From the NCBI GenBank assembly GCA_000155695.1, contig DS990592.1:4415820-4479819 (forward strand): a stretch of 64,000 nt of DNA. The letters are read 5' to 3'. This document shows, piece after piece, positions 1-64,000 of this stretch. Each line of letters begins with the position of its first letter. The first letter of the stretch is position 1. Below the pieces are notes generated by a model. That model made no database searches, was not told where the DNA came from, and was given only the letters and a program-made list of their open reading frames with translations. The translations under genes and the position numbers were made by a program. The stretch comes from Verrucomicrobiia bacterium DG1235. GTDB lineage: Bacteria > Verrucomicrobiota > Verrucomicrobiia > Opitutales > Opitutaceae.

Positions 1-489
1 ATTGACGGTACCGGAGGGTTTGCCGGAGCCGCTGAAGAGGCCGTTGGCGCCGCGCAGGATTTCGACGCGCTGGTAGAGAGCGGTGTCGAACTCTTGATTT
101 GTGTCACCGCTGTAGGTCGGGATGCCGTCGACTTGGAAGTCGGTGATTTGGAAGCCGCGCGAGAAGTAGAGGGGGCGCTGGGTGTCGTACATGGACACGT
201 TGACTCCGGTGACGTTGCGCATGACGTCGTCCATGTTGTACATGGATTCCGCTTCGAGGCGGGAGCTGTCGATCAGGCTGATCGTCTGCGGCGTTTCTCG
301 GTCGGAGAGCGGTAGGCGGGTGGCGGCCCCGATGGTGTCGTAGTTGTCGCCGAATACGGTAAAGCCGCTGAGCTCGAATGCTTGGTCTTCGGTGACTGGC
401 GCGTCTACGCTGTTTTGGGCGCTGGCGGTGCCGGCGAATCCGAGCGTACCGAGGGCGCATCCTGTGAGGAGTGATTTCAGGTTTTTCAT
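1..489 (-). CDS. TonB-dependent siderophore receptor, N-terminal part (cut by window edge)
   Basis: Outer-membrane receptor that would import a ferric siderophore using TonB energy. The first 163 residues are visible; the rest lies beyond base 1. A signal peptide covers about residues 1-24 (cut near ASA|Q). A TonB-box-like stretch ELSGFTVFG follows at 39-47. The plug domain is clear: RETPQTISLID (64-74) and VEILRGANGLFSGSG (142-156), hallmarks of the siderophore subgroup. The ATG at 489 is chosen because the signal peptide begins there. A PchR-like AraC regulator and a ferritin lie nearby on the same strand, which fits an iron-uptake role. A tandem AraC-type element lies about 97 bp upstream. 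The siderophore itself cannot be deduced. Confidence 0.93.
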   Translation of the reverse strand, partial: MKNLKSLLTGCALGTLGFAGTASAQNSVDAPVTEDQAFELSGFTVFGDNYDTIGAATRLPLSDRETPQTISLIDSSRLEAESMYNMDDVMRNVTGVNVSMYDTQRPLYFSRGFQITDFQVDGIPTYSGDTNQEFDTALYQRVEILRGANGLFSGSGKPSGTVN

Positions 490-585
490 CTTTGAATCCA
501 GTTTGTGCTATCGATGGAGGCCCGCGGTTGCGCGAGTGAATCCATCTGCGAGCACGATAGCGCGATGGGCGGTTTGGTTTCCGCC

Positions 586-618
586 CCGTAAGGGATTCTG
601 GATGCTCCGTGACGGATT
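586..618. promoter_or_regulatory. Tandem 12-bp element, candidate AraC-family operator of the siderophore receptor
   Basis: Two direct half-sites, CCGTAAGGGATT (586-597) and CCGTGACGGATT (607-618), start exactly 21 bp apart, two helical turns. The same arrangement recurs at 2894-2926. AraC regulators of the PchR/YbtA type bind such tandem direct repeats; assigning it to the regulator at 2988-3926 is inference. The site is also upstream of the divergent gene starting near 826. The rest of 490-825 shows nothing else convincing. Confidence 0.6.
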
Positions 619-825
619 AATCTTGTTCAGTAAAAGCAGCGGTATCCTAGGGTAGTTGTCTGTTTTTTGGATTGGTACTTTTTCAAGTTGGGCAAATTTC
701 AATGAATCCGATTGTTCGTCTCCGTGACGAACCGCTCGATCGCTCAGTGGGGTAGGTTAGATTACATTTTCGTAATGTTGGGATTTGGGAGGAAACGCGA
801 TCGGCACGCGTGGGTCATTGCGGCG

Positions 826-1590
826 ATGCGGAATATTTTCTTTTCTCTGTTTTTTGGTTTACTGGGCTCGGCGTCTACGGCTTTTGCCGAGGATAGTTTC
901 GAGGGACGGATCGACTACGAGATAGATAGCGGCGGTCAGGTTTGGAGGTATGCGGTTTGGCTGAAGGGGGACCTGTGGAGATCGGAGCTGAGGAGCGGTC
1001 AGCAGGTTTTCGAATTGCGTATTGGGAATTCTGAGACGGGGGAAGCGTTTCTTGTGAATGAGGCGGGCGAGAGTTTTCGCTCGATTGGTGCAGGGAGCTT
1101 TGGGCCGGGACCGGCGGGGTCGCCGCCGGGAGATGCTAGGGGGAAGAAGAAAAAGGGAGGGAAGCCCGTGGACCTTGAGAAGGTGGTTGTGGTAAATAAG
1201 CGGTATTTGGATTTGCTTGGTCGAAGCGCTCAGCTGGAGGAACTGAAGGGGCCGGGAAAGAGGTTGCAGCTTTGGTGGGTGGATGATCTCGGAGCGATTT
1301 CGGGCATGGCTATTCCGCGATTGAAGGCGTTGGAGGAGAAGAAGGGCTTGATGCCTTTGTACTTTGAGGAGCGGGAGGCGGTTCCGCTATTGATCGCGCT
1401 GCCAAATGCGAAGGGAAAAAAAGCATTTTCGATGAAGGCGGTTGGGATCGAAGCTATGGAGATCGAAGATGCGTTCGTGACATTGCCCGATGGATACAAG
1501 CCAGAGATGGGTGGGCGGCCGATGGGCGGCGGTGGAGGTGGCGGAAGGCCGAGAGGCGGCCGTCCCACGGGGCCGCCTCCGGGAATGTGA
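826..1590 (+). CDS. Secreted protein of unknown function with Gly/Pro/Arg-rich tail
   Basis: A 254-residue protein starting with a clear signal peptide (MRNIFFSLFFGLLGS, cut after AFA near residue 20). The frame is open upstream to 712, with another ATG at 775, but those starts would bury the signal sequence, so the ATG at 826 is preferred. The mature part opens FEGRIDYEIDSGGQVWRYAVW, resembling DUF4412-like exported proteins; this is a weak resemblance only. A lysine-rich patch (GKKKKGGK) and a low-complexity tail GGGGGGGRPRGGRPTGPP stand out. It is divergent from the siderophore receptor and could share its control region. Function unknown; periplasmic or outer-membrane location inferred. 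Confidence 0.7.
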   Translation: MRNIFFSLFFGLLGSASTAFAEDSFEGRIDYEIDSGGQVWRYAVWLKGDLWRSELRSGQQVFELRIGNSETGEAFLVNEAGESFRSIGAGSFGPGPAGSPPGDARGKKKKGGKPVDLEKVVVVNKRYLDLLGRSAQLEELKGPGKRLQLWWVDDLGAISGMAIPRLKALEEKKGLMPLYFEEREAVPLLIALPNAKGKKAFSMKAVGIEAMEIEDAFVTLPDGYKPEMGGRPMGGGGGGGRPRGGRPTGPPPGM

Positions 1591-1974
1591 ACGAAATGCT
1601 TGCAGGCTAGACCGTTTTTTGGGGAACCAGTCGCCTGAGAGTGTGATGGAAATGGGGTGGATGTCGCGGTTGGGTCCGCCTTCGGGGCGACGGCCGCTTT
1701 CGCCGTGTTGGTGAGCTCCACCTCCTTGCCCGCCTTGTTGGCGACCGCCACCGCGACGGCCTGATGAGGCTGGGATGGAGATCGCTTCCCAATTGGGGTT
1801 CCACGACTGGGTGATTTCGAAGCGTTGCTGGAGCGAGATAGGCCGACTGCGCATAGTGGCGTCGGTTTCGACGGTTTGCTCGGCGGGGGCTCGCGTGAGC
1901 GAGGGGTCGAGGATTTCGTTGGCGAGGTTTCTGGACCAGCTGTACGAGAACACGGTTCCGGTAACGGATCGCAA
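1591..1974 (-). pseudogene. Possible remnant of an outer-membrane protein gene (weak)
   Basis: Reading the minus strand from about 1974 gives a protein-like stretch: FSYSWSRNLANEI, then RFEITQSWNPNWEAIS, a Gly/Gln/Arg-rich run, and ISITLSGDWFPKK near 1615. Alternating aromatic/polar residues and the glycine-rich segment recall C-terminal strands of TonB-type outer-membrane proteins. There is no good start (TTG only), it lies behind the terminator-like hairpin at 1980-2015, and the frame then runs antisense into the gene ending at 1590. A broken gene end is the best guess; it may also be non-coding. Confidence 0.22.
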
Positions 1975-1979
1975 ATGAA

Positions 1980-2015
1980 ATAACTCTTTTTCGTAGCCAT
2001 ACGAAAAAGAGTTAT
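1980..2015 (-). terminator. Perfect 16-bp hairpin downstream of ferritin
   Basis: Bases 1980-1995 pair perfectly with 2000-2015 around a 4-base loop GCCA. It begins 51 bp after the ferritin stop. The stem contains A/T runs, so it could work as a terminator in either direction, between ferritin and the converging gene that ends at 1590. Confidence 0.65.
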
Positions 2016-2065
2016 GGATGTGAGAAGGGTGGGAGGCGTTTGAGCCTCTTTTTATGGGGTCGGGC

Positions 2066-2569
2066 CTACTCCTCTTCGGGCCCGCGGTTGCCTGCGAGGG
2101 TGTCGAGCATCATCAGGGCGTCTGGGTTTTCGCCGGCTCTCTTTATCTTTTCGATCATGTCGCTGACGTTTTTCTCTTCTTCGACTTGCTCGTCGACGAA
2201 CCACTTGAGGAAGGAGACGGTGGCGTAGTCGGCGGAGTCGTGGGCAATCTTATAGAGATTGTTGATGGCGGCGGTCACTTTCTTCTCTTGCTCGAGGCTG
2301 GATTCGAAGACGGCGAGTGGGGAAGAGAACTGGTGAACAGGGGCTTCGAGGGCGGGGAGTTCGATGTCGGCGCCGCGGTCGAGCAGGTAGGTGTAGAACT
2401 TCATGGCGTGCTCGCGTTCTTCGTCACTCTGCATGGACATCCAGCTGGCGAATCCGTCCCATGAGTTGGCTTCGAAGTAAGCGGCCATGGAGAGGTAGGA
2501 GTAGGAGGCTTGGAACTCCATGCCTATTTGAGCGTTGAGGGCTTGCTTGAGTTCGGTAGGTAAATTCAT
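2066..2569 (-). CDS. ftnA: Ferritin (bacterial FtnA type)
   Basis: Iron-storage protein that oxidises Fe2+ at a di-iron centre and stores ferric mineral in a 24-mer shell in the cytoplasm. At 167 residues it has normal family length. The ferroxidase ligands are all visible: E18, E51 and H54 (in SDEEREHAM), E95, and Q128 with E131 (in VDEQVEEE). It ends with an acidic tail. It starts 103 bp after the stop of the Cys-rich gene at 2672-2842 on the same strand, so the two may share a transcript controlled by the AraC-type site at 2894-2926. A strong hairpin follows the stop. Confidence 0.95.
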   Translation of the reverse strand: MNLPTELKQALNAQIGMEFQASYSYLSMAAYFEANSWDGFASWMSMQSDEEREHAMKFYTYLLDRGADIELPALEAPVHQFSSPLAVFESSLEQEKKVTAAINNLYKIAHDSADYATVSFLKWFVDEQVEEEKNVSDMIEKIKRAGENPDALMMLDTLAGNRGPEEE

Positions 2570-2671
2570 GGGGCTAAGTTAGATCGGAGGGATCCGCTTG
2601 TCCAGTGTGGCGAGGATTAGAATGTGAGATTTTTGCCTGTGAAGCTTGGATTTGGGTGTCGCTCGATGACT

Positions 2672-2842
2672 CTAGCCGATCTTGAGCTTGCGGGCTTTGC
2701 AGAGGTGGTCGCCGCAACCGGCGACGCGGGCGCACTTGCCGCAGACGAACTTTGGCTGGCAGACGAGGAGCTGAATTTCGTCGAAGTGTTCCTTGAAGGC
2801 GGACTTCTTGATGCCGCAGAGCGATTTGATTTTCAGTTTCAT
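2672..2842 (-). CDS. Small Cys-rich protein (56 aa), possible metal or Fe-S binder
   Basis: A 56-residue basic protein beginning MKLKIKSLCGIKKSAF. It has six cysteines (9, 28, 34, 37, 43, 48), including a CxxC in FVCGKCARVAGCGDHLC, plus His46. This pattern suggests a small zinc or iron-sulfur site; no named family is claimed. It is flanked by the AraC regulator (2988-3926) and ferritin, all on the minus strand. A tandem AraC-type element sits 52-84 bp before its start, the same element found before the siderophore receptor. It is short enough to be missed by gene callers. Coding status is supported by the ordered cysteine pattern and context. Confidence 0.7.
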   Translation of the reverse strand: MKLKIKSLCGIKKSAFKEHFDEIQLLVCQPKFVCGKCARVAGCGDHLCKARKLKIG

Positions 2843-2893
2843 AGCCGTGTTAGAGGCGGAGAGTTTAACGGGAGAAAGGGGTGGAAGGCTGCT

Positions 2894-2926
2894 CCGAGAG
2901 GGATTTTGGCCGCTCCGGGAGGGATT
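2894..2926. promoter_or_regulatory. Tandem 12-bp element upstream of the Cys-rich gene, candidate AraC operator
   Basis: CCGAGAGGGATT (2894-2905) and CCGGGAGGGATT (2915-2926) are direct half-sites starting 21 bp apart. Spacing and orientation match the pair at 586-618 upstream of the siderophore receptor. The element sits between the end of the AraC-type regulator and the start of the small Cys-rich gene, in promoter position for the latter and possibly for ferritin. Confidence 0.6.
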
Positions 2927-2987
2927 TCTTATTTTGGAGTATTTTTCCTCGTGTGGTGCGGGTGTTCTTTTTTGTGGAGATTGGATT

Positions 2988-3926
2988 CTAGTGGCTGGGG
3001 GAGATTTCGGAGGGGTTGAGGCCGTAGGCTTCTTTGAAGGCGCGGGCGAAGTGGCTGGGGTTGCTGTAGCCGACGGCGTTGGCGATTTCGATGACGCTGC
3101 GCTCTCCGGCTTGGAGGAACTCGCGGGCGCGCTCCATGCGTTTTTGTCTCAGGTATCCGAATACGGTGGTGCCGAATCGTTCCTTGAAGCCGCGTTTGAG
3201 CTTGAATTCGTTTAGGTGGACGGTTCGGCTGAGCTGGGCGATGGAATGGTCTTCGCCGTAGCGGGTTTCGAGGATGCGGGCGGCGGCAGCGAGGGCGAGC
3301 TCGTCGCGGGAGGCCCGTTGGGGGACGATGGCGCGGCAGGGGGAGAAGGCGGGCTGGTCGAGCAGAAGGGCGAGCCACTCGAGGGTCTTGGCCTCGATGA
3401 GGAGGCGTTCGCGAGTGTTCGCTCCTTCGAGTTCGGAGAGTTCCTGGCCGAGGGCGAGGAGTCGGCCGGCGGCGGATCCGGAGTTGAGGAAGCTTTTGTC
3501 GGGATCGAGGAGCTGGGGGGAGACGGTGTCGGAGAATCCGGTGAGGCTAGCGGCGGCTTGCTCGTCGAACTCGAGCCAGTGGAGCTGGCAGGTTTGCTGG
3601 CAGGAGAAGTGGAAGGGGAGTCCGGCGGGCTTGACGAGAGCCCAGTCTCCGCTGGCGCAGTGGTTTAGGTCGGAGTCGTTAGGGGCGAAGGCGATGTGTC
3701 CTTGGGAGACGAATACGATTTGCAGGTGGGATTTGCCCGGCCATGCGAGGCGTTGACCATTGGTTGCTTGATTTACATTTGCGTGAACGAGGGCGATGCC
3801 GGGGCGTTGCTCGAAGCGTCGGATGTCGATCGCTTGGTCGCCGACTGGCAGCGTGAGGCGCGACGGTGCCTTGAAAGGGCAATAGGTCGTCGGAGCGGAA
3901 CGCGTGCTCGCATCTTGGTCTGGCAT
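2988..3926 (-). CDS. AraC-family transcriptional regulator, PchR-like
   Basis: A DNA-binding regulator, probably of the siderophore genes. The C-terminal ~110 residues form the double helix-turn-helix: IAQLSRTVHLNEFKLKRGF with GTTVFGYLRQKRMERAREFL is the form typical of PchR/YbtA-like siderophore-responsive regulators, and IANAVGYSNPSHFARAFK is the second motif. The N-terminal part would sense the ligand. ATG 3926 gives 312 residues; a TTG at 3992 would add 22 residues of uncertain coding value. It is unusually close to its likely targets: the Cys-rich gene, ferritin and, 2.5 kb away, the receptor. A Fur-box-like sequence lies about 75 bp upstream. Confidence 0.88.
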   Translation of the reverse strand: MPDQDASTRSAPTTYCPFKAPSRLTLPVGDQAIDIRRFEQRPGIALVHANVNQATNGQRLAWPGKSHLQIVFVSQGHIAFAPNDSDLNHCASGDWALVKPAGLPFHFSCQQTCQLHWLEFDEQAAASLTGFSDTVSPQLLDPDKSFLNSGSAAGRLLALGQELSELEGANTRERLLIEAKTLEWLALLLDQPAFSPCRAIVPQRASRDELALAAAARILETRYGEDHSIAQLSRTVHLNEFKLKRGFKERFGTTVFGYLRQKRMERAREFLQAGERSVIEIANAVGYSNPSHFARAFKEAYGLNPSEISPSH

Positions 3927-3999
3927 TTTCGGTTTGTCGCGGTCGTTGTTGAGAGAGAGTCGCAACAAATGGCTTCGTAGGTGGGCTGTCAATGTTGGA

Positions 4000-4018
4000 A
4001 TTGAGACGCATTCGCATT
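4000..4018. promoter_or_regulatory. Weak Fur-box-like sequence upstream of the AraC gene
   Basis: On the minus strand this reads AATGCGAATGCGTCTCAAT, an imperfect dyad resembling AATGAGAAT-n-ATTCTCATT. It lies about 75 bp before the ATG at 3926. If real it would place the AraC regulator under iron (Fur) control. The match is partial. Confidence 0.3.
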
Positions 4019-4282
4019 AATAGGTACTAGGTTCTAGGTTTTGGGGATTGGGATGGTGGGTGGTTTTTGGGGCTGCTTGGTTGCTCGACTGGGCGGCGGG
4101 GTGGTGGCTTTGAGGGCGTGGGGCTGGGCGGGACTTGGGCGTGGGAGGGCGTGTTGGGGCTTAGTTGGGTGAATTCCCGTGGATTTCACGGTTTTGGGCC
4201 AACTTTCGATTTGCCCCGTATTGGGAAAGTACAATGCTCTCGGATTCCTCGTTAACTACCAACACGGAAACACATCAAGACT

Positions 4283-4753
4283 ATGGCAATCGCGACTGGC
4301 ACCAAGGCCCCGGATTTCACTTTGAAGAGCAAAAACGACGAAGGTTTGGCTGACGTCACTCTGAGCGCGAACTATGGTTCGTCGGCGACGGTTCTGCTCT
4401 TTTTCCCTCTGGCGTTCACGAGCGTTTGCGAAGCTGAGCTTTGCGGCATTCGCGACTCTCTGGCTGACTACTCTAGCTTGGACGCGCAGGTCTATGGGAT
4501 CAGCGTCGACAGTCCGTTTTCGCAGGAAGCTTTTGCGAAGGCAAACGGCTTGAATTTTCCGCTTTTGAGCGATTTTAACAAGGATGTGAGCGCGGCATAC
4601 GATGTGCTTTTTGAAGACCTTCTTGGTTTCAAGGGTGTCTCCAAGCGAGCGGCGTTTGTGATCAGCAAGGACGGCGATGTTGTATATTCGGAGTCGAGCG
4701 ACGACCCGAAGCAGCTTCCGAATTTTGCCGCGATCAAGGCTGCTCTCGCTTAG
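4283..4753 (+). CDS. Peroxiredoxin, Bcp-like (AhpC/TSA family)
   Basis: Thiol peroxidase of 156 residues that reduces hydrogen peroxide and organic hydroperoxides in the cytoplasm. The peroxidatic Cys49 is in LAFTSVCEAEL, preceded by the usual P/T residues. Cys54 follows five residues later (CEAELCGIRD), the spacing of Bcp-type atypical two-Cys enzymes such as E. coli Bcp. KGVSKRAAFVISKDG is the expected later strand with the conserved Arg. It stands alone, 104 bp before aconitase on the same strand. No signal peptide. Confidence 0.93.
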   Translation: MAIATGTKAPDFTLKSKNDEGLADVTLSANYGSSATVLLFFPLAFTSVCEAELCGIRDSLADYSSLDAQVYGISVDSPFSQEAFAKANGLNFPLLSDFNKDVSAAYDVLFEDLLGFKGVSKRAAFVISKDGDVVYSESSDDPKQLPNFAAIKAALA

Positions 4754-4857
4754 GCGTCGGCGCTTGCCACTGACCGGGGCGGCGCCTTTGGGGCCCGTCC
4801 TGTTTTATCGACTGACGATTTTCCAATTTCTTTTCCGAAAAGACTGACACGACACAA

Positions 4858-7584
4858 ATGAGCGTACTTCCTAATCCGCTGAACTCACTGAAAACTTTCG
4901 ACTCCGGCCTAGAGGGCGAGTCTTTCTTCTATTCGCTTCCGTCGTTGGAAGAGGGAGGCGTCGGCCCGATCTCGAAGTTGCCTGTATCCATTCGGGTAGT
5001 ACTGGAGTCTGTGCTTCGCAATTGCGATGGCAAGCGCGTGAAGGAAGAGGATGTGAAGACTTTGGCGAACTGGAACGCGAAGGATCCGGCAAAGGTTGAG
5101 ATTCCCTTCGTGTTGTCTCGCATCGTATTGCAGGATTTCACGGGAGTGCCGCTTCTTGTCGATCTCGCCGCGATGCGTTCCGCTGTGGCTGACCTTGGCA
5201 AGGATTCGTCTGTCATCGAGCCTCTCGTGCCGGTGGATCTTGTAGTTGACCACTCAGTACAGGTAGACAAGTCGGGCACAGCTGACTCGTTTCTGCAGAA
5301 CATGGCGATCGAGTTCGATCGTAACATGGAGCGCTACGAGTTCCTGAAGTGGGGGCAGCAGGCGTTTGAGACTTTCCAGGTCGTGCCTCCCGGTATCGGC
5401 ATCGTGCACCAGGTCAATCTCGAGTATCTTGCGAAGGTGGTGCATGCCAAGGCGGTCGAGGGTGGCAATGTATTCTATCCAGACACGTTGGTGGGTACGG
5501 ATTCTCACACTACGATGATCAATGGTCTCGGCGTAGTTGGCTGGGGTGTAGGCGGGATCGAGGCGGAGTCCGGCATGCTTGGCCAGCCGGTTTATTTTCT
5601 CACGCCCGAAGTTATCGGCGTAAATCTCACTGGCGAATTGAAGGAAGGCGTGACCGCGACTGACCTGACTCTGCGCATCACCGAGCTTTTGCGTCAGGAA
5701 AAGGTTGTCGGCAAGTTTGTGGAGTTTCACGGCGAGGGGGCTCGTAATCTATCTCTGGCGGACCGCGGTACGATCGCTAACATGGCTCCAGAATACGGCG
5801 CGACGATGGGTTATTTTCCTGTAGACGAAAAATCACTACAGTATTTGGAGGCGACGGGTCGCGACCCTCAGGCAGTGGCTTCCGTGAAGGCGTATCTCGA
5901 AGCTCAGAATCTTTTTGGCATTCCTGCGGCCGGCGAGCTCGAGTATACGAATGTAGTCGATCTCGACATGTCGACCATCGAGCCAGGCGTCGCGGGGCCG
6001 AAGCGTCCACAGGACCGCATCGACGTGAAGAATCTCAAGGGAGCTTTCGACGAGCTTTTTGTTCAGTCGGTGGCTGACGGCGGATTTGGGCGCGCTCCGG
6101 CGGACCGGGCCGCGAAGGTAACAGTCGATAGCGACGACGCGATGAACGGTCAGGAGATCGGGCATGGGTCGGTGCTGATTGCGGCGATCACTTCTTGCAC
6201 GAACACTTCGAATCCGAGCGTGATGCTTGCGGCTGGACTTCTTGCTAAGAAAGCGGTCGAAAAGGGGTTATCGGTTAACCCGACTGTAAAAACTTCGCTC
6301 GCGCCGGGGTCTCGTGTGGTAACGGATTACCTTGCTGAAACGGATCTTCAGTCATCGCTCGACGCGCTAGGCTTCAATCTCGTGGGCTACGGCTGCACGA
6401 CTTGTATCGGTAATTCCGGTCCTCTCGCGGATCCGATCGAAGCTGCTATTTCCAAGGGCGAGCTCGTGGCGGCTTCGGTTCTTTCTGGCAACCGTAATTT
6501 CGAGGCCCGCGTTCATGGGTCGATCAAGTCGAACTTCCTAATGTCTCCGCCGCTGGTGGTCGCCTACGCATTGGCCGGTCGGGTGGATATCGATCTCTTC
6601 GAAGAGCCGTTGGGAACTGGAAGCGATGGGGAGCCTGTTTATTTGAAGGACATTTGGCCGACCAATGCCGAAATCGAGGACGCCGTGACCAAGGGGCTGA
6701 AGCCGGAGATGTTCCAACGTCAGTACTCTGACGTGGCCAGTGCGAATCCCGAGTGGCTCAAGATCGAGTCGTCAACTGGCTCTATCTACAAGTGGAATGA
6801 CGAGTCGACTTACATTCACCGTCCGCCGTTCTTCGATGGATTTTCAATGGAGGTCGGAACGATTCAGCCGATCACCGGGATGCGTCCGCTAGCCATTATG
6901 GGCGATTCGGTCACGACGGACCATATTTCTCCTGCAGGCGCGTTTAAGCCTGAGACGCCGGCTGGCAAGTATCTGCAATCGCGTGGCGTCGAGCCAAAGG
7001 ATTTCAATTCTTATGGCAGCCGTCGGGGCAATGACTTGATTATGACTCGTGGCACTTTCGCCAATGTTCGCGTGAAGAACCTCATGGCGGACGGCAAGGA
7101 AGGCGGCTTCACCAAGATCATGCCGGAGGGTACTCCCGCGACGATCTTCGACGCATGCCAGACCTACAAGGAGCGCGGCACACCGCTGATCGTGTTTACT
7201 GGAATTGACTACGGCATGGGCAGCTCGCGCGACTGGGCCGCCAAAGGCACGAATCTTCTCGGAGTGAAGGCGGTAGTGGCTCGCAGTTACGAGCGGATCC
7301 ACCGCTCGAACCTGATTGGGATGGGAGTGCTTCCGCTGGAGTTCCTCGATGGGCAGAGCGCTCAGTCGCTCGGTCTCGACGGTAGCGAAATCGTCTCGCT
7401 TCCCGGGCTCGGCGATGATCTCAAGCCAGGTCAGACGCTTACTGCTGTTATTGAGCGAGCGAATGGCGAGACGGATGAGGTCGAGATGAAGGTTCGCGTG
7501 GATACGGACATCGAAGTAGAATATATTCGCAACGGCGGCATCTTGCAGTATGTTCTTCGTGATATTCTAAAAGCTGCGAAGTAA
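4858..7584 (+). CDS. acnA: Aconitate hydratase A
   Basis: TCA-cycle enzyme converting citrate to isocitrate through a [4Fe-4S] cluster. The 908-residue length is standard for bacterial AcnA/IRP-type aconitases. The cluster cysteines are Cys447 (TSCTNTSNP), Cys513 and Cys516 ([10 protein letters not shown]). The swivel domain carries SYGSRRGND and [18 protein letters not shown] near the C terminus. Early motifs HQVNLEYL and [14 protein letters not shown] are intact. It is a single gene, followed 51 bp later by the STAS gene. This class is also an RNA-binding iron sensor in other bacteria; nothing here proves that role. Confidence 0.97.
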
Positions 7585-7635
7585 TCCTTAGCCCAGTAGC
7601 CGCTAGCGTTATCCATTCAAGGTCGTTTCGAAGTC

Positions 7636-8148
7636 ATGCCCGAAGAGTCTCCTGTCTTTCTAGTTGATCCGTATTCCAGCCCAGTGGCCGTTCGGATAGC
7701 GGGCCGCGCGTCGTTTCAGAACGTGGTGCCGCTCAAGGAGTTTCTCAAGAGCTCCTACGCCTCGGGGAAGCGGGACTTCGTATTCGATTTCAGCCAGTGC
7801 ACGGGAATGGATAGTACCGTCTTAGGCGTGTTGGCGGGGTGCGCTCTCGAGCTGAGACGTCTCGAGCCGAAAGGGTCGTTGGTCCTCTCTCGGCTAAACG
7901 ATCGGAATCTCGAGCTTGTGAAGAATCTCGGCCTTCATCGCATCGCTACGGTGGATGCCGGCGAGAACGGAGTGGCTTCTGGAGTCGGGGCGACGACCGC
8001 TTTGAATGCCAAGCAACTGGACGAGCTCGAGAACGCTCGTCTGTGTCTAGAAGCGCACGAGAGTCTAGTCGCTGCGGATTCGGATAATCGAGAGAAGTTT
8101 CAAGACGTCATTGCGTATTTGAAGAATCGAGTAGAAGACGAGGCTTAG
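7636..8148 (+). CDS. STAS-domain protein (anti-sigma-factor antagonist type)
   Basis: A cytoplasmic protein of 170 residues whose first ~110 form a STAS domain. The motif DFSQCTGMDSTVLGVLAG contains the Asp-Ser pair at the usual phosphorylation site. In this family a kinase phosphorylates the Ser and a PP2C phosphatase removes it, releasing or sequestering a partner. A 60-residue helical, acidic tail follows the domain. The next gene, 78 bp downstream, is a SpoIIE-like phosphatase, so the pair is very likely a partner-switching module. No HPK/anti-sigma kinase or sigma factor is adjacent, so the output is unknown. Confidence 0.85.
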   Translation: MPEESPVFLVDPYSSPVAVRIAGRASFQNVVPLKEFLKSSYASGKRDFVFDFSQCTGMDSTVLGVLAGCALELRRLEPKGSLVLSRLNDRNLELVKNLGLHRIATVDAGENGVASGVGATTALNAKQLDELENARLCLEAHESLVAADSDNREKFQDVIAYLKNRVEDEA

Positions 8149-8226
8149 CTGGTGTCGTGTCGTCTCGTTTAGTCTATTTAAATGAGAGCCCGCCAGTTTT
8201 GAAATTACCCCAACTCCTTGTCTTTG

Positions 8227-9669
8227 ATGTCTCTGTTTTTGTTATTCATGCTGTTGCTGTGCTCGGGGCTTTTGGGCTGGCTGTATTTTCGTGAGCTAAA
8301 ACGTAGCTCCGAATACTTCGAGCGCGCTCAGCTTGCCCAGCAGGAGAAGCTCATCGTAGCGGATTTTATGCACGAGATGGTGCAGGCTCTTGGGGAGGAG
8401 CTCACGAAGGAGGAGCTTTTTCAGCGCATTGTCCACGCCTCTATTGTGAGCACGGGAGCTCTCAGCGCTTGTGTATTCGAAAAGACAGACAAGGACACCT
8501 TGCGCAGTGTGGCGGTGGAGGGGCTTTTCCCTCCGCACCGACCCTTGCCTGAGCATGTGAGAGCGAAGGTTTCCACGCGCGCCAAGTTCATCGAAAGCGT
8601 GCTCAATAATGAGGAGTTTCCAATCACTGAAGGAGTGGCGGGCGAAGTGTATCGCACGAAGAAGACGATATTGATAGAGGACGGGCGATCCGATCCGCGG
8701 GTGGTGCGTCATGACGATTCCTCGCTTCTCGTGACCACGGCGATCTGCGCTCCCATCATGTTTCGCGATGAGGTTCTAGGTGTGTTGGCCGTATGCAACT
8801 CGGCGGATGGAGCCTCGTTTACATCGACGGATCAATCCGTGGTGCAATCGCTCGCCGAGCAGGCTGGCATTGCTATCCGGAACAATGCTTTTCTGACATT
8901 GATGATGGAGCGAAAGCAGATTGATGTGGATCTCGCTCTTGCTCGGAACGTGCAGCTTTTGCTCTTGCCTCAGGAGTTGCCGGTGGTGCCCGGAGTCGAT
9001 ATCGATGCCCGCTATGTGTCATCGCACAGCATTGGCGGGGACCTTTACGACGTGATACCCTTGGGTGGGCGGAAGTTTGGCGTGGCTATTGCGGATGTAT
9101 CCGGGAAGGGGATACCTGCATCAATCGTAATGGCGATTTGTCGTACGAATCTTCATCGGGTCGCCCAGATCGAGCATTCGCCGTGGAAGGTATTGAGCGA
9201 GGTCAATCATGCGATGACGGGAGAGTTGAAGCAGGACATGTATGTGACGGTTCTTTATGCAGTCATCGATTTAGATAGGAACGAAATTGTCTACGCTCGG
9301 GCGGGGCATGAGCGACCCTTGCTGTGTTCGACTGATAGGGAGCGCGGAGTCTCGCACGCTTCATTTCCTGATAGTGACGGCTTCCCGATTGGGATGATTC
9401 CCAGCGAGCAGTTTGACCCATTTCTGGAGGAGAAGACGATTCCGTTTGAGGAAGGCGATATCTTCGTCGTGTTTACGGATGGGGTGATCGAGACTGCGAA
9501 TAATACTGGCAAGGAATTCTCTACTTCGAGGCTAGCAGATGCGGTAAAGTCGCTGCGGAAGCGAACGGCTGCTGAGATAAACGAGGGGTTGCTCGAGACC
9601 TTGGAGAGCTTTAGCGGCAAGTGGAGTTACGATGACGATTTGACGCTTGTAAGCGTTAAGCGGCTGTAG
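8227..9669 (+). CDS. Membrane-anchored GAF-PP2C (SpoIIE-type) serine phosphatase
   Basis: A signalling phosphatase of 480 residues. One N-terminal membrane helix (about residues 2-18, SLFLLFMLLLCSGLLGWLYF) is followed by a linker, a GAF domain (~45-225) for small-molecule or redox sensing, and a SpoIIE/PP2C domain (~250-480). PP2C landmarks include SIGGDLYDV, IADVSGKGIPAS, VFTDGVIETAN and WSYDDDLTLV, with metal-binding Asp residues present. ATG 8227 is chosen over a TTG at 8218 in the same frame. It probably dephosphorylates the STAS protein encoded just before it. Confidence 0.9.
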   Translation: MSLFLLFMLLLCSGLLGWLYFRELKRSSEYFERAQLAQQEKLIVADFMHEMVQALGEELTKEELFQRIVHASIVSTGALSACVFEKTDKDTLRSVAVEGLFPPHRPLPEHVRAKVSTRAKFIESVLNNEEFPITEGVAGEVYRTKKTILIEDGRSDPRVVRHDDSSLLVTTAICAPIMFRDEVLGVLAVCNSADGASFTSTDQSVVQSLAEQAGIAIRNNAFLTLMMERKQIDVDLALARNVQLLLLPQELPVVPGVDIDARYVSSHSIGGDLYDVIPLGGRKFGVAIADVSGKGIPASIVMAICRTNLHRVAQIEHSPWKVLSEVNHAMTGELKQDMYVTVLYAVIDLDRNEIVYARAGHERPLLCSTDRERGVSHASFPDSDGFPIGMIPSEQFDPFLEEKTIPFEEGDIFVVFTDGVIETANNTGKEFSTSRLADAVKSLRKRTAAEINEGLLETLESFSGKWSYDDDLTLVSVKRL

Positions 9670-9762
9670 GCGTTTCGTTTTCTGGTCCAGTGCGCATAAG
9701 GAGCGCTGATTCTATTTAGCTAAAACGCTTGTCGAGCTAGGAGGTAACGCTAGGGTCGCCCA

Positions 9763-11157
9763 ATGCCCCTTGATTCTGCCCCTCAAAAAAAGAAAGAGAA
9801 GTTATCGTTCACAGAGAACTTTGGATTCGGCCTCGGCGACATGGCTTCCAATTTTTTCTTCCAGACCTTCAATATCTTTCTCCTCTATTATTATACTGAT
9901 GTGTTCGGTATCGGCGCGGCGGCGGCGGGAACGATGTTTATCGTGACGCGCGCCCTTGACGCTTTCACGGATCCGGCAATGGGGATCATTGCTGATCGGA
10001 CGAATACGCGTTGGGGCAAATATCGGCCTTACCTTCTTTGGATGGCGATCCCGTACGGAATTTGTGGATACCTAATCTTCGCCAATCCGGATTTGGAAGG
10101 CGCGAGCAAATTGGTCTACGCCTATATAACTTACTCGCTTATGATGCTGGCTTACACGGCGATCAACGTTCCGTATTCTTCATTGATGGGAGTTTTGAGT
10201 CCTTCTTCGTTTGCTCGTACGATTGCTTCCAACTTCCGTTTCGTGGGCGCCTTTGGCGGCGGCCTTGCGATCTCTATGTTCGTACGTCCACTCGTCGAGG
10301 AGCTGGGGGGAGGAGACGAGGTAAAGGGCTTTCAGTACGCGATGGGATTGTTCGCGGTGATTTCGATACTATTGTTTTGGGTTACGTTCGCGACGACGAA
10401 GGAAAGGGTGAAGCCACCGGTCGATCAGAAGAACAATATTTGGGAGGAGTTGGGAGAATTGGTTAAGAACAAGCCTTGGATTGTGCTGTTCTGGGCGTCG
10501 GTCTTTTCGGTGACCTTTATCGTGGCGCGAGATTCGGTGACGATTCACTTTTTCAAGTACGTTGCAAAGGTCGGGGATGAGAAGGTGTTTTGGATTCTGG
10601 ATAAGACTTCGCTATTCTTGTCGTTTGGGAAGCTGTCGATGATGATAGGGGTCTTTTGCGTCGGCTTCTTCGTTCGTTTCTGCGACAAGAGGGCGCTTGC
10701 GACGGGTCTGACCCTTACGACGGCGGTGTGTTTGTTTTCGTTTTATTTCATCCCGGTGGAGCAATACACTCTGATGGTCGTTTTGAATATTATCGGTTCT
10801 TTTGCGATGGGTCCGACATCCGCCCTGGTATGGTCAATGTACGGCGATGTGGCGGACTATGGTGAGCACAAGTTTGGCCGCCGCTCGACAGGTCTTATCC
10901 ACTCCGCCTCGTTGTTTTCGCTCAAGATGGGCAGCATGATCGCGGGGGCTTTGGGCGGTTATGTACTTGCTATCTTTGGGTTCGTCAGGGATGTCGAACA
11001 AACGGATACTGCAATTCTGGGGATAGTGCTGATGTTTACTTTCATTCCTGCCTTTTTTGCGGTTTTGAAGGCTATTGCCTTGTGGGTTTATCCGCTTGAT
11101 TCCAAGAAGATCGCGAAAATCGAAGCGGAGCTGCAGGAACGCAAAGCAAACGCTTAG
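9763..11157 (+). CDS. GPH-family sugar:cation symporter (MFS)
   Basis: Inner-membrane transporter of 464 residues with about 12 hydrophobic helices. It matches the glycoside-pentoside-hexuronide (MelB-like) family: FGFGLGDMASNFF at the start, LDAFTDPAMGIIADRTNTRWGK after helix 2 and NVPYSSLMG. The conserved Asp residues of helix 2 that bind the coupling cation are present. The likely substrate is an oligosaccharide or uronide, but nothing here defines it. It stands alone and is followed by a GC-rich hairpin terminator at 11184-11210. Confidence 0.9.
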   Translation: MPLDSAPQKKKEKLSFTENFGFGLGDMASNFFFQTFNIFLLYYYTDVFGIGAAAAGTMFIVTRALDAFTDPAMGIIADRTNTRWGKYRPYLLWMAIPYGICGYLIFANPDLEGASKLVYAYITYSLMMLAYTAINVPYSSLMGVLSPSSFARTIASNFRFVGAFGGGLAISMFVRPLVEELGGGDEVKGFQYAMGLFAVISILLFWVTFATTKERVKPPVDQKNNIWEELGELVKNKPWIVLFWASVFSVTFIVARDSVTIHFFKYVAKVGDEKVFWILDKTSLFLSFGKLSMMIGVFCVGFFVRFCDKRALATGLTLTTAVCLFSFYFIPVEQYTLMVVLNIIGSFAMGPTSALVWSMYGDVADYGEHKFGRRSTGLIHSASLFSLKMGSMIAGALGGYVLAIFGFVRDVEQTDTAILGIVLMFTFIPAFFAVLKAIALWVYPLDSKKIAKIEAELQERKANA

Positions 11158-11183
11158 ATTTCGCTTAGGCTGAAATTCTCTTT

Positions 11184-11210
11184 GCCGCGCTTTTCGGAGC
11201 GCGGCCTTTT
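11184..11210 (+). terminator. Rho-independent terminator after the sugar symporter
   Basis: GCCGCGCT (11184-11191) pairs with AGCGCGGC (11198-11205) around a 6-base loop and is followed by CTTTT. Confidence 0.8.
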
Positions 11211-11282
11211 AGTGCCTAGGGATGGAAGCGAGTTTTTTCTTCAAGAGGTTGAGGTTGGGAAGAGTTTGGTAATAGTAGCGGG

Positions 11283-12359
11283 ATGAAGAATCCATTTTGG
11301 AAGCCTTGGTTAGTGAGTTTTCTATCAGTGTCGCTTGTAGTTTCGATGTGGGGACAAGAGCTAGAGTCGGAGAGTGAAGGGGTGGTTCCTTCATGGAAAG
11401 ATGTGGTTCGAACCTACGAGCCAATCTACGTAGGCTACACCTTTGATGAGGACGATCAGGCATTTATGGACTTTTCGCTCTCGGTGATCACGCCGGCATC
11501 GATTCTGTTTCCTTGGGAGTCATGGAATCCGCGTAACAAGTTTCCGGGTACAGCAGAATACGAGGAGCCGAAGATGTTCCCTTATCAGCCACGTCTGTAT
11601 TTAGCTTTTAGCGGGCGGGCGGGACAGTATATCAAGACACGTGAATCGTCACCCGTAGTCGGAAAACGTTTCAATCCGCTATTTAGTATGCGTTGGTGGC
11701 AGAAAGAGCGTGACTTGACTTCGAATTCGGAAGGTGAATTTGGCTTACATGACTACTTCGAGTTCGCATACGGTCATGAGTCGAACGGTCAGCGTATCGG
11801 AGATGTGGAGGATCCTCAAAATGAAGAGCAAGAGAATCTGGGACGGATCCGTTTCGAGTCATTGCAGCGAGAGTATGAAATCGTGGATGGGGATCCAAGG
11901 ATTGCTCGGGACGAGCTAAGCCGAGGTTGGGACTATTTGGGTGCTCGCTGGGCGAGTAGTTGGAAGGTTGATACAGGACGTGTTTATTTGATTCTCGATG
12001 GCCGGTATTATCTCGATGACGGGATTATGCAGGGTAAGTCCGAAGAATACAATGTATGGGAGAATGACAGTAACTGGCTAGCGGAATATGACGGTGAAAT
12101 TAGCCGAGACAAGGTGGACGGGCTTCGAGCGAGTTTTCGCTACCAGTCCAACAGTTTAAATTGGATATTGGATGCGAACGAGGTGACTCTAGAGCTACGT
12201 ACTGGCTACAACGATCCGTTTGAGCGATTGACGGCTCGGCTAGAGATAGGCTTCAAATATACGTCTTTGTGGTATCGTTATGGATACAACAGCGATTTGG
12301 TGGATTACTATCACAAAGACAGTTCGTGGGGAGTCGCGATTAAAATTCGCGAATTCTAG
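11283..12359 (+). CDS. Outer-membrane phospholipase A1 homologue (OMPLA/PldA-like)
   Basis: Outer-membrane beta-barrel enzyme that would hydrolyse misplaced phospholipids in the outer leaflet. A signal peptide covers about residues 1-24. The barrel shows YEPIYVGYTF, FNPLFSMRWW and the catalytic loop YGHESNGQ with His165 and Ser167. The third member of the OMPLA triad normally lies in SRSWNR; here the segment is ELSRGWDYLG, putting Asp217 where Asn is usual. The protein ends in a Phe (REF), as barrels do. At 358 residues it is longer than E. coli PldA (289), with an insertion between the two catalytic segments. Activity is likely but not certain. Confidence 0.8.
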   Translation: MKNPFWKPWLVSFLSVSLVVSMWGQELESESEGVVPSWKDVVRTYEPIYVGYTFDEDDQAFMDFSLSVITPASILFPWESWNPRNKFPGTAEYEEPKMFPYQPRLYLAFSGRAGQYIKTRESSPVVGKRFNPLFSMRWWQKERDLTSNSEGEFGLHDYFEFAYGHESNGQRIGDVEDPQNEEQENLGRIRFESLQREYEIVDGDPRIARDELSRGWDYLGARWASSWKVDTGRVYLILDGRYYLDDGIMQGKSEEYNVWENDSNWLAEYDGEISRDKVDGLRASFRYQSNSLNWILDANEVTLELRTGYNDPFERLTARLEIGFKYTSLWYRYGYNSDLVDYYHKDSSWGVAIKIREF

Positions 12360-12377
12360 GGGTGGCTAGGTAGTGGC

Positions 12378-12845
12378 TTAGTTGCCAATTTCCTTTGAGT
12401 ATATCCATCCTTGGTACAGGGTGTATCCAAGAAACATGACGCCGATGAGGATAGCGGCTAGCAGGGGTCTATCTGGAGCTGGGTCGTAGCCGGATTTTTT
12501 GGCATTGGCCAAGTCCTCTGGGTGATAGATGGCGGAGCGACAGAAGAGTAGGCAAACGAAGAACATGCCGGCGACGGCGAGAAATATGTGGAGCGCATAG
12601 GTGAAGGCTGTCAGTTCAGCTCCCTTTATCTGTGTGGCGCTGGCTCCGAACACGGATGCGGCTCCCATCATGGCAAGGGCGAAGACGTTTATCGGCGTGC
12701 GCGCTTTGGTAACTGCTTTCCACATGCCTTTTTTATCCGTTTCGCTCTTGGGCTTTTCTGTTTCGCTAGGACAGCCGCATTGCGGGCATGCGTATGCTTG
12801 GGAGGAGATTTTGTGGGAGCATTCTGGGCAGTCGATCAGTGGCAT
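12378..12845 (-). CDS. Small membrane protein with N-terminal zinc ribbon
   Basis: A 155-residue protein beginning MPLIDCPECSHKISSQAYACPQC and so carrying a CxxC...CxxC zinc ribbon in the first 25 residues. A Lys/Glu-rich linker follows, then three hydrophobic segments (around residues 55-75, 80-105 and 130-148). The frame continues upstream, but the ATG at 12845 places the ribbon at the N terminus and leaves only a 10-bp overlap with the preceding acetyltransferase gene, suggesting co-translation. Function unknown; ribbon-plus-TM proteins of this kind are common in bacteria. Confidence 0.7.
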   Translation of the reverse strand: MPLIDCPECSHKISSQAYACPQCGCPSETEKPKSETDKKGMWKAVTKARTPINVFALAMMGAASVFGASATQIKGAELTAFTYALHIFLAVAGMFFVCLLFCRSAIYHPEDLANAKKSGYDPAPDRPLLAAILIGVMFLGYTLYQGWIYSKEIGN

Positions 12846-13390
12846 TGGGCGGAGGTTTCTATGGTTTTCGGACTCCATGCGAAAACGAGAGTCGAGGAAT
12901 TGTCGTCTTCTGTAATTGTTTCTCGATGACGCATGTCGCATTTTGCGAGGACCTTTTGAGATGCGGCGTTTTCTGCGGCGACGGTGGCGATAATGCTATC
13001 CATTCCATATTGCTTGTGGCCGTATTGGATCATACCTTTAACGCATTCTGATGCGTATCCTTTTCCCCAATACCTCTCGAGCAAAGCGTATTTGATCTCT
13101 GGCTCATGCTGCCCGTTCGGGTGAACGAGGCCGCAAAATCCAATGATTTCGCCGGTATCGCTCAATTGTAGGGCGGAGAGCCCATATCCTCGACTAGCGT
13201 AGTTGTTGGCTGTGACCTCTACCCATTTTATGCAATCATTGTACTTGATGGGCTGACCATCGCCGACCCAGCGCATTGCTTTCGGAGCGCTGTAGACAGC
13301 GTAAATAGAGTCGACGTCGTCTTGAGTGATCGAGCGAACGACGAGACGGTCGGTTTCGAAGAGGATGGAGCTTTGAGAGCAGGCGCACAT
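12836..13390 (-). CDS. GNAT-family N-acetyltransferase, RimJ/RimL-like
   Basis: A predicted acetyl-CoA-dependent N-acetyltransferase of 184 residues. It opens with FETDRLVVRSITQDDVDSIY, the usual RimJ/RimL start, and contains the acetyl-CoA-binding segment ALLERYWGKGYASECVKGMI, then IIATVAAENAASQKVLAKCDM. ATG 13390 is preferred to one 15 codons upstream because the family motif begins shortly after it. The substrate could be a ribosomal protein, an amino acid or an antibiotic; it cannot be told from sequence. The stop overlaps the start of the zinc-ribbon gene. Confidence 0.85.
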   Translation of the reverse strand: MCACSQSSILFETDRLVVRSITQDDVDSIYAVYSAPKAMRWVGDGQPIKYNDCIKWVEVTANNYASRGYGLSALQLSDTGEIIGFCGLVHPNGQHEPEIKYALLERYWGKGYASECVKGMIQYGHKQYGMDSIIATVAAENAASQKVLAKCDMRHRETITEDDNSSTLVFAWSPKTIETSAQCH

Positions 13391-13474
13391 GGTAGCGAGC
13401 GGAGAGTAAGGTCGGAATCTTCTATCGGTCGCCAATCGATTGCGAGCGTTCGTTCGCGTTTGTTTGCTTGGGGA

Positions 13475-14008
13475 TCAACTCTTTATCGAACGATTTCTGT
13501 TCGTGATTTCTTTCGCTTTGGCTAGGATCTCCTCGTTTGACCTTAGTTCTGATTTTGCTCCATCGAAGGAGTTGTAGAAGAGCAGGTGCTCTTGCAGGGA
13601 GAATTCGTCGTCTCGCGTTTGGTAGTCGGCAACCCAGTTGAGAAGCATTTGCAGGTTCTTGTCTTGGGCGGTTTTCGAGGCGTACTTGTGGGGCTCCCAA
13701 GGACGGGAACGGCAGTTTTGCTGGCAGATTTCAATGCCGGGATTGAGGAAGATAATTTCGTTAGCGTTCTCCGCCGCGTAGTCGAGTAGCGAGGTGTAGC
13801 AGCCTTCGATCACCCATTGGGGATTTGCTTCGATGAAGGCGTCGATGGCCTCAAAACTTGTGTGCAGCGACTGTCTGACTCCGGGGTGGCCTGGCTTCCA
13901 GGCGACGTCGTCTAGATCCAAATGCCCGATTTCGGTCAGGCCGGCTAGGCGCTGGGCGAGTGTCGATTTTCCGGAACCTGAATTGCCGAATACAAGGACT
14001 CGTAACAT
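13475..14008 (-). CDS. P-loop nucleotide kinase-like protein (AAA_17/adenylate-kinase-like)
   Basis: A 177-residue cytoplasmic protein starting MLRVLVFGNSGSGKSTLAQRL, so the Walker A motif GNSGSGKST is almost at the N terminus. HLDLDDVAW and WVIEGCYTSLLDYA are the second nucleotide/substrate segments seen in small adenylate-kinase-related NTPases (the type often labelled topology modulation or FlaR-like). The ATG at 14008 is chosen because this family starts directly with the Walker A strand. The substrate is unknown. It lies upstream of the acetyltransferase gene on the same strand with an 84-bp gap. Confidence 0.8.
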   Translation of the reverse strand: MLRVLVFGNSGSGKSTLAQRLAGLTEIGHLDLDDVAWKPGHPGVRQSLHTSFEAIDAFIEANPQWVIEGCYTSLLDYAAENANEIIFLNPGIEICQQNCRSRPWEPHKYASKTAQDKNLQMLLNWVADYQTRDDEFSLQEHLLFYNSFDGAKSELRSNEEILAKAKEITNRNRSIKS

Positions 14009-14325
14009 GGTGTCTTTTTTGTACTTGGTTTGAGTGGGCGACTCAATCGCCAAATGGGTTTTCGGGGCATTAGGGGAGGGGATCTTCCAGATATGGGGAT
14101 TGGCGAGAAAGGGTTAAGGGCTTTGGGCGATTTTGGCCCAGGTTTTGTTTGATTCGAAGGCGGCTTGTGAAGAAGCATAGGAAGCGGTCCAAAACTCCAT
14201 TATTGCCTAGAGAATCCGTGAATATGTATATATAAGATATATTTGTACAGGTGTTTGGATGTTCTAGCAGTTGGGTCGAGTGCGGAGCAGTTTGAATCGA
14301 GACTGCGGTTGTTTTAGATCTAGGG

Positions 14326-15102
14326 TCAGCTCGATAGTTTCGCTTTGAAAAATGCTACAAGTCGTTTTTGTTGAATACTGTTCGAAGCTTTGTCGAGGGT
14401 GTGGCCTTGTCCATCGTAGTAGTGGATTTCAGGAGAATGGCCTGCCGCTCGCAGTCGGACCTCTAGGTTTCTAGACCTTTGGCAGGACCAGATCGTGTCG
14501 GCAGTTCCGTGGCTGATAAAGACAGGACCTTGGTATCTTTCTATTTTGATGGGAGTGCCGAGTAAAATGTCTTTTGAGCTTCCTTTCCACCTCCAAGCGG
14601 CGGGGGACAAGGGGGAATTCAATTCTGGTGAGATGGCTGAATGGTTCTTGGGGCGGAATGGGCCAGCAACAGTGTCGGTGGGGCTGTGGACCGCTATGGC
14701 ATCCGGTAGGTCTTTTCGGACGGATTCTTTTGCCATGAGGCTAGCAAGGAGAAGAGCGTGTTCCGCGCCTCTTGAGAATCCGTAGATGCCCACTTTTTTT
14801 CCAAGGCTAACCTCTTCTCGGAGGTAGTGCAACGCGTTTTGGGTACGGGCCAGATCGACATCTACGATGTTTCCAGCGTGCCAGGGGCTGCCCTCTACGC
14901 TGTAGTTGAGTGGATAGGTGTTGAAGCCGTATTGAGCGAGCCACATTGCTTTGAGATGACTCCAGCCTGAGTCGCCGCCTTCACTTCCGTGGAGTACGAG
15001 TATGCTCGGCAGGGGTTCGGCCCCGAGGGGCTTGAAGAGGGAGCCGCCGTCGGCAGTCTCATGCGCTTCGACTTCGAATATCATTATCGGGGTATTTCGC
15101 AA
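14326..15102 (-). CDS. Alpha/beta hydrolase (dienelactone hydrolase/BAAT-C type)
   Basis: A 258-residue hydrolase without a clear signal peptide. The nucleophile elbow GIYGFSRGAEHAL places Ser110, with Asp202 (GTADTIW) and His234 (DGQGHTLD) completing the triad. LVLHGSEGG near residue 35 forms the oxyanion region. The order of motifs fits acyl-thioester or dienelactone hydrolases rather than lipases. Substrate unknown. It is followed by a 317-bp AT-rich intergenic stretch (14009-14325, with TATA-like runs near 14220-14250) in which no gene is seen. Confidence 0.85.
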   Translation of the reverse strand: MRNTPIMIFEVEAHETADGGSLFKPLGAEPLPSILVLHGSEGGDSGWSHLKAMWLAQYGFNTYPLNYSVEGSPWHAGNIVDVDLARTQNALHYLREEVSLGKKVGIYGFSRGAEHALLLASLMAKESVRKDLPDAIAVHSPTDTVAGPFRPKNHSAISPELNSPLSPAAWRWKGSSKDILLGTPIKIERYQGPVFISHGTADTIWSCQRSRNLEVRLRAAGHSPEIHYYDGQGHTLDKASNSIQQKRLVAFFKAKLSS

Positions 15103-15306
15103 TTTTGGGCAACTGTTCGCAGAGAGAATTATATTGTGAAGGGTCTCTTGATATAAAATGGGAGAGTATCTTAGATTTCATCGAGGCAGGGGCGTTGGCG
15201 AAGCGGATTGACTGCTTTCGATGTAGAGTAGCTGAGTTCTTTGTGGGTCGCTCTTTTTGTGCTTTTTGACGAATAAGGGGTTGTATCCTTTATCTTTAGG
15301 GGTCGT

Positions 15307-16044
15307 ATGGAAGATGTGCAGTCGTTCAAGGTAGCTTGTTTAGGGGATAGTCATACTCGGGGGACGTTTGGCTATAGCTGGTTTAGAGAGCTTGAATGTC
15401 GGCTGGCTGGCGACGGTGTTGAGATGGCGAATTTTGGAGTAAATGGCGAGCTCGCTTATAACGCAGGCCTGCGGTTGGGGGAGGTGTTGGCGTTCGAGCC
15501 GGATTTAGTGGTGGTTCTGCTTGGCACCAACGACGTGAATGCGATTGCGAGCCCTTCGCTTACGCAGCGTTATGTGGAGCGTGGTGGGCTGCCTCAAACG
15601 CCTGACAAGGAGTTTTTCGTGCAGAGTTTGGAGCAGATTGTTGTGAGTCTGAAGACGCTTCAAGGATGCGAGCTTATTCTTGTGAGCTTGCCGTTGCTGG
15701 GGGAGGTTTTAGACCACGTAGCCAATCGACTGGTCGACGATTATAATCGTGAGATTTTCCAAATCTGCGAAGCTCACGGCTTGGGATTGGTGGACTTGAA
15801 TGAACGAATGAAGGCTGCATTAGCTGACGCGGGAAAAGGGGCGTTTGTCCCTCACCAAGATGGTAGGCGGCTGATGCTTGTATCAATGGCGAAACACTAT
15901 TTGTTGTTCAGAGGCTGGGATGCGATTTCGCGTTCGCATGGTTTGCGCCTTCTCACGGATACAATTCACTTGAACGAGCGAAGCGGCCGGATGTTGGTGG
16001 AAATGTTGAGCGAGCGTATTCTACGGCAAATGGGACCGCGGTAA
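15307..16044 (+). CDS. SGNH/GDSL-type hydrolase
   Basis: A 245-residue esterase or lipase-like enzyme. All four SGNH blocks can be seen: block I ACLGDSHTRG with catalytic Ser15, the Gly block in ANFGVNG, block III LLGTNDVNA with Asn, and block V TDTIHLNERSG with Asp218 and His221. There is no signal peptide, so a cytoplasmic location is likely. Substrates of this family range from lipids to sugar acetyl esters. It stands alone, 201 bp before the subtilase. Confidence 0.87.
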   Translation: MEDVQSFKVACLGDSHTRGTFGYSWFRELECRLAGDGVEMANFGVNGELAYNAGLRLGEVLAFEPDLVVVLLGTNDVNAIASPSLTQRYVERGGLPQTPDKEFFVQSLEQIVVSLKTLQGCELILVSLPLLGEVLDHVANRLVDDYNREIFQICEAHGLGLVDLNERMKAALADAGKGAFVPHQDGRRLMLVSMAKHYLLFRGWDAISRSHGLRLLTDTIHLNERSGRMLVEMLSERILRQMGPR

Positions 16045-16245
16045 GGTTTAGGCAGGTCTGGATGTCGGGTTAAACTTTATTCGCTGAAAATGAGCGTTGT
16101 CCGCTCGTCAGCTGCACACCTCACCTCGCTTGCGGGTAGTTTAGGTCTCTCTGGAAGCGTGGCGGCTTTTTCATTGAAAAGTCGTTTTCTCATATACGGG
16201 AGCGCTGGCCTTCCTGCGAAGCGAATCATTGGAAAGGGAGAAGTC

Positions 16246-18696
16246 ATGAAGAGAGTAGTGCATCAGGTTTTGGTCGTTTGGTATTTAAGCTTGCAGGTTC
16301 TTACGGGATTGGCCTTTGCCCAGGTTCCGCCGATAATGGTGGAGGCGATAGATATCTGGGAGGAGGGTGAATCAAGGTTCGACCCGAATGTATTGATGGT
16401 GAAGTTTAGCTCTGATATTGAGGCTGAGTCTGCTGATGCGATTAGGCTTCGTAGTGAAATTGAGTCAGCCTTTCCGGTACTCCAGCTTGAGTGCAGAGGA
16501 GAAAGTCTAGGTTTTTTAGGGTACCGAAAGCTTGATTGTAAGGGGATGAATATTTGGGAGCGCCGCCGATTGATAGAGTCGCTAATGGAGAGTCCCTTGG
16601 TCGAGTACGTAGGAGAAAGTAGCCGTATCGAAATTTTGGATTATCCGAACGATCCCAAGTTTTCGAGCTCCTGGGGGTTGGAATCAATTAATGCTCAGGC
16701 AGGTTGGGAAGTGATAACCGACTCGAGGGATATTGTAGTAGCAATCATCGATACTGGAGTGGATTATCTGCATGAGGATATTGCCGGGAACATGTGGGCC
16801 AATCCTGGCGAAATTGAAGGCAATGGAATTGATGATGATGGGAATGGTTTTGTTGATGATGTACACGGCTACGATTTTGGCGATGATGATGGAGACGTAA
16901 TGGACACGATAGGGCATGGTACGCATGTTGCGGGTATTGTTGGGGCGTGCGGCAATAATGGGATCGGTATCTCAGGGGTGTCTTGGCAGTCGGATATAAT
17001 GGGGGTGAAAGTAAGTGACGAAGCAGGGCGTATCTATACACATCGGATCGCTGAAGGTATTGTATATGCTGTGGAGATGGGCGCGTCCGTTATTAATATA
17101 AGTTTAGGAGGAGATTGGTATAGTCGGGAAATGAAAGACGCTTTGTCGATTGCGGAGCAGCATGGCGTGACGGTTGTCGTCTCCGCTGGTAACGATGGAA
17201 GGAGTACAGATGTTCGGCCGAAGTATCCCGCTAGTTATTTGAATGAAAACATCTTGTCTGTGGGAGCTGTCAGTCCGAGTGATACTCTGACCAGCTTTTC
17301 CAATTTCGGGCCTAGAAGCGTTGATATTTCAGCTCCCGGTTTAGGGATATTGTCGCTGTACCCAAAGAATAGGTATATGTTTGGAAGTGGTACTTCCATG
17401 GCGGCTCCGCATGTGACAGGGGCGGTAGCCCTCGCTTACTCAAGCTTCACGGAGAGGGATGTTCTAGCGGGAAGGCATTCTGACATTATAAGCCGGACTT
17501 TGGGTGCGACCACAACGGTAAAGACTGATGAGCGCTTGATTCGCTCAGGGGGTATTCTCGATTTGGGAAAACTCTTGAGGCAGTCACGTATGACGGCCAA
17601 TAAGAAGGTGAATTCATTTTATCGTAGAAGTTACGTGACCGCTGCCGAAATTGAGATCCCTTATGCGGGGAAATGGATCCTGGATTTTGACGTTTTGTCT
17701 TACCCTTTAAGCGGTGGGAATGGGCAGGCGGAGTTTTGGGTAGATGGAGTCCGTAGAGATTTGGTTCAAAAGAGATCTGTGACGCCGCATTATGTATATC
17801 CGCGCATGTATTTACTTCAAAAATCGAAGCAGTATGTAGTGAATGCTGCTAAAGGGGTTTTATGCGAAATCAAAGTTATGAGTCATGGCGGCTTCAATTC
17901 TCTCGATACTGCAAGAATTGTCATCAAGGAGGATTGCCGGGAGAGTAATACGGTGAAATTGTCCGAGTTTCCAAGGGAGTGTCTGACTTACAGCTACATT
18001 GATACTCCGCCTTGGTTTTGGTTTACGCCATGGGATGGCCCGTGGAAGAATATTGCTTATGCGTATCAGTTTTCGCCAGAGCCGGGAGATTGGGAGTTCA
18101 AAGTAGACTTTAATTCGCTCGCTGTGGGTGGTGGGGAATTAGATGTGTTGATTGAAACAGGAGAGAAAGGCGGGAAAAAGAATGAAGTTTACAGTCGGCG
18201 TTTCTCTAATACTGCGAGCGTAAGTAATCGCTTTATTGTCTCAACTACGAACCAAACTGCTTTTGTCAAATTAGTGGTTTGTAGTGTAGCGGATATTCGC
18301 GTTGGTGATCTGAGAATAGTGTTGGATGAGTATTCCTCAGATGAAGTAAGAGCGAAGAAATTGCGCTCGCGAGTGAGTCCAAATTCTAAGGTAACGGTTT
18401 GCGAAGTGGAGATTCCTTCAACGGGTACTTGGAGCTTAGAATCTAAGGTTTCAGCTGTCTCTCTGCGTGGAGGCTTTTTGAGAGGCATCCTTTGGGTTGG
18501 AGGGGATAAGGAGGCATTCTTCGTCGGTAAGACTTTGACTCCCGCCTCGGTTAGAAATGGGGTCGTTCTTTTGAACGAAAACACAAATCACACTTTTTCG
18601 GTGAAGAGGGGAGAGAGGGTCCGTATTGATATTAGTACTACGAGAGGAGAGGCGCAGGTGAATAGGGCAGATCTTTGGCTGGTTCGTGTGAAGTGA
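16246..18696 (+). CDS. Secreted subtilisin-like serine protease (S8) with two C-terminal beta domains
   Basis: An exported protease of 816 residues. The chosen ATG at 16246 has a purine-rich ribosome site (GGAAAGGGAGAAG) and begins a signal peptide ending LAFA|Q near residue 26; the frame is open further upstream to 16090. A propeptide-like region (~30-130) precedes the peptidase domain, with catalytic Asp169 (AIIDTGVD), His224 (GHGTHVAG) and Ser384 (GTSMAAPHVTG). A calcium-type Asp-rich loop (GNGIDDDGNGFVDD) is present. The C-terminal ~400 residues contain two similar beta-sandwich segments, starting YVTAAEIEIPYAGKW and TVCEVEIPSTGTW, probably for substrate or surface binding. Confidence 0.92.
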   Translation: MKRVVHQVLVVWYLSLQVLTGLAFAQVPPIMVEAIDIWEEGESRFDPNVLMVKFSSDIEAESADAIRLRSEIESAFPVLQLECRGESLGFLGYRKLDCKGMNIWERRRLIESLMESPLVEYVGESSRIEILDYPNDPKFSSSWGLESINAQAGWEVITDSRDIVVAIIDTGVDYLHEDIAGNMWANPGEIEGNGIDDDGNGFVDDVHGYDFGDDDGDVMDTIGHGTHVAGIVGACGNNGIGISGVSWQSDIMGVKVSDEAGRIYTHRIAEGIVYAVEMGASVINISLGGDWYSREMKDALSIAEQHGVTVVVSAGNDGRSTDVRPKYPASYLNENILSVGAVSPSDTLTSFSNFGPRSVDISAPGLGILSLYPKNRYMFGSGTSMAAPHVTGAVALAYSSFTERDVLAGRHSDIISRTLGATTTVKTDERLIRSGGILDLGKLLRQSRMTANKKVNSFYRRSYVTAAEIEIPYAGKWILDFDVLSYPLSGGNGQAEFWVDGVRRDLVQKRSVTPHYVYPRMYLLQKSKQYVVNAAKGVLCEIKVMSHGGFNSLDTARIVIKEDCRESNTVKLSEFPRECLTYSYIDTPPWFWFTPWDGPWKNIAYAYQFSPEPGDWEFKVDFNSLAVGGGELDVLIETGEKGGKKNEVYSRRFSNTASVSNRFIVSTTNQTAFVKLVVCSVADIRVGDLRIVLDEYSSDEVRAKKLRSRVSPNSKVTVCEVEIPSTGTWSLESKVSAVSLRGGFLRGILWVGGDKEAFFVGKTLTPASVRNGVVLLNENTNHTFSVKRGERVRIDISTTRGEAQVNRADLWLVRVK

Positions 18697-18872
18697 AGCT
18701 ATACGCTGGGTGTGTGGATGTTTCTTTGGTATTTTTGAGTAACCTGTAAGGTGTAATGGCCTGTTCTGAAGACTCAGCTCGTTTCTGAAAAAGAAGAGCT
18801 TTCGGCCCCTGCTGGCGAAAGGTTACGAGCTTATTGTATCCAGATACGGATACGAATTAGGGCATTTCGATA

Positions 18873-19934
18873 TTATCGTCTGGCTATGGAAAGCGCATAG
18901 ACGGCGAAGGACGCTAGCCAGTGTTCGCCCTCGTAGCCTCCGCTCGCTATGTTGGGCAATGTGACTTCTATATGATTGGTGGCGATTTCTCGAAACTGGT
19001 GTTTGCGTGGATCGTTTATGGGGAGCTTTTTGGCGATGGCAGCAAGGCACCAAGCTCGGCTGATATTTAGTCCGTCGAGGTGGACGAGGTGTCCGTCTGT
19101 GCGGCCGGTGACGGTTGCTGGCACGGCGAGCGTTGCGGGGAGGTCTGGAAGAAACTTGTCAAACCAAGCTGCAAATTCTGCTTCCGGCAGGAGGCGTTGC
19201 ATGAGGTTGGCCTCTTCCAGGCAGGGTGAGAGGAAATCAGTGCCGCTTGGCTCATAGTTTGCCGGACAGTTTGTATCCGAAATATAGTAGCGATTGGCGG
19301 CGTCTTGAATAGCGGCTTTCAGTTCAACTCGCTCTTGCGCGACAGCGTAGTCCCATGCGAAAGACAGGCCGAAGGCGGTGTTTGGGTGGATTCCGGTGCG
19401 GATGGGGTAGGTTTGGCGGGGCAGGAAATCGATGTAGAGGAATTCGATTCTATCCGCGAGGGGTTGAAGCGCTTCTGCCCAGGCTTTAGCTTGCGAGTCG
19501 TCCCAGGTGTTTAGCTCTTCGGAGAGTTTCAGGAGCCATGCCCAGCCGTAGGTGCGTTCGAAGCTTTTGCGCACGCGAGCGCTCATGTAGTCGAGTTCTC
19601 TGAGTATTTTTTCCGGTTGCAGGTTTTTGTCGATGGCGGCCCGTATTTCAGCGGTTTCTGGGAGCTCGCGAAATTCTTTCATTAAGCGGATGAGCATCCA
19701 GTGTCCGTGTACGGAAGAGTGCCAATCGAAGCAGCCGTAGAAGGCGGGATGCAGTTCGCGCGGGGGGCCGAGGTCAGCGTCGCTCTCCAGCACGTGTCCG
19801 ATCTTGTTGGGATACTCCTGACCGATGCAATTGAGGGCGAGCGAAGCCAAATGGGAGGCGCTCGCCATGGTGAGCTGAGGGAGTTCATTGCCTTGATCGC
19901 GGATAAGAAATTCGTCTTCGTTTGTTTCTGTCAT
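18873..19934 (-). CDS. DUF2891 family protein
   Basis: A 353-residue protein of the DUF2891 family, recognised from HPAFYGCFDWHSSVHGHWM and RTYGWAWLLKL, with a conserved end ASGGYEGEHWLASFAVYAL. The fold is expected to be an all-alpha (alpha/alpha) toroid similar to glycoside-processing enzymes; no catalytic activity is established. No signal peptide is obvious from this start, although internal starts (for example Met23) are possible. It lies on the opposite strand between the subtilase and the GH43 gene. Confidence 0.85.
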   Translation of the reverse strand: MTETNEDEFLIRDQGNELPQLTMASASHLASLALNCIGQEYPNKIGHVLESDADLGPPRELHPAFYGCFDWHSSVHGHWMLIRLMKEFRELPETAEIRAAIDKNLQPEKILRELDYMSARVRKSFERTYGWAWLLKLSEELNTWDDSQAKAWAEALQPLADRIEFLYIDFLPRQTYPIRTGIHPNTAFGLSFAWDYAVAQERVELKAAIQDAANRYYISDTNCPANYEPSGTDFLSPCLEEANLMQRLLPEAEFAAWFDKFLPDLPATLAVPATVTGRTDGHLVHLDGLNISRAWCLAAIAKKLPINDPRKHQFREIATNHIEVTLPNIASGGYEGEHWLASFAVYALSIARR

Positions 19935-20233
19935 GGTGAGAGTGATCAGGCTAAGGAGAATGGCGGCGGTGGAGAGTTTTATTTTTTGCGCGTGGGAATT
20001 TCTCGGCGTGTAGATGAGCGAAGTGGGACTGGGTTTTTTGTGGGCCTGAGGGCAATGATCTTCGCTGGGGAGGGTCTATGGGAAGGCGGAAGGGTAATTA
20101 AGGCGGTGATTGGCGGGTTTGGTGAGCGTTTGGCGCATTTATGGGTAGGCCCAGTTCATTTATCCCAATTTGCTTGGGGAGCCGTCGTCTATCCCGTTCC
20201 CCATTTTATTGTCTAGCATTACCTTTTCCGTTT

Positions 20234-22996
20234 ATGAGGCTTTTTCAGCGATCAGTTTTACTACTTTTGGCGCTCTGTAGCGTAGGCTCTTATCTTGCGG
20301 CCCAGACGCCGAGTTTCACCCGCGATGCGTCGGTGCACGATCCGTCGGTCATCAAGGTTGGCGATCGCTTCTACGTTTTCGGTTCTCACGGGGCGTCTGC
20401 CTGGACGGAGGATTTGATGAATTGGACGCAGGTGGCTTCAGGGATGCAGAGTGGCAAGGTTCATTTTACGAACTGGCAGTCCACTCTGTCCGATCTGTTC
20501 ACGTGGACTCAGGCAGGGACCTTGTGGGCGGCGGACGTCTATCAGCTAGAGGACGGGAAGTATTATTATTATTACAATGTTTGGACGGATCATCTCAGTT
20601 ATCGAAGCTACATGGGGCTGGCGGTATCTGATGATATCGAGGGCCCTTACGCGAATGTGGGAGAGCTCTTGAAGGGAGGCACGGGGGTGGCTGGCTTTGA
20701 TCCTGCTTTCGATCCAAACACTATTGATCCCACGCTCTACCGTGACACGGAGGGTAACCTTTGGATGGTTTACGGCTCTTATTCCGGCGGAATCTTCACG
20801 CTCGAAATGGATGACGTGACGGGATTTCAGAAACCGGGGCAGGGATGGGGAACGAAGCTCTTGGATGGTCGGTTCGCTTCGATTGAAGGGCCGTTCATGG
20901 ATTATAATCCAGAAACTGGATACTACTATCTTTTCTTGTCTTATGGTGGTCTTGCTGCGGCGGACGGATATCAGATGCGCGTGCTCAGGTCGGAAAATCC
21001 AGACGGGCCGTTTTTCGATCCTGCAGGTACGAACATGTCGACTGCCTCTTCTGGCTCCTGGACTCAGAATGGTCTCAAGTTAGCGGGCGGATGGCAGTTT
21101 ACGGCGGTAGAGGGGGAGTTCGAGCAAACTCCGGCGGGCTACCTAGCGCCGGGTCACAACTCCGTGATGAAGGATCCGGCTAATGGCAAGTGGTTCAATT
21201 TTTTCCATACGCGTTTCGTAGGACGAGGCGAGGCGCATGAGGTTCGCGTTCACCAGCTGTTTTTTAACGAGGACGGCTGGCCTGTGATGGCGCCGCATCG
21301 ATATGCTGGTGAGACTCAAGGCGACTACACGACTGAGCAGATCGCTGGATCGTATAAGGTGATCAACCACGGCAAGGACGTGACCAGAGAGGCTGTCCCA
21401 AAGACTTCATCGGTTGTTGGGCTTACTGCGAGCGGAGGGCTTGTCGGGGCGGCTGGAAGCTGGGAGATGATAGACGGCAAGAATATCCGAATCACCATGG
21501 ATGGAGTTCTGTTCAAGGGGGTTGTCTGCGAACAGTGGGATGATGAAAACCGCAAGTGGCTAAATGGGTTCTCTGCTATTTCTCAGGATGGAGTATCGCT
21601 CTGGGGCAGTGAGGTGGCAGTTCTGGACCGCACGGGCAACCTGAATCCGCCCGATCTAGAGCCGATTCCCGATATGGCTTTGGCGATGGGTGAAAGTCTG
21701 TCGCTCGTTCTGAGCAACAGGGAGCCAGCTACGGATTTGGTTTTGGAGTATAAGGTTGTGGAAGCACCCGATGGTTTGCAGGTGGATGTAGTTTCTGGTG
21801 AGATCACTTGGGAGCCATTGGCCTCGCAAATGGGCCAGGTATTTACGGTTCACATACAGTTGTTTGATTTGATCGATCCGAGTTTAGCGGATGAGGTCCG
21901 GTTTTCGGTGTATGTAGGAGGTGGATACCGATTTGAGGAAGCTCGTTTTGGGTTCGATGCTGAAGCATCTAGTGGGATTTTCGATGTCGAAGGTAGGCTG
22001 ACAGGACTGACGGCAAGGCTGAGCGGAACGGGAGCGAACCATACTGCTCGCGATTCGAACCTGACGCTTGACGCGGTAAACAGTAGGCTGTTGATGGCGT
22101 CATCCGAGAGTGACTTCAATGGGCAAGCTGGGATGGCGACCTTATCCGCGGTGGGAGTCAATCTCTCGGAGCTCGGCTTCAACGGATCGCAGGATTTCTC
22201 GGTTAGCGCAGAGTTTGGACCGCTGGAAGGGCTGGAGAGCGTGGACCAGCTTGGAGTCTTTGTAGGCAGCTCGGCCACGACATTAACGCGGGCGGGTATT
22301 ATACAGTCGGCGATCCCCGAAGGCTTGGGAGTGCATACTCAATTGGGGTCGGACGTTGGGCCGACTTTTGATGGCTCCGTTTACGATCTGGCTGACGGCT
22401 TGTCGGTGACGATAGCGAGGGAGGCTGGAGAGTGGAGTTATCTGGTGGATGCCGTGTCTGTTAGTCCTCAGTCGCCGAATGCCGAATTTCTTGACGGGGT
22501 GAGTGATTTGACGGCGGGGGTGTTCGCTGTCAATCCATTGAATTCTGTAAGCAAGTCCTTCGCGTTGAAGTCATTCCGTGTTGCGGTTCTATCTAATCAG
22601 CTGAGAGAGACACGTATCCAAGAATGGAGGACGACGCATTTTGGCCAGAATCCGGTCGCTGGCGTAGCAGGCAATGGAGATGATCCAGATGAAGATGGGC
22701 GTACGAACTTGGTAGAATATGCCTTGGGTACGGATCCGACGCAGGCTGATGGGGACCCGAACTGGCGGGTGAGGGTAGAAGACGACAAGCTTGTCTGGAC
22801 TCTTTCACAATTGGATGATCCGGCGCTGAGCTACGAGGTGCGCTCGAGTGAAGCGCCGACGGGCGAGTTTGCCAAAGTAGTTTGGCGGAGTGTCGCAGGA
22901 GGAAATCAAGACGGCGCTGTGGAAGTCGAAGCTGAATTGCCTCCAGGGCAAGAGTCGAAGCTCTTTCTGAAGCTTAGCGTGGATACTGTGGAATGA
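20234..22996 (+). CDS. Secreted glycoside hydrolase family 43, multidomain (arabinanase-like)
   Basis: A 920-residue exported enzyme, likely an endo-arabinanase or related arabinan/xylan hydrolase. The signal peptide ends LAAQ near residue 24, which fixes the ATG at 20234. The five-bladed propeller (~25-370) starts with DASVHDPSVIKVGDRFY, where Asp36 is the expected general base; FDPNTIDPTLYRD and SIEGPFMDYNPETGYYYL carry the further acidic residues. A lipocalin-like GH43 accessory domain (ITMDGVLFKGVVCEQWD) follows, then an Ig-like region and a concanavalin-like segment. The end, DDPDEDGRTNLVEYALGTDP, is the C-terminal module common on verrucomicrobial secreted proteins. Confidence 0.9.
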   Translation: MRLFQRSVLLLLALCSVGSYLAAQTPSFTRDASVHDPSVIKVGDRFYVFGSHGASAWTEDLMNWTQVASGMQSGKVHFTNWQSTLSDLFTWTQAGTLWAADVYQLEDGKYYYYYNVWTDHLSYRSYMGLAVSDDIEGPYANVGELLKGGTGVAGFDPAFDPNTIDPTLYRDTEGNLWMVYGSYSGGIFTLEMDDVTGFQKPGQGWGTKLLDGRFASIEGPFMDYNPETGYYYLFLSYGGLAAADGYQMRVLRSENPDGPFFDPAGTNMSTASSGSWTQNGLKLAGGWQFTAVEGEFEQTPAGYLAPGHNSVMKDPANGKWFNFFHTRFVGRGEAHEVRVHQLFFNEDGWPVMAPHRYAGETQGDYTTEQIAGSYKVINHGKDVTREAVPKTSSVVGLTASGGLVGAAGSWEMIDGKNIRITMDGVLFKGVVCEQWDDENRKWLNGFSAISQDGVSLWGSEVAVLDRTGNLNPPDLEPIPDMALAMGESLSLVLSNREPATDLVLEYKVVEAPDGLQVDVVSGEITWEPLASQMGQVFTVHIQLFDLIDPSLADEVRFSVYVGGGYRFEEARFGFDAEASSGIFDVEGRLTGLTARLSGTGANHTARDSNLTLDAVNSRLLMASSESDFNGQAGMATLSAVGVNLSELGFNGSQDFSVSAEFGPLEGLESVDQLGVFVGSSATTLTRAGIIQSAIPEGLGVHTQLGSDVGPTFDGSVYDLADGLSVTIAREAGEWSYLVDAVSVSPQSPNAEFLDGVSDLTAGVFAVNPLNSVSKSFALKSFRVAVLSNQLRETRIQEWRTTHFGQNPVAGVAGNGDDPDEDGRTNLVEYALGTDPTQADGDPNWRVRVEDDKLVWTLSQLDDPALSYEVRSSEAPTGEFAKVVWRSVAGGNQDGAVEVEAELPPGQESKLFLKLSVDTVE

Positions 22997-23033
22997 GTCG
23001 CGGCAATCGAATCGCCTATGAAAGGATTTCAGC

Positions 23034-23222
23034 TTAGCGAAACTGTTTAGCCTGCTCTAGGTAGTCATAGCCGCCGCTCGCGAGCTTTTCGCAAAGCTCT
23101 TTCCGGTCGATCGAATGGCTAAGGCACAATTCTTCGAGTGAATCAAAGTGGTTTCGTATGGCGGTGTTTACGATGCCTACGAGCAGGTGCGGGTCCATGT
23201 TTTGAAATTTCGTCCAGTCCAT
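23034..23222 (-). CDS. DUF4250 small protein
   Basis: A 62-residue protein beginning MDWTKFQNMDPHLLVGIVNT and ending KLASGGYDYLEQAKQFR, the signature of the DUF4250 family. ATG 23222 is preferred; a TTG 16 codons upstream is in frame but adds only a Lys/Asn-rich stretch. Family members are small, helical and of unknown function. It is convergent with the GH43 gene, with a 37-bp gap. Confidence 0.8.
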   Translation of the reverse strand: MDWTKFQNMDPHLLVGIVNTAIRNHFDSLEELCLSHSIDRKELCEKLASGGYDYLEQAKQFR

Positions 23223-23433
23223 TTTGTAGTTCTTTGAGTTCTGTTTTTTCAGCTTTTCGTCGTGATTCAAGCGTAGAGTTTAGCTTAAGAGGAGAGCGGA
23301 GTATTGATTGAGCTGTCGAAAAGTATATAAGGTTTTGCGCGGTGGCGGTTAAGGCTTGATGAAAATCTGATATATAAATGATTTATCATCATGTATGTGT
23401 TGTGTTTTATCTAGGGGTAGCGTTCTTTGTGTT

Positions 23434-24105
23434 ATGTTTTATAGACTTAACTCAAGGTATGTATGTCGATTCGCTTCTCGAGGATTTCTTTTTTGTATAT
23501 TAGCCTTATTTGTTGGTTGCTCTTCTTCGTCACGATTTTCGATTACTCCAAGCGTGGGCTCTATGGGGCTTGTTGTACAGTCACATGGCGTGAGTGTTGA
23601 GCTTTTGGCTCCTATGTTTTCGAACGAGGTCGATGAGTTGCCGTCTTTCGTAATTACCTTGGAAAACCGTGGCTCGGAGGGGATCTATTTTCTGCCAGAG
23701 CATGTACGTGTGCTCTCTGGCGAGCAAGCTGTTCATAAATATACGCCCTCTGAGCTTAGCGAGCGAATTCAAGAGGAATCCCAGCGCGAAGCGGAAGAAT
23801 ATAGCGGGCAGCAAGCGGAAGTTTTTTTGCAGTCAGATGCTGCTAGGCAAGATCCAAGTATGGCATTGGCGACGATTTCAGCTGCTAAAAACGCCAATCG
23901 TGCAGCAGCCGTTCGAGAAGCTCAGGAGAAGCGGCTGCGCGAGCTTTCGAACCTAATCGTTCCGGTGCATATTGAACCGGGGCGAGCGGTTAGAGGGGTC
24001 TTGAAAGTTGACGCAAATGATATATTGCCAGACACTCCCCTTCGAGTTTTTCTAACCCTAGAGGGAGAGTCTTATGAGTTCGTATTCGATGTAGGTTCGA
24101 AATAG
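23434..24105 (+). CDS. Lipoprotein of unknown function
   Basis: About 223 residues. A lipobox-like LFVGC follows an N-terminal hydrophobic segment (GFLFCILALFVGC), suggesting a lipid-anchored envelope protein. The mature part has a beta-rich domain (VQSHGVSVELLAPMF, SFVITLENRGSEGIYFLPEHV), a charged helical stretch rich in Glu/Gln/Ala, and a closing beta segment (LRVFLTLEGESYEFVF). ATG 23434 is used; the frame is open to 23395. No family recognised. It stands alone before the gene-free kilobase. Confidence 0.65.
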   Translation: MFYRLNSRYVCRFASRGFLFCILALFVGCSSSSRFSITPSVGSMGLVVQSHGVSVELLAPMFSNEVDELPSFVITLENRGSEGIYFLPEHVRVLSGEQAVHKYTPSELSERIQEESQREAEEYSGQQAEVFLQSDAARQDPSMALATISAAKNANRAAAVREAQEKRLRELSNLIVPVHIEPGRAVRGVLKVDANDILPDTPLRVFLTLEGESYEFVFDVGSK

Positions 24106-25135
24106 TTAGCGTTCTGATGGAGCTGGAATCCTTGATAATGCTTTGTTAAATAGAGAAAAAGATCGGTTAATTACTACTCTTTGTCTTTATGCGAAGGATT
24201 TTTGAGCACTAGATTAGTCATGTATTTATTTTTTGGATGCGTTTATGGGTTTAGTGGTGAATGTCTGCATCCTATTGTGGAGTAGGGCTCTGCATTCGTC
24301 TGTATTGTGCGCGACGTCTGGTATTTAGGCAGGACTTATGGCGTGGAATGAGAGCTGGACTCCGAATTGAAGCCTGTGTTTAGGGCATTTCGGCGGGTAA
24401 GCTGGGGCTTGTTAGGAGAGCGAATGTCTGGGGCATGGCTTAGGGAACTCAGGGGTGAGGTGACGCACGCGCTGCTTTGGGGGTACTTTAAGATTCCTGG
24501 AGCCGACAGGTTTGCTGCGGAATCAGCTAGGGTTGAGGGTAACTCTGCCTGACAGCCACCGATGGGGTTGGGGTACCATGAAAGGAGTAGCTGGTCTGTG
24601 GGTTGGTTGGGCGGTAGGAGTTTTGCTCCAGTAGAAGGCTTGAGGATCGGCGGTGGGGACACTCGTTGGAAATCTGGAAGTCGGAACTCCCCGTCTTCTA
24701 GTCTTTGCCCTGATTCGCCTTTGGGGGGTGGCTTTAGCTTTGCGGGGTTTTGTAAATATTTCTTGAAAATCCCTCGGGTGGGAGCAGCTTGAGGCTAGTT
24801 GTAAGTCCTTACTCGTAAGCTGTTAGATATTGCTGGAATCCATTCTTTCTGACCACGCGGCCTGGCTTCGTTCTCGTGCCTGTTTTCGAAAGCGATTGGA
24901 GTCGATCAATGGTCTAGTTGGATGCTGGCGATGCCTGTATTTGCTGATCGGGCAAGGGGTGTAGATAACGACGCATCGTTTCTCGATCGGGCGCCGAAAT
25001 GGCGGTAGCGTGCTAGGTCTGGGCGATAGTGAGGGAAAATGACTGATTTCGTTAGAACACGTTTGTGGGGAATTTCGTCCAATTCCCAGCAAAGCGCTGA
25101 TCGACTGCTGTTTCCGGGACCGATAATTGAATTTC
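24106..25135 (+). other. Gene-poor region of about 1 kb upstream of the polysaccharide cluster
   Basis: No open frame here has credible protein character on either strand; the longest read as low-complexity antisense sequence. A short hairpin lies at about 25069-25087 (GGGAATT ... AATTCCC). The region could be a long leader for the cluster or a decayed gene. Confidence 0.5.
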
Positions 25136-26500
25136 ATGAGTCAGATCACTGCATACGCCGAAGACTATCCTGAGGATTTGTATGACTCGGAACCGAGTGC
25201 TGCCGATCGGGCTTACCGATTCGGGGGCTTTTTGCTGGGAGGAGTTGTCGCCTACGGCCTTTACGGTCAGATCAGCGCGGTGCTGGCAGCGGCCGGCTTG
25301 GGAGTCGGTTCCCGAATGGTGACGGTGCCTTCGAGAGCTCTGTTGTTATGTTTGGCCTTAGCGGGTCTTTTCTCTCTGCTTTTCCGTCCGAAAAAATTTA
25401 ATGGAAGCGTTGTCTTAATCGCGTATTTCGCATTTTGGTTAGCTTTTGGTTGTCGGATTTTACTGGTTGCCGCTACCCGTGTGGACGTCGTCGTGGAGAC
25501 AGGACGATTCACTCTTGAGTTTATTGCGACGATGGCAATTGGCGGCGTTTTTATTCCCGCCCTGTCCATAATGGTAAATTCTTGTTGGGAATGGGCGAAG
25601 TTCATTCGCAATTTGACCTTCGGGCTGGCGATTGCGTCGGGATTGACGACTATTTTGTTCTACGGATCTCGGTTTACCAATTTCGAAAATCGAATGTCGG
25701 CTGGTGATACGACTGGCTCTGTCGATACGGTGAATTCGATTGCGATTGGCTATCTTGGGGCTTCGTTGGTGATGATGTGTCTGTACTTTTTCGTATGCCT
25801 TACGAAGAAGAGTATTTGGGTGACGTTGCTCGCTTTTGCGTTTGGTGGTATGGGCGTGTTTATTATGGTGGGTAGCGCCTCTCGGGGACCGATTATCTGC
25901 GCGAGCGCTACGGCTTTCTTCCTGTTGGCCTCCCAGGCTCGCAGGCTCGACTTCAAAAAGGTTACGATGATGCTTGTGACCGGTTTTCTGGGGGTATCGG
26001 GTGTCGTGATGTTGGCGCAGGCCACGGGCAGTACGGTTATCGATCGTTTGATGGGTATCGGTTACGCTATCGAGAACGAAAGTGAAGGTGCTGCCCGTAT
26101 GGATCTCTATGAGATGGCTCTTGCGGAGATAACGGAGAGACCCGTTTTCGGATCTAGCCTCACGCTAAGGGCGGAAGATGGAACGGATATGTATCCGCAT
26201 AATCTGTTTTTGGAGTCGATGCTCGCGACTGGGTTTGTCGGGACGATCCCACTGTCTATTGTTTTGTTTTTTGCTTTTAGGTCGGCTTGGCTCATCATGC
26301 TGAAACGACCTGAGCTCGGCTGGGTTTCTCTGATTTTCGTCTTGTTCTTCATGTATCAAATGTTTGGTGGAGCGATTTATTCGAGCGGTCAGTTCTGGAT
26401 CTCGACTGCCGCCGTGATATCGTGTGGAAATTGGGTCAGAGCTCATCCAGAAAAAGAAGAAGAGGATGTTCTTGAGGAACCAGAGGAAGAGCAGGACTGA
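25136..26500 (+). CDS. O-antigen ligase/polymerase-like membrane protein (Wzy/WaaL type)
   Basis: A polytopic inner-membrane protein of 454 residues with about 10-11 hydrophobic segments. The large periplasmic loop before the last helices contains RMDLYEMALAEITERPVFGSS and DMYPHNLFLESMLATGFVG, the PHN..LE pattern of the O-antigen ligase family (Wzy_C). MVGSASRGPIICA precedes it. The N and C termini are acidic and soluble. ATG 25136 is preferred to a TTG at 25127. As first gene of a co-directional cluster with glycosyltransferases and a sulfotransferase, it probably polymerises or ligates a surface glycan. Confidence 0.87.
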   Translation: MSQITAYAEDYPEDLYDSEPSAADRAYRFGGFLLGGVVAYGLYGQISAVLAAAGLGVGSRMVTVPSRALLLCLALAGLFSLLFRPKKFNGSVVLIAYFAFWLAFGCRILLVAATRVDVVVETGRFTLEFIATMAIGGVFIPALSIMVNSCWEWAKFIRNLTFGLAIASGLTTILFYGSRFTNFENRMSAGDTTGSVDTVNSIAIGYLGASLVMMCLYFFVCLTKKSIWVTLLAFAFGGMGVFIMVGSASRGPIICASATAFFLLASQARRLDFKKVTMMLVTGFLGVSGVVMLAQATGSTVIDRLMGIGYAIENESEGAARMDLYEMALAEITERPVFGSSLTLRAEDGTDMYPHNLFLESMLATGFVGTIPLSIVLFFAFRSAWLIMLKRPELGWVSLIFVLFFMYQMFGGAIYSSGQFWISTAAVISCGNWVRAHPEKEEEDVLEEPEEEQD

Positions 26501-26597
26501 TTTTTGTGGAGTTTAAGACAATAGTTGGGCTGCGAAAACGAATGATGCGTCATCAATATAAAAAAGAGAGACTGCGCCGTGCTGGCGCTTTGTACAT

Positions 26598-27419
26598 ATG
26601 ACGGCAGATTCGAATATCTGCGGGAAACGGGGAGTCATCTATGTGGTGACGGGAGGGCGTAGCTACTTGGGCGAATTGTTGAGCTCTGTGAATAGCCTTC
26701 GTAAGCACGAGCCTGATTTGCCAATTCTAGTGTTTACGGATTTTGCCATACCTCGCAGGTACGAATTGGAATGCGAGCCGCTCGAACTTGCTGATAACGC
26801 GCACAAGCATAAGGTCGCGTCTCTTCGCCGGTCTCCGTTTGAGGAAACCTTATTTCTAGATACGGATACGACGATAAGAGGTTCCTTGAAGCCCTTGTTT
26901 GACGAATTGAAGGACCGTGATTTCTGCGCGGCGAACGCTCACCTTGCTGACTATGAAGTCAGGCCGCCGGTTTTAATATCTATGGTCATGGAAGGGGAGT
27001 ATAACACCGGCGTTCTTTTGTTTCGAAAATCCGAAGCGACTTGTCGTTTTCTAGAGCGTTGGGAAACTGCGGTGCGCGCTCATGATGCGGCGGATATGTG
27101 GGCCGGGCATTTTGGCGATCAGTACTTCTTTAATAATCTTCTACAGAATGAAAACGTGTTCGAGGAGTGCGGGTTGAGATGGGGGATCGTATCGAATTTG
27201 CGTTGGAACTGCAGAAGTATCGCGAAGAAGGCTGTGGTTTCTGAGGGACGTTGGTCGGACGTTCACATACTTCACCAGCGAACAAAGGGAATGAAGTTTC
27301 GCAAACTGTTGTTTGCGATAACGGATTCGAGTACGCTGCGCGTCCTGTTTGGGAAAGCGTTTCGGCAAGCAAAGAAGGCTGTTTCGGTAAATGATCGAAC
27401 AAAAGCTGAACCATCTTAG
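26598..27419 (+). CDS. Glycosyltransferase, GT8-like or related DxD type
   Basis: A 273-residue soluble enzyme with a GT-A fold. GVIYVVTGGRSYLGELLSSVNSL opens the nucleotide-sugar domain, and ETLFLDTDTTIRGSLKPLF carries the metal-binding DTD. EYNTGVLLFRKSEATCRFL and WAGHFGDQYFFNNLL are the later acceptor and active-site segments seen in GT8-like or DUF616-like transferases. It lies 97 bp after the ligase gene. The donor sugar is unknown. Confidence 0.8.
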   Translation: MTADSNICGKRGVIYVVTGGRSYLGELLSSVNSLRKHEPDLPILVFTDFAIPRRYELECEPLELADNAHKHKVASLRRSPFEETLFLDTDTTIRGSLKPLFDELKDRDFCAANAHLADYEVRPPVLISMVMEGEYNTGVLLFRKSEATCRFLERWETAVRAHDAADMWAGHFGDQYFFNNLLQNENVFEECGLRWGIVSNLRWNCRSIAKKAVVSEGRWSDVHILHQRTKGMKFRKLLFAITDSSTLRVLFGKAFRQAKKAVSVNDRTKAEPS

Positions 27420-27509
27420 TAGACGCCTATTATGATTCTATCACTAACACTCTAAAGCGGTCGGAGTTTTATTTTTCGCTCAATTATAAATTCAAAGTTC
27501 AAAAATCGT

Positions 27510-28322
27510 ATGTCTTTTACAAATACACTTGGTACAATTTGCAGCGGGTTTGCTCGAATGGCTGGTCACGCGATAGCCAGCCCCTTCAGCCGTCCCGCCA
27601 GAATAAAATTTCTAGAAGCGAGTCGCGAACACTTTCATGTGTACTTGCGCACTCCGCATTTGGCGCGGATCGCTGCCCACGAGCTTATCGATAGCTCTGA
27701 GGAGATTGTTCTCCAGCAGTACATTCGCGGTCGTTGGCAAGTTACGATGGTTGAGCTAACTGTAATAGCGAGCTTGGTGCGGAAACGGAGTCCTGAGAGC
27801 ATCTTTGAAATCGGTACCTTCGATGGACGTACGACCTTGAATCTGTGGTTGAATCGACCAGAGGCCTCTATGCATACGATCGACTTGCCAGCTGGTTCTC
27901 CGGGCGCGCCTGACGGCAAGACGCCAGGCATGCTAATTCAGGATAAGGTGAAAGATGGAAAGATTGAGCAGATTTTCGGTAACACTTTAGAGTTTGATTT
28001 TTCTCCGTGGTTTGGTGCTCAGGACTATGTTTTCGTAGACGCGGGACATGGTTATCAAAATGCTATATCGGACTCGCGGACAGCACTGCGACTGGTCGAG
28101 GGGAGAGAGGGTGTGGTTGTCTGGCATGACTACGCAGTGATGCCAGGTGTGACTCAGGCAGTGGAAGAGATTATGTCGGAAGTCGTGAGTGAGGTGGATT
28201 TCGTATGGGTTGAGGATACTTCGCTGGCGATAATGATACCAAAAACCGGTCACCCGATCAAACTGTCGAACGGTTTGTCCGGGCTCAAGAGCGCGAAGGT
28301 CGAAGTCGCATCAGGCGTTTAG
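27510..28322 (+). CDS. Class I SAM-dependent methyltransferase (Methyltransf_24/CmcI-like)
   Basis: A 270-residue enzyme. The SAM-binding motif I is SIFEIGTFDGRTTLNLW; TIDLPAG is the acidic end of strand 2; YVFVDAGHGYQNAISDSRTAL and GVVVWHDYAVMPGVTQAVEEI are typical of the Methyltransf_24/CmcI group. Within the glycan cluster it may methylate a sugar residue, which is inference from context. The first 70 residues are basic and without a known domain. Confidence 0.83.
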   Translation: MSFTNTLGTICSGFARMAGHAIASPFSRPARIKFLEASREHFHVYLRTPHLARIAAHELIDSSEEIVLQQYIRGRWQVTMVELTVIASLVRKRSPESIFEIGTFDGRTTLNLWLNRPEASMHTIDLPAGSPGAPDGKTPGMLIQDKVKDGKIEQIFGNTLEFDFSPWFGAQDYVFVDAGHGYQNAISDSRTALRLVEGREGVVVWHDYAVMPGVTQAVEEIMSEVVSEVDFVWVEDTSLAIMIPKTGHPIKLSNGLSGLKSAKVEVASGV

Positions 28323-28350
28323 CCACGAAGGTTTGAATTAGTCAGGAATT

Positions 28351-29325
28351 ATGAAGTCGGAACCGAAGATGGTTATAGTGATTGCGACGTGTATGCCGAC
28401 GGATTTGTTACGTCGCACTTTGCAAACGCTAGCGGACTGCCGACTGCCCGGTACTCTTTCGCGAGTGATTGTCGCTGAGAACGGACCTGAGTCTGTAGGC
28501 GAAGGTATCGTAGATGATTTCGCGGGAAGGCTCCCGGTAGAGCATCACTATTTTCAGAACGCTAAAAAGTGCGGCGCGTTAAACGGAGCTCTCGATTTGT
28601 TGGATGATGAGTTCATCGTTTATTTTGACGACGACGTTCGTGTTCATAAAGGTACGCTCATGGCTTACGCAAAAGCGGCGGAAGGCATGTCAGGCGGTAG
28701 CTTTTTTGGTGGGCATTGCAAGGTGGATTACGATGAGCGGCCGGCTGAGTGGTTGATGAAGTTTCTACCCGACGCGGCGCTAGGCTGGGCTCCGTCTGAA
28801 TCCGTTTGCGAACTGACGGAGTCTAGAGCCCTTGGTTTCAATTGGGCGGCTTTTGCGAACGATCTCCGAGCAGCTGGAGGTTATGACGAGCGTTGCGGTC
28901 CGGGAACTTCTGCGAATTCTGACGAAACCAATGTTCAGGAGACGATGCTGCGAAACGGGGTGAAGGCGTATTTCTTGCCCGATGCGATTGTGTGGCACTA
29001 TGTGCCGCCGCAGCGTTGTTCAGTAGAGTGGCTTCTTGACTACAAGCGAAAAGACGGGAAGGGAAAAGGTATCGCCGCAGCGGATAGGGGCGGCCTCTTT
29101 TGTCTTAAGCAAAGGTATGGGAGTTGGGCGAAGCTGCAATTGTGCAAGTTGGCCTTGTTGTTGCCCAGCTCGTTGCTCAAGAGTGATTTTGTTTTTCACT
29201 GCAAGATAAAGGTCGAGCGACTTGAGGGAAAGCTCGAAGGAATCAGTCTTGTGAAAAGTGGTGTAGCGAAAGTGCAAAGGGCTCAGGCGAGCAAGCCGAG
29301 TTATGAAGCTGCGAAGTCAATATAG
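28351..29325 (+). CDS. Glycosyltransferase family 2
   Basis: A 324-residue GT-A transferase. MVIVIATCMPTDLLRRTLQTLADC begins the nucleotide-binding domain, and FIVYFDDDVRVHKGTL carries the DDD metal site. NSDETNVQETMLRNGVKAYFLPDAIVWHYVP is the family ED/ET region with a conserved His. A C-terminal amphipathic stretch (LALLLPSSLL) may associate with the membrane. It lies between the methyltransferase and sulfotransferase genes with gaps below 40 bp. Confidence 0.9.
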   Translation: MKSEPKMVIVIATCMPTDLLRRTLQTLADCRLPGTLSRVIVAENGPESVGEGIVDDFAGRLPVEHHYFQNAKKCGALNGALDLLDDEFIVYFDDDVRVHKGTLMAYAKAAEGMSGGSFFGGHCKVDYDERPAEWLMKFLPDAALGWAPSESVCELTESRALGFNWAAFANDLRAAGGYDERCGPGTSANSDETNVQETMLRNGVKAYFLPDAIVWHYVPPQRCSVEWLLDYKRKDGKGKGIAAADRGGLFCLKQRYGSWAKLQLCKLALLLPSSLLKSDFVFHCKIKVERLEGKLEGISLVKSGVAKVQRAQASKPSYEAAKSI

Positions 29326-29361
29326 AAAAGGGACTAAGCGAATTAGAATATATATAAAGTC

Positions 29362-30168
29362 ATGATTAAATTCCTTTTAAGAAAATATACATCAGTGCCG
29401 CGTCACCTTGCGTCGTTGGCAAGCTACAAGGTTCGTCGTCCAGCAATGCCGAGCAAGCGCTTTATTATATTCGGAGAAGGGCGCTGTGGGAGTACGGCGC
29501 TTGTTAGCCGTCTTGGGTCGATCGAAGGCGTGCAATGTGATAATGAGGTGCTCGCGTTTAAGGTGCCTTTTCCGCATCAACACGTTATGATGGGGGCGAG
29601 TAAGTCGAAGTGTGATGTCTATGGCTGCAAAGTTCTGGCATTTCATATCCGAGATCTTCAGCCGATTCGGGATCGAGATGGATTTGTAAAGCAGCTTCAC
29701 GAGAATGAATTTAAGATTATCCACCTGCGACGCAAAAACCTTGTTCATCATGCTCTTTCAAATATCCGAGCGAACAAGTTTGGTTATCATCAACAAAAGG
29801 CGAAGAAGCTGAAAAAGACAGGTAAGGTCCATGTCGACTTAGAGGAATTGATGGGTTGGATGACTCGAACGGAAGGGCTTTACGCTTACGAGGACAAGTT
29901 GCTAGAAGGCGTTCCTTCGTTAACATTGACTTACGAGGATCATATTGCGAGCGAAGATAAGCAGCGAATGATGATGCCGCTGGTTTGTGATTTTATCGGT
30001 ATTCCTTACGAAGAGGGGAATTGCGCGTACAAGAAAATCTCTCCTCGTTCGCTACGCGATTCGATAGAGAACTACGAGGAAATCGAGACGGCTTTGGCAG
30101 GTACAAAGTATGAGGTTTTTCTCGACGAGCGTGAACCGACTGAGTCGGTTGCGAAAGCGGAATGTTGA
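29362..30168 (+). CDS. Sulfotransferase (Stf0/NodH-like)
   Basis: A 268-residue enzyme predicted to transfer sulfate from PAPS. The 5'-phosphosulfate loop is FIIFGEGRCGSTALVSRL, the 3'-phosphate region FKIIHLRRKNLVHHALSNI, and KKISPRSLRDSIENYEEI is the C-terminal signature seen in NodH/Stf0-type enzymes. Placed among glycosyltransferases, it most likely sulfates the surface glycan made by this cluster. Its stop is followed 5 bases later by the next gene, which indicates an operon. Confidence 0.87.
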   Translation: MIKFLLRKYTSVPRHLASLASYKVRRPAMPSKRFIIFGEGRCGSTALVSRLGSIEGVQCDNEVLAFKVPFPHQHVMMGASKSKCDVYGCKVLAFHIRDLQPIRDRDGFVKQLHENEFKIIHLRRKNLVHHALSNIRANKFGYHQQKAKKLKKTGKVHVDLEELMGWMTRTEGLYAYEDKLLEGVPSLTLTYEDHIASEDKQRMMMPLVCDFIGIPYEEGNCAYKKISPRSLRDSIENYEEIETALAGTKYEVFLDEREPTESVAKAEC

Positions 30169-30172
30169 GTTA

Positions 30173-31438
30173 ATGAGTGTTGATACAACTCGATTGAAAT
30201 CTATTTGCGTACTCTGGCAATCGGTGGGTCCGTATCATCTTGCCCGATTGGAGGCGGCTTATCTGTATCTGAAAGAGTTTGGGATAGAGCTCATTTGCTT
30301 GGAGACGGCTGGTAGCAAGGGGTCTTTGGTAAAGGAGGCAAAGAAGGTTGAAACTCCCTATAGGCGAATTCAGCTGTTTCCTGATAGAGTCTTTGAAGAT
30401 ATATCTCCGACCGAAATGGATCGCGCAGTACAAGATAGTCTTGATGAATTAAATCCGGACGCAGTCGCTACGAATAGCTATTTTTTGCCGGATACGAGAT
30501 CTGCTTTGCGGTGGTGCCGTCGAAATGCTCGCGCTGCAGTAACCATGGTCGATAGCAAGGAGGATGACGCTCCGAGGGTGCGATGGCGTGAGTTTTTGAA
30601 ATCGATCATCGTTCGGCAATATAATGCAGCGCTTGTCGCCGGAAAGCCGCATCGCGCTTATTTGCAGAAGCTTGGCCTAAAGCCGGAGTGTATTTACGAC
30701 GGGCTTGATGTCGTGGATAATGACTTTTTCGCAGATGCAGCTGAAAGGGCGAGGGCGAATCCAGGCTCCTTTTCTCATCTGCCAGGGCTTTTCGATGACG
30801 AGCCTTATTTCTTGGTATCGAGTCGGTTTATTCCGCGTAAGAACTTCGATCGCCTTCTTTCGGCCTATGGTAATTACAGGCGTGAGTCTGATCGCCCTTG
30901 GCGACTTGTAATACTCGGCGATGGGCGTTTGCGACCGGAGCTTGAGGGGCAAATCGAACGTGACGAGATTGGTGGAGTGACCTTCGCTGGATTGAGACCG
31001 CTAGACGAGGTGAGCGCTTACTATGCGTTTGCGGGGGCTCTTGTTCATCCAGCGATTGTGGATCAGTGGGCTCTTGTGGTGAACGAGGCGATGGCTACAG
31101 GACTGCCTGTAATCGTTTCAACAGGATCGGGCTGCTATCAAGATCTGGTTCACCCGGGAAAGAATGGTTTTCACTTTGACCCAAGCGATGTCGAAGGTCT
31201 TACAGCTGCACTGAGTCAAATGGCTTCGGACGAAACGGATAGGATCAAGATGGGAGAGGAGTCTAGGCGAATCGTGGGAGAGTGGCCACCGGCTAGGTTC
31301 GCTCGCGGACTTCACGATGCCGCGAAGTTTGGGGTGCGATCTCGAGAGAGAGGGCTTGGCCCGGCACCCCGTTTTGTACTTTGGCTCATGCTTAAGATGA
31401 GCAAGGCTCCGGCCTCTTTCGCCTCGGTTGAAGCCTAA
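30173..31438 (+). CDS. Glycosyltransferase family 4
   Basis: A 421-residue GT-B enzyme. ICVLWQSVGPYHLARLEAAY opens the acceptor domain; FLVSSRFIPRKNFDRLLSAY and LVILGDGRLRPELE mark the donor domain. EX7E lies in HPAIVDQWALVVNEAMATGLPVI, the GT4 signature. ATG 30173 follows the sulfotransferase stop by 4 bases and is preferred to an in-frame start at 30110. It ends the cluster; the 216 bp after it hold no gene before the pseudogene. Confidence 0.9.
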   Translation: MSVDTTRLKSICVLWQSVGPYHLARLEAAYLYLKEFGIELICLETAGSKGSLVKEAKKVETPYRRIQLFPDRVFEDISPTEMDRAVQDSLDELNPDAVATNSYFLPDTRSALRWCRRNARAAVTMVDSKEDDAPRVRWREFLKSIIVRQYNAALVAGKPHRAYLQKLGLKPECIYDGLDVVDNDFFADAAERARANPGSFSHLPGLFDDEPYFLVSSRFIPRKNFDRLLSAYGNYRRESDRPWRLVILGDGRLRPELEGQIERDEIGGVTFAGLRPLDEVSAYYAFAGALVHPAIVDQWALVVNEAMATGLPVIVSTGSGCYQDLVHPGKNGFHFDPSDVEGLTAALSQMASDETDRIKMGEESRRIVGEWPPARFARGLHDAAKFGVRSRERGLGPAPRFVLWLMLKMSKAPASFASVEA

Positions 31439-31654
31439 GGCGTTTCGATCGGGTCTTGAGCCCCGCTACATACAAAGCTTTTGAATTGAGTAATAGGTAA
31501 TCCTATAAGTTTATAGGTTTTCGAGAGGATTTAGAAAGCGACAGCACTTGCGTTGTCGTTTTCCGAATCCTCTTTTTTTGCGTCTGAAGGCAAGCCTTAG
31601 CGGGAGTTGCTGTTTCCATTGCGCTCTATCAAGTCTGCGATTGGGCGAGCTGCA

Positions 31655-32296
31655 CTATCAGAGTGCGTACAATAATGAATTCGGAGGGAACCTACAGTCG
31701 ATTACTCAGATTCGAAATCCTAAAGGAGATGTATTTAGCTATATTGATAAATCGTGTAGTTGGGGTATGGATACGATGTATATAAATGGAGCGGCGGGAG
31801 ATCACCTCATCAAGCATGGGAAGATCGATCTTGTGGCGAAGTTGCTCGATTGAATGCGTTCCTATGGAGGCCCAGTGGGACTGGGGCTCATTCGCTCATG
31901 GTTATTGAAGGGTCGGAGCTCCTTGGTTTGGAAGTCGACTATTACGTGAAGACATTTCATCCCGATAGGTATTGGTCGACGCATCCGCGGGAAAACTGAA
32001 GGGAGTTCGAGGTCGATGGTCAGCGGCATCTCGACCACAACCGCTTTCATGATAATATGTTTGATCTGTTTCCGGATCGGACTGCGGCGTTTATGCAAAG
32101 GGTGAAGAAACCGTGGATTGCCTTTAAGTTTTTGGCGGCGGGCTCGATTTCGCCGAGTGAAGGCTTTCAGTACGCGTTTTCGAAGGGTGCTGATTTTGCT
32201 GCGGTCGGTATGTTCGATTTCTAGTTGGAGGAGGATGTCTTGCACGCTTGCCAGGCGCTAGAGAAGACGCGAGCGAGACCCCGGGCTTGGGCTTGA
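31655..32296 (+). pseudogene. Decayed gene for a TIM-barrel-like conserved protein
   Basis: A contiguous protein can be rebuilt across two frames: AYNNEFGGNLQSITQIRNPKG ... SWGMDTMYINGAAGDHLIKHG ... AKLLD, a TGA at 31851-31853, MRSYGGPVGLG, a one-base loss near 31886, AHSLMVIEG ... DYYVKTFHPDRYW, a TGA at 31997-31999, REFEVDGQRHLDHNRF ... KKPWIAFKFLAAGSISPSEG, GADFAAVGMFDF, a TAG at 32222-32224, and LEEDVLHACQALEK to a TGA at 32296. The ending resembles a conserved protein family common in Planctomycetes and Verrucomicrobia; that is from memory. The N-terminal part is missing or unrecognisable. Three in-frame stops and a frameshift make expression impossible. Confidence 0.82.
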
Positions 32297-32323
32297 AGCT
32301 TGTTCGCTCCTTTCCCCGTGGGC

Positions 32324-33298
32324 TTAAGGGATGGAAATGACGATGGCGCCGTTGCGCTTTTCGGTTTCCACTTTGCGGTGGGCTGCTGCGGCTTGTTCCA
32401 TCGAGAATGTGGAGTCGATGATTGAACGGATTTTTCCAGCTTCGATCATTTCTTTAAGTGTAGCGAGTTCTTGAATGGTTTCGCCTGCGAAGGCGACGAC
32501 CACTTCCTTGCCGGAGAGTCTCGGGGTAACTAAGGATCTGAGGAGGTCTAGTAAGCGTGGGTTTCCTTTTGCGTAGCGGCCTTTGGGGTTCAAGACACTG
32601 ATGCAGCTCGAGTAGGAGCTGCTCGCCACCATGTCGAAGACGACATCATAGCGTTCGTCAGAATCGGCAAAGGATTGCTCTTGGTAGTCTATTATTCTGT
32701 TCGCTCCCGCGGTTTTCAGCACATCGTGTTTGCTGGCTTTGTCTACGGCGGTTACTTTAGCGCCGATTGATTTGGCGATTTGGATGGCGAATAGGCCGAT
32801 GCTGCCGCCGGCTCCGTTGATGAGAATGCTTTCGCCTGCCTTGAGCTTGACTTTGTCTATGAAGTGAAGGGCGTTCCATCCTCCGAGCAGGGATGCGGCC
32901 GCTTCTTCGAAGCTCATGTTAGCGGGCATTTTTTCTATGGCGTAGTTGTCTGGCAATGACAGGTATTCTCCGTAGGCGCCAAGTTTGAGCTTGGAGGCTC
33001 CGAACACCTTGTCGCCAACTTTCAGTCTGGAACAGGTTTGGGGGACCGATTCGACCTCGCCTGCGAAATAAGCTCCTAGGATTTTGTTCCTTGGCTTGCG
33101 GATGCCGAATGCTAAGCGAAGGGGCAGCCAGAACCATTTGACGGCGAAGCGGAAGCTACGCATTTCGCAATCTGCTTTGGTTGCCTCGACGGCGTGGATT
33201 TTGATGAGAATCTCATTTGTGGCTGGCGCTGGCGGTTCGACCTCGGCGAGTTTGAGCACGTCTGGCGATCCGTATCTTTCGTAAACGATGGCTTTCAT
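32324..33298 (-). CDS. Zinc-independent MDR oxidoreductase (quinone oxidoreductase/NAD(P)-dependent alcohol dehydrogenase type)
   Basis: A 324-residue medium-chain dehydrogenase/reductase. MKAIVYERYGSPDVLKLAEV and ILIKIHAVEATKADCEMRS form the catalytic domain start. The cofactor-binding motif is ESILINGAGGSIGLFAIQIAK (AxxGxxG variant). The catalytic zinc cysteine/histidine set of alcohol dehydrogenases is not evident, fitting the quinone-reductase branch that uses NADPH. It stands alone and is divergent from the hybrid kinase. Confidence 0.9.
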   Translation of the reverse strand: MKAIVYERYGSPDVLKLAEVEPPAPATNEILIKIHAVEATKADCEMRSFRFAVKWFWLPLRLAFGIRKPRNKILGAYFAGEVESVPQTCSRLKVGDKVFGASKLKLGAYGEYLSLPDNYAIEKMPANMSFEEAAASLLGGWNALHFIDKVKLKAGESILINGAGGSIGLFAIQIAKSIGAKVTAVDKASKHDVLKTAGANRIIDYQEQSFADSDERYDVVFDMVASSSYSSCISVLNPKGRYAKGNPRLLDLLRSLVTPRLSGKEVVVAFAGETIQELATLKEMIEAGKIRSIIDSTFSMEQAAAAHRKVETEKRNGAIVISIP

Positions 33299-33524
33299 TT
33301 TTTGTATGGAGCTAGGCGTAAAGGATTTTGGGGTATACCATCTGGGCGGGTGAATGTGTTTTTGATTGGGCAGAGCGTATGTTTCGAGTTCCTTTTTAAA
33401 AAAGGGTAAAGCGACACAACGGGGGGAGTCTTCGGCTTCAGGTTGAATGAATGCTCCCCGATAGGACTATTCAACCGCTGGGATCTTTTAGGTTTCTCGC
33501 GGAAGCCGCGACCCATTACTTTTG

Positions 33525-35939
33525 ATGCGTGTAAAGCAGAAAATTACCCACTTGGTCGGAACCGCGATTGTCGGATCCGTGGTTCTTGCGACTGTGGTCG
33601 CGGGGATTTTCGCGTTGATCTACAGCAAAGAGCAGGAATCTGGCAGCGCGGGTTTGAAGCACCGGGCGATTAACTCGTTCACGGAGGATTCCCGTTCCTT
33701 GCTCCTGTACTTTGATGTGGCTGCTCAGAGCGATAATAAGGATGCAGTTATCATCCAACTCCTGATCAAGGAGGGGTTCGATAGGAGCTATGAAAGCTTA
33801 GAGGTTGCGAGGGCTAGCGTAGAAGAGAAAGACGCTTTTGATTTTGCGAAAATCGAGTCGGAGCTCGATCGGTTGAAGGAGACATCCCAGCAAGTGATCT
33901 CTGATCCGAACGACCGCGATTTGTCCGCAATGTTGGCTGTGTATTCCGGGGTGTTTCGCAATAGTTTGGATGAAATTGACCAAAAGGCTTTGGCCTTGGC
34001 TATGGAGGATCGGTCGAGGATTGAGAATTTCAAGTATGTATCGACTGCGGTTTTGGTGTCGGCAGTGGTTGCTTTTTCGATATCTATTTTATGGATACGT
34101 ACCCGTACGGTAAATGATATTGTCGATCCAATTGTAGATCTTTCAGAGGCTGCTTCGTCATCGCATGAAACGGGCAGGAAGATGAACGTGATGCCGCGCG
34201 GGCCAATGGAGGTGCAGGCGCTGATTGACGGGGTTCAGGTTTACGCGAACAGTTTGCATGATATCGTAGATGCTCGTACTGCGCAGCTCACGAGGGCGAA
34301 TAAGGAGTTGGAGCAGCAGGCTAAGCTTGCCAATGATAGTGCGGCTGAAGCTCGAGAGTTAGCCCGTCAGGCCAAGGCGGCTAATGAAACGAAGAGTTCT
34401 TTTCTCGCCAATATGAGTCATGAGATTCGCACGCCGATGAACGGCATTTTGGGTATGCTCAACTTGCTGGAGGACATGGACAATCCGGCTGATCAGGCAG
34501 ACTTGATTCTTACTGCGCAGGATTCCGCGAAAAGCTTATTGGAGATCGTGAACGAGATTTTGGACTTTTCTAAGATCGAGGCGAACGCGATCGACATAGA
34601 GAAGACGGAGTTTGACTTGAGAGACTCGATTTACGGGGCGACGGATCTGGTGTCATTGACAGCCCATGACAAGGGACTCGAGCTAGTGGCGCAGATCGCG
34701 AGCGATGTGCCAAGGTACCTGATTGGCGATCCGCTTCGCATACGTCAGTTGTGTATCAATCTTTTGGGGAATTCCTTGAAGTTCACTAAGGAGGGGACGG
34801 TTATGTTGGCTGTGTCGAAGGCAGCGCAGCAGCCGAGGAATGCGACTCGACTTCGCTTTGAGATTAGTGATACGGGAATGGGAATCCCTCCTGAAAAAGT
34901 GGATACGCTATTCGACCCGTTCAGCCAGGTTGATTCCTCGACGACCCGAAATTTCGGTGGTACGGGTCTTGGACTGAGCATTTGCAAAAAACTCGCGGAG
35001 CTCATGAGTGGCGAAATAGGCGTGACCAGTGTCGTGGGTGAAGGCTCGGTTTTTTGGTTCGAAATTGAAGTGGAGGAGGACTCCTCGAAATCAAAGATAG
35101 AGAAGAGTCACTACTCGAATGGGCAGACGCGCCGTCCAATCTTTTTCGAGTCTCATAAGGATGTTGCCAAAGCGATTGAGCAAACATTGTCGGCTTATGC
35201 CGTATCCACGCAGGTGGTTAGTCAAGGTGAGTCTCTCTTGTCGATGATAGAGGAAGGCTTGAGGTCCGGCAGGGCATTCGATCGTGTTTTCATTGATACG
35301 CGAATTGGCGAGTCGAAGGCGGAAGCGTTGGCGCAGCGTGTGAAGCTGACTGCCGGATCGAGCAAGCCAGGTTTGGTTGCTATTTCTTCGATCGGCGCGT
35401 CCCGACCGGAGGGTTCGCATTTTACATTGCAGCTCAGCAAGCCTTTGAAGGAGGAATCTCTCCTGCAGGCGGTGTTGGATAAGTCTAGCCTCGCGAGTGT
35501 CGAAAAGGAAAGGCGCAAGGTAGGCAGCGTGGGAAAGGTCAAGGTGGACTTCAATACGTCTGCCCGCGTACTTGTAGCTGAGGACAATAAGGTGAATCAG
35601 AAGGTCATTCGTATGATGCTCGGTCGAGCTGGGTTTGACTGCGAATTAGTGAACGACGGTAAGGAGGCTCTTGATCGTTTAAGAGACGAGGAATTCGATC
35701 TCGTGTTTATGGATTGTCAGATGCCGATCCTAAACGGTTTTGAAGCGACGGAGGAAATTCGTAAGAGCTCTGGAAGTCAGTCTGGCGTGCCAATCATCGC
35801 TTTGACCGCGAATGCTTTAAAGGGTTATGAAGAGCAATGTCTGCAGGCTGGCATGAACGATTTTATGACGAAGCCGATCGATCCGAACGATCTGCGGGCG
35901 ATGTTGGGCAAGTGGGCTCCTAAGAATCCGAATAGTTAG
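33525..35939 (+). CDS. Hybrid sensor histidine kinase
   Basis: An 804-residue membrane kinase. Two TM helices (about 10-32 and 171-191) flank a ~135-residue extracytoplasmic sensor. After a HAMP-like/coiled linker come HisKA with [16 protein letters not shown] (phospho-His299), HATPase_c with [25 protein letters not shown] and [12 protein letters not shown], a middle receiver-like region (~525-650) lacking the usual acidic pocket, and a C-terminal receiver [18 protein letters not shown] with phospho-acceptor Asp730 ([12 protein letters not shown]). It is 167 bp upstream of the GH78 gene; a role in sensing plant or algal glycans is possible but unproven. Confidence 0.93.
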
Positions 35940-36106
35940 CTTAGACGGCATCGCCTGAGAGCTTTGAACTATCTGCTTCGCGACAAGATCAACAGGGGAC
36001 TGTGGCGTCTGTTTGAGCAATGGCGTTGTGTCTGTTGAGTTTTTGGGTTTGAGTGCTTGGTAAACCTCTCTCTTTCCCGATCTGGGCGAAGTTTCGTTAT
36101 AGCGTT

Positions 36107-38536
36107 ATGAACACCCCAAGCTTTTATACTCTCTTTTTGTTGTTCGTGATACCATCGCTCCTCTCGGGGTCTGCTCAAGCCGAGCTAGCAGTTGTTCCCG
36201 GAGCTCACGTAGTCGAGCGGGTGTGGGATGCGAATTGGATTGCTCCAGCTGATATCGCTTCAAAGGAGTATGGAGTTTACCACTACAGGAAGTCGTTTGA
36301 TTTGGCTGACGCCCCTGAGCGTTTTGTAGTTCACATTTCGGCGGACAATCGGTATCGGCTTTTTGTTAACGATGTTTCGGTTCACATCGGACCGGCGAGG
36401 GGAGACCTTCAGCATTGGCGATTTGATTCATTGGATATTGCGAGTTTTTTGAAGACTGGCAGGAATGTCTTGGCGGTGCAGGTGTGGAATTTCGGAGTGG
36501 AGGCGCCTGTTGCTCAGATATCGCAGCAAACGGCCTTGGTTATGCAGGGCGACGGCGAACTGGAATCGGTTGTCAATACTGATGCCTCGTGGAGAGCGAT
36601 CAAGAATCCTGCTTACTCGCCCATTTCCGGTATAGGCGAACGGCTTCAAACCTACATTGTTGTGGGTCCAGGGGATAGTGTGGACGCTTCTCGTTACCTT
36701 TGGGATTGGGAAAAGTCGGACTTCGATGACAGTGGCTGGCCTATCGCTGAGCAGCTCCGCAAGGCGCAGCCACGTGGCACTTCGACGGATGGAAAGTGGC
36801 TGCTGGTTCCTCGGTCGATTCCATTGATGGAATCTAAGCAGGTCCATTTTCAGCGGATTCGTCGGACTGAGAATATTGCGATAGGGGATGTTCATCTTTT
36901 GTCGCAATCGCCGACAGTTATTCCGGCGAACTCCGTATGCCGCATTTTGCTCGACCAGAACGAGCTAACGACTGCGTATCCAATTCTCACTACAAGTGGC
37001 GGAGCGGGGAGTGAGATTAAGATCACCTATGCGGAGTCGCTGTACGAAGGACCGCTGGGTGATATGTCGCGTATCAAGGGAAATCGAGACGAAGTGGAGG
37101 GGAAGCATATTCGTGGATTTGAGGACAGGTTTCTTCCGGATGGAGGGGAGCGACAGAGTTTTCGCCCGCTGCGCTGGCGTACTTATCGCTATGTCGAGTT
37201 GGAGGTTCGCACCAGTGAGGAGCCGCTCATCTTGGAGAGTCTAGAAGCGGAATTTACCGCGTATCCTTTTGTGGAGCGAGCCCGTTTCAGTAGTTCTGAT
37301 CCAGATTTGGAGAAGATATGGGAGATCGCGTGGAGGACGATCAGAACCGGCACGCACGAAGTTTACACGGATAGTCCGTATTATGAACAGCTTAGTTATG
37401 TTGGCGACACGAGGCTTGAGGCCTTGGTTTCACTTTGTGTAAGTGGAGACGACCGGATGATGCGAAAATCGATTCTCGTTTTCGACGAAAGCCGAAATGC
37501 CAATGGTTTAACGAGTAGTCGCTACCCTGATTCGCGACACCAGCTCATTCCTCCCTATTCGCTTGTATGGATAAGTATGATACATGATTTTTGGCGACTG
37601 CGAGATGATCCAAATTTCGTCAGAGATCGTCTTCCCGGGGTTCGTGAGGTGTTGCGTTATTTTCGTGAGCATTCTGATCCGGAGACCGGATCCTACACGG
37701 GACGACTTTGGTGGAACTATGTGGATTGGAAAGGGGAATGGGGATCGGATCCGGTGGTGGGTCTCGGGGGAGTGCCTCCTCGCGACGCAAAGGGAAGCTC
37801 AGCTATTCTTGACTTACAGTACGTCTATACTTTGCAGCAAGCGAGGGATTTGTTTACTGCATTCGGATTCGAAGAAGACGCTCGGGCTTGTCAGGACCTT
37901 GCGAATCTAATCCGAGAAAGCGTTGAAGAGCGGTGTTGGGACTCGGATCGTAGGCTTGTTGCGGATACGTCAGAGAAACTTACGTTTAGTCAGCATGCGA
38001 ATGCATATTTCATTTTGACTGCTGAAGATGGCGCTAGGTCTCTCAGTGACTTGGCGAATCTGATGCTTGAAGAAAAGGATCTTACTCAAGCTACTTTGTA
38101 TTTTAGCTTTTACGTTCATGAGGCTCTTGTTAAGGCAGGTCTGGGTGATCGTTATCTCCGAGAGCTGGGACCTTGGCGTGGATTGTTGACGAAGGGATTT
38201 ACGACTCTGCCGGAAACGCCGCCCCCCGGTTCGCGCTCTGATTCTCACGCTTGGGGAGCTCATCCTGTGCATGGTATGCTCAGATACGTATGTGGTATAG
38301 AGCCTGGAGAAAGCGGTTTCAAAACTGTCCGCATTGAGCCTCGCCTAGGAGATTTGGCATACGCAAAAGGAGTGGTGCCGCATGCTTTGGGCTTGATCGA
38401 AGTGGATCTTAGACGATCTGGCCGTAGTGGAATTGAGGGTACGGTAACTTTGCCCGAAGGCCTGGTCGGAAATTTTATCTGGGGCGAAACCACTCAAGTC
38501 CTTGTTTCCGGCGAGAATGCGATACTGATTGATTGA
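36107..38536 (+). CDS. Secreted alpha-L-rhamnosidase, GH78
   Basis: An 809-residue exported enzyme that would release terminal rhamnose from polysaccharides or glycosides. The signal peptide (LLFVIPSLLSGSAQA) fixes the ATG at 36107. N-terminal beta domains (WIAPADIASKEYGVYHYRKSF, FVVHISADNRYRLFVND) precede the (alpha/alpha)6 barrel with TDSPYYEQLSYVGDTRLEAL, the region of the catalytic acids, and ending DSHAWGAHPVHGMLRY. A C-terminal beta domain closes the protein. Divergent details from the usual CPQR.ERLGWTGD motif suggest a less-studied subgroup. Confidence 0.88.
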   Translation: MNTPSFYTLFLLFVIPSLLSGSAQAELAVVPGAHVVERVWDANWIAPADIASKEYGVYHYRKSFDLADAPERFVVHISADNRYRLFVNDVSVHIGPARGDLQHWRFDSLDIASFLKTGRNVLAVQVWNFGVEAPVAQISQQTALVMQGDGELESVVNTDASWRAIKNPAYSPISGIGERLQTYIVVGPGDSVDASRYLWDWEKSDFDDSGWPIAEQLRKAQPRGTSTDGKWLLVPRSIPLMESKQVHFQRIRRTENIAIGDVHLLSQSPTVIPANSVCRILLDQNELTTAYPILTTSGGAGSEIKITYAESLYEGPLGDMSRIKGNRDEVEGKHIRGFEDRFLPDGGERQSFRPLRWRTYRYVELEVRTSEEPLILESLEAEFTAYPFVERARFSSSDPDLEKIWEIAWRTIRTGTHEVYTDSPYYEQLSYVGDTRLEALVSLCVSGDDRMMRKSILVFDESRNANGLTSSRYPDSRHQLIPPYSLVWISMIHDFWRLRDDPNFVRDRLPGVREVLRYFREHSDPETGSYTGRLWWNYVDWKGEWGSDPVVGLGGVPPRDAKGSSAILDLQYVYTLQQARDLFTAFGFEEDARACQDLANLIRESVEERCWDSDRRLVADTSEKLTFSQHANAYFILTAEDGARSLSDLANLMLEEKDLTQATLYFSFYVHEALVKAGLGDRYLRELGPWRGLLTKGFTTLPETPPPGSRSDSHAWGAHPVHGMLRYVCGIEPGESGFKTVRIEPRLGDLAYAKGVVPHALGLIEVDLRRSGRSGIEGTVTLPEGLVGNFIWGETTQVLVSGENAILID

Positions 38537-38883
38537 GGAGAAGGGGTGCTATTGGTCGCTCTTGCGTTCCATGCGAGATCCCCTCTCTTCGAGTGTATTG
38601 GAGGTACAATATTCTTCTTCAGGAATATATCAAAATTCGAGTCGGCATCAACTCGATTATAAGCTTATCTGAATATAGGCTCGTTTTTAGCTAATCGGTT
38701 AGCTTTGGGAGATGGCTCGGTGGACAGTCTCTTAGTGCTGTTTATAGGGCACTCGCAGTTTGAGCATTGCAATTTTGTAATGGTAATTAAATTGTCATTA
38801 CACGTAGAGGGGCTAGGTTGACGGTCTGAAGAAGCGAAGCTCTCAGCAGGAGATTCAGCTATCGAAAAACTATCGTATTTATT
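38537..38883 (+). other. Intergenic region with hairpin and operator
   Basis: No gene is seen. A small hairpin AGCTAA-TCGG-TTAGCT lies at 38689-38704 and a 27-bp palindrome at 38776-38802 (separate entry). Confidence 0.5.
38776..38802. promoter_or_regulatory. 27-bp palindrome, candidate operator (Fur-like)
   Basis: The arms TGTAATG (38776-38782) and CATTACA (38796-38802) are perfectly inverted, and the inner AATT (38785-38788) pairs with AATT (38790-38793) about a central A; only two G.T positions break symmetry. The A/T-rich TAATGGTAATT core recalls Fur-type boxes. It sits 81 bp before the ATG of the PepSY-like membrane gene. Confidence 0.5.
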
Positions 38884-39381
38884 ATGAGAAATAAGTTTAG
38901 GATATATCACCGGTATCTTGGGTTTTTCCTGTCAGGGGTAATGGCAATCTACGCTCTCAGCGGCGTGATCATGATCTTCCGCAATACGGATTTCTTGAAG
39001 ATCGAGAAGCAGATAGTGCGAACGGTCGAGCCCGGTTTGACGGCTGAGGAACTCGGCGAAGCCCTCAGGATTAGGGGCTTGCGAGCGGAGTCGGAAACGG
39101 AAGGGGAAATCGTCTTTCGTGGCGGAATCTACGATCGTGAATCGGGAGAAGCTCGCTACACGCGAAAGGAGCTTCCCGCGGTGCTGAAGGCGTTTGAGGA
39201 AATGCATAAAGCCACCTCGGATCGTCCGCTCTTTTTCCTAAATGTATTCTTTGGAGTTTCGCTGCTGTTTTTCGTAGTCTCCTCTTTCTTCATGTTTCTT
39301 CCAAAATCTCGAATCATGAAAATAGGATTGGCATACGCAGTCGCAGGCTTGGCTCTCTCAGTGGTCATGGTTTACATTTAG
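38884..39381 (+). CDS. PepSY-associated-type small membrane protein
   Basis: A 165-residue protein opening FRIYHRYLGFFLSGVMAIYALSGVIMIF, the first helix typical of PepSY-associated TM proteins. A ~90-residue soluble loop follows, then two helices (FFLNVFFGVSLLFFVVSSFFMF and IGLAYAVAGLALSVVMVYI). Proteins of this type often accompany siderophore receptors and may act in ferric-iron reduction or envelope processes. The Fur-like palindrome upstream supports a metal link. Function not established. Confidence 0.75.
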   Translation: MRNKFRIYHRYLGFFLSGVMAIYALSGVIMIFRNTDFLKIEKQIVRTVEPGLTAEELGEALRIRGLRAESETEGEIVFRGGIYDRESGEARYTRKELPAVLKAFEEMHKATSDRPLFFLNVFFGVSLLFFVVSSFFMFLPKSRIMKIGLAYAVAGLALSVVMVYI

Positions 39382-39691
39382 CTGTTACTACGTCTCGGTC
39401 CGTACTCGAGCGATTTGATCGCTCTCTGTGCTCTCTTGTGAGCCAAATTGAAGTCGGGGTGTCGCCCGCAGGAACTTAGGCTTTCTCGCTTTTGGCAGAA
39501 ATCTGATTCATCTTCGTATTCGCGTGACGGTTTCGTGCGAAAATACTTTCCGATTTTCATCGTATAGCGCGATTTCGGGCGGCATCTTCCGTCGGCCTTG
39601 ATCGAGCTTAGGGTGGTGGTGTGCGGATTCTCGAAAAGAAACGCACCGTGCCCGGGCGGCAGGATCAAAGGACTTCGAATCAAATTTCATC
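39382..39691 (+). other. Intergenic, no clear gene
   Basis: Contains GGTCCGTAC at 39397-39405 and a hairpin GAGCGAT-TTG-ATCGCTC at 39408-39424, possibly ending the preceding gene. Strand composition begins to change towards the next gene. No credible coding frame. Confidence 0.45.
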
Positions 39692-40546
39692 ATGCAAAAC
39701 TTCACCGACTACGGACTCAGCGTCATCAACGACATAGCTAATCGCTACGGTATCTCGAACGATGCGGTCATCCATATGCTCTATGCTGTCAGTAATGGCG
39801 GAGGTACCATGGCTCAGTTCAACTGCCCCGAACTCGGCGGCGGCGGGCAGTGGATGCAAGGTGGCATGACGATGGTTGGCGATATGTTCAACAACGGGCT
39901 TAAGAACACCGTCGACAACATTTGCTCAGAGCTATCGACACTGCTCTACAACGAAAGCTCGGCTATTTTCGTGCCCGTCAAAAAACGCCCCGCCCAATCC
40001 GGCCAGCAGCAGGGCAACAGTATCTACATCTCCGGAAACCAGGGGAACTGGTGGGGTGACGACCTCGGTATCGCTTCCTCCACTGGCGGGCAAAACAACA
40101 TCCGCTACGCTGTTTTCCCTCAGTCCCATCGCCTCGCCATCGAGATCAACGGCCGCGTGACGGTCTACGATACGCTTGACCATCAGATAGGGGGCGTTTC
40201 GCAGCAGCAAAGCGGCGATGCCTCCATGAGTTTCACCAGTCAATATGGCCTCATTCAGGTTTCGCAGCTCCCTATCGTTTCAATTGACGGCGTGACACAA
40301 AAAGCTCCGCCACCGATGCAGCAACCTATCGTGGCTCAACAGCAAGCAGAGTTTCAAGCCGCCCCGCCTCTAGACTCTCAACTGCCCCCCGCTCAACCTA
40401 CAAATGTCCAAATGTCGGCAAGTAGTGATGCGAACGAGCAGGACATCTTCAACAAAATCGAGCGCCTCGCTGCCCTAAAGGAAAAGGGGATTTTAACCGA
40501 CGAGGAATTTTCCTCTAAGAAGGCTGAGCTCCTTCAGCGCCTCTAA
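39692..40546 (+). CDS. SHOCT-domain protein with Gln/Pro-rich linker
   Basis: A 284-residue soluble protein. The C terminus, IFNKIERLAALKEKGILTDEEFSSKKAELLQRL, is split as a SHOCT domain (KIERLAALKEKGILTDEEF, then SSKKAELL), a short module found at the ends of many bacterial proteins. The first ~200 residues include a glycine-rich stretch (ELGGGGQWMQGGM) and beta-like segments without a known family; a Pro/Gln/Ala-rich linker joins the two. The coding strand is C-rich at third positions in its last two-thirds, opposite to the neighbours on the same strand, suggesting a recent inversion or acquisition. Confidence 0.75.
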   Translation: MQNFTDYGLSVINDIANRYGISNDAVIHMLYAVSNGGGTMAQFNCPELGGGGQWMQGGMTMVGDMFNNGLKNTVDNICSELSTLLYNESSAIFVPVKKRPAQSGQQQGNSIYISGNQGNWWGDDLGIASSTGGQNNIRYAVFPQSHRLAIEINGRVTVYDTLDHQIGGVSQQQSGDASMSFTSQYGLIQVSQLPIVSIDGVTQKAPPPMQQPIVAQQQAEFQAAPPLDSQLPPAQPTNVQMSASSDANEQDIFNKIERLAALKEKGILTDEEFSSKKAELLQRL

Positions 40547-40689
40547 GACCACCGCGAACTCGCCAAAGAAGCGCCCCGCGTGAGTGAGGTTTAAAGCGCG
40601 GAAGAAGCAGGGTAAATCATGCTTTGTTTTTTAGCCAATGTGCTCGAATCGTGCCAAGCTTTGAACTGTGTCTAGGTTTCCTCTTAGGG

Positions 40690-41142
40690 CTAGTAAAACA
40701 CAGGATTTGGATACGTCGGCATCACTACATTGTAGTGGGTCTGTAAATACTGAGCGATGTCGATCATTTGACGCACTGTCATATTTTCGGTGAAGTCGGT
40801 CATTACCGAATTTCCCTGTTCGTCTCGGTAGGCGTCTTTGTACTTGTTCTTAATTATGTGAGACGGATAGATGATTGATGTTACAAGCTGAGCATAGGTC
40901 TTTACTTGGCTTACATCGCCTCCGAGTGGAACGTTGATTTCCCGTGGCGCGTTAGGCTCGGGCAAGGATTCTCCTTTGATGGTATGGCATTGAATGCAGC
41001 CTACGGTGGTGAATGCCATTTTTCCGGCTTCGGCATTTCCACTTGGAAGTCTGAAGCCTTGGGGAGAGTTCGCTTCTCGCGCGCATGTGGCAATCAATAT
41101 GGCTACAAGGACCAATCCTGAGCAGTAGAGTGTTTTTTGCAT
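40690..41142 (-). CDS. Exported cytochrome c, mono-haem
   Basis: A 150-residue electron-transfer protein. A strong ribosome site (GGAGGG) 5-10 bases upstream selects ATG 41142. The N-terminal hydrophobic segment is followed by a Cys20 that might be lipidated, though the lipobox is poor (IATC). The haem motif is GCIQCHTIKG (Cys49, Cys52, His53); the distal Met is probably in NSVMTDF, with MTVRQMIDIAQYLQTHY as the last helix of a class I cytochrome. It stands alone, so its redox partner is unknown. Confidence 0.87.
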   Translation of the reverse strand: MQKTLYCSGLVLVAILIATCAREANSPQGFRLPSGNAEAGKMAFTTVGCIQCHTIKGESLPEPNAPREINVPLGGDVSQVKTYAQLVTSIIYPSHIIKNKYKDAYRDEQGNSVMTDFTENMTVRQMIDIAQYLQTHYNVVMPTYPNPVFY

Positions 41143-41481
41143 ATTCCCTCCTTTGCTAAACAAAGAAGCATATTGGTTTTGGTTTTAGGTGGCAACTTTC
41201 AAGATTTTAGAGTCTAGTCTCGACTACAGTTTTTAGATGAGCTGATGCAAGTATGCGGAAACGTTTTGAGTGATAGTCCTAGACTGCTTCTTTCGTTTTT
41301 TTGATATTAGCTTATCTGAAAATATGAGCTTAGATAGGGACGGATTTGGGAAAATGGTGTCAGCTTTGTCTAGGCGTGAAGCAATAGTTTGCTTTTCGCT
41401 TTTTCTTCAGGGTTAAGGCTGAGAAGCGAGGAAAGAGCTGTTGGGGTTGGGGGTCGGTTTGGTTTTTCGAAAGGGGCTACG
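41143..41481 (+). other. Intergenic between divergent cytochrome and membrane genes
   Basis: No gene seen. Presumably holds the promoters of both flanking genes. Confidence 0.4.
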
Positions 41482-41874
41482 ATGAACTATCTGCAAGCAA
41501 TTAGCATTTTTATCGGAGTGATAATTATCATTGCTCGAGCGCCGTTGCTTTTTGCGCCGGAAGCGACTTTGCGGCTAACGAGGGAATTCGTGAGCAATCG
41601 GGGAAACATACGGATGTTAGGCGCGTTCTTGATCTTTTTCGGATTGGGCACGGCTGTAGTTGCGTGGGATTCTGCTCAGCTGTACTCGCTATTGTTCTTA
41701 GTCCTTGGGCTGCTAATGTTTATAGTAGGTTTGATGGAGGTACTCGTGCCTGCTGCTGTTCAGAAGGTAGCTATTGAGGTTTGGGGCATGTCGGTAAAGA
41801 CGGCTCAGATTCTTGGTGCCTTGGCAGTGCTGGTGGGAATGTTGTTTCTTTATCTAGGCTTCGTGGTGTTTTGA
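41482..41874 (+). CDS. Small inner-membrane protein, four helices
   Basis: A 130-residue hydrophobic protein starting MNYLQAISIFIGVIIIIARAPLLF, with four predicted helices (about 3-25, 43-62, 65-85 and 107-128). ATG 41482 has a ribosome site (AAGGGGC) 5-10 bases upstream and is preferred to an in-frame start at 41389. The layout recalls DUF2065-like proteins, but no family is assigned. Its end faces the second sulfotransferase gene, with a 28-bp gap. Confidence 0.7.
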   Translation: MNYLQAISIFIGVIIIIARAPLLFAPEATLRLTREFVSNRGNIRMLGAFLIFFGLGTAVVAWDSAQLYSLLFLVLGLLMFIVGLMEVLVPAAVQKVAIEVWGMSVKTAQILGALAVLVGMLFLYLGFVVF

Positions 41875-41902
41875 TTAGAGTAGCTCTTGGGAGCTCGCCT
41901 GG

Positions 41903-42961
41903 TCATTGGATGGGCGCTGGCGGATAACCCCATTGTGTTAGCAGGGAGATCGCTTCTGCTAGGCCGTCTTGGGGAACGGCACGGTCGAGATTTCGAATTT
42001 TGCTCCGGGCGATGACTGTTCCTGCCTGTGAGTCTTCTTGTAGGGTGGCGTGGACTGGGGACCAGTCGTCGGTTGTTAGGCCGCAGTATTCGAAAGCCTT
42101 TTTGAGGATGTGTTCGGGGTTGGTCTTTAGTTGTTCGTAGTCGAGTTCGTGGAAGTGTAGTCCGGCGGATTCGTGGTGTTTTTGGGATTCGCGAACGGCA
42201 ATCCATATATACATCCAAGTTTTGGATACGCTCATCGGTTTGCCGGGGGTCTGCTGATTTTGAATGAGGGGAAGGTAGTGGCCCCACACCTCTTCGAAGA
42301 GCGCGATAAAGGCTGGGTCACGGTATTGCTCGGGCTCGACGAAAGCTCGAAAGGCCGATTCGAGCCAGGATAGGGGTTGGCGGCGGATAAAAAGTTGTTT
42401 CGCGTTTGGAAAGGCTTTCATGAGCCAGTCGGCGATTTCGATACACTGGGCTCGGTATTTGAATGCCCAGCGGGTGTCGTGGTTGCGAGCTGGCCATGGC
42501 TTGCAGCTAAACCGGGTGGAGCTTTCGGAGAGAGCGTAGAGTTCGCGCTCCGGCAGTAAATGGCGTCCGCGCCACTCTGTGAGTTGGGTGGCGGGATCCG
42601 GCTCGGATAAGCTGCAAACTCCAGGTAGGGAGCTGAAAACCTTGCTCATAAGGGTGGAGCCGCAGCGTCCGACTGAATGGACGAAAATGATTTTTTGCGA
42701 GTCTGGTTTAATGGTGGCCGCGAGGCGGTGAAAGGTCTCGAAGTCTATTGTGATGAGCTCCTGAGCATTGAGGAATTGAGCCTGGAAGAGAAATGGGGCT
42801 TGGGTGAGGTCGAGGTTGTGTGGGGTTTTGACGAAGAGGGCTTCGCGTTTTTCGTGGTCGAGGCAATAGAGAGTCCAGCTCGGGTCGGATAGGACGGTTT
42901 CCGTTTCTATGTTTCGCGCTTCGCCTAGTCCGAAATCCTCGGGCGCGGACTGAAACATCAT
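41903..42961 (-). CDS. Sulfotransferase-family protein
   Basis: A 352-residue protein with the PAPS-binding loop KIIFVHSVGRCGSTLMSKVF at about residue 94, and AKQLFIRRQPLSWLESAFRAF for the 3'-phosphate. The N-terminal ~90 residues have no recognised domain. ATG 42961 has a good ribosome site (AAGGA, 5 bases away) and is chosen over ATG 43006. Unlike the sulfotransferase at 29.4 kb it is not in a glycan cluster, so its acceptor (glycan, lipid or small molecule) is open. Confidence 0.82.
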   Translation of the reverse strand: MMFQSAPEDFGLGEARNIETETVLSDPSWTLYCLDHEKREALFVKTPHNLDLTQAPFLFQAQFLNAQELITIDFETFHRLAATIKPDSQKIIFVHSVGRCGSTLMSKVFSSLPGVCSLSEPDPATQLTEWRGRHLLPERELYALSESSTRFSCKPWPARNHDTRWAFKYRAQCIEIADWLMKAFPNAKQLFIRRQPLSWLESAFRAFVEPEQYRDPAFIALFEEVWGHYLPLIQNQQTPGKPMSVSKTWMYIWIAVRESQKHHESAGLHFHELDYEQLKTNPEHILKKAFEYCGLTTDDWSPVHATLQEDSQAGTVIARSKIRNLDRAVPQDGLAEAISLLTQWGYPPAPIQ

Positions 42962-43050
42962 GTTTTCCTTGTGGCGGGTCTGGATGATGGCGTTGCGAGC
43001 CGGCATGTTTGTCTTTTAGCCGCGGGCTTAAGCTGGAGCAATTCAAAGAC

Positions 43051-43084
43051 AAAAAAAGCGACCTTCGTTGATAACGAAGGCCGC
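43051..43084 (-). terminator. Rho-independent terminator of katG
   Basis: Read on the minus strand, a 12-bp stem (43084-43073 with 43069-43058, one G.T pair) with a 3-base loop is followed by seven Ts (43057-43051). It begins 36 bp after the katG stop. Confidence 0.88.
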
Positions 43085-43119
43085 TGGGATGTGAAGTGGT
43101 GTATTTGAGCGGGGGACTG

Positions 43120-45819
<2,700 letters not shown>

Positions 45820-45833
45820 AATGAATATTCATT
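45820..45833. promoter_or_regulatory. Perfect 14-bp palindrome, candidate TetR operator
   Basis: AATGAATATTCATT is a perfect inverted repeat just before the first start codon of the two-gene operon whose second gene is a TetR regulator. A partial direct copy (TTAATGAAT) precedes it at 45804-45812. Dyads of this size directly upstream of the regulated operon are typical TetR-family sites, so autoregulation is likely. Confidence 0.6.
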
Positions 45834-45834
45834 G

Positions 45835-46167
45835 ATGAAAATTCAGAAAAGATCTTTGATGGTAAGCGATAGGCAGCGAGGCGTGTTGCTCGCTGTTGCG
45901 CTATTGGCCTTAGTTGGCCCCAACGGGATGTATCTTTATTACGCGGTTACTCAGCCTGAATTGAATGGGGAGGCTTTGCGGAATCCGGTCTCGCTCGCGT
46001 TCATGATCGAGGCAATGATGCTTTTGGGGTTGTTTCTTTGGTATGTGTTTTTGAGGACACGATCATGGGTAAGTGTAATGGCGTATCTTGTCCTCGCCTT
46101 TGCGGGGAGCTTGGCCTTCAGTTTTCCGATGTTTCTTTATCGACAGTTGAAAAATGGTAAGGCCTAG
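45835..46167 (+). CDS. Small three-helix membrane protein, paired with TetR
   Basis: A 110-residue membrane protein with hydrophobic segments at about 15-33 (GVLLAVALLALVGPNGMYL), 50-68 (VSLAFMIEAMMLLGLFLW) and 78-98. The ATG at 45835 lies directly behind the palindrome with no room for a ribosome site, so ATG 45859 is a possible true start. Its end overlaps the TetR gene by 14 bp, showing translational coupling. Function unknown; it may be a target or sensor partner of that regulator. Confidence 0.72.
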   Translation: MKIQKRSLMVSDRQRGVLLAVALLALVGPNGMYLYYAVTQPELNGEALRNPVSLAFMIEAMMLLGLFLWYVFLRTRSWVSVMAYLVLAFAGSLAFSFPMFLYRQLKNGKA

Positions 46168-46747
46168 AACGGGAGAGAAGGATAGGCAGATTGTCGATGC
46201 GGCGATTGGCTTGTTTTTGGAGCGTGGAGTTCGGAAGACGACTATTCAGGATATAGCGAAGAAGGCTGGCGTGGCGGTGGGCACGGTGTATTTGTATCAT
46301 AAGGACAAGACCGCTATCGTGCGTCGCGTGGCGTATGCCTTTGCGGAGAGGCATGACGCGTTTGTGGAGGAGGTGCTGGCGAGACGCAGGAAACCGCAGA
46401 GAAAGCTGCTGGACTACGTTCTAGGGTTTTACGACATGTGGCAGCCATTTGGGCAGAACGCTCAGGGACCGCTTGAGCTAGCGGAAGCGGTTTTGAGACA
46501 TGCTCCCGAGACGCCGGGGATTGCTCAGAAAAGGTTTCTCGATGCGGTAGCAACGATTTTAAACGAGGCGAAGGAATCCGGTTTAGCGGTTGGCCAGCCT
46601 CGCGTTGATGCCCGTTGGATCGCTCTGAGCACTACCGCTTTTTTTCCTTTGGCTGGTACGCCTAGCGAGCACCCCTTGAGGCAATCGTTGGGACGGGATG
46701 ATTTGGAGGGCTTGTTGAGATGGATGTTGAGAAAGATGGAGGCATAG
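46154..46747 (+). CDS. TetR/AcrR-family transcriptional regulator
   Basis: A 197-residue repressor. The N-terminal helix-turn-helix is textbook: IVDAAIGLFLERGVRKTTIQ, then IAKKAGVAVGTVYLYHKDK. The helical ligand-binding domain covers residues 60-195. The gene overlaps the upstream membrane protein by 14 bp, and the 14-bp palindrome at 45820-45833 is the probable operator for both. The inducing ligand is unknown. Confidence 0.92.
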   Translation: MVRPRTGEKDRQIVDAAIGLFLERGVRKTTIQDIAKKAGVAVGTVYLYHKDKTAIVRRVAYAFAERHDAFVEEVLARRRKPQRKLLDYVLGFYDMWQPFGQNAQGPLELAEAVLRHAPETPGIAQKRFLDAVATILNEAKESGLAVGQPRVDARWIALSTTAFFPLAGTPSEHPLRQSLGRDDLEGLLRWMLRKMEA

Positions 46748-47067
46748 TAGGTGATTCGATTTGATCTCAGGGGGATTGTTTGGGATCGTCGAGTGGTTGC
46801 TGATAAATGAGTGGGCAGTTTCCTTTTGCGAGCAACACAAGCGTATTCTTAAGTATTCAAAGTATGAATGCAAGTTGTCGATCTTGATAGTTACTATAGA
46901 AATTCGATTCTGGTTGCTTGATATATCATTCCTTTAGGTGATGTATAATGGAGATCAGCATTCGGGGCTGAGCGTAGCAATGAAGCGTCTGAACACCTTG
47001 TTCGCAAACAGGTGAAAATTTGAAGGGGCGTTGCTAGCTGGTTTGGCTCTTGTAAGTTGTTTCAGGA
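46748..47067 (+). other. Intergenic, nothing recognised
   Basis: Between the convergent TetR and pterin dehydratase genes. AT-rich around 46880-46950, with no gene or clear terminator. Confidence 0.4.
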
Positions 47068-47460
47068 TTATGTTTCTGAGTAGATAAGTTGGGCTCCGGC
47101 GGCTAGGATGAAGTCTGTTTTGTGCAGACCGCCGATGTCGAAGGTGTGCCACGCGACGGTGACTTTGCCCCATTCGAGGATGATACGTGGATGATGACCT
47201 GCATCTTCTGCGAGCTTGGCGACAGAGTTGGTGAAATCGAGCGCGGCTAGGTAGGAGCGGAATTTGAACGTTTTGAGAAGCCAGGTCCTGTCGGATTCTG
47301 TGGATAGGTTCCAATTTTCAAGGACTTCAAGGTGTGCTTGGATATCGGTATCAGAAAGCGGGGTGGCGTCTTTTGGCGGAGGGTTGGCGGCCTCCTTAGC
47401 TAGGTTTCTTAAGCTTTCGTTTTTCTTCGAATGGTTGGGCACTGGTATCTTAGTTATCAC
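47068..47460 (-). CDS. phhB: Pterin-4-alpha-carbinolamine dehydratase
   Basis: Recycles the pterin cofactor after aromatic amino-acid hydroxylation (and may assist molybdopterin-related chemistry). The signature EDAGHHPRIILEWGKVTVAW with TFDIGGLHKTDFILA gives the catalytic His pair and Asp. The core is about 95 residues; the extra N-terminal 30 are Asn/Lys/Pro-rich. The start is a GTG at 47460; no ATG is available in frame. No phenylalanine hydroxylase gene is nearby, so its partner is unknown. Confidence 0.88.
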   Translation of the reverse strand: MITKIPVPNHSKKNESLRNLAKEAANPPPKDATPLSDTDIQAHLEVLENWNLSTESDRTWLLKTFKFRSYLAALDFTNSVAKLAEDAGHHPRIILEWGKVTVAWHTFDIGGLHKTDFILAAGAQLIYSET

Positions 47461-47688
47461 CCTGGGAATCGTGGTTTCAATACAAGAATCCAGTAGAGGG
47501 AGTTTCGGAAAGATCCGATTCGAATGCCTATTTCCCGTGGCATGTAGGGAAAGGATGTTTCCGGCTACGGATCTAATAGAAGTACCAAGGGAGTATCGCC
47601 TTTAGGCGCACTTCTACCACGATGGGAAAGCGGAATTGATCGGAGCACTTTAGGTGAGTTCTTTCGAGACATTCTGGCTGTATTTAGA

Positions 47689-47720
47689 AAACAACTAGGA
47701 GAGGAAGCTCCTAGTTGTTT
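47689..47720 (-). terminator. Hairpin terminator downstream of the haloperoxidase
   Basis: A 13-bp perfect stem (47689-47701 with 47708-47720) with loop AGGAAG lies 32 bp after the haloperoxidase stop. On the minus strand it ends in a T-rich stretch. Confidence 0.75.
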
Positions 47721-47751
47721 CGACTCAAGGGAAGGTTCTTTGAATAGAAAG

Positions 47752-49653
47752 CTAAATGCGCGCGGTGCCGCCTTCGAAGAGAGGAACGTCCATGTGGAAC
47801 GTTTCCGGGAAGGTGAGCTTTTGCTCCTTTAGGATTCCGAGGGCGATTTGTTCACCCATGAGGAGCGACTCCTTGTAGTCTGAGTAGTAATGAACTCCGG
47901 CCCAGTCGCGACCGATAGAGATATTGGCGGCGAGCTTGTTGAGTTCTCCTTCAACGGTGAGGGGGGCTTTTAGGTTCACTGCGGTGAGCTTCGAGCCGTT
48001 TGCATTCGCTTCGTAGGACTTGGTTCCAAGTTCTTGGCCGTGGTCGAAGAATGCTTTGAGAACGGTGACGCATGCTCCGGCGACGGTGGCGTGGCCAGCT
48101 CCGTAGCTTGGGTGCATAGGCGATCCTTCGGGGAAGGCCATTGGAAGAAGATAGGAATTGCTTCCGGCGCTCGCGTCCCCTTTGTGGGGACCGACGGGGT
48201 TGCGTGCGGCATTGTGGGCTTTGACGCGATCGAGTATGTCGGTTTGCTGCAGCTTGCCGATCAGAGCGTCGATTTCGGGCAGGTCGATTTTACCTGTCAT
48301 TTGCGCATGGATACGTCCAGCAAGAGCCTCCGGGCGGAGGCGGCGATGGAGGTTGAACTTTTGGAAGCGGACCGCTTTGAGGGCGCGGGTTGCGACTTCA
48401 CAGACCAGACTGAGGATCTGGGGGCCACCAAAGTGGGCGAAGCCCTGTTGTTTATCGTAAACGTCGTCGGTCTGGTAGGGGATGCCTGGATCGAAAGGTA
48501 TTCCCATGCCCAGCATAATGAGGCAGGCATTGAGATAGGCCTGGTAGAGGGCATCGTAGTGTACGTACGTGGCTAGGTCGCGCGGGGTGATGATGAAGCG
48601 ATAGTCGGGGGAGGTGAGGTAGGTTTCATATCCGCGGAAATCGGCGCCGTTTTGAGCGTCGAACCATGATTCCCATGTCGTGAGATAGTCGATACAAGGT
48701 GTGGCTGTTTTGACCATTTGGGAGAGTTTTTGGGCTCCGTAGGAGATTTCGCCTTTCTTGGGGCAACGATCTCTGCCGTTGGGGGAACCGTTAATTCCCT
48801 TGTTTCCGATGAGAAGGAATTGAGAGAGGTAGGGTCCGACTTCGTCGCCTTTTGCTAGGCCGCGAAAGAGGCGGTCGTTGATGCGCTTTGAGCCAAGTGT
48901 CTCGAGTATGGCGTTTGCTTCGTCAGGGTTGGCGTAGGTGTTCTCGCAGGAGGGTTCGGCTTCAGTCTGCTTTTCTAGCTCGGGGTCTCGAAACTGGGAG
49001 AAATGGGTATCGCGTAGGAGGGCTTGCAGGTAGACCTCGGCGATTTCGATAGTGAGCTCGTCGGAATCGAGTTTGGGAGCGGGCGGCATGGTGACCGCTT
49101 GAGCGTCTGGTCCTTCGAGGTCGAAGAGGTTTCCGGCGCCGGCGCTTTCCCACGCGCGCACTGTTGCAGTTTTGTATTCAAAAATTCCCTTTGTTGGGTC
49201 TTTTGGATCTGTTTTGTCACCATCGCAGACAGGAGGTTCGAATACGGCGGGGCCGTTTTGTCCTATGTCCGATTTCCAGATGAGCTTTCGTTCAGCGTCG
49301 GAGGTTTGGCAGTTGATGTCAGTCTGAGAAGGGCAGATCGGTTTGGAGCTAGGCGAGTCATCAACAGCGGGGCCTAGTGGTGTCTTTTCGAATTCTGGGG
49401 AGTCTCCGGTTTCGATTCCTTTGACGAATAGGGAGTAGTCGATTGGGTTGAGGGCGAGGCCGGTTTTGTAGTTGTGCGGCAAGCCTTTGGTGAAGTTGGC
49501 GGAGTGCGATGGCGTCCCCTTAAGCGGGGAGTCGCTCGGGTGGCGATAGGCTGTTTCTTCGCCGTTGGATTCGTGGCTGATCGTAGGGTAGGAAGCGGCG
49601 AGTGTGTTTGCCGCTGAGCGTGTTTCTAGAGCGAGTTGGGCACGTGTTTTCAT
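47752..49653 (-). CDS. Vanadium-dependent haloperoxidase (algal bromoperoxidase type)
   Basis: A 633-residue enzyme that would use vanadate and hydrogen peroxide to oxidise halides and halogenate organic compounds. The two signature regions are intact: MHPSYGAGHATVAGACVTVL, with His521 as acid-base residue, and SIGRDWAGVHYYSDYKESLL, with Arg and His588, the expected vanadate-coordinating histidine. Length and motifs resemble red/brown-algal bromoperoxidases rather than short bacterial phosphatases. No signal peptide or Tat motif is visible. It ends at a strong terminator and stands alone. Halide preference cannot be read from sequence. Confidence 0.9.
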   Translation of the reverse strand: MKTRAQLALETRSAANTLAASYPTISHESNGEETAYRHPSDSPLKGTPSHSANFTKGLPHNYKTGLALNPIDYSLFVKGIETGDSPEFEKTPLGPAVDDSPSSKPICPSQTDINCQTSDAERKLIWKSDIGQNGPAVFEPPVCDGDKTDPKDPTKGIFEYKTATVRAWESAGAGNLFDLEGPDAQAVTMPPAPKLDSDELTIEIAEVYLQALLRDTHFSQFRDPELEKQTEAEPSCENTYANPDEANAILETLGSKRINDRLFRGLAKGDEVGPYLSQFLLIGNKGINGSPNGRDRCPKKGEISYGAQKLSQMVKTATPCIDYLTTWESWFDAQNGADFRGYETYLTSPDYRFIITPRDLATYVHYDALYQAYLNACLIMLGMGIPFDPGIPYQTDDVYDKQQGFAHFGGPQILSLVCEVATRALKAVRFQKFNLHRRLRPEALAGRIHAQMTGKIDLPEIDALIGKLQQTDILDRVKAHNAARNPVGPHKGDASAGSNSYLLPMAFPEGSPMHPSYGAGHATVAGACVTVLKAFFDHGQELGTKSYEANANGSKLTAVNLKAPLTVEGELNKLAANISIGRDWAGVHYYSDYKESLLMGEQIALGILKEQKLTFPETFHMDVPLFEGGTARI

Positions 49654-49831
49654 GATTGGTTCTTGAGTGTTTTCTGTGGAGCGGATCTGTGCCGAAAAGG
49701 CGCGGCGTCGTATAGTGGAGAACGCAGGTTAATTGTATTCCTTACATGGATTTTGAAGTTTTGGTGGAGGAGTTGAGTGTGGATTGGTTTTCTTGCTCGT
49801 TTTTGGGAGGGATGGGGTTTGGACTGCTTGG

Positions 49832-50896
49832 ATGGCTTTGTTGGTCTTTTTCTTGGTTCTCGCTCTTGGGTTTTCGTTTCTTTGTTCGATTCTGGAGGCT
49901 AGTCTCCTGTCGATGCCTCCGTCTTTCGTGAAGACAGAGGAAGCAAAGGGCACGAAGAGTGGGAAGCGGCTTGCCGGGTTGAAGAAGAACATCGATCGGC
50001 CTTTGTCGGCGATTCTATCGCTGAATACGATCGCTCACACGGTGGGAGCGGCGGGGGTGGGCGCTCAGGCGGCTGCGGTTTTCGGGGAAGGGTATTTCGG
50101 GCTGATTTCGGCTGTCCTGACCTTGTTGATTCTGTTCGTCTCAGAGATTATTCCGAAGACCTTAGGGGCGATCTATTGGAGGCAGTTGGCTGGATTCACC
50201 GCTATCTCGTGCAAGGCGATCATCGTTGGTCTATTGCCGCTTGTCTGGATATCTGAGAAACTGACGGTGCTCGTTCAGCCGAAGGGCAAGAGGGATGAGC
50301 TTGTAAGCCGGGACGAGCTTGTGGCCCTTGCTCAGCTGGGGCTAAGCGAGGGCGTGATTGCGGAGAGCGAAAGCAAGATCATCCGGAACTTGATTCGGTT
50401 TCGCAAGATATGTATCGAGGATATCATGACGCCGCGGATTGTTGTCGGAAAGCTATCTGAAAACCTGACCTGTGGTGCAGCTATCAAGGAAATGCCAACG
50501 GAGCTTTTTTCACGCATACCTGTATTTGCCGACGACCCGGAGCACATAAGCGGCTATGTATTGAAACAGCAAATACTGGAGGAAGTCGCCTTGGATAGGC
50601 ATTCTTGTTCTCTGGCGGATATCAAGAGGCCGATCCGAATGGTTTCGGAAAACGATTCGCTCTCCGATTTGTTCCGAGATCTTTTTTATCACAAGGAGCA
50701 GATCGCTTTGGTCGTCGACGAGTATGGCGGCATGTCTGGAGTGGTGACGAACGAGGATCTTATTGAGACCCTGCTTGGCTTGGAGATCGTTGACGAGTCC
50801 GATCAGGAAGAGGACATGCGGGAGCTGGCGCGCCGCAGATGGAAGGAGCGGGCGAAGAAGATGGGGATCAAGCTGACTGATCCTTCGGCTGAGTAG
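49832..50896 (+). CDS. CNNM/CorC-type membrane protein with CBS pair
   Basis: A 354-residue inner-membrane protein of the HlyC/CorC (CNNM) family, linked in other bacteria to Mg2+ or other divalent-cation efflux. The DUF21/CNNM domain spans residues ~1-165 (LCSILEASLLSMPPSFV, LSLNTIAHTVGAAGVGAQA, FVSEIIPKTLGAIYW). The CBS pair (~195-325) contains EDIMTPRIVVGKL and QIALVVDEYGGMSGVVTNEDL. The extended C-terminal CorC_HlyC domain is missing; a short basic tail follows. ATG 49832 is chosen; an in-frame start at 49784 adds 16 residues. Confidence 0.9.
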   Translation: MALLVFFLVLALGFSFLCSILEASLLSMPPSFVKTEEAKGTKSGKRLAGLKKNIDRPLSAILSLNTIAHTVGAAGVGAQAAAVFGEGYFGLISAVLTLLILFVSEIIPKTLGAIYWRQLAGFTAISCKAIIVGLLPLVWISEKLTVLVQPKGKRDELVSRDELVALAQLGLSEGVIAESESKIIRNLIRFRKICIEDIMTPRIVVGKLSENLTCGAAIKEMPTELFSRIPVFADDPEHISGYVLKQQILEEVALDRHSCSLADIKRPIRMVSENDSLSDLFRDLFYHKEQIALVVDEYGGMSGVVTNEDLIETLLGLEIVDESDQEEDMRELARRRWKERAKKMGIKLTDPSAE

Positions 50897-51210
50897 CTGG
50901 CTTAGCCTTTATCTGATAAGTAGGGGTTTTTGTCGGATACTCTAGTGCGATAGTCGAACAAGTTGTTTCAGCCGCTCCACCCCAGCTGTCACCGAGTATG
51001 CTATTGATTTTGAAGCGTCGTGACGCTGTCGGGTTAGCAACTCTGTTTAAGTCAAGAGTGTTCGTTGGCATTTGGAGAAGTCAAAGTGGAAGAGGTGCGT
51101 CGGGTTGGATTTGTATAGGATTTGGGTTCGTTATATAAAGCTAGGATTTGATTTATTCCTTCAAACGTAGTCTTTTGTTTCAGGATTGTTAACCCTCAAT
51201 TTCCTCTTGT
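50897..51210 (+). other. Intergenic, nothing recognised
   Basis: No gene on either strand. AT-rich near 51120-51180, probably the old promoter of the following pseudogene. Confidence 0.4.
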
Positions 51211-51911
51211 ATGAAAAAAGCATATATCGTCTTGACGGTGGTTTTGCTCGCTGCTTTCTTATGGTCTTTTCTGGTGAGCCAAAGAGACGAAACGCTAGCT
51301 GCGGTTGCGGAACCGACTAGCTCCGAAGTGTCGAGTTTGTTCGGGGCCGAGGCAGGTGGTTCGATCGGATGCGAGTTTAGAGAATGCTCCGAACCCAGCA
51401 GAGGCGGACTGTGAGCCGGAAGAAGCCGCGGAGCTATCGTCATCTGTAGAGGCTCGGGAAGGGGCTGAAGAATTTTTGCTTACGAAAGACGAAATAATGC
51501 GGCGATTTAGAGAGCTTGAGGCAGAAAAGGAAAATAATTCGCACTATATTATAGATAGTAGTATTTTGAACGCGAAGCAGGCTCTGCTTGATAGGGAAGA
51601 AGATCCAGAGGAACTCTATGATTTTCTAGACGAAGACGCATCGCCGCTTCTGTATTTATAGCGGGTAATTTTATGGCGGAAGAAGGGAGTCTTCAGGAAG
51701 CGATTGATTTTTATCTGACCGGTTTGGAGGGCGATAAATATATGTCAGATAACACGAGGCAGCGGCATTCTATTATCGCCAAGCAGTCGAGGTGCATCCC
51801 GACGTCGCTGATTGGCGAATTGGTCTCGCTAAAACGCTGTTGAATTCAGGTGGGTACGAAGAGGCGATCGAAGTGATGGAGGAAATAAAGAAGATGCCTC
51901 CGCGGGGGTGA
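51211..51911 (+). pseudogene. Frameshifted TPR-repeat protein gene
   Basis: The start is intact: MKKAYIVLTVVLLAAFLWSF, an anchor helix. The protein then continues in another frame (EFLLTKDEIMRRFRELEAEK ... NAKQALLDREEDPEELYDFL ... SPLLYL to the TAG at 51659-51661), returns to the first frame (AGNFMAEEGSLQEAIDFYLTGLEG), and shifts again near 51756 to EAAAFYYRQAVEVHPDVADW ... LNSGGYEEAIEVMEEIKK, ending at TGA 51911. The two last blocks are tetratricopeptide repeats (LQEAIDFYLTGLEG and FYYRQAVEVHPD). Three frame changes suggest decay; sequencing error is an alternative. Confidence 0.75.
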
Positions 51912-51933
51912 AGTCTAGCTGCTCGTCGTTTCT

Positions 51934-52983
51934 TTATCTTTCGGGTAGTGATAACTGGAGCGTTTCGCCTTCATCGATGCCGAGGGAATCGGCTGCATTG
52001 GCGAAGTTGCGCGAAAGTAAGTAGTAACCGTCGGCAGTTTGAAAGAGAACCCATTTGCCGACTTCAACGTCGCCGTAGGTCGTTCCTATCAGGCAAGCGT
52101 ACGTTTGGCTTTGGTAAGTGATGGTTATGGTATCACCGAGTTTTGCGTCGATGGCTTCGAGATCGCTTTTGACAAGATCTAGACGGAGGTTGCCGTAGGT
52201 CTTGTCGACTTCTTTTACGGGTACTTGGAGGGATTGGTCGACTAGCTGGGTGTTGGAGTTTTGAGGAGACATTTCTATGGTGCAATCTCGGTTGAACTCA
52301 ATCTCTCTACCGGCGATCCATTGCTCGAGGGCGCTATTAGCTTCGTAGCGTTCCTTTGGGTTGATATTGACGTGTCCGTCTCGGTCGACTCGCCACAGAG
52401 CGACCTGAGTCCCGAGCTTTTGGGCCTTTTGCTGGTAGTTGGCGGGTCCGTCGATCTCGCTGCGATTGCTCAGGAAGAGCAGGGGAATTCGCGGATGGTG
52501 GGTGAGATCCAATGGATTTTTTTGTTCCCGTATTTGGAGAGCTGCTCCGGCGCCTAATGCTCCATCGAAGCGGGTTTGATCTTGCTCGGCTATGAGAGTG
52601 ACAACCATGCCTCCCATAGAACCTCCGTGTAGAATGGTTATCGACGGGTTGCCGTATTCTTCGACGAGCCAATCGTAGAGCAGCTCGAGGTCGGTGATGG
52701 CATCTCGTACGATGATACCGTTGCGGCGGTAGCTGGTGCTGGCGACCATCCACCCGGCCTCCAGAAAGGGCGCTAGATCAGGATCGCTCTCTTCTAGGGC
52801 GTCGACCAGGGGGCTATCTTCGGGAACGTAGCCATGGGCGATAATTATCAGTTTCTGATTCCACCGATCAGGATCGACGAGAGCGGATACTGTGGCGCCT
52901 TCGATGGTGGTTTGACGTTGCTCGACGGATCCCCGGGCGTACGTGGCGAGGCTAAGGAGAAAGAATAGGAGGAACAGGCGCAT
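51934..52983 (-). CDS. Secreted alpha/beta hydrolase fused to a SAM hydroxide adenosyltransferase C-terminal-like domain
   Basis: A 349-residue exported protein (signal peptide MRLFLLFFLLSLATYARG). Residues ~35-235 form an alpha/beta hydrolase: LIIIAHGYVPE, nucleophile elbow TILHGGSMGGMVVTL with Ser122, and His204 in RVDRDGHVN. Residues ~255-347 look like the beta-barrel C-terminal domain of SAM hydroxide adenosyltransferases (DUF62/chlorinase-fluorinase family): VDKTYGNLRLDL resembles VDRFGNLITNI, and TTYGDVEVGKWVLFQTADGY with NAADSLGIDEGETL resembles the YSDVPVGE...NSSG...GSAAERLGL block. The N-terminal catalytic SAM domain is absent. The combination suggests substrate binding rather than SAM chemistry. 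Confidence 0.78.
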   Translation of the reverse strand: MRLFLLFFLLSLATYARGSVEQRQTTIEGATVSALVDPDRWNQKLIIIAHGYVPEDSPLVDALEESDPDLAPFLEAGWMVASTSYRRNGIIVRDAITDLELLYDWLVEEYGNPSITILHGGSMGGMVVTLIAEQDQTRFDGALGAGAALQIREQKNPLDLTHHPRIPLLFLSNRSEIDGPANYQQKAQKLGTQVALWRVDRDGHVNINPKERYEANSALEQWIAGREIEFNRDCTIEMSPQNSNTQLVDQSLQVPVKEVDKTYGNLRLDLVKSDLEAIDAKLGDTITITYQSQTYACLIGTTYGDVEVGKWVLFQTADGYYLLSRNFANAADSLGIDEGETLQLSLPER

Positions 52984-53483
52984 GAATGGTAATATACAGC
53001 GAGGCGTCTTTTATGCACGCTCGTTTTTGTAGTTGCAGCGGAAAGCTTGAGTTTGAATCGATAGAGACAAGAGGTGGCGGGGAAGTGAGCATTTTGCGGG
53101 GAGATGCTAATTCTGTTCGGGGTTCGCGTCCGCTTCGTCTCGACTTGAGCTTATTCGGATTGCGACTGTTGATTTAGGAAATGCTTTATTGAGGTGCGAT
53201 GGGTTTTTAGCGATCTTAGCTGGATCCGAAAATGGTTGTAATAAATGTAATCGATATCGTGTTACTAGCTTTGGCTGTCTTTATTCGTTTGGAGCCAGAG
53301 GAGCTTGTGAAGTTGGAGAATTCGAAATTTGAGTACCGTCCCAGTTCAGGTGCTTTCGATTTCTAGGTCCTGAATTTCTAGGCTTTTTCCGCTTTCATTA
53401 AATTTTTCAGGATTGCCCTTTTGCGGCGGATTGAGCGATTGTTCTGCTTCTGATCACCCTCTTAAAGCCAATTACTACTTGTC
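52984..53483 (+). other. Intergenic of 500 bp with a possible 44-aa frame
   Basis: Apart from a short frame at 53232-53366 (+) reading MVVINVIDIVLLALAVFIRL and ending SGAFDF, which could be a small membrane peptide or a gene scrap, nothing coding is evident. Another frame at 52986-53177 looks accidental. Confidence 0.35.
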
Positions 53484-54347
53484 ATGTTTGAAAGTTTATC
53501 ACGGAGCTGGGAATTCGCAAAATTGAGCTATGGGCTTATGTGGGAGAATAAGCACCTGATCCTGTTTCCAGTTATATCAACTGTTTCGGCCGCACTCGTC
53601 TTTGCTAGCTTTGCCTTGCCGCTTTGGCAGTCGGGGCAGATAGAGGAATGGCAGGCGTTTATGGATGGAGATCCTGCGGCGCGAGAGGACTCGGCCTTTT
53701 ACTTGGTGGCGTTCGCGTTCTATTTCTGCAATTATTTCGTGATCTTGTTTTTTAATACAGCTCTAGTCGCTTGCGCCTTGAAAATTATAAATGGGGACGC
53801 AGCGCCGGTATCTTATGGCTTGTCTTTTGCCGTGAAGCGTTTGCCGCAAATTCTAAGCTGGGCGCTCTTGTCTGCTGTCGTGGGCGTGATCCTAAAGATG
53901 ATTGAGCGAATGAACGAAAAGGTCGGCGTGTTCATTTCGTCAATTCTCGGTCTCGCCTGGACTGCCTTGGCCTATTTCGTCGTGCCGGTCATTGTTGTCG
54001 ATGGAGAGGGCGCGGTAGGCGCGATCAAGAAGTCGACGAAGATTCTCAAGGAGAACTGGGGGACTGCCTTGAGTGGTAACTTCTCGCTAGGCCTGATCGG
54101 CTTTTTGATTATGTTGCCTGTTTTTCTTATTCTCTTTTTGGTGCTCTCCTCAGTTGCAGGAACCTTTTCGTCGTTTGGTCTTACGGCAGTGATCGGCGTG
54201 GGCATTCTGGCAATTGTGTTGATTTCAGCCTTCATTTCTGCGGCGGACTCGGTGTTCAAAGCCTACCTCTATGCCTACGCTACAGGTAAGACGATTCCAA
54301 GAAATGTGGATACATCGTCCTTTGATTCTGCATTTGTTCAGAAATAG
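53484..54347 (+). CDS. DUF6159-type membrane protein
   Basis: A 287-residue inner-membrane protein with about six helices. SWEFAKLSYGLMWENKHLILFP at the start, NTALVACALKIINGDAAPVSYG, VVPVIVVDGEGAVGAIKKST and SAADSVFKAYLYAYATGK are features of the DUF6159 family, whose function is unknown. It is followed 127 bp later by a hairpin (54475-54512) that may end transcription. No functional neighbour is evident. Confidence 0.82.
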   Translation: MFESLSRSWEFAKLSYGLMWENKHLILFPVISTVSAALVFASFALPLWQSGQIEEWQAFMDGDPAAREDSAFYLVAFAFYFCNYFVILFFNTALVACALKIINGDAAPVSYGLSFAVKRLPQILSWALLSAVVGVILKMIERMNEKVGVFISSILGLAWTALAYFVVPVIVVDGEGAVGAIKKSTKILKENWGTALSGNFSLGLIGFLIMLPVFLILFLVLSSVAGTFSSFGLTAVIGVGILAIVLISAFISAADSVFKAYLYAYATGKTIPRNVDTSSFDSAFVQK

Positions 54348-54812
54348 CGCGATCGAAGCTTTATTAAGTGCGGGCTCGTTTGGGCCTTCGTTGGAATATC
54401 GGTAACATCATCTGCATGAAGCGGAGGAAGAGTGTTAGCGGGATCCTTGAGCGCGGCTTCGCCGTATTTGAACAGTCACGTTGGGAGGGCAACCTTAACC
54501 TCAAAACGTGACGATTTTAGAAAGGCCAACGGGTAAGGAAGTCTGCCTCCGGGGGCAGTCGCGAGGTACTGTCGGCTGTTCGACAAGGGGCAGGTTTTCT
54601 TGAGTTCTAGTGTGGTTTGTTTGTTGGGATTGTTTAGTACTGGTTCTCGATATTCATAGAGCTGCTTTCAGCTCTGGTGGAGTGGGAGCGCCTCATCGGA
54701 GGATAGGTGGGAATGGGGCTCGGGTGTTGGCGTCTGGGGAGTCTGATTTGAAGTATTTCAGTTTTGGCAGGTTCAGCGAATTCATGTTGAGGGCGGGGCC
54801 GTTTATGCGGAT
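54348..54812 (+). other. Intergenic with a hairpin
   Basis: No convincing gene. A stem GTCACGTT (54475-54482) with AACGTGAC (54505-54512) encloses a 22-base loop and is followed by GATTTTAG, possibly a terminator or a structured leader. Confidence 0.4.
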
Positions 54813-55307
54813 ATGTTTTCATTGGTTCGTGATTTTGGCTTTCAGATTCTGGCGGTTTCTAGCGTCGCATTCGTCTCGCTTGTTTCGGGGCGAAGCGAAA
54901 TCCTAAGCTTAGACTATTTACCGCCGGCTCACGCGGCTCAGGTGGATGATCTGATGCCGGGAGCTAGAGTCATCGATGGAGGTATCCGTTTTTTGGAGAT
55001 AGAAGCCGGCGAGGGGCCTTCGATATGCGAGGGAGATAAAGTGGAGGCGATTTACACGGGAAAGCTGCTGGATGGGACGGTCTTCAATCGTAAGGCGGGA
55101 CAGTTTCACACCTATCGTTTCGAGGTGGGGGCGGATCCTCGGGAGGTTATCATGGGTTGGGAATTGTCTTTGCCGTTGATGCAGAAAGGTGGGCGTTACT
55201 CGATAGCGATCCCGTCGCAGTTTGCCTACCGAGAGAAGGGGCGCAGCGGGCAGGTGCCTCCGTTTTCGACGGTGATCTTCGAGATTGAGATACTAAACGT
55301 CGAGTAG
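54813..55307 (+). CDS. FKBP-type peptidyl-prolyl isomerase, exported
   Basis: A 164-residue folding catalyst. The N-terminal hydrophobic segment (FQILAVSSVAFVSLVSG) is a probable signal peptide. The FKBP domain (~60-162) shows GDKVEAIYTGKLLDGTVFNR, EVIMGWELSLPLMQKGGRYS, IPSQFAYREKG and VPPFSTVIFEIEIL. The usual active-site VI.GW is present (EVIMGWE). Probably periplasmic, helping secreted proteins to fold. Confidence 0.92.
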   Translation: MFSLVRDFGFQILAVSSVAFVSLVSGRSEILSLDYLPPAHAAQVDDLMPGARVIDGGIRFLEIEAGEGPSICEGDKVEAIYTGKLLDGTVFNRKAGQFHTYRFEVGADPREVIMGWELSLPLMQKGGRYSIAIPSQFAYREKGRSGQVPPFSTVIFEIEILNVE

Positions 55308-55675
55308 GCAATGGTCTCTTCTGCCATTTCCTCTTAAGTAGAGCAAGGCTTCGAGCTTGAGCACTGCGAGTGTCGCATTTTTAATATATTTTTATATCTA
55401 AAAGAGGCGAATAATCGCTCTTAACAAGTCGCAAGATGAATAGCAATAGCTGTTTTGTATAATGTGAAAATTTCAATGACAGAACACTAGTGTTTTCCGC
55501 AATGTGACGGGACCTGTCTTTTATCGTGTGAGACTGCTTAATCCATTTCATAGTCTTGGACATATGTGTCACCGATTTTTCCGGTCCGCACGATTGCTTT
55601 AGCTAATCCAAAGGTTGGGTGCGAGGAGTGTGAAATACAAGGTGTTGCTCGATGCTACTTAGCTATAGCCTTTGT
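55308..55675 (+). other. Intergenic, nothing recognised
   Basis: AT-rich from 55380 to 55480. No gene, tRNA or clear terminator seen between the FKBP and LuxR-type genes, which converge here. Confidence 0.4.
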
Positions 55676-56095
55676 CTAGCTAGAGAAAAGAAGTTCGTTG
55701 TAAGAGTGTACTTCCAGTTTTTTGTAGATGTTTTCGACGTGCTTCTCGACGGTGCGTTGGCTGATGCCGAGATCCGCGGCGATTTCGGGAAGAGTGAGGC
55801 CAGCGAGGAGTAGCTCGTAGATTTCTGTTTCGCGTTTAGAGAGGGCGGGGTACTGGGGTAGGTTCTGTGACGGCATCTTTCGCCAAATGACGAGGTGTTT
55901 TGTATTATTAAGCTGAATGTCTTTGTCTTTTCCGGTTAGGTAGGACTCAAGTTGTTGGCGGGTGATGCGGTCGTGTCCAAGTTCGATACGGGCGGGATTG
56001 CTTGAACGCGGTACGGACCCTTCGCTTATACCCAGAAGGGGCGGGAGGCGAGCGTGGTGTCTGCAAAAAGCCAGGTCCGTACCCCCTTTCTGCAT
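55676..56095 (-). CDS. LuxR-type HTH regulator, probably N-terminally truncated
   Basis: A 139-residue protein whose C-terminal 60 residues form a GerE/LuxR helix-turn-helix: ALSKRETEIYELLLAGLTLPE, IAADLGISQRTVEKHVENIY, KKLEVHSYNELLF. The first ~80 residues match no receiver or ligand domain. Their coding sequence holds an inverted pair of the GGTACGGACC element (56010-56019, 56074-56083), suggesting the original N terminus was replaced or deleted. Whether it is still expressed is uncertain. Confidence 0.65.
   Translation of the reverse strand: MQKGGTDLAFCRHHARLPPLLGISEGSVPRSSNPARIELGHDRITRQQLESYLTGKDKDIQLNNTKHLVIWRKMPSQNLPQYPALSKRETEIYELLLAGLTLPEIAADLGISQRTVEKHVENIYKKLEVHSYNELLFSS
56010..56083. 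repeat. Inverted pair of GGTCCGTACC elements
   Basis: GGTACGGACC at 56010-56019 and its exact complement GGTCCGTACC at 56074-56083 face each other across 54 bases inside the 5' end of the LuxR-type gene. The same 10-mer occurs at 59976-59985 and 61315-61324. Confidence 0.6.
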
Positions 56096-56146
56096 TCAGC
56101 TTTTAATGTCTCTCCTCTTTGTCGTTGTTGTATGTTTTTACGATAA

Positions 56147-59100
56147 CTACTTTTCGTGAATGGCTATTTCGTCTACGAAGAATTCGAGTACGCGTTTGTA
56201 TCCGCCGCGTACGAAGGTGAATTGTAGTCTTCCATCGGATACCGGTTCACCCAATGCGTCGGTGTGGAACTCGATGACCTGTGTTTGCCATTCGGTACTC
56301 AGCTCGAATTCTTTATCTACATCGTAAACCTCGCGATGGTCACTGTCCTTGAGGAGACTCACTTTCGCTCTGCCGGGTAAGCTAGCTTTAACGGAAAAGG
56401 AGAGGTAGTACTCGGAGTTAGGTTCTAGTTTAATACCACTCTGACTCAAGTGAAGCGTCTTAGGATCCGCAGACTGGTTCCCCATGCGGATCCGAGCCGC
56501 TTGTTCCTCCATGAAGCCTGGAGCTACAAGCAGCTTCTTCTCCTTGCTCAGCCTTTGTTCCCAACGTGAAAGCTCCCAGGAGCTCCATGACTTTTCGAAA
56601 CCACCGTTGTAAACCAGATTCGTGTTCGAATCTCTGGTCGACAGATTTAGACGTAACCTTGTGTTAGTGCCGTTGTTGGCTCTCAAAAGGAACGTTTGAC
56701 CATCATATGATACATCGGCGGCGGTTGTGTAAATGTCACCTTCGGAGTCATGACCTTTAGATAGAATAAACTCGTTTATATTTATTGGAGACCAATCGTA
56801 TCTGCTATTCCAAAAAACAGCATTTCCAGTATTATCTGTATTCGTTCCAGTTCCTACTACCATTGAGCCATCACCAGAAATGGCATGCAAGGTAGCCCTG
56901 TTTTGGCCACCGTCCAAATCCTGTAATCTGGTAAATCCATCTGCCTCTGACCAACGGTAATGAAACGTTCCGAGAGAATCATACCAGGATGTTCCAATCA
57001 AGGCGCTACCGTAATGCGAAACATCCCAAACAGATCCCCCATTGTCACCCAGCAGTGGTTCAACCTTCTCGATTTCCCCTCTTTCTGTCCAAATAAAACC
57101 GGCGTCGACTTGTCCTTCGTTTACACCAACTACGACTCTGCCGCCGTCAGAAACTGCATTCGCTATAGACTGTGAGTAGCCGGGTAGTGTTCCTAGCCAT
57201 CGTATTCCATCCGCTTCAGTCCATCTAAATGCCTCAAAATTGAAGGTCGATGGAACTTCAAGAAATCCGACGACTGCATTCCCATCCGCTGATATGGCGG
57301 TACCCTCGTTGTATCCGCCAAGCATTCCTTCAGGCAGATCTAAACCAATGACTTTAAAACCGTCATATTCTGACCAGTAGAATGGTAGATGTAGGTTCGA
57401 CTCGGGATCATATGTCACTCCTGTGGCGGCGTGGCCTCCATTGGCTACGGATTGTATGATAAACCAATTGGGTTTTTCATACTCGAATACGATAGTTTCT
57501 CCCGCCTCTGTCCATCGCTTGATCTGCCAGTTGTTTGTCACTTCAGATCTGACTGTCCCGAGGAATGCTTTACCATCCGGAGACATGTTGCCGAAAAATG
57601 GTACTTTTTCGGAAAATTGAACATTTGGACCGTTGAAAACTTTTCTTGCTGGAGAGGGATCTGATTGGTTACCTTTGTTGTCAATAGCTACTATTTCATA
57701 TAGATAGGGCCCCGGCTTAACGAGATTGTCATCTATATATGAGCGATTGTTACTTGAGCCAACGATGGTGCCATCGCGAAAGATGAGGTATCCTGTTGTC
57801 CCTGCGGTTCCGGCGGGAAGTTCCCATTCGAGCAACACCGCTGAACGTGAAACGAATCTAGCGTTCAGCTCGGTTGGCTTTTGCGGCATAGGTACTTCAG
57901 CAATCAGCCAATCCGAAAGAAATATATGATCTATATCGATGGATTCGTTGTCCTCTAGGTCATCATTGGGTCCGATCGCGATCAATACATGGTCAAGGCG
58001 TTTGAATCTTTCGTCTATATTGAAATTAACCGTGAAATCCTGCCATTTCGATGTGAGGTCAAAGGCAGTAGGAGGTAGGAAATAGGGATCTACAACGTCG
58101 CCGTAGCCTTCCCCTTTCAAGGCTACTATCAGATCCGACCCCTTCTTCGATCTTGCGGAGAACGACAATTGATACTCGCCAAATTCATCAACTTTTCTGA
58201 CGAGCTGACCTAAGGTCCATTCGTCGTCCGAGTTTTGCGATTTGATTTTCAAATAGCTTGTATCGGAAATCTGGTCTTCCGACGTATCTTCGGGAAGTCT
58301 TGAAGCGATCACGAAATCTACATCACCAGTCTTCACCACGGACCAGGGTCCGCTGCGATTGGGGTCGTTTCGAAACTCTCCATCTTTAATGATGTTTGCT
58401 GCTTCGGGAGCGACGTTTGGTACAGAGAAGAGGTAAGCCGCGCCCGATTCTTCGCCTCCGGTGCTCACGACGATGGCTGTGTTTCCTTTTATGGACACGG
58501 AGTATCCGAAAGAGTTGTACGGCGCTCCATCCCCCGGCGTGAGCTTCGCGATCCGGGCGCCCGAGTACACGGCGAAGAGGTACGCCGAACCCGAGTCGGT
58601 CCCGTTATCGTCATCGCTACGGCTCCCCACTATGGCTGTGTTTCCGCTGATAGCCACTGAGCTACCGAAATTGTCGTATGCCGCCCCATCACCTGGAATG
58701 AGCTTCGCGATCTGGGCACCTGTACGTGCGTCGAGGAGGTACGCCGAGCCTGATCTGTTTTCGTTGTCGTAGTCCCAATAGCTCCCGACGATGGCTGTGT
58801 TTCCGCTGATAGCCACGGAGTAACCGAAGGAGTCGTAAGCCTCTCCATCCCCTGGTGTGAGCTTGGCGATCTGGGCACCCGTTTGTGCGTCGAAGAGGTA
58901 TGCCGACCCCGAGTAGACCCCGTTGTCGTCGTCCCCGTAGCTCCCGACGATGGCGGTGTTTCCACTGATGGCTACCGAGAATCCAAACCAATCTTCTGCC
59001 GCTCCATCGTCTGGGATGAGCTTCGCGATCTGAGCACCCGTGCTGGTGTCGAAGAGGTAGGCTGACCCAGAGTTGAACCCGTTGTCGTCGTCCCGGAAGC

Positions 59101-59587
59101 TCCCCACGATGGCGGTGTTTCCGCTGATAGCCACGGAGTGTCCGAAATGGTCACCTAGCGCCCCGTCGTCTGGGGTGAGCTTTGCGATCTGAGCTCCCGT
59201 GCTGGCGTCGAAGAGGTAGGCCGAGCCCGAGTTGCTCCTGTTGTCGTCGTCTAGGTGGCTCCCTACTATAACGGTATTTCCACTGACTGCCACGGAGACT
59301 CCGAAAGAGTCGTTTCTCATTCCATCCTCTGCGGTGAGCTTCGCGGTCTGAGTCCCCGTGCTGGCGTCGAAGAGGTACGCCGCCCCCGATTGAACATCGT
59401 TGTGTCTGTCGAAGCGGTTCCCGACGATAGCGGTGTTTCCACTGATAGCGACCGAGGAAGTAAAAGAAGCGGACCCGGTCTCGAAGTCGGGGAGAAGCTT
59501 GTGGGTCTGGGGCTGAGCAGATGCTATGCTCGCGAGAGCGCAACAGGCTGCGGTTGAGAGAATCGCGTTTAGGATTCGTGATTGCAT
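56147..59587 (-). CDS. Secreted FG-GAP / FN3 / HAF-repeat multidomain protein
   Basis: A 1146-residue exported protein. The signal peptide (ending SIASAQ) sets ATG 59587; the frame is open to 59677. Seven ~53-residue FG-GAP-like repeats follow (SVAISGNTAIVGSYGDDDNG, GSAYLFDASTGAQIAKLTP), forming an integrin-like propeller with Ca-binding Asp loops. Next are a CBM4/9-like jelly roll (NIIKDGEFRNDPN), an FN3 domain (PTELNARFVSRSAVLLEWEL), HAF repeats (FRWTEADGIRWLGTLPGYSQ; GDGSMVVGTGTNTD) and a second CBM-like domain (NLVYNGGFEKSWSSWELS) at the end. No catalytic domain is seen. Adhesion or glycan binding at the cell surface is the best inference. The strand composition is balanced rather than skewed. 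Confidence 0.87.
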   Translation of the reverse strand: MQSRILNAILSTAACCALASIASAQPQTHKLLPDFETGSASFTSSVAISGNTAIVGNRFDRHNDVQSGAAYLFDASTGTQTAKLTAEDGMRNDSFGVSVAVSGNTVIVGSHLDDDNRSNSGSAYLFDASTGAQIAKLTPDDGALGDHFGHSVAISGNTAIVGSFRDDDNGFNSGSAYLFDTSTGAQIAKLIPDDGAAEDWFGFSVAISGNTAIVGSYGDDDNGVYSGSAYLFDAQTGAQIAKLTPGDGEAYDSFGYSVAISGNTAIVGSYWDYDNENRSGSAYLLDARTGAQIAKLIPGDGAAYDNFGSSVAISGNTAIVGSRSDDDNGTDSGSAYLFAVYSGARIAKLTPGDGAPYNSFGYSVSIKGNTAIVVSTGGEESGAAYLFSVPNVAPEAANIIKDGEFRNDPNRSGPWSVVKTGDVDFVIASRLPEDTSEDQISDTSYLKIKSQNSDDEWTLGQLVRKVDEFGEYQLSFSARSKKGSDLIVALKGEGYGDVVDPYFLPPTAFDLTSKWQDFTVNFNIDERFKRLDHVLIAIGPNDDLEDNESIDIDHIFLSDWLIAEVPMPQKPTELNARFVSRSAVLLEWELPAGTAGTTGYLIFRDGTIVGSSNNRSYIDDNLVKPGPYLYEIVAIDNKGNQSDPSPARKVFNGPNVQFSEKVPFFGNMSPDGKAFLGTVRSEVTNNWQIKRWTEAGETIVFEYEKPNWFIIQSVANGGHAATGVTYDPESNLHLPFYWSEYDGFKVIGLDLPEGMLGGYNEGTAISADGNAVVGFLEVPSTFNFEAFRWTEADGIRWLGTLPGYSQSIANAVSDGGRVVVGVNEGQVDAGFIWTERGEIEKVEPLLGDNGGSVWDVSHYGSALIGTSWYDSLGTFHYRWSEADGFTRLQDLDGGQNRATLHAISGDGSMVVGTGTNTDNTGNAVFWNSRYDWSPININEFILSKGHDSEGDIYTTAADVSYDGQTFLLRANNGTNTRLRLNLSTRDSNTNLVYNGGFEKSWSSWELSRWEQRLSKEKKLLVAPGFMEEQAARIRMGNQSADPKTLHLSQSGIKLEPNSEYYLSFSVKASLPGRAKVSLLKDSDHREVYDVDKEFELSTEWQTQVIEFHTDALGEPVSDGRLQFTFVRGGYKRVLEFFVDEIAIHEK
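58420..59500 (-). repeat. Seven 159-bp coding repeats
   Basis: The sequence around GTGTTTCC recurs every 159 bp, first at 58479 and last at 59433, exactly six periods. Each unit encodes one 53-residue FG-GAP-like repeat. The inner units are more alike at the DNA level than the outer ones, so copy number may vary between strains. Confidence 0.85.
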
Positions 59588-60102
59588 CGCTTTGAGTGGA
59601 TGAGGGAGGTGGAGCGGGTGGTTCGAGGAGTTGGGCCACCCTAGGTAATGCCAGCTATGGCTGCTCCGAGTTAGCAAGGTGCTTTCCGCTGCAGCAAGAT
59701 TTTTGAACCTAGTATCTAGAGCTTAAGGTTTTCCACTAGGATACGGTGCAAGCGGAGCGAAGACATGGCTCGAATAACAGCTCTCATCGACTGGAGCGTG
59801 TATTGGAATAAGCGCTTTGCTGGTTTGACTCCTTTCGAGAGGGATGGGAGGGCGAAAAAGAGGGGTAGGCTGTGCCTTGGGGAGTTTTGCTCCGTAAGGT
59901 CCTACTAGGATCCAAGGCATAGCCCCGAATGTAACCGGTACCTATGTCCCCGGTCTAACCGCTATCGATGTCTCCGGTCCGTACCGTCTCCCGCCTACAT
60001 TTTTCTTTGCGCGATATGTTGGAGAGGTATGGCGGATTTCTGGGCGAAATATCGTTTTTCATATGTGTGAGAATCTGAACTAAATACTATATAAGGATAG
60101 CG
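59588..60102 (+). other. Intergenic with tandem repeat, no clear gene
   Basis: Holds the promoter of the FG-GAP gene (minus strand), a small palindromic stretch near 59880-59905 and the tandem repeat at 59932-59985. Confidence 0.45.
59932..59985 (+). repeat. 24-bp tandem repeat ending in GGTCCGTACC
   Basis: Two 24-bp units (59932-59955, 59956-59979) agree at 20 positions, with the frame TAACCG.TA.C.ATGTC.CCGGTC, followed by CGTACC. A 36-bp block (59950-59985) recurs at 61289-61324 with 32 matches, in the same orientation. Confidence 0.7.
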
Positions 60103-61113
60103 ATGAAAAAGAACTTGTCAGAGAAAGTATGCGTATTGTTCATTCTCATGACTTGCGTAGTAGGCACTGCATTTGCGTGGAAATACGACTCGAAGGTTAC
60201 TGTCACAGTGGCGGATATTGAACCACATGAATTTTTCGAATGTACAGGCAAACCGAACAGCGCGTTCTATAGCTTAGAATTTGTATCGTATTTTACAGAA
60301 GCAGAACTACGAGTGATTCCCCATTTCGGGGAGTCAGTGTTTTTTACCCGAGTTCCATCTTTGACGATCGATCTTGATAGTTATGGGGATGAAAGACCCA
60401 CTTTTGATGAGGTTTGGTTTAGCCGATTGAATGAAAGACAGGAGTCACTGGGGCTAAGGTATGATTGGAAATCTGTTGAGTCTCCTTGGCATTTTGTAGT
60501 TGCTGCGGGAGGTCAAAAATGTGACGCGAAAGTATTCGGACCATTCGATTATACCGGGTATATTCGTGATAAAACGAGGGCGTATGAATTGGGTTTGGGT
60601 CGGTATCTTGGAGAGGGTTTATATGCGAAGCTGGGAGTTGCAAGTGAGAGTATTGAGTGGGAGTGGAGTTATGTGAGTAAACCAGAGTGGTCTAGGTTTG
60701 TGTATGAGGATAATTATAAATACGAGTTTGATCTCAAAAAATTGATACCCATTACCGAATCGCAATTGTTTTCACTTGGATTGTTTATGATTTATGAAGA
60801 TGTGAAAAGTGATAGCGTATATAGATTTTTGTTTTGGGAGCCAGGTGGTAGTGACTTTAAGGTTGTTGGTCTAGTAGATTACTATGTTGATTGGAAAACC
60901 CGAGTTAGCTTAGGAAAGCAGTTTTCTGACAATGAATATGGTGATTCGCACTCCGTTAGCTTGAGGAGGGATTTATGGAAAGGGTATTACGTGGAAGTTG
61001 AAGCTGAAAAAGGTAAGGGTTGTCCTCTTTCGTATTTGGGAATTGATACAGGATACAAGGGGTATCTTCGCGACCGTCATACATACCGATTCGCCATTGG
61101 AACGAAGTTTTAA
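60103..61113 (+). CDS. Predicted outer-membrane beta-barrel protein, unknown function
   Basis: A 336-residue protein with a signal peptide (VCVLFILMTCVVGTAFA|W). The mature part alternates polar and aromatic residues in many short strands (EFVSYFTEAELRVIPHF, YELGLGRYLGEGLYAKLGVA, GDSHSVSLRRDLWKGYYVEV) and ends RFAIGTKF with a terminal Phe, the barrel signature. A ribosome site (AAGGA) precedes the ATG. It is visibly more AT-rich than the neighbours and lies between two direct copies of a 36-bp repeat, suggesting a mobile or transferred cassette. No family recognised. Confidence 0.68.
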   Translation: MKKNLSEKVCVLFILMTCVVGTAFAWKYDSKVTVTVADIEPHEFFECTGKPNSAFYSLEFVSYFTEAELRVIPHFGESVFFTRVPSLTIDLDSYGDERPTFDEVWFSRLNERQESLGLRYDWKSVESPWHFVVAAGGQKCDAKVFGPFDYTGYIRDKTRAYELGLGRYLGEGLYAKLGVASESIEWEWSYVSKPEWSRFVYEDNYKYEFDLKKLIPITESQLFSLGLFMIYEDVKSDSVYRFLFWEPGGSDFKVVGLVDYYVDWKTRVSLGKQFSDNEYGDSHSVSLRRDLWKGYYVEVEAEKGKGCPLSYLGIDTGYKGYLRDRHTYRFAIGTKF

Positions 61114-61485
61114 TCGATTTCGTACTATATCGCCTAAAGTGGGTACCCAAGTCCTGTGCAGGCGTCTTTCATTGATAATGAGCCTCTCTATCTCGACGTC
61201 TGTCGCGTTGGCGCTGACGAGCGGCCTGCGACTTCTCTCCGCCAATCCCGCCGACCCGAGATCAGCGAAACGCGCTATGTATTTGTGCCGGGTCTAACTG
61301 TTACCGATGTCTCCGGTCCGTACCTAGTTTTGCGGTTCTATCTTTTGTAGCAGTTCGCCTATTTCATTTGGGGGTAGTTTTTTGATTCTGCCATTTTCCC
61401 CACGATTGCGTATTGGCCGAGGCGACGTTTGCGTTCGAGGGTCTCGTGAACGGTTTTCCTTAAGCATTCGAGGATTTCCTCAGTA
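61114..61485 (+). other. Intergenic, repeat copy, no clear gene
   Basis: Short frames only. Holds the second 36-bp repeat copy (61289-61324). Confidence 0.4.
61289..61324 (+). repeat. Second copy of the 36-bp GGTCCGTACC repeat
   Basis: Matches 59950-59985 at 32 of 36 positions, in direct orientation, on the other side of the beta-barrel gene. Confidence 0.7.
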
Positions 61486-62400
61486 TCAGTCGGTTGGTTT
61501 TGTTTGGTTGAGAGAGTGGATCTCTTGGGCGAAGTCCCGGCCCATGAGTAGATAGCCTTCCGACAGGTAATGCCACGCGTCGTGTTCGCCGTATTCGAGT
61601 TGTTCGGTGACCGTTGAGAGCGACGCGAAGGGGTCTTGGGCGGCGAAGGCTTTTTGCGCCTGGCGCACGGTGTGGGAATATTTCATGACCGGCTTGGACT
61701 GGCCGCTTCGCGAATCTGTGATCCGGCCGATTACGATGGGTAGCGAGTTGTCGTGAAAAGCGGCCCGCATGAGGCTCATCAAGTTGGCGAGGTTTTCCTG
61801 GTAAGCCTGTGAAGCGGCCTGGCTTTCAAAGGCGTCGGCCTCTCCCTGCATCCAGATGATGCCTGCTGGCACGAGTAGGTCGTGTTCACCGTCGTTATCG
61901 ATGTCGCGTGCGGCCAAGGCCTTGCGGACCGTTTTCAGGAAGTAGTCGTATTGGTTGAGCTTGCGGACTTTTGGATCCCAGGAACCGTAGCCGGAGACGC
62001 CGTCGAGCAGAGCGGTGCCGCCCCATGCGTATTTGATGATCGCTATGTTTTCCTCGGGGGCGATTTTCAGAAGTTCGTCGGCAAAGGTGATTTCGGGACC
62101 GAAGCGATCGCTCAAGACGTACTGGCCGTCGACGAAGTCGGAGCCGAGCCCGAAGCCAATCCCAAGGGTTGTCCACTTGCCGTCGCCGCCGGCTAGGTTC
62201 TCGTCCATCTTTGAGGAGCCGCTGAAAATGGGAACTTCATAGATGCGTCTGTCCAGGTCCCCGGGAAGTTCGTTTTCGTGGCCGAAGCCGACCATGTTGG
62301 ACTGGCCGCCGAGGAAGTAGACTTTGTAGGTCTTGGCGTTTGCCGTGGCAAGTAAGCTTCCAGCTAGAAGGAGCAATAGAACGGTGTATGGGGTACGCAT
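61486..62400 (-). CDS. Exported SASA-type carbohydrate acetylesterase (CE6/sialate O-acetylesterase-like)
   Basis: A 304-residue esterase that would remove acetyl groups from polysaccharides. Signal peptide MRTPYTVLLLLLAGSLLATA ends near ANA. The catalytic Ser34 is in FLGGQSNMVGFG; IIWMQGEADAF is the second family block; Asp274 and His277 are in EHDAWHYLSEGY. The SASA/CE6 layout is complete. Acetylated xylan or a sulfated/acetylated algal glycan are possible substrates, in line with the GH43 and GH78 enzymes of this window. Confidence 0.9.
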   Translation of the reverse strand: MRTPYTVLLLLLAGSLLATANAKTYKVYFLGGQSNMVGFGHENELPGDLDRRIYEVPIFSGSSKMDENLAGGDGKWTTLGIGFGLGSDFVDGQYVLSDRFGPEITFADELLKIAPEENIAIIKYAWGGTALLDGVSGYGSWDPKVRKLNQYDYFLKTVRKALAARDIDNDGEHDLLVPAGIIWMQGEADAFESQAASQAYQENLANLMSLMRAAFHDNSLPIVIGRITDSRSGQSKPVMKYSHTVRQAQKAFAAQDPFASLSTVTEQLEYGEHDAWHYLSEGYLLMGRDFAQEIHSLNQTKPTD

Positions 62401-62708
62401 AGCGGAACGTTATTTTGAAGACGTGTTGTTGATAGACTGAAGTGAAAGGTGCCGCGAAAGTCCAAGATCGATGCACCTACAAAACTTAGTTCAACACGGA
62501 CAAAACTGTAGGCGCGGCTTGAGGAGACGTTGGCTGCGGGTGAAACTCCCGACTGTCGCGGGTCGACCTAGCTTTTATCAGTCGCAGGAATCTCTCTGGA
62601 TCGTTGCCTTGCAGGGACCCTTCGGTGACGCTTCAGATGAGGTGGCTGTTGAACCGTAAACATGGAACTCTTTGCTTTGCATAAAGTCCTACAGTTGTAA
62701 GAATAGAT
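62401..62708 (+). other. Divergent promoter region, no gene
   Basis: 308 bp between the divergent esterase and lipoprotein genes. Nothing else recognised. Confidence 0.4.
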
Positions 62709-63686
62709 ATGAAAAATGTATTATGCGTGTGTATAGCAGCGGCTTGTTTGCTTGGGTGTTCGCGAATCGACCACCCAATTGTGGGTAAGTGGAAAACGAC
62801 TGATGATTTCAGCGGTTCCTACTCCCTAGATGAAATCGGTTGGGAGATAGATTTTCTTCCGAATGGGACATTCGAGCTCCTTTCTGATGATGGGTTTCGT
62901 ATCCAGACCAGACGGACGGGAGGTTTCGGGATAGAGGGAGAAATCCTTGGGATAGAACATCCTTCTAGTGATCACCCTACAGTTTATGAAGTGGTTTTTG
63001 ATGAAAGCGGGAATTCACTGAATCTTAACGGTGAAGAGTTCAGCATGAATCTTGTTAGAGCTAGCGAACCGCATAAAGAGTTGCATGCTCTGCCTCGGAT
63101 TCCAGAGAGTCTAGAAGAGGCGACTGATCTTCTGATTTCTGAGATGTCTGAAGAGGATAAGCTTTTTGTGGCTACCCGCAAAGAAGACGACCTCATCCAA
63201 TTTCACACGGGTTGGGGAATGGGGATTCGAAATCGATTCGGTCTTTGGTCTGGGAACAATAAGCTGCTGGCATCTTGCGGTTCGCGGTGGATGCATCCGG
63301 ATAGCGCTTCGAGTGTGATCATTCATTCTGTTTGGGAGCAGTTGCGGAGTGAGCAGGATGACAGCTTCCTCAGCAAAATTGAAAAAATCCATGCCCTCAG
63401 CGACGAAGTTGAATTGGAAGTGAGCGCTTTACTTGGACAAAATTTTGAGGAGCTGACGCGTGTCATCAATCGTTCGATACACGATCTTAATCCAGAGAAA
63501 GCTGAAGAGGGAGACGTTCGATTTGAGATCGATATGGGCGAAGAGGCAAAGGGTATTCAACCTGATCTCGATTTCCTGACGGAAGAGTCGATAAGCCTAT
63601 CTCAATTCTTGAATGTTGTGAGCTTTCGGTATTTTGCCCGTGTTGACTACGAACCAAATAGAATCGTTCTGGTAGCTAGGGAATAG
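62709..63686 (+). CDS. Lipoprotein with DUF6794-like domain
   Basis: A 325-residue envelope lipoprotein; the lipobox is AACLLGC with Cys17 after MKNVLCVCIAA. The first ~100 mature residues form a lipocalin-like or META-like beta domain (IVGKWKTTDDFSG, IDFLPNGTFELLSDDG). The centre (LEEATDLLISEMSEEDKLFV, FHTGWGMGIRNRFGLWSGNN, HPDSASSVIIHSVWEQL) matches the DUF6794 pattern seen in small bacterial proteins. The C-terminal third is acidic and unassigned. Function unknown. Confidence 0.78.
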   Translation: MKNVLCVCIAAACLLGCSRIDHPIVGKWKTTDDFSGSYSLDEIGWEIDFLPNGTFELLSDDGFRIQTRRTGGFGIEGEILGIEHPSSDHPTVYEVVFDESGNSLNLNGEEFSMNLVRASEPHKELHALPRIPESLEEATDLLISEMSEEDKLFVATRKEDDLIQFHTGWGMGIRNRFGLWSGNNKLLASCGSRWMHPDSASSVIIHSVWEQLRSEQDDSFLSKIEKIHALSDEVELEVSALLGQNFEELTRVINRSIHDLNPEKAEEGDVRFEIDMGEEAKGIQPDLDFLTEESISLSQFLNVVSFRYFARVDYEPNRIVLVARE

Positions 63687-64000
63687 GGGACGTGTTGTTT
63701 GTTGCCAGCCGTTAGCTCTCCAGTGGAGATTGAGCTTTTTTTGTCCATGTTTCCTAATGCAAAATTTGCATGAGCAATGGATCTATATACTTTTATAGGT
63801 AATGAAGGTTACGTCTTCTGAGAGAATAGAAGATAGACGGAATAGGGGCAGATCTTAAATCTTGATGTATCGGGTTCGGGCGGGAGTTCGAAGTGTTCTT
63901 TGACGATTCCGGGAACGGGAGAGTAAGTAGAATTTACACTTCTCAGGTCGCTTTACACTTTTTGTGACCCAAAAAATTGGGCACGCCTTTTTATGGATGT
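63687..64000. other. End of window, no gene recognised
   Basis: Contains a short palindrome GCAAAATTTGC near 63759-63769 and, at 63840-63870, the phrase AGGGGCAGATCTTAAATC, which resembles sequence flanking some insertion elements; no transposase is visible before the edge. Confidence 0.3.

Follow-up and report, generated by a model that had tools for sequence, protein, structure and literature searches.

Which regulator reads a pair of recurring tandem sites, and which genes does it serve? This question is raised by a 64,000-nucleotide stretch of the Verrucomicrobiia bacterium DG1235 genome (hereafter the window), in which paired 12-base repeats at 586-618 and 2894-2926 stand before a TonB receptor gene and a gene for a Cys-rich mini-protein. 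The answer that we favor, with a probability of about 0.83, is that these sites are operators of direct-repeat class II activator promoters, which would be read by the AraC-family protein encoded at 2988-3926 and would drive iron-acquisition genes.

Paired Sites and Their Neighborhood

The half-sites of each pair are exactly 21 bp apart and both pairs have the same orientation, as the original prediction had stated. When both strands of the 64 kb were scanned, the pattern CCGNNANGGATT-N9-CCGNNANGGATT matched exactly twice, namely at these two pairs; the half-site has four copies in the 64 kb, none of them outside the pairs. No match arose in 100 shuffles of the window; chance recurrence is indeed very unlikely. 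The paired 12-base sites are confirmed as a genuine site family. The full unit is longer than first noted and follows the consensus GCYCCGAGAGGGATT-N6-GCYCCGAGAGGGATT, with two 15-bp half-sites in a 36-bp site. Predicted operator A (583-618, minus strand; site model E 6.7e-6) lies in the promoter of the receptor 1 gene. Predicted operator B (2891-2926, minus strand; E 2.4e-7) lies in that of the Cys-rich gene, 61 bp past the stop codon of araC. The araC gene (2988-3926, minus strand) had been placed in between the pairs, which is wrong: it is located to the right of both, and the interval contains the Cys-rich gene, a ferritin gene, and a plus-strand ORF.

Only the N-terminal part of receptor 1 (1-489, minus strand; Plug domain PF07715) falls in the window, and the rest of its 722 aa lies to the left (full length in locus L017). 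The protein is of the siderophore type, as predicted, according to TIGR01783 (306.7 bits, cut-off 223.5), and its scores against FauA (468.5) and FhuE (467.4) are under the respective cut-offs of 900 and 666. The Cys-rich mini-protein (2672-2842, minus strand; 56 aa) belongs to no Pfam or NCBIfam family and keeps four cysteines across its orthologues (C9, C34, C37, and C48). Among nine orthologues, Pfam gave weak zinc finger-like matches only, none of which was shared by more than two of the proteins or extended to that of the window itself, whose fold was predicted without confidence (pLDDT 56.8). The ferritin gene (2066-2569, minus strand; PF00210, 4.8e-45), a possible member of the regulon, starts 102 bp past the Cys-rich gene, which it also adjoins in several relatives, and has no site of its own.

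Distribution of the Sites

The whole genome (5.78 Mb) has no exact match to the pattern beyond the two in the window. With up to three mismatches there are 16 matches and none to the reversed pattern, a control that understates chance because, at up to two mismatches, the pattern turns up once or twice also in 30 of the 81 relatives in which the AraC protein is missing; this control being too lenient, we relied on a site model instead. Seven of the 16 matches cluster in the same orientation within 17 kb around the left edge of the window (C6:4401916-4418745), six of them each preceding a gene or unit on the minus strand and the seventh without a gene behind it. An unlinked site, 58140, is located upstream of a reductase operon whose products belong to the PepSY, DUF2271, DUF4198, and ApbE families. 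The remaining eight matches are taken as chance, and none is a model match at E ≤ 0.1; site 99070, with two mismatches, was dismissed on the same ground. The genome-wide search that had been proposed thus yielded at least eight sites, which precede four receptor genes, in most cases with PepSY partners, as well as a two-gene unit, the Cys-rich gene, the reductase operon, and an RNA-like element, and the regulon is larger than the "small" one foreseen. A further site-like sequence of low score (19.3) occurs before the receptor at L019:2389. For p284, a product of the two-gene unit (p100/p284), there was no match among PDB sequences at E ≤ 1 and no significant one in Pfam or NCBIfam, and a role in handling haem is not supported.

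Among 95 related genomes the site model found 62 sites at E ≤ 0.0182, all within 14 genomes, and exactly these 14 and none of the 81 others encode the AraC protein of the window at 140 bits or more; both cut-offs were chosen after the lists had been seen, and eight of the 14 genomes represent one genus, six lying outside it. Weaker single model matches (E 0.02-0.09) occur in five other genomes (G023, G039, G052, G081, and G087), and AraC matches below 140 bits, many of them through the HTH only, in 29 further genomes. Around relatives of the AraC protein (27 loci of Opitutales and nearest relatives, 438 kb) there are 27 sites as compared to none in the reversed sequence; 16 belong to loci from the 14 genomes named above and 11 to other loci, and 20 stand before a gene that resembles a member of this cluster. 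No site scoring 25 or more was present in the DNA covered for 14 of these 27 nearest loci, some of which are short. The other 53 loci with AraC relatives (1,055 kb) contained a single site.

The sites are present in orthologous promoters, and their targets could be read for 61 of them. TonB receptors (31 sites), PepSY units (five), a solute-binding protein (one), and an ECF sigma gene followed by a receptor (one, in G015) make up 38 of the 61. Another eight sites precede the Cys-rich gene, in line with the targets originally named, and seven the p100/p284 unit of two genes of unknown families; these two classes count as iron-related by association only, because target classes were assigned mostly by BLAST against the proteins of this very cluster. 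Three sites precede the RNA-like element, one a contig end, and four are located before genes without an evident role in iron metabolism (a porin, an EF-hand protein, and, in two cases, a GH5 gene).

The Proposed Regulator and Promoter Architecture

The proposed reader of the sites is a protein of 312 aa, counted from ATG, with an HTH_18 domain (PF12833, 1.2e-22). Its structural model (pLDDT 89.5) comprises a beta-barrel part, helices, and two HTHs; ToxT and Rns are the best fold matches, AraC is also found, and the sensor parts of AraC and BgaR rank lower. The DNA-binding part is thus of the two-HTH AraC type. A site is situated 16-61 bp past the araC stop codon in six genomes (G000, G001, G003, G004, G007, and G038), and in six genomes araC and the Cys-rich gene overlap by 4 bp. 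That the neighboring AraC protein reads the sites, as first proposed, is probable from these sequence comparisons, both being found in the same 14 of 95 genomes. The label "PchR-like" finds no specific support in the sequence matches listed. As for a PchR-type regulator, araC is located close to the gene of siderophore receptor 1, whose promoter carries site A, with 2.5 kb between them. The likeness in sequence to RhrA (NCBIfam, 3.1e-6, residues 226-308) and Btr (1.1e-6) is limited to the DNA-binding part, and neither PchR nor AlcR is among the 25 of 35 NCBIfam matches listed, although the library may lack a PchR model.

Aligned on the 61 sites, a TANNNT motif is found at +58 in 35 cases, whereas the remaining offsets average 0.6, and 18 sites have no such motif at the common spacing or one base to either side. 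The predicted -10 boxes of the receptor 1 promoter (TATCGT, 554-559, minus strand) and of the Cys-rich gene promoter (TAAACT, 2862-2867, minus strand) are both one base past the commonest spacing in this alignment. The gene-proximal half-site overlies the -35 region, a layout as for a class II activator of the AraC type, and the direct half-sites, about two helical turns apart with the near one at -35, have the arrangement of an AraC/XylS direct-repeat activator regulon. No TTGACA-like -35 element is conserved under or beside the site (alignment columns 34-41), and therefore the promoters look dependent on help. As 21 bp correspond to two helical turns, both half-sites would face the same side of the DNA, where a dimer of the AraC protein might bind them. 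Bound over a poor -35 region, the protein would recruit sigma70 RNA polymerase and place it at the -10 box, at a nearly fixed distance from the site. Transcripts would then enter the genes of TonB receptors and their PepSY partners, which are probable reductases, the PepSY/DUF2271/DUF4198/ApbE operon, the two-gene unit, and the Cys-rich gene that follows araC.

Iron control of this system probably operates through repression of araC by Fur. A Fur-box-like sequence (TGCGAATGCGTCTCA, then ATTGACAG within about 15 bases; 4002-4016, minus strand) upstream of araC agrees with the consensus at 11 of 14 positions, a score of 11 or more being reached by 51 of 2000 shuffles. Within 300 nt of araC the best match attains 12 of 14 positions in four of the 14 genomes (1 of 2000 shuffles). 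Matches of 11 or more positions exist in nine of the 14; in G005 and G067 the best match is far upstream. The Fur-like box is convincing in some of the 14 genomes only. Fur-family genes are present in all eight Pelagicoccus genomes. A second signal may act on the AraC protein itself and could be an incoming ferri-siderophore, haem, or iron bound by Cys residues.

Alternative Readings

The sites might be read by another regulator, such as an AraC paralogue, an ECF sigma factor, or a two-component system, and merely travel with iron genes and araC. One site in G015 drives an ECF sigma gene ahead of a receptor, and in G000 and G002 sites of the RNA type adjoin genes for a sensor kinase and a response regulator. 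We nevertheless regard this as improbable: strong sites and the AraC protein are present or absent together in the 95 genomes, also outside the genus; direct half-sites two turns apart that end at -35, followed by a TANNNT -10 box, are more readily explained by an AraC dimer working with sigma70 than by an ECF promoter; and a single protein of this genome matches the AraC protein at E ≤ 1e-10, with 24 of 36 candidates scored. Slightly less probable still is that the AraC protein acts as a repressor, which would shut off the promoters under plentiful iron or haem. The near half-site over -35 would suit a repressor as well, and IurV, an AraC/XylS protein of Vibrio cholerae, is reported to be involved in repressing iron uptake genes (PMC7600106). 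The absence of a conserved TTGACA-like -35 at the sites argues against repression, whereas the promoter of araC itself has TTGACA, after the Fur-like box, in eight of the 14 genomes. Activation by the AraC protein remains the preferred reading.

A more ambitious version of this reading is rather doubtful. One AraC-type protein would be the master activator of iron starvation below Fur, driving in addition a trans-acting RNA of about 60 nt and its own Cys-rich partner. In function this RNA would correspond to RyhB or PrrF, with the AraC-type protein as its driver, and the partner would in several relatives probably be translated from the araC message via the stop-start overlap. Outside the main Pelagicoccus branch, four conserved cysteines of the AraC protein (an N-terminal CP, CX2C, and a PC in the linker) may form an iron or Fe-S site, so that these four-Cys forms would sense iron directly.

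A Conserved RNA-Like Element

Behind the three sites without an iron gene there is a conserved RNA-like element of about 60 nt with a terminator-like hairpin, which hints, from sequence, at a candidate small RNA under the control of this switch. Rfam at gathering thresholds gave no match in five loci (79.5 kb). A model of the element, searched against 37 genomes, recovered only its seven source sequences below E 1e-7; the next hit was at 0.003, and no further copy was convincing. With slightly less than even odds, the elements behind gene-less sites could instead be leaders or remnants of rearranged receptor modules. The orphan site of this genome comes after a truncated PepSY gene whose 96 aa cover the C-terminal part of PF03929, and in G001, G003, and G007 the element precedes the Cys-rich gene, with an ATG inside the element in frame with that gene. 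The copies in G002 are followed by other genes, in one case a thioredoxin-like gene and in the other, about 100 bp on, a cation-efflux gene. Against this reading, the 5' part of the element (TTTTCGGAAACAC, then GTCNTTAGAG) is kept while the hairpin differs in sequence, exceptions in the 5' part being G006, where it varies, and G003, with one inserted base. Moreover, both G002 copies end in T5-T6, and the promoter of the orphan site retains a TATACT -10 box.

Relation to Known Systems

Taken together, the site family looks like the on-switch by which this marine bacterium controls a conserved group of iron-uptake genes, and this kind of control is known. PchR and AlcR are themselves controlled by Fur, and PchR-type activators each serve one siderophore system; the PchR box is reportedly the subject of a 2005 paper by Michel et al. 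The system described here resembles them in that the gene of an AraC-family activator is located near a TonB receptor gene, that the protein would act on receptor promoters, and that the regulator is likely under Fur control. It differs in the range of targets of a single site type, namely four unlike receptors, PepSY proteins, a flavin-reductase operon, and the Cys-rich gene. Siderophore-responsive AraC activators include PchR, AlcR, YbtA, DesR, and PbtA (PMC8639528). New in our case are the RNA-like element behind sites and the 4-bp overlap of araC and the Cys-rich gene.

The araI1-araI2 half-sites of Escherichia coli are likewise spaced by 21 bp, and I2 overlaps the -35 region. Activated AraC recruits RNA polymerase at these two proximal operators (PMC4760080). 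Here, the target genes and the half-site sequence are different. IurV (VCA0231) acts on several iron-uptake genes, and its source leaves open whether this action is direct (PMC7600106); in contrast to the repression reported for IurV, the promoter layout of our sites points to direct activation. No paper on iron regulation in Pelagicoccus was apparent among those that the literature search listed. The site provides a ready list of iron-uptake promoters together with a candidate regulator, ties three uncharacterized protein families (the Cys-rich 56-aa protein, p100, and p284) to iron, and offers, for this phylum, a candidate small RNA of iron starvation that can be put to the test. Finally, PepSY/DUF2271/DUF4198/ApbE clusters have been associated with the reduction of iron and with electron transfer across the membrane (PMC8238504), and in Caulobacter one locus of this kind is targeted by Fur (PMC12004947); the operon of the same four families in this genome carries an AraC-type site.

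Predicted Operator Sites and the Iron Cluster

The original prediction of two paired 12-bp sites, one before a siderophore receptor gene (window 586–618) and one before the gene of a Cys-rich mini-protein (2894–2926), was exact in its positions, and these pairs are the sole matches to the pattern within the window. The genome as a whole (5.78 Mb) contains the same number of exact matches, 2, and 16 matches with up to three mismatches, seven of them inside 17 kb (contig C6, 4401916–4418745) and another at 58140. The reversed pattern, a lenient control, gave no match in this genome at up to three mismatches. The seven clustered sites and the one at 58140 give a gap-free alignment with the consensus GCYCCGAGAGGGATT-N6-GCYCCGAGAGGGATT, which reads toward the genes as AATCCCTCTCGGRGC, six bases, and AATCCCTCTCGGRGC repeated.

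The window is the right-hand end of a bigger iron cluster on the minus strand. The AraC-family regulator gene araC (window 3926–2988) is rightmost, followed leftwards by a site (2926–2891), the Cys-rich 56-aa gene, and ferritin. Next come a site (618–583) with TonB receptor 1 and PepSY 1, a site with receptor 2 and PepSY 2, a site with receptor 3 and PepSY 3, a site with the two-gene unit p100/p284 (locus L017, 1628–2482 and 2490–2804), and a site with receptor 4 and a truncated PepSY piece; the leftmost site has no gene behind it. According to family-model scores receptor 1 is of the siderophore type; haem receptors are nearest to receptor 2, with a score under their cut-off. The p100 and p284 families are without assignment and lie behind the same type of site in several genomes; a C.CC.SPG motif is invariant in seven p284 orthologues. 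The site at 58140, unlinked to the cluster, heads a PepSY/DUF2271/DUF4198/ApbE operon; gene clusters of this type have been linked with electron transfer and the reduction of iron (PMC8238504, PMC12004947). A 16-bp palindrome, GCATTCTCGAGAATGC, lies in L017 between the start of receptor 2 (9890) and its site (9938). The truncated PepSY piece, a C-terminal remnant of 96 aa (L018, 16911–17201, minus strand), runs into the orphan site and points to a module that was lost or rearranged.

Conservation of Sites and Regulator

With up to two mismatches, the pattern was found in all eight Pelagicoccus genomes (2 to 8 matches each) and in 43 of 95 related genomes, the reversed control giving 4 matches in total over the 95. 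Because 30 of the 43 genomes lack the AraC protein (1–2 matches each), the pattern is noisy at this level. A sequence-only model built from the eight own sites and run on the 95 genomes gave 62 matches at E≤0.0182, confined to 14 genomes (G000, the genome studied here, G001–G007, G015, G019, G038, G063, G067, and G089). Precisely these 14 encode the AraC protein at 147 to 705 bits, the best score outside them being 121 bits, with both cut-offs chosen when the lists were already in view. Twelve weaker model matches extend to E 0.1, the first (0.0211) in a genome outside the 14; five such genomes have one weaker match each. The AraC protein search likewise found 29 further genomes with weaker scores, many via the HTH part only. 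A further check covered 80 loci around AraC relatives, counting sites that scored at least 25. Those from Opitutales and its nearest relatives, 27 loci with 438 kb in all, contain 27 such sites, 20 of them before a gene resembling one of the own cluster, and no such site when reversed; the other 53 loci (1,055 kb) contain one. Sites occur in 13 of the 27 loci and are absent from 14; nine of the 27 loci come from the 14 genomes already counted, and the remaining loci contribute 11 of the 27 sites. The sites are a real, conserved predicted operator, and the putative regulator is of a known kind. In Puniceicoccaceae bacterium K14 (G015; L067 and L068 on contig C65), 13 pattern matches, several sharing one contig, are a predicted expanded regulon.

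The targets could be read for 61 of the 62 model sites. TonB receptors lie behind 31/61; one site has an ECF sigma gene and then a receptor behind it. A PepSY unit lies behind five and a solute-binding protein behind one, so that families of known uptake role alone account for 38/61. The Cys-rich gene lies behind eight sites, p100/p284 behind seven, and an RNA-like element behind three, one with a thioredoxin-like gene beyond. Other genes follow four sites (porin, EF-hand protein, and GH5 at two), and one site faces a contig end. The operator's set of iron genes is unusually wide. One receptor gene that follows a site in G067 is broken into two ORFs (L085, 3993–6125), which is a frameshift or an assembly error. 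Among the matches listed for literature on PchR/AraC regulators, Pelagicoccus iron uptake, and Verrucomicrobia/Opitutales small RNAs and Fur, this system is absent; the nearest among them are siderophore AraC activators (PMC8639528) and IurV (PMC7600106).

Promoter Layout

When the 61 sites were aligned, a second conserved block, TA...T, appeared at +58 to +63 from the site start. TANNNT occurs at exactly +58 in 35/61 sites and within one base in 43/61, compared with a mean of 0.63 at 71 offsets outside 57–59; in the window's two promoters it is shifted one base further on. The near half-site ends at the expected −35 position, where no TTGACA-like −35 is conserved among the 61 sites. This predicted arrangement of site and −10 box is a class II activator layout. 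The araI1 and araI2 half-sites are spaced by 21 bp, with I2 at −35, and the own sites are alike in both respects. AraC recruits polymerase from araI1 and araI2, as stated in PMC4760080.

The Proposed Regulator and Its Probable Control

The araC product matches HTH_18 at 1.2e-22. Its AlphaFold2 model (28 sequences; pLDDT 89.5, pTM 0.62) comprises helices and two HTHs besides a beta barrel at the N-terminus, with ToxT and Rns as best PDB matches and the BgaR and AraC sensor domains lower. A likeness to PchR in particular, as originally suggested, is conjectural; the 25 NCBIfam matches listed (of 35) include no PchR. Four Cys are conserved in many orthologues outside the main Pelagicoccus branch (among 28 aligned rows, the N-terminal Cys in 19, CX2C in 17, and a later PC in 15); in the window's protein the N-terminal one alone aligns.

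Before araC, a Fur-box-like sequence reaches at best 12/14 consensus positions, in 4 of the 14 genomes (equalled in 1/2000 shuffles), and at least 11/14 positions in nine genomes (51/2000 shuffles), two of these far upstream. TTGACA follows it in 8 of the 14. Since eight Pelagicoccus genomes also carry three or four Fur-family genes each, Fur likely acts above araC.

RNA-Like Element and Cys-Rich Protein

Behind the orphan AraC-type promoter lies an RNA-like element (C6, 4401874 to 4401799, minus strand; L018) in which a short gap separates TTTTCGGAAACAC from GTC.TTAGAG and a strong terminator-like hairpin follows. Copies also follow sites in G001, G002 (two), G003, G006, and G007; G006 deviates in both conserved parts, G003 has one inserted base, and G004 shows the beginning of the element at a contig end. 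Both G002 copies end in T5–T6; the second, located via its 5′ sequence, is preceded by a site with a −10 at +58. Seven copies share 11 consensus pairs, four changed on both sides, and the five copies folded gave z-scores of −2.8 to −6.1. Rfam yielded no match, and 37 genomes contained no further convincing copies. The element is a candidate small RNA; its conserved 5′ part argues for this more strongly than the paired changes, which terminators alone would also give. In three genomes (G001, G003, and G007) the Cys-rich gene follows the element, and an ATG within the element is in frame with that gene.

In the Cys-rich protein, C9, C34, C37, and C48 are invariant among 10 orthologues. At five of 24 AraC loci examined (L094, the same locus as in G019, L096, L098, L103, and L104), and also in G006, the Cys-rich gene starts before araC has ended, with a 4-bp overlap of stop and start; in G000, G001, G003, and G007 the two genes are separated by an operator, and in G002, G005, and G015 they are apart. 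The overlapping or operator-spaced arrangement suggests that the mini-protein may work with the AraC regulator. Relatives of the protein were found in 39 of the 387 genomes searched from the phylum, and hence it is not tied to AraC; of 17 loci with such a relative that were compared, 2 have it beside ferritin. The small-RNA candidate and this putative Cys-rich partner are the parts most deserving bench work.

An ORF of about 254 aa with a Gly/Arg-rich tail (window 826–1590, plus strand) has no Pfam match; in G001, G002, G004, and G007 it has relatives close to ferritin.
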